Shown here: in pieces, positions 1-9,310 of the stretch
Layout: each line of letters starts with the position of its first letter
How positions within the stretch are numbered: the stretch's first letter is position 1
Assembly: GCA_030609125.1 (NCBI GenBank)
Contig: JAUWCW010000055.1
Span: 1-9,310 of the forward strand
Length of the DNA stretch: 9,310 nt
Direction of reading: 5' to 3'
Source: JAUWCW01 sp030609125 [NCBI: Candidatus Rokuibacteriota bacterium]
GTDB lineage: Bacteria > JAUVQV01
The notes under the pieces: model-generated
Databases searched by the model: none
What the model was told of the DNA's origin: nothing
The model's input: only the letters and a program-made list of their open reading frames with translations
Position numbers and translations under genes: made by a program

Positions 1-464
1 AGAAGGCGAAAATCGATCCCGACATCTGCACCGGCTGCGGCGCCTGCCTGCCGACGTGCCCTGAGGGAGCGATCAGGATCGTCTGGGATCAGGGGATACG
101 GGAAATGCAGGAAAAGATGGTGGAATACGCCTACGGCGCCATATATCCCCGCAGAGACCGTGCGGTTTTTCTCAATTTCCTTATGAACATCACTCCCCTC
201 TGCGACTGCTATCCCTTCTCCGACGCTCCCATAGTCCAGGACATCGGAATCGTTGCTTCCGACGATCCCGTCGCCATCGACCAGGCCTCGGTGGACCTCG
301 TCAACAGGCAGCCGGGGAATCCGGAGTCCGCCCTGGAGAGCAATTTTTCGCCCGGGGAGGACAAGTTTCGCGGCGTGGCTCCCGACGTGGACTGGGGTGT
401 TCAGCTGAGTCACGCCGAGCGAATAGGTCTGGGGCGGCGCACGTACCGCCTCGTCACGGTCTGA
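1..464 (+). CDS. DUF362 domain / 4Fe-4S ferredoxin protein, C-terminal part (5' truncated by window edge)
   Basis: The open frame runs in from the left edge (first full codon at 3) to a TGA at 462-464, giving about 153 residues. Near its start is a ferredoxin motif, [17 protein letters not shown], with spacing C-x2-C-x2-C-x3-C-P, which should bind one [4Fe-4S] cluster. After it come [29 protein letters not shown] and [15 protein letters not shown], which I recognise as the C-terminal part of DUF362-type proteins. Family members are usually about 370 aa with two cluster motifs, so the first motif and most of the DUF362 domain probably lie outside the window. No physiological function is established for the family; a redox role is inferred from the cluster. 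The Met at 105 is internal, because coding sense continues upstream of it. The stop overlaps the next start by one base (TGATG), so translation of the two genes is probably coupled. Family call is fairly sure. Confidence 0.85.
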
Positions 465-1504
465 TGGGCACAGTCAGGGAGGAACTGGAGAGGCTGGAGG
501 AGGCCACTCTGCACCCACGGGCATCACGTGCTGCGCAGAGCAGGGGGAGAAAGAATGAGGAGGAGCCCTGCGGACTTCGCACCTCCTACCAGCGCGACCG
601 GGACCGCATCCTGCATTACAAGTCCTTCCGGAGGCTGAAGCACAAGACACAGGTTTTTCTGGCTCCCCGGGGAGATCACTACCGGACTCGGCTGACCCAC
701 ACCCTGGAGGTGGCGCAGATTGCCCGAACCATCGCGAAAGCGCTGCGGCTCAACGAGGAACTGACGGAGGCGATTGCTCTCGGTCACGACCTGGGGCACA
801 CGCCCTTCGGTCACGCCGGGGAAGAGGCTCTCAACGACATAGTGCAGGGGGGATTCAGCCATGTCGAGCAGAGCCTGAGAGTGGTGGAAGTTCTGGAAAA
901 GAGCGGGAAAGGTCTGAACCTCACTTTCGAGGTTCTCGACGGTATCCGGAAGCACTCCAAGGGCCTGGGAGAAATAGTGCCGGAAGGGGAGGATCGTGCA
1001 GCCACCGTGGAGGGCCAGGTCGTCCGCCTCGCCGACATAGTGGCTTACATAAATCACGACATCGACGACGCGATCAGGGCGGGGGTCCTCACGGAGAGCG
1101 ACCTGCCCGGAGAGATTGTCCGCCGCGCAGGCACGACCCACACCCACCGCATCGGCTATATGGTGCGGGACGTTATCGAGTCTTCCCTCGAGGCGGGGGT
1201 GGAGCAGGCGGTCATGAGTGAAAGTCTGGTCAGTATCTGCCGGTCTCTCAGGGACTTTCTCTACCGGAAGGTCTACTTCAACCCGCAGACTCACAGGGAG
1301 TTTCTCAAGGCCTCTAAAATACTCCGCGATCTTTTCGAGCATTACATGGAAGCCCCGGAGGAGATAGGGGACGACTACCGGGCCTCGGCGGGAAAGGCGG
1401 AGAAGGAGAGGATCGTGTGTGACTTCATCGCCGGCATGACCGACAGGTTCGCAACCATGACTTTCAAGAGAATCTTCCTCCCCGAACCGTGGAAGATCCT
1501 CTGA
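464..1504 (+). CDS. dgt: Deoxyguanosinetriphosphate triphosphohydrolase-like HD protein
   Basis: A 346-aa HD-superfamily protein of the dGTPase type. The family cleaves (d)NTPs to the nucleoside and tripolyphosphate in the cytoplasm, limiting dNTP pools. The metal-binding H..HD..D set is visible: His79 in RLTHTLEV, His108-Asp109 in [19 protein letters not shown], and Asp191 in [16 protein letters not shown]. The upstream block [20 protein letters not shown] (residues 43-62) and [11 protein letters not shown] are also family hallmarks. The length suits the shorter non-enterobacterial 'dGTPase-like' group; the long E. coli Dgt is about 500 aa. The ATG at 464 overlaps the previous stop by one base and has no clear Shine-Dalgarno sequence. 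The N-terminal [20 protein letters not shown] fits the usual start of the group, so I keep it and infer translational coupling. Substrate specificity cannot be read from sequence. A long antisense frame exists but looks like a GC-bias shadow. Confidence 0.93.
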
Positions 1505-1508
1505 AACC

Positions 1509-1526
1509 GAGGAGGTGAACTTCCTC
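1509..1526 (+). other. Short hairpin just after dgt
   Basis: GAGGAGG, loop TGAA, CTTCCTC can fold as a 7-bp stem with one G-U pair, five bases after the dgt stop. No T-run follows, so it is not a classical rho-independent terminator. It could be an RNA 3'-end stabiliser or chance. The embedded GGAGGTG looks like a ribosome binding site but has no convincing frame behind it. Confidence 0.3.
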
Positions 1527-1557
1527 AGCGCGTTCAGAGGAATTCGTGCGTAGAGTC

Positions 1558-1587
1558 TTGACAGTCATTGGTAAGACACTCTAAAAT
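1558..1587 (+). promoter_or_regulatory. Sigma70-type promoter for the CheW-domain gene
   Basis: A perfect -35 TTGACA (1558-1563) is followed after 18 bp by TAAAAT (1582-1587), five of six to the consensus -10. The bases around it are A/T rich against a GC-rich background. Transcription would be expected to start near 1594-1596, only about 6-8 bases before the ATG at 1602, giving an almost leaderless mRNA. The same TTGACA-18-TA(A/T)AA(T/A) layout recurs before the receiver gene at 8524. Confidence 0.7.
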
Positions 1588-1601
1588 AAAGTAAAATCAG
1601 G

Positions 1602-2039
1602 ATGGCAGGAGCGGAGGTTCCAGTCGACGGGAAGGTTCTTACCTTCCAGGCGGGATCCGGCAGGTTCGGAATCCCACTGGAGTGGGTCCGCGCAGTGCTG
1701 GAAGGCGACACGCAGACAGACTCAGAGGTGGAGTCCGGAGAGATTCACTTCAGGGGTCGGGATCTCCCCGTGCTGGACATCGGCAAGTGGTTCGGCCGCT
1801 CCGGGGCGGCGGGGAAGTTCCCCAGCCTGCTGATTATCGGTGAGAGGGAAGCCGTCGCCGCTGTGAGGGTGGACAGCCCCGGCAGGGTGCTGAATGCAGG
1901 GACAATGAGCGAGTGGCCGATGCTTTGCAGGGAACTGGTGGAAGGGGTTTTTTGCGGAGTCATTATTCAGGGAGCGAGCCTGATACTTGTGGTTGATCCG
2001 GAAGGACTGTATAACGCGATCATTAGAAATGGCGATTGA
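1602..2039 (+). CDS. CheW-domain scaffold-like protein
   Basis: A 145-aa single-domain protein resembling CheW. It has an N-terminal strand KVLTFQAGSGRFGIPLEWVRAV (about residues 11-32), a central IHFRGRDLPVLDIGKWFG block (the family pattern is roughly 'G.i.lRG..vPvidl'), then LLIIGEREAVAAVRVDSP and a final GASLILVVDPEGLY strand. CheW domains couple receptors to CheA kinases in the cytoplasm, and single-domain versions also occur in non-chemotaxis signalling. No cheA, cheR, cheB or mcp gene is present here, so the partner is unknown. The ATG at 1602 has only a weak AGG upstream and sits very close to the promoter; no better in-frame start precedes the domain. The next gene, a receiver protein, begins about 23 bp downstream and is probably co-transcribed. 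Similarity to CheW is clear in pattern but divergent. Confidence 0.8.
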   Translation: MAGAEVPVDGKVLTFQAGSGRFGIPLEWVRAVLEGDTQTDSEVESGEIHFRGRDLPVLDIGKWFGRSGAAGKFPSLLIIGEREAVAAVRVDSPGRVLNAGTMSEWPMLCRELVEGVFCGVIIQGASLILVVDPEGLYNAIIRNGD

Positions 2040-2046
2040 AGCAGCC

Positions 2047-2060
2047 AGGGAGGCAGGGGG
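2047..2060 (+). promoter_or_regulatory. Ribosome binding site that fixes the receiver-protein start
   Basis: AGGGAGG (2047-2053) lies 9 bases before the ATG at 2063 and is followed by a second purine run, AGGGGG (2055-2060). This favours ATG 2063 over an in-frame TTG at 2036. The protein then begins MTKILLADDSVTIQKV, exactly at the first strand of the receiver domain. Confidence 0.65.
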
Positions 2061-2062
2061 CG

Positions 2063-3319
2063 ATGACCAAGATTTTGCTGGCCGATGACAGTGTCACCAT
2101 TCAGAAAGTTGTCGAGCTCACATTCTCTGACGAGGAGAGCCAGGTCACGGCGGTGGGCGATGGCGCCGCCGCCTTCGAGAAGGCGCAGATGGATCGCCCG
2201 GACATTATTCTTTCAGATGTCATCATGCCTGGAATGAACGGGTATGAGCTCTGCTACAAGATCAAGACCGATCCCGGGCTCAAGAGCGTGCCTTTTCTCT
2301 TCCTCAAGGGAACCTTCGAGAGCTTTGACGAGGAGAAGGCGAAACAGTCCGGCGCCGACGGTTATATCGTGAAGCCGTTTGAATCGCAGGAACTGATAGA
2401 CAAGGTGAAGGAACTGATCGCGCGCAGCGCCGGGTTCGAGGCGCCGGCCCCGGCGCACCAGGCGGCCCCGACTCCGGCGGCCCCCGCTGCTCCGGCTCCG
2501 GCAGCCCCCCCGCCGCTCACCGCCGCTGAGTCGCCGGGAGTCGCCGCAGCGCCTGCGCCCCAGGCGGCCGCTCCCCCGCCCCCGCCGCCGCAGGAGGAGC
2601 CGGTGATGGCTGCACCCGAGGCGGCGGCCCCCGAACCGGTTTTCGAGGAAGAGGAGGGGATCTTCGATCTCGGGGAGGAGAGTGCCGAACCGGCGGAGGA
2701 AGAGATTCTCGGAGGTGAAGCGGCTGCTCCCGCCGGCGAGGAAGAGGATCTGTGGAGCGAAGTCAGTCTCAGGGACAGCACCGCCCCCCTGGTGGAAGAC
2801 AAGATCCTGGAGGAGGAGTCCTTCTGGGGCGCCACTGAGGAAAGGGATGAGGGCCCGGGCCGGTCCCTGGACGAGCCGGGGATTGGGGAGAACGTCATCG
2901 AGGAAGTGGAAGAGGCGGAGATCATGGACCTCACGGAGGAGGCTCCGGAGCCTGCCCCGGCGGCGGAGCCGACCCCGCTCGAGGCCGAGCCCGCGTTTGA
3001 AACGATCGCCGATGAGCGCGTTCCGGAGCCGGCGGCCGCCGCTCCCGCGGCGCACATGCCGGCACCGGAAATGCCCCCGGTCGAGCCGGCGCCGCCGGCT
3101 GCCGAGGCGCCCTCCGTTTCCGGCGCTGCGCTTGAGAAGATCATAGGGACGAGAATCGAAGACGCCATCCGGGAGCAGCTTGGGCAGGCCATCGCTGAAG
3201 CGGCGAGCAGGATTGTCGAGGAGATCGCCTGGGAAGTCATTCCGGACCTGGCGGAGGCGATGATAAGCAACGAGATCGAGCGTATCAAGAAGGAAGGCGG
3301 TCGGAAGGAAAGGGTTTAG
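2063..3319 (+). CDS. Response regulator: receiver domain, long Ala/Pro/Glu linker, helical C-terminal tail
   Basis: A 418-aa protein. Residues 1-115 are a receiver domain with acidic pocket Asp8-Asp9, phospho-acceptor Asp52 (IILSDVIMPGMNGYEL) and Lys104 (GADGYIVKPFE). The switch Thr/Ser expected at the end of strand 4 is Lys82 (FLFLKGTFESFDEEKA), which is unusual. Residues about 116-350 are low-complexity Ala/Pro/Glu, strongly acidic in the middle and probably disordered. The last 66 residues (from about 353) look structured and helical: LEKIIGTRIEDAIREQ, then RIVEEIAWEVIPDLAEAMIS and NEIERIKKE. From memory, receiver-linker-'WEVIPDLAE..I..EI.RLK' proteins occur in deltaproteobacteria, some linked to motility or polarity, but I cannot name this one. 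No DNA-binding domain is seen, so it probably acts by protein contact. It follows the CheW-domain gene and likely shares its promoter. Confidence 0.85.
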   Translation: MTKILLADDSVTIQKVVELTFSDEESQVTAVGDGAAAFEKAQMDRPDIILSDVIMPGMNGYELCYKIKTDPGLKSVPFLFLKGTFESFDEEKAKQSGADGYIVKPFESQELIDKVKELIARSAGFEAPAPAHQAAPTPAAPAAPAPAAPPPLTAAESPGVAAAPAPQAAAPPPPPPQEEPVMAAPEAAAPEPVFEEEEGIFDLGEESAEPAEEEILGGEAAAPAGEEEDLWSEVSLRDSTAPLVEDKILEEESFWGATEERDEGPGRSLDEPGIGENVIEEVEEAEIMDLTEEAPEPAPAAEPTPLEAEPAFETIADERVPEPAAAAPAAHMPAPEMPPVEPAPPAAEAPSVSGAALEKIIGTRIEDAIREQLGQAIAEAASRIVEEIAWEVIPDLAEAMISNEIERIKKEGGRKERV

Positions 3320-3356
3320 AAGTCTTCTGATCCCGCCTCGTCTTCCGGAACGGGTC

Positions 3357-3388
3357 CGGGGAGGGCAAGCCGCGGCCTCACCTCCCCG
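3357..3388 (+). other. GC-rich hairpin between the receiver gene and valS
   Basis: CGGGGAGG (3357-3364) pairs perfectly with CCTCCCCG (3381-3388), an 8-bp stem. The 16-base loop contains the self-complementary GCCGCGGC. It lies in the 131-bp gap before valS. No T-run follows, so it is not a standard intrinsic terminator. It could mark a transcript end or a leader structure of the valS mRNA. I see no T-box features and no clear promoter in this gap. Confidence 0.4.
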
Positions 3389-3450
3389 TCAGAGCGTCAT
3401 CACGCCTGACAAAGATCGACGTTACAGTCCCCTGAGAAAAGGATAATCCC

Positions 3451-6150
3451 ATGTCAGAGTTCGAAAAGACCTACCGCCCCGCGGATGCGGAGGAAAAATG
3501 GTACCGCATCTGGGAGGAATCGGGATCCTTCAGCGCTTCCGAACAGGGCGAGAAGGACTCTTTCTGCATCGTGATCCCCCCGCCCAACGTGACGGGTATT
3601 CTGCACATCGGGCACGCCTTGAACAATACCCTGCAGGATATACTTGTGCGCTGGAAACGCATGCAGGGAATAAACACTCTCTGGCTGCCGGGGACGGACC
3701 ATGCCGGAATCGCTACGCAGAACGTCGTGGAAAAGCAGCTTGCCGAGGAAGGCATCGATCGTCACCAGCTGGGACGTGAGAAATTTCTTGAAAGAGTCTG
3801 GAAGTGGAAGGCCGAATCGGGCGGTACCATAATCAGGCAGCTAAAACGGCTGGGATGCTCGTGCGACTGGGGGCGGGAGCGCTTCACCCTGGACGAGGGT
3901 CTCTCGAAAGCCGTAAGGCAGGTCTTCATCAGACTCTACGAAGACGGACTGATCTACCGGGACAAGAAGATCATCAACTGGTGTCCCCGCTGCCACACCG
4001 CCCTTTCGGACCTGGAGGTGGAGTACCACGACAAGCCGGGGCAGCTCTACTATGTCCGGTATCCCTTCGTCGGTGAGGAGGGAGGCCTGGTGGTGGCCAC
4101 CACCAGGCCTGAAACCATACCGGGCGATCTGGCCCTGGCGGTGCACCCTGAAGACGAGAGGTACGGTGATCTGGGCGGAAGAATGGTGAAGCTTCCGGTG
4201 GAGCCGTTCAGGGAGGTGCCGGTAATCACGGATGAACAGGTAGACCCCGTTTTCGGAACGGGGGCGCTGAAGATAACCCCCGCCCACGACGCAGCAGATT
4301 TCGAGATAGGCCGACGGCATGATCTGGGGTCGGCGGAGGTGATCGACAAGAACGGAATGATGAGTGAGGAAGCGGGAAAATACCGCGGTCTGGAGAGGTT
4401 CGAGGCCAGGGAGGCGGTTGTCGCCGATCTCGCCAGCGGCGGCTACCTGGAAAAGACGGAGGAGTACACCGTTCCTCTGGGGCACTGTTACCGATGCAAG
4501 AGCGCCGTGGAGCCGGCGCTGTCGCCGCAATGGTTTGTCCGGGTCGGTCCCCTGGCCGAGCCGGCCCTTCGCGCGGTGAGAGAGAAAAAGACGCGGATCA
4601 TTCCGGAGCACTGGGAGAGGACCTACTTCGACTGGATGGAAAACATCCGGGACTGGTGCATATCCCGGCAGATCTGGTGGGGCCACCAGATCCCGGTATG
4701 GTACTGCCGCTCATGCAACGAGAAGCACTTTGAGAGCGGCGAGGACGGGTCCGGGCTCATTGCGGGCGTCGATGCCGTTCCGATCGTCGGCGATCAGCCG
4801 CCGGACTCCTGTCCGCGCTGCGGCGGCAGCGACCTCACTCAGGATCCGGACGTGCTGGATACCTGGTTCTCATCAGCCCTCTGGCCTTTTTCGACCCTGG
4901 GCTGGCCCGACGAGACGCCTCTTCTGAAGACTTTCTACCCCACCTCGGTCCTTGTCACCGGGCTCGACATACTCTTCTTCTGGGTGGCGCGGATGATGAT
5001 GATGGGGATCAGGTTCAGAGACGACGTTCCCTTCGCGGATGTCTACCTGCATGCCATGGTGCGTGACGCCGAGGGGCAGAAGATGTCCAAATCCAAGGGC
5101 AACGTGATCGACCCTCTGGTGATGATGGAGAAGTACGGCACCGACGCCTTCCGCTTCACTCTCGCCGCCATGGCGGCCCAGGGGAGGGACATCAAGCTCT
5201 CGGAAGAGAGGATAGCGGGGTACCGGAACTTCGTCACCAAGCTCTGGAACGCAACCCGTCTGATCCACATGAACGTGCAGGAAGAAGAAGGGGAGAGGGA
5301 GATCGCGCCGCAGGCACTTGAGGACCGCTGGATCCTGAGCCGTCTCAACAGGGTCGTCGCAGGAGTGGGGGAGGCTCTCGACGGTTACCATTTCAACCAG
5401 GCCGCTTCCCAGATCTACCAGTTCGTCTGGCACGAGTTTTGTGACTGGTATCTGGAAATCGTCAAGCCCCGGCTCGGCGCCGCGGGCGACGACGGCAGAG
5501 CGGCTCGAGGGGTCGCTCAGTTCTCGCTGCTGCGGCTACTCGCCCTTGCACACCCGATCATGCCTTTCGTTACCGAGGAGATTGCGCACCTGATGCCGGG
5601 GGAACGCGGCCTTCTTGTGAACGGCCCCTTCCCCGTGGCCGACGAACGCTGGGAAGACCCGGCGGCGGAGAAGGAGATGGAGCTCATGAGCGAAATCGTG
5701 AGCAGCGTCAGAACCATTCGCGGCGAAATGAATATCAGGCCGGGCGTGGAGGTGGAGGTGCTTCTGCGGGGGGTCGCGGATGAGGAAAAGAAGATTCTCG
5801 ACGGCCTTGGTCCGGCGATCATGCGTCTCGGCAGAATCAGCCGCCTGGATCCGGGTGATTCAAAACCGCCGAAGGAGTCGGCGAGCTCTCCGGTTTCCTG
5901 CGGCGAGCTCTACATCCCGCTGGCGGGCATCGTGGACTTCCGGGACGAGGTGAAGAGGCTTGAGAAGGAGATAGGGCGCCTCGAGAAGGACATTGCCCGC
6001 TACCGCAAGAAGCTGGGTCGTGAAGATTTTCTCGCCAAGGCCCCGAGGGAGATCGTCGAGAAAAACCGGCGCATCCTGGCTGAATCGGTTGAAAAAAGGG
6101 ACTACATGGCCGGGAACCGGGACAGGATCCTGACGTGGATGGAAGGCTGA
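3451..6150 (+). CDS. valS: Valyl-tRNA synthetase
   Basis: An 899-aa class I synthetase that charges tRNA-Val with valine in the cytoplasm; length is normal for bacterial ValS. PPPNVTGILHIGHALN carries the HIGH motif (residues 52-55), and GQKMSKSKGNVIDP carries KMSKS (544-548). The CP1 editing domain, which clears Thr-tRNA-Val, is visible as TTRPETIPGDLALAVHPED, VDPVFGTGALKITPAHDAAD and neighbours. Cys pairs in WCPRCHTAL, CYRCKSAVEP, WYCRSCNEKH and SCPRCGGSD suggest zinc knuckles. DVLDTWFSSALWPFSTLGWP, the anticodon-domain stretch FCDWYLEIVKPRL and a C-terminal charged coiled coil (from about residue 831 to the end) complete the ValS pattern. The start has AAGGA at 3439-3443, seven bases before the ATG. 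The stop TGA overlaps the nadC ATG by one base. It is the first gene of a probable four-gene unit. Confidence 0.98.
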   Translation: MSEFEKTYRPADAEEKWYRIWEESGSFSASEQGEKDSFCIVIPPPNVTGILHIGHALNNTLQDILVRWKRMQGINTLWLPGTDHAGIATQNVVEKQLAEEGIDRHQLGREKFLERVWKWKAESGGTIIRQLKRLGCSCDWGRERFTLDEGLSKAVRQVFIRLYEDGLIYRDKKIINWCPRCHTALSDLEVEYHDKPGQLYYVRYPFVGEEGGLVVATTRPETIPGDLALAVHPEDERYGDLGGRMVKLPVEPFREVPVITDEQVDPVFGTGALKITPAHDAADFEIGRRHDLGSAEVIDKNGMMSEEAGKYRGLERFEAREAVVADLASGGYLEKTEEYTVPLGHCYRCKSAVEPALSPQWFVRVGPLAEPALRAVREKKTRIIPEHWERTYFDWMENIRDWCISRQIWWGHQIPVWYCRSCNEKHFESGEDGSGLIAGVDAVPIVGDQPPDSCPRCGGSDLTQDPDVLDTWFSSALWPFSTLGWPDETPLLKTFYPTSVLVTGLDILFFWVARMMMMGIRFRDDVPFADVYLHAMVRDAEGQKMSKSKGNVIDPLVMMEKYGTDAFRFTLAAMAAQGRDIKLSEERIAGYRNFVTKLWNATRLIHMNVQEEEGEREIAPQALEDRWILSRLNRVVAGVGEALDGYHFNQAASQIYQFVWHEFCDWYLEIVKPRLGAAGDDGRAARGVAQFSLLRLLALAHPIMPFVTEEIAHLMPGERGLLVNGPFPVADERWEDPAAEKEMELMSEIVSSVRTIRGEMNIRPGVEVEVLLRGVADEEKKILDGLGPAIMRLGRISRLDPGDSKPPKESASSPVSCGELYIPLAGIVDFRDEVKRLEKEIGRLEKDIARYRKKLGREDFLAKAPREIVEKNRRILAESVEKRDYMAGNRDRILTWMEG

Positions 6151-7025
6151 TGGAAGCCGCGGATGCGGGCTGCACGTTCCGGCGCAGGGTCGACGAACTG
6201 ATACGACTTGCCCTGGACGAGGACCTCCCGGGCAGGGACGTGACGAGCGAGGCAGTCATCAGGGAAGGGGCGGGTGCGACGGCGGAGATCATCGCCGAGG
6301 AGAACCTGACGGTGAGCGGCCTCGGCGTGGCGAGGAGAGTCTTCGAGATCGTGGACCCGCGGGTGCGCTGGCAAAGCGGGGTCGGCGAAGGAGAGCAGAT
6401 CGTGGCCGGCACGAAGCTCGCCCTCCTGCGCGGGGACGCCAGATCCCTTCTCGCCGGCGAGAGAACGGCACTCAACTTCCTGCAGCGGCTCTGCGGCATA
6501 GCGACCCTGACTTCCCGCTTCGCGGCAAAGGTGTCGGGGCTTTCCGCGATGCTCATGGACACGCGGAAGACAACCCCGGGCTGGCGGTTTCTCGAGAAGG
6601 AGGCCGTGCGCCATGGGGGGGGGAGCAATCACCGGTTCAGCCTCTCGGACGGGGTTTTGATCAAGGACAACCACGTCAGGCTGGCTGGCGGCATCGCCGA
6701 GGCGGTCAGCAGGGCGAGGGCTTCCGTGCGCCCGGGGATGAAGATCGAGGTTGAGGCCGGCACCCTGGAGGAGGTAAGGGAGGCTGTTGAGGCGGGCGCG
6801 GAGATAATTCTCGTGGACAACAACTCTCCGGAATCTCTTGCCGCGGCGCTGAAGGTGGTGAACGGCCAAGCGGTGGTGGAAGTTTCGGGCGGGATCACCG
6901 TGGAGAACATCAGCGTGATGGCGCAGCCGGGAGTCTCCATGATCTCTGTTGGTGCGCTGACGCACTCAGCTCGTGCCATGGATATCAGCATGGACCTGAG
7001 GCCGGACGGGGAGCCGTCGGAGTGA
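6150..7025 (+). CDS. nadC: Nicotinate-nucleotide pyrophosphorylase (quinolinate phosphoribosyltransferase, carboxylating)
   Basis: A 291-aa enzyme of normal length for NadC. It converts quinolinate and PRPP to nicotinate mononucleotide, CO2 and PPi in de novo NAD synthesis. Motifs: ERTALNFLQRLCGIAT (104-119), DTRKTTPGWRFLEKEAVRHG (137-156), GGGSNHRFSLSDGVLIKDNH (156-175) containing the substrate-binding His/Arg/Lys set, KIEVEAGTLEEV (198-209), ILVDNN (220-225) and VEVSGGIT (243-250). An earlier in-frame GTG at 6135 exists, but ATG 6150 sits at the TGATG junction with valS and has GGAAGG at 6141-6146, so I choose it. The conserved Gly triplet 156-158 is coded by nine consecutive G (6615-6623). 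No nadA or nadB is in the window. The stop overlaps the birA start by four bases (GTGA). Confidence 0.97.
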   Translation: MEAADAGCTFRRRVDELIRLALDEDLPGRDVTSEAVIREGAGATAEIIAEENLTVSGLGVARRVFEIVDPRVRWQSGVGEGEQIVAGTKLALLRGDARSLLAGERTALNFLQRLCGIATLTSRFAAKVSGLSAMLMDTRKTTPGWRFLEKEAVRHGGGSNHRFSLSDGVLIKDNHVRLAGGIAEAVSRARASVRPGMKIEVEAGTLEEVREAVEAGAEIILVDNNSPESLAAALKVVNGQAVVEVSGGITVENISVMAQPGVSMISVGALTHSARAMDISMDLRPDGEPSE

Positions 7026-7651
7026 TTATCGGCAGGGAGGAGCGCCGTTACGAGGAGACCGCTTCCACCAACGATCTTGCCTTCGATCTGGCCGCCCGTG
7101 GATGCCGGGAAGGGACGGTGGTGGTGGCGCGGAGCCAGACAGGCGGAAGGGGCAGGCACGGACGGAGATGGTTCTCGGTTCCCGGAGGGAGCCTCACCTT
7201 CTCCGTCCTCCTCGAACCGGTGCGGGACCGGGGAGAATGGCACGAGCTGCCCTGGGTTGTGGCCGGCGCCGTGGCGGAGGCCCTGGTCGGGCTTGGGATT
7301 GGAGAGATAACCCTGAAATCACCCAACGACGTGCTGGCGGGAAGAAGGAAGATCGCCGGCGTTCTTCTGGAGAACCGGATTCCGGGATCGGGTCCGTTTG
7401 TCGTTGCCGGCATCGGGGTGAATGTGAACATAGGCGACGGTGAGTTTCCGAAGGATCTGGGAGAGATCGCAACTTCGGTTCGGGAACGCCTCGGTGAGGA
7501 GAAGGACCCGGAGGATGTTCTGGCCGCGATTTATCTTCCCCTCGACCGCTGCTACGGTCTGTGGCAGGAAGGCGGCGCGGCGCCTGTCTGGGAGAGCCTG
7601 AAGGATAAGGATATTGAATTTATCGGGTTTTCAGCTGTATCCGCAACCTGA
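7022..7651 (+). CDS. birA: Biotin--[biotin carboxyl-carrier protein] ligase, catalytic domain only
   Basis: A 209-aa group I biotin protein ligase: it activates biotin with ATP and attaches it to the carrier Lys of carboxylase subunits. Motifs: ETASTNDLA (12-20), GGRGRHGRRW (41-50, the biotinyl-AMP loop), PGGSLTFSVLL (55-64), KSPNDVLAGRRKIAGVLLE (99-117) and GIGVNVN (130-136). There is no N-terminal helix-turn-helix, so it should not be a biotin repressor. Two oddities: the usual KWPNDV is KSPNDV, and the protein ends about where the small C-terminal SH3-like domain normally starts (last residues EFIGFSAVSAT). The catalytic lysine region (Lys110) is kept. The start is GTG in a GTGA overlap with nadC, so translation is probably coupled. 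Only 9 bp separate it from coaX, leaving no room for the missing domain downstream. Likely functional; this is uncertain because of the short C-terminus. Confidence 0.92.
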   Translation: MIIGREERRYEETASTNDLAFDLAARGCREGTVVVARSQTGGRGRHGRRWFSVPGGSLTFSVLLEPVRDRGEWHELPWVVAGAVAEALVGLGIGEITLKSPNDVLAGRRKIAGVLLENRIPGSGPFVVAGIGVNVNIGDGEFPKDLGEIATSVRERLGEEKDPEDVLAAIYLPLDRCYGLWQEGGAAPVWESLKDKDIEFIGFSAVSAT

Positions 7652-7660
7652 GGAGGGACA

Positions 7661-8458
7661 GTGCTTTTTGTCATCGATGTAGGGAACACGCACATACACC
7701 TCGGTGTGTTCCGCAAAGACGAACTCGTCGCCCACTGGGACGTGTCGAACGACGGGAGCCGCACGGTGGACGAGTTGGGGCTGCTCCTCAAGAGCCTCCT
7801 TGCGGAGAGCGGCCTCGCGGCGGAGGAACTGACGGGAGTGTCGGCAGCGTGTGTCGTGCCGCCTGTGTGCGCCACCATTGAGGCCGCCTTTCGAAAGTAC
7901 TTCGGTCTGAAACCCTTTTTTGCGGGACCCGAGACGGAGAGGAAAATCCTGGAGAGCTTCGATGACCCCAGGGAGGTTGGTGCGGACAGGATTGCCAATG
8001 CCGTGGGGGGCTTTCACAGATACGGCGGTCCGCTCATCGTCGTGGACTTCGGGACGGCGACGACCTTCGACGCCATCGCGGCGGACGGGAGCTACCTGGG
8101 GGGCGCCATCGCCCCCGGTCTGGCCATATCGATCGAGGCCCTCTTCAAAAGGGCGGCACGGCTTCCCAGGATCGAGCTTGTCCGCCCGCCACGGGCTGTG
8201 GCGCAGGATACCGTCTCGGGCATGCAGGCGGGAATCATCTTCGGCTACGCCGGTCTCGTGGAAATGCTGGTCCGAAGAATACGGCGTGAAATAGGGGAGG
8301 AGGCCGAAGTGGTTGCCACGGGAGGGATGGCCGAGCTCATTGTCAGGGAGACGGGGATCGTCGAAAAGGTTGACCCGCACCTCACCCTCGAGGGGCTGAG
8401 GCTCATTTTCGAAAGAAGAGGCGGGGCACGTACCCTCCCTGCGGGCGGGGACAATTAA
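7661..8458 (+). CDS. coaX: Type III pantothenate kinase
   Basis: A 265-aa protein of the acetate-kinase/Hsp70/actin-like fold, phosphorylating pantothenate in the first committed step of coenzyme A synthesis. Motifs: N-terminal FVIDVGNTHIHLGVF with D-x-GNT (residues 6-10), VGADRIANAVGGFHRYGGPL (106-125), VVDFGTATTFDAI (127-139) with catalytic-type Asp129, GGAIAPGLAIS (147-157), DTVSGMQAGIIFGYAG (183-198) and ATGGMA (219-224). Length is slightly above the usual 255-260. The GTG start at 7661 is preceded by AGGAGG (7651-7656), five bases away; this purine run begins at the last base of the birA stop. It is the last gene of the valS-nadC-birA-coaX unit. The next promoter's -35 begins three bases beyond its stop. 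Confidence 0.97.
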   Translation: MLFVIDVGNTHIHLGVFRKDELVAHWDVSNDGSRTVDELGLLLKSLLAESGLAAEELTGVSAACVVPPVCATIEAAFRKYFGLKPFFAGPETERKILESFDDPREVGADRIANAVGGFHRYGGPLIVVDFGTATTFDAIAADGSYLGGAIAPGLAISIEALFKRAARLPRIELVRPPRAVAQDTVSGMQAGIIFGYAGLVEMLVRRIRREIGEEAEVVATGGMAELIVRETGIVEKVDPHLTLEGLRLIFERRGGARTLPAGGDN

Positions 8459-8461
8459 TCG

Positions 8462-8491
8462 TTGACAGCCGCGAGCAAAGCGGGATATAAA
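8462..8491 (+). promoter_or_regulatory. Sigma70-type promoter for the stand-alone receiver gene
   Basis: TTGACA (8462-8467), an 18-bp spacer, then TATAAA (8486-8491). It starts three bases after the coaX stop. The expected start near 8498 gives a leader of about 25 bases containing AGGAG (8512-8516), seven bases before the GTG at 8524. This makes the receiver gene an independent unit. Confidence 0.75.
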
Positions 8492-8523
8492 CTATAGCTA
8501 CGGCAAGAGGCAGGAGTAGCGGC

Positions 8524-8892
8524 GTGGAGGGTAAGAGGAAGGTACTCATCGTGGACGACGACCGGGACATAGTCTCGATCGTATCGACTATTCTCGCCGG
8601 GAGAGGATGGGACATTTCGGCCGCCTACAGCGGGTCGGAGGCGCTGGAGGCGGTGACGGCCTCCAAACCCGACATCATCCTTCTGGATATCATGATGCCC
8701 GAGATGAACGGCATCGAAGTGCTGAAGAAAATCCGAAAAATCGACAGCGATGCCCGGATCATCATGATCACCGCTTTCGGAGACGTCGAATCCTATCTTG
8801 ACTCGATGGAGCTCGGTGCCTACGAATACATCAACAAGCCCTTCGAGACAGACGAACTGCTCGAGATGATCGACCGCGTAGCCGCGGTCTGA
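8524..8892 (+). CDS. Stand-alone CheY/Spo0F-like response regulator
   Basis: A 122-aa protein that is a single receiver domain with no output domain. All signature residues are present: acidic pocket in VLIVDDDRD (Asp11-Asp12-Asp13), phospho-acceptor Asp55 in SKPDIILLDIMMPEMNG, switch Thr83 in IIMITAFGDVES, and Lys105 in YINKPFETDEL. The DIMMPEMNG and ITAFGDVES style is close to Spo0F/NtrC-type receivers. Such proteins act as phosphorelay intermediates or bind targets directly. No histidine kinase lies in the window, so partner and process are unknown. The GTG start at 8524 is supported by AGGAG at 8512-8516 and by the domain beginning immediately. It has its own promoter upstream. In contrast to the 2063-3319 receiver, its switch Thr is intact. 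Confidence 0.93.
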   Translation: MEGKRKVLIVDDDRDIVSIVSTILAGRGWDISAAYSGSEALEAVTASKPDIILLDIMMPEMNGIEVLKKIRKIDSDARIIMITAFGDVESYLDSMELGAYEYINKPFETDELLEMIDRVAAV

Positions 8893-8910
8893 CCGCTTCC
8901 TCATATTTTT
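8884..8910 (+). terminator. Possible weak rho-independent terminator of the receiver gene
   Basis: GCGGT, loop CTG, ACCGC (8884-8896) spans the receiver-gene stop codon. It is followed by the T-rich tract TTCCTCATATTTTT, ending in five T at 8906-8910. The stem is only 5 bp and the T-run is interrupted, so strength is uncertain. Confidence 0.4.
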
Positions 8911-8921
8911 CCAGGATCCGC

Positions 8922-8936
8922 GGGCCCTAAGGGCCC
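8922..8936. repeat. 15-bp near-perfect palindrome at the left tip of the element
   Basis: GGGCCCTAAGGGCCC has 7-base arms around one central A. As a hairpin it gives GGGCCC with a TAA loop. No T-run follows on either strand, so it is unlikely to be an intrinsic terminator. It looks as if two copies of the repeat tip face each other here, which hints at a nested or end-to-end insertion. Confidence 0.6.
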
Positions 8937-8993
8937 ACGCAAGAATAACTTCCCATTTTCGCATCTCATCTTCAGGCCGTCTTTGGCCGATCC

Positions 8994-9134
8994 TCAATCA
9001 CGAAATCCTCGAAATAGCCCGCTATTCCTGCGGTTTCGTGCCGCGAAGCAAATGCCCTTGGGGTGCTCATTCAGATCGACCAAATACGACCTGAATCTGA
9101 GCGCGAATTCTGTGAACTTGTTCTTGCGCGGGCC
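8994..9134 (-). pseudogene. Open stretch following the PIN stop in the same frame; no recognised family
   Basis: Reading leftward on the minus strand, the frame directly after the PIN-gene stop (TAG, 9137-9135) stays open for 46 codons to a TGA at 8996-8994. The predicted residues include KFTEFALRFRSYLVDLNEHP and GICFAARNRRNSGLFRGFRD. It has no start codon of its own with a ribosome site, and it lies wholly in the repeat-like element. I recognise no domain. It could be a decayed coding segment carried by the repeat or a chance open frame in a short interval. Confidence 0.25.
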
Positions 9135-9310
9135 CTAAGTCAACAATTTCACATTCGGCAGGTCCAGGTAATCTGAATCGGACGTTATTACCTTGCAGCG
9201 ATGGCTGAGAGCGACGGCATATACCACGGCATCAGCCATGGCCAGATTGTATTGAAGGGCGACGTCAGCGGCCTGAAGCGCGCCAGTCTCGTCAAGATCT
9301 ATCACTTCGG
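9135..9310 (-). CDS. PIN-domain (VapC-like) protein, C-terminal part (5' end beyond right edge)
   Basis: On the minus strand, a frame entering from the right edge encodes 58 full codons ending at TAG (9137-9135). It includes AADVALQYNLAMADAVVYAV, ALSHRCKVITSDSDYLDLPN and VKLLT. This is the C-terminal half of a PIN-domain fold: helix, 'MADAVVYAVA' with the third acidic residue, and 'ITSDSDY' with the last acidic residues. PIN proteins are Mg-dependent ribonucleases; short ones of about 130 aa are usually VapC toxins paired with a VapB antitoxin just upstream. Here the N-terminal half and any vapB would lie to the right, outside the window. The visible sequence is undisrupted. The stop codon sits inside the tip of the adjacent repeat element, so the C-terminal end may have been set by that insertion. 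Confidence 0.8.
   Translation of the reverse strand, partial: EVIDLDETGALQAADVALQYNLAMADAVVYAVALSHRCKVITSDSDYLDLPNVKLLT

What the first reader, a model, noticed from the sequence alone, without database searches (positions are those of the whole stretch)
8920..9139. About 220-bp structured element with terminal inverted repeats, no transposase and no known family
The two ends match in inverted orientation over about 21-28 bp (18/21 in the core) and also share a 12-bp direct word. The interior is a set of nested hairpins, and base composition shifts away from the neighbouring genes. This is the one stretch the gene annotation does not explain. It may be a MITE-like or dispersed repeat, or a structured RNA locus.
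Basis: seen in the sequence. Interest (0 to 1): 0.6.

Follow-up and report, generated by a model that had tools for sequence, protein, structure and literature searches.

The report
Dispersed hairpin mini-transposon, cross-phylum MITE family
The 205-base stretch is one copy of a small jumping DNA element with no transposase gene of its own, present in about two dozen places in this genome and, in related forms, in bacteria of other phyla; it is a new family of a well-known kind of element, and the enzyme that moves it was not found.

Summary
The element proper is 8931-9135 (205 bp), flanked by a 3-bp target duplication, TAA. Its ends match inversely at 18 of 21 (best of 200 shuffles: 16). The genome holds 15 near-full-length and 9 partial places, with abrupt ends and unrelated flanks. 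Over 40 two-ended copies the 3-bp flanks are identical in 19 against 9.9 expected (p=1.5e-4); target C|TWA|G. Arms co-vary along the hairpin: 44 two-sided cells against 14.7 shuffled. This is a non-autonomous MITE-type transposon. The parent was not found: Transposase_29 (PF21804) first looked like it, but is a separate IS with its own ends that inserts into these elements; a nearby RAYT-type gene is probably unrelated. No Rfam match.

The parts
8931..9135 (.). MITE-type element, this copy 205 bp (the other 13 two-ended copies tabulated in the genome are 178-179 bp)
   Evidence: alignment of 20 places of the genome, abrupt ends; limits by end matching
8931..8951 (+). left terminal inverted repeat
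   Evidence: 18/21 to right end
9115..9135 (-). right terminal inverted repeat
   Evidence: 18/21 to left end
8928..8930 (.). target site duplication TAA, left
   Evidence: 19 of 40 copies identical vs 9.9 expected
9136..9138 (.). target site duplication TAA, right
8919..8927 (.). CGCGGGCCC, same as the element's own right end: probable remnant of an older abutting copy (inferred)
   Evidence: direct word; longer remnants abut copies L002 (about 50 bp) and L102 (about 16 bp)
9038..9064 (.). 27-bp extra stretch near the hairpin loop, absent from the other 13 aligned copies of the genome
   Evidence: alignment A2
8524..8892 (+). neighbour: response regulator receiver protein, 122 aa (not part of the element)
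   Evidence: PF00072, E 1e-32
9135..9310 (-). neighbour: C-terminal part of a PIN-domain protein (VapC-like by recall); its TAG stop uses two bases of the duplication and the element's last base
   Evidence: PF01850, E 3.8e-9; reading frame

Best explanation
A non-autonomous, MITE-type DNA transposon. A transposase encoded elsewhere (now or formerly) recognises the ~20-bp ends GGGYYCRCGCAAGAATAA. It inserts the element at C|TWA|G with duplication of the 3-bp TWA, as a DDE cut-and-paste enzyme would. Shown: multiple copies, precise ends, 3-bp duplication, target preference, presence in other genomes including MAGs named as Gemmatimonadota and Planctomycetota, and a hairpin along the whole element with compensatory changes. 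Inferred: trans-mobilisation, cut-and-paste, horizontal spread, and the type of parent (IS5/PHIS-like by its target site). The hairpin may be kept because it is part of the transposition substrate or because it makes insertions at gene 3' ends tolerable. Arm-to-arm correction of quasi-palindromes during replication could produce the same pattern without selection.
For: 15 near-full-length and 9 partial places in the genome; abrupt ends and unrelated flanks. The end pattern with up to 1 mismatch gave 33 hits in the genome, 0 for the reversed control. The exact end pattern is in 4 of 386 genomes, reversed control 0. Homologue of 76% identity over 1-187 in a Gemmatimonadota MAG, and the same ends in a Planctomycetota MAG; 22 copies of three genomes align over the whole length. 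3-bp flanks identical in 19 of 40 copies vs 9.9, p=1.5e-4; no excess at 1, 2 or 4-8 bp; among 21 with TWA on both sides 18 identical vs 11.2, p=0.005. Covariation: A2 score 0.179 vs 0.084, 44 vs 14.7 two-sided cells, slid controls 26-39% paired vs 95.8%; A1 score 0.075 vs 0.050, 14 vs 5.2 two-sided cells. Short forms of 40, 87, 90 and 98 bp keep both ends.
Against: No transposase with these ends was found: PF21804 is absent from this genome, its order-mate and the Planctomycetota one; PF07592 is absent from the same three, with one fragment in the Gemmatimonadota genome whose ends were not examined; the only PF01609 locus here (C91, two matches) lacks the ends. Many other transposase families were not searched. 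21 of 40 copies do not have identical 3-bp flanks. Two covariation measures do not stand out: number of co-varying pairs (32 of 500 and 115 of 500 shuffles as high) and further pair types (216 and 500 of 500). No empty-site allele was available: the phylum has one other genome held, with no copy. No insertion polymorphism is shown, so present activity is unproven.
Confidence: 0.88

Rival explanations
1. It is a structured RNA gene or cis-regulatory RNA family kept at gene ends, with dispersal secondary.
For: Strong fold on both strands; compensatory changes; in 15 of 36 copies an open frame of 100 or more codons ends at the duplication, vs 26 of 178 other TWA sites in the flanks (Fisher p 7e-4).
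Against: No Rfam match even at E 1; no terminator-like site and one weak promoter-like site, inside the neighbouring gene; the reading frames beside the copies differ (frame scan only, genes not named); 3-bp duplication and sharp ends fit insertion. For the true target, CTWAG, only 4 control sites exist (1 positive), so the gene-end bias is not tested against it.
Confidence: 0.15
2. It is a REP/REPIN-like or TIRYT-type repeat moved by a Y1 (RAYT-type) transposase.
For: A Y1 gene (PF01797 over its cut-off; NCBIfam REP-associated tyrosine transposase below its cut-off) lies about 200 bp from a truncated copy on contig C288; only 2 Y1 loci in the genome.
Against: The element has a 3-bp duplication, two inverted ends and no GTAG or CGTC tag at them. 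The gene has other words around it: GGGGTCAGGCAC on one side, which fits the GGGGWSAS motif of TIRYT genes, and GGTGTGTCCC on the other, which does not fit it exactly (sequence; passages). The copy beside it lacks its first 33 bases.
Confidence: 0.06
3. It is the non-autonomous partner of the Transposase_29 (PF21804) insertion sequence found in the Gemmatimonadota genome.
For: Five IS ends there abut the element's terminal repeat, one of them on a 14-bp IS remnant; 2 of the 4 genomes with the exact end have PF21804, which is in 7 of 386.
Against: In two other genomes PF21804 elements end in CAGGGCTCCTGA or CAGACTTCCTGA with AAGTT on both sides and without this terminal repeat; in a third (L188) the ends are CAGAGGTC.. 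with no duplication seen. In the Gemmatimonadota copy L123 one side is the outer 21 bases of the element and the other side AACTT followed by about 40 bases of its interior: a nested insertion. PF21804 is absent from this genome and the Planctomycetota one.
Confidence: 0.04

Closest known systems
Bacterial MITEs in general (Correia/NEMIS, ERIC, RUP, QMITE, Chunjie)
   Same: under 500 bp, no coding capacity, terminal inverted repeats, target duplication, stem-loop, mostly intergenic, size variants (PMC10969869, its sections 2 and 3 read; PMC3733652, passages)
   Different: terminal sequence not found in the text library; no alignment with those families was run; target C|TWA|G; full-length palindrome with homologues in other genomes
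PIF/Harbinger and NuwaII (PHIS superfamily) and bacterial IS5
   Same: 3-bp TWA (PIF/Harbinger) or C|TNA|G (NuwaII) duplication (PMC4482050, passages)
   Different: those with this target are eukaryotic; the paper gives ANT for bacterial IS5; no transposase was found here, so kinship is only suggested by the target
REPIN/RAYT and TIRYT repeats
   Same: palindromic, dispersed, partly near gene ends (PMC3733652, passages)
   Different: no GTAG tag at the ends; has a duplication; longer than REPs; different ends

Membership tests
MITE (class) | short, no transposase gene | tested here: met
   205 bp; one search lists one frame (8455-8997, -) that begins in it and runs antisense through the response regulator gene; that frame was not searched against families
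MITE (class) | terminal inverted repeats conserved among copies | tested here: met
MITE (class) | target site duplication | tested here: met
   3 bp, 19 of 40 vs 9.9, p 1.5e-4
MITE (class) | empty-site alleles | not testable with these tools
   only one other genome of the phylum is held, without copies
MITE (class) | parent IS with the same ends | tested here: inconclusive
   PF01797, PF01609, PF07592, PF21804 searched in this genome; none fits; other families not searched
Transposase_29 (PF21804) IS derivative | same terminal repeat as the IS | tested here: not met
   IS ends are CAG..TCCTGA-like with a 5-bp duplication
REP/REPIN of RAYT | terminal GTAG tag | tested here: not met
   ends are GGG..CCC with a TWA duplication
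PHIS/IS5 superfamily derivative | DDE transposase of that superfamily with the same ends | not tested
   only PF01609 was searched, and only in this genome; the target site alone agrees
Rfam RNA family | covariance model match | tested here: not met
   0 matches, gathering and E up to 1

The most novel reading that the evidence does not exclude
A cross-phylum family of hairpin mini-transposons moved by an unrecognised bacterial transposase with the C|TWA|G target of eukaryotic NuwaII/Harbinger elements, in which the whole-length hairpin (not only the ends) is under selection as transposition substrate or as an RNA at gene 3' ends.
Probability: 0.25. Interest if true: 0.55.

Novelty: new member of a known kind. 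Interest (0 to 1): 0.36.

Why it matters
It gives a defined family (ends, target, hairpin) with full copies in four genomes, at least two of them of other named phyla, and homologous interiors in two of the three others. That makes it a marker of DNA movement between distant bacteria and a handle for finding the missing transposase. The compensatory changes along a 180-bp palindrome raise the testable question of whether hairpins of MITEs are selected or merely copied from arm to arm by replication.

Tried and rejected
Parent = Transposase_29 IS: held for a while (note) on a shared 22-bp end, rejected after the ends in two other genomes showed a different terminal repeat and a 5-bp duplication (note). 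Parent = ISAzo13-type: PF07592 absent from this genome and the Planctomycetota one; one fragment in the Gemmatimonadota genome, not examined further. Parent = PF01609: one locus, C91, without these ends. Parent = RAYT on C288: flanking words differ. An end on G121:C67 with a non-palindromic interior showed no convincing partner end in the 6 kb fetched (only matches with 4-6 substitutions); its reading frames were only listed, not searched against families.

Chance hits: 3 of the 5 genome-contig hits (L085, L088, L089) lack matching outer ends and were dropped. Viral contigs gave nothing; plasmids and phages nothing. An exact 31-mer gave 0 in genome contigs. No solved structure matches the PF21804 protein by sequence.

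Rows dropped: from the duplication count, truncated and contig-end copies, among them C53 and C343 (by a shared variant probably one copy split over two contigs), C208, C298, C288, C139, C346, C21 and single ends in the other genomes. Alignment A1 used 12 of the 13 Planctomycetota copies (L111, with a large insert, left out). A2 used all 14 of this genome, 5 of 9 Gemmatimonadota and 3 of 4 G151 copies of the table. Searches used 36 of the 40 copies (L015, L158, L161 and the short one of L123 left out).

A reading that copies target stop codons is only partly controlled.

Full report
What was claimed. A ~220-bp stretch at 8920-9139 with inverted ends, a repeated 12-bp word, nested hairpins and no gene.

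Check. The word is 13 bp, CGCGGGCCCTAAG, at 8919-8931 and 9127-9139. The inverted ends match 18 of 21; the best of 200 shuffles was 16. The stretch folds as one long hairpin on either strand, z -6.3 and -8.6. No Rfam family matches.

Copies in the genome. A search of the window's own draft genome (2.3 Mb, 376 contigs) with the stretch and then with a 187-nt majority form gave 15 near-full-length and 9 partial places (two of them, C53 and C343, are probably one copy split over contig ends). Several others also sit at contig ends. Aligned with flanks, the copies start and stop at the same two points and the flanks are unrelated. The window copy is 205 bp from GGG to CCC, the other 13 tabulated 178-179 bp; it has 27 more bases near the loop.

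Other genomes. Of 60 genomes searched with the DNA, only the own genome matched, and the phylum holds only one other genome, without copies. A paired-end pattern in the collection of 84,980 species genomes gave 5 hits. Two extend to the outer ends: a Gemmatimonadota MAG (NYZA01000108.1, 76% over the whole length) and a Planctomycetota MAG (JAJRPF010000069.1, same ends, other interior). The ends recur in both: 25 pattern hits in the Planctomycetota and 13 in the Gemmatimonadota genome with up to 1 mismatch, reversed control 0. The exact end occurs in 4 of 386 genomes of a broad sample: the own one; G121, which by contig coordinates and size is the Gemmatimonadota MAG itself; G151; and G058, where a single end without a partner was seen in 1.8 kb. 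In G151 the copies are again homologous to the window family; 22 copies of three genomes align from end to end.

Insertion. I tabulated 40 copies with both ends (14 of this genome, 13 Planctomycetota, 9 Gemmatimonadota, 4 of G151). The three bases on either side are identical in 19, against 9.9 when right flanks are shuffled within each genome (p 1.5e-4); lengths of 1, 2 and 4-8 show no excess. Of 21 copies with TTA or TAA on both sides, 18 agree (11.2 expected, p 0.005). Two other copies abut longer remnants of such an end (L002, about 50 bp; L102, about 16 bp), so I infer an older copy at the same site.

Hairpin. On the 22-row alignment a consensus structure of 38 pairs is formed in 95.8% of cells. 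Nine pairs change on both sides, in 44 cells against 14.7 in shuffles (sd 2.9), and sliding one arm by 1-3 columns drops pairing to 26-39%. The Planctomycetota family, with another interior, shows four such pairs, 14 cells against 5.2. Two measures do not stand out: the number of co-varying pairs (32 of 500 and 115 of 500 shuffles as high) and the number of further pair types (216 and 500 of 500). The sequences are related, so the counts are not independent events. Selection on the hairpin and arm-to-arm copying during replication are both open.

Where copies sit. In 15 of 36 copies an open frame of at least 100 codons ends in a stop codon overlapping the duplication, against 26 of 178 other TWA sites in the same flanks (p 7e-4). 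Of the true target CTWAG there were only 4 control sites, 1 of them positive (p 0.64), so the bias is not settled. One such gene ends ...TIEWE and is by recall a GMP synthase (L011).

The search for the parent. In the Gemmatimonadota genome a ~2.4-kb element with PF21804 (Transposase_29) and an HTH reading frame seemed to carry the same outer 22 bases, and I first took it for the parent. In two other genomes PF21804 elements end in CAG..TCCTGA with AAGTT on both sides; in a third the ends are CAGAGGTC.. without a visible duplication. In the Gemmatimonadota copy L123 the outer 21 bases of the mini-element are on one side and AACTT plus about 40 bases of its interior on the other. So it is an IS that uses the AACTT inside the mini-element's ends as a landing site. 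It is absent here and in the Planctomycetota genome. The parent stays unknown. By target site alone, the IS5/PHIS superfamily is the best guess (PMC4482050, passages seen), though that paper gives ANT, not TWA, for bacterial IS5.

Literature. A text search for four 13-letter forms of the end gave 0 papers. Searches on MITEs, targets, Gemmatimonadetes, Planctomycetes and the PF21804 name gave listings in which I saw no description of this family (listings only, most papers not opened). Subscription papers and ISfinder were not searchable. I read sections 2 and 3 of PMC10969869 and passages of PMC4482050 and PMC3733652.

Verdict. A real MITE family, not found in the libraries searched; an ordinary kind of thing, with two less ordinary traits: the cross-phylum homology and the full-length hairpin with compensatory changes.

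Noticed in passing
L123:1505-3945, L124:1-1857, L185:2616-4937, L186:1336-3756: PF21804 (Transposase_29) insertion sequences have ends CAGRSYTCCTGA and an AAGTT/AACTT duplication in three genomes (not in a fourth, L188); in the Gemmatimonadota MAG five of their ends abut the mini-element's terminal repeat, which holds an AACTT. No NCBIfam transposase model matched the 572-aa protein.
   Followed up: partly
L100:1491-1536: A 40-bp hairpin made of the two ends with almost nothing between, flanked by TAA on both sides: the smallest form of the family seen.
   Followed up: no
L071:600-2080 (G000 contig C288): A 328-aa Y1 transposase (PF01797 over its cut-off) with matches below cut-off to REP-associated tyrosine transposase and to a DnaA C-terminal domain, with GGGGTCAGGCAC on one side, beside a truncated copy of the element.
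   Followed up: partly
window 9135-9310: PIN-domain gene fragment whose stop codon TAG is formed by two bases of the duplication and one of the element.
   Followed up: partly
window 9038-9064: 27 bases near the loop present in the window copy and in none of the other 13 aligned copies of the genome; origin unknown.
   Followed up: no
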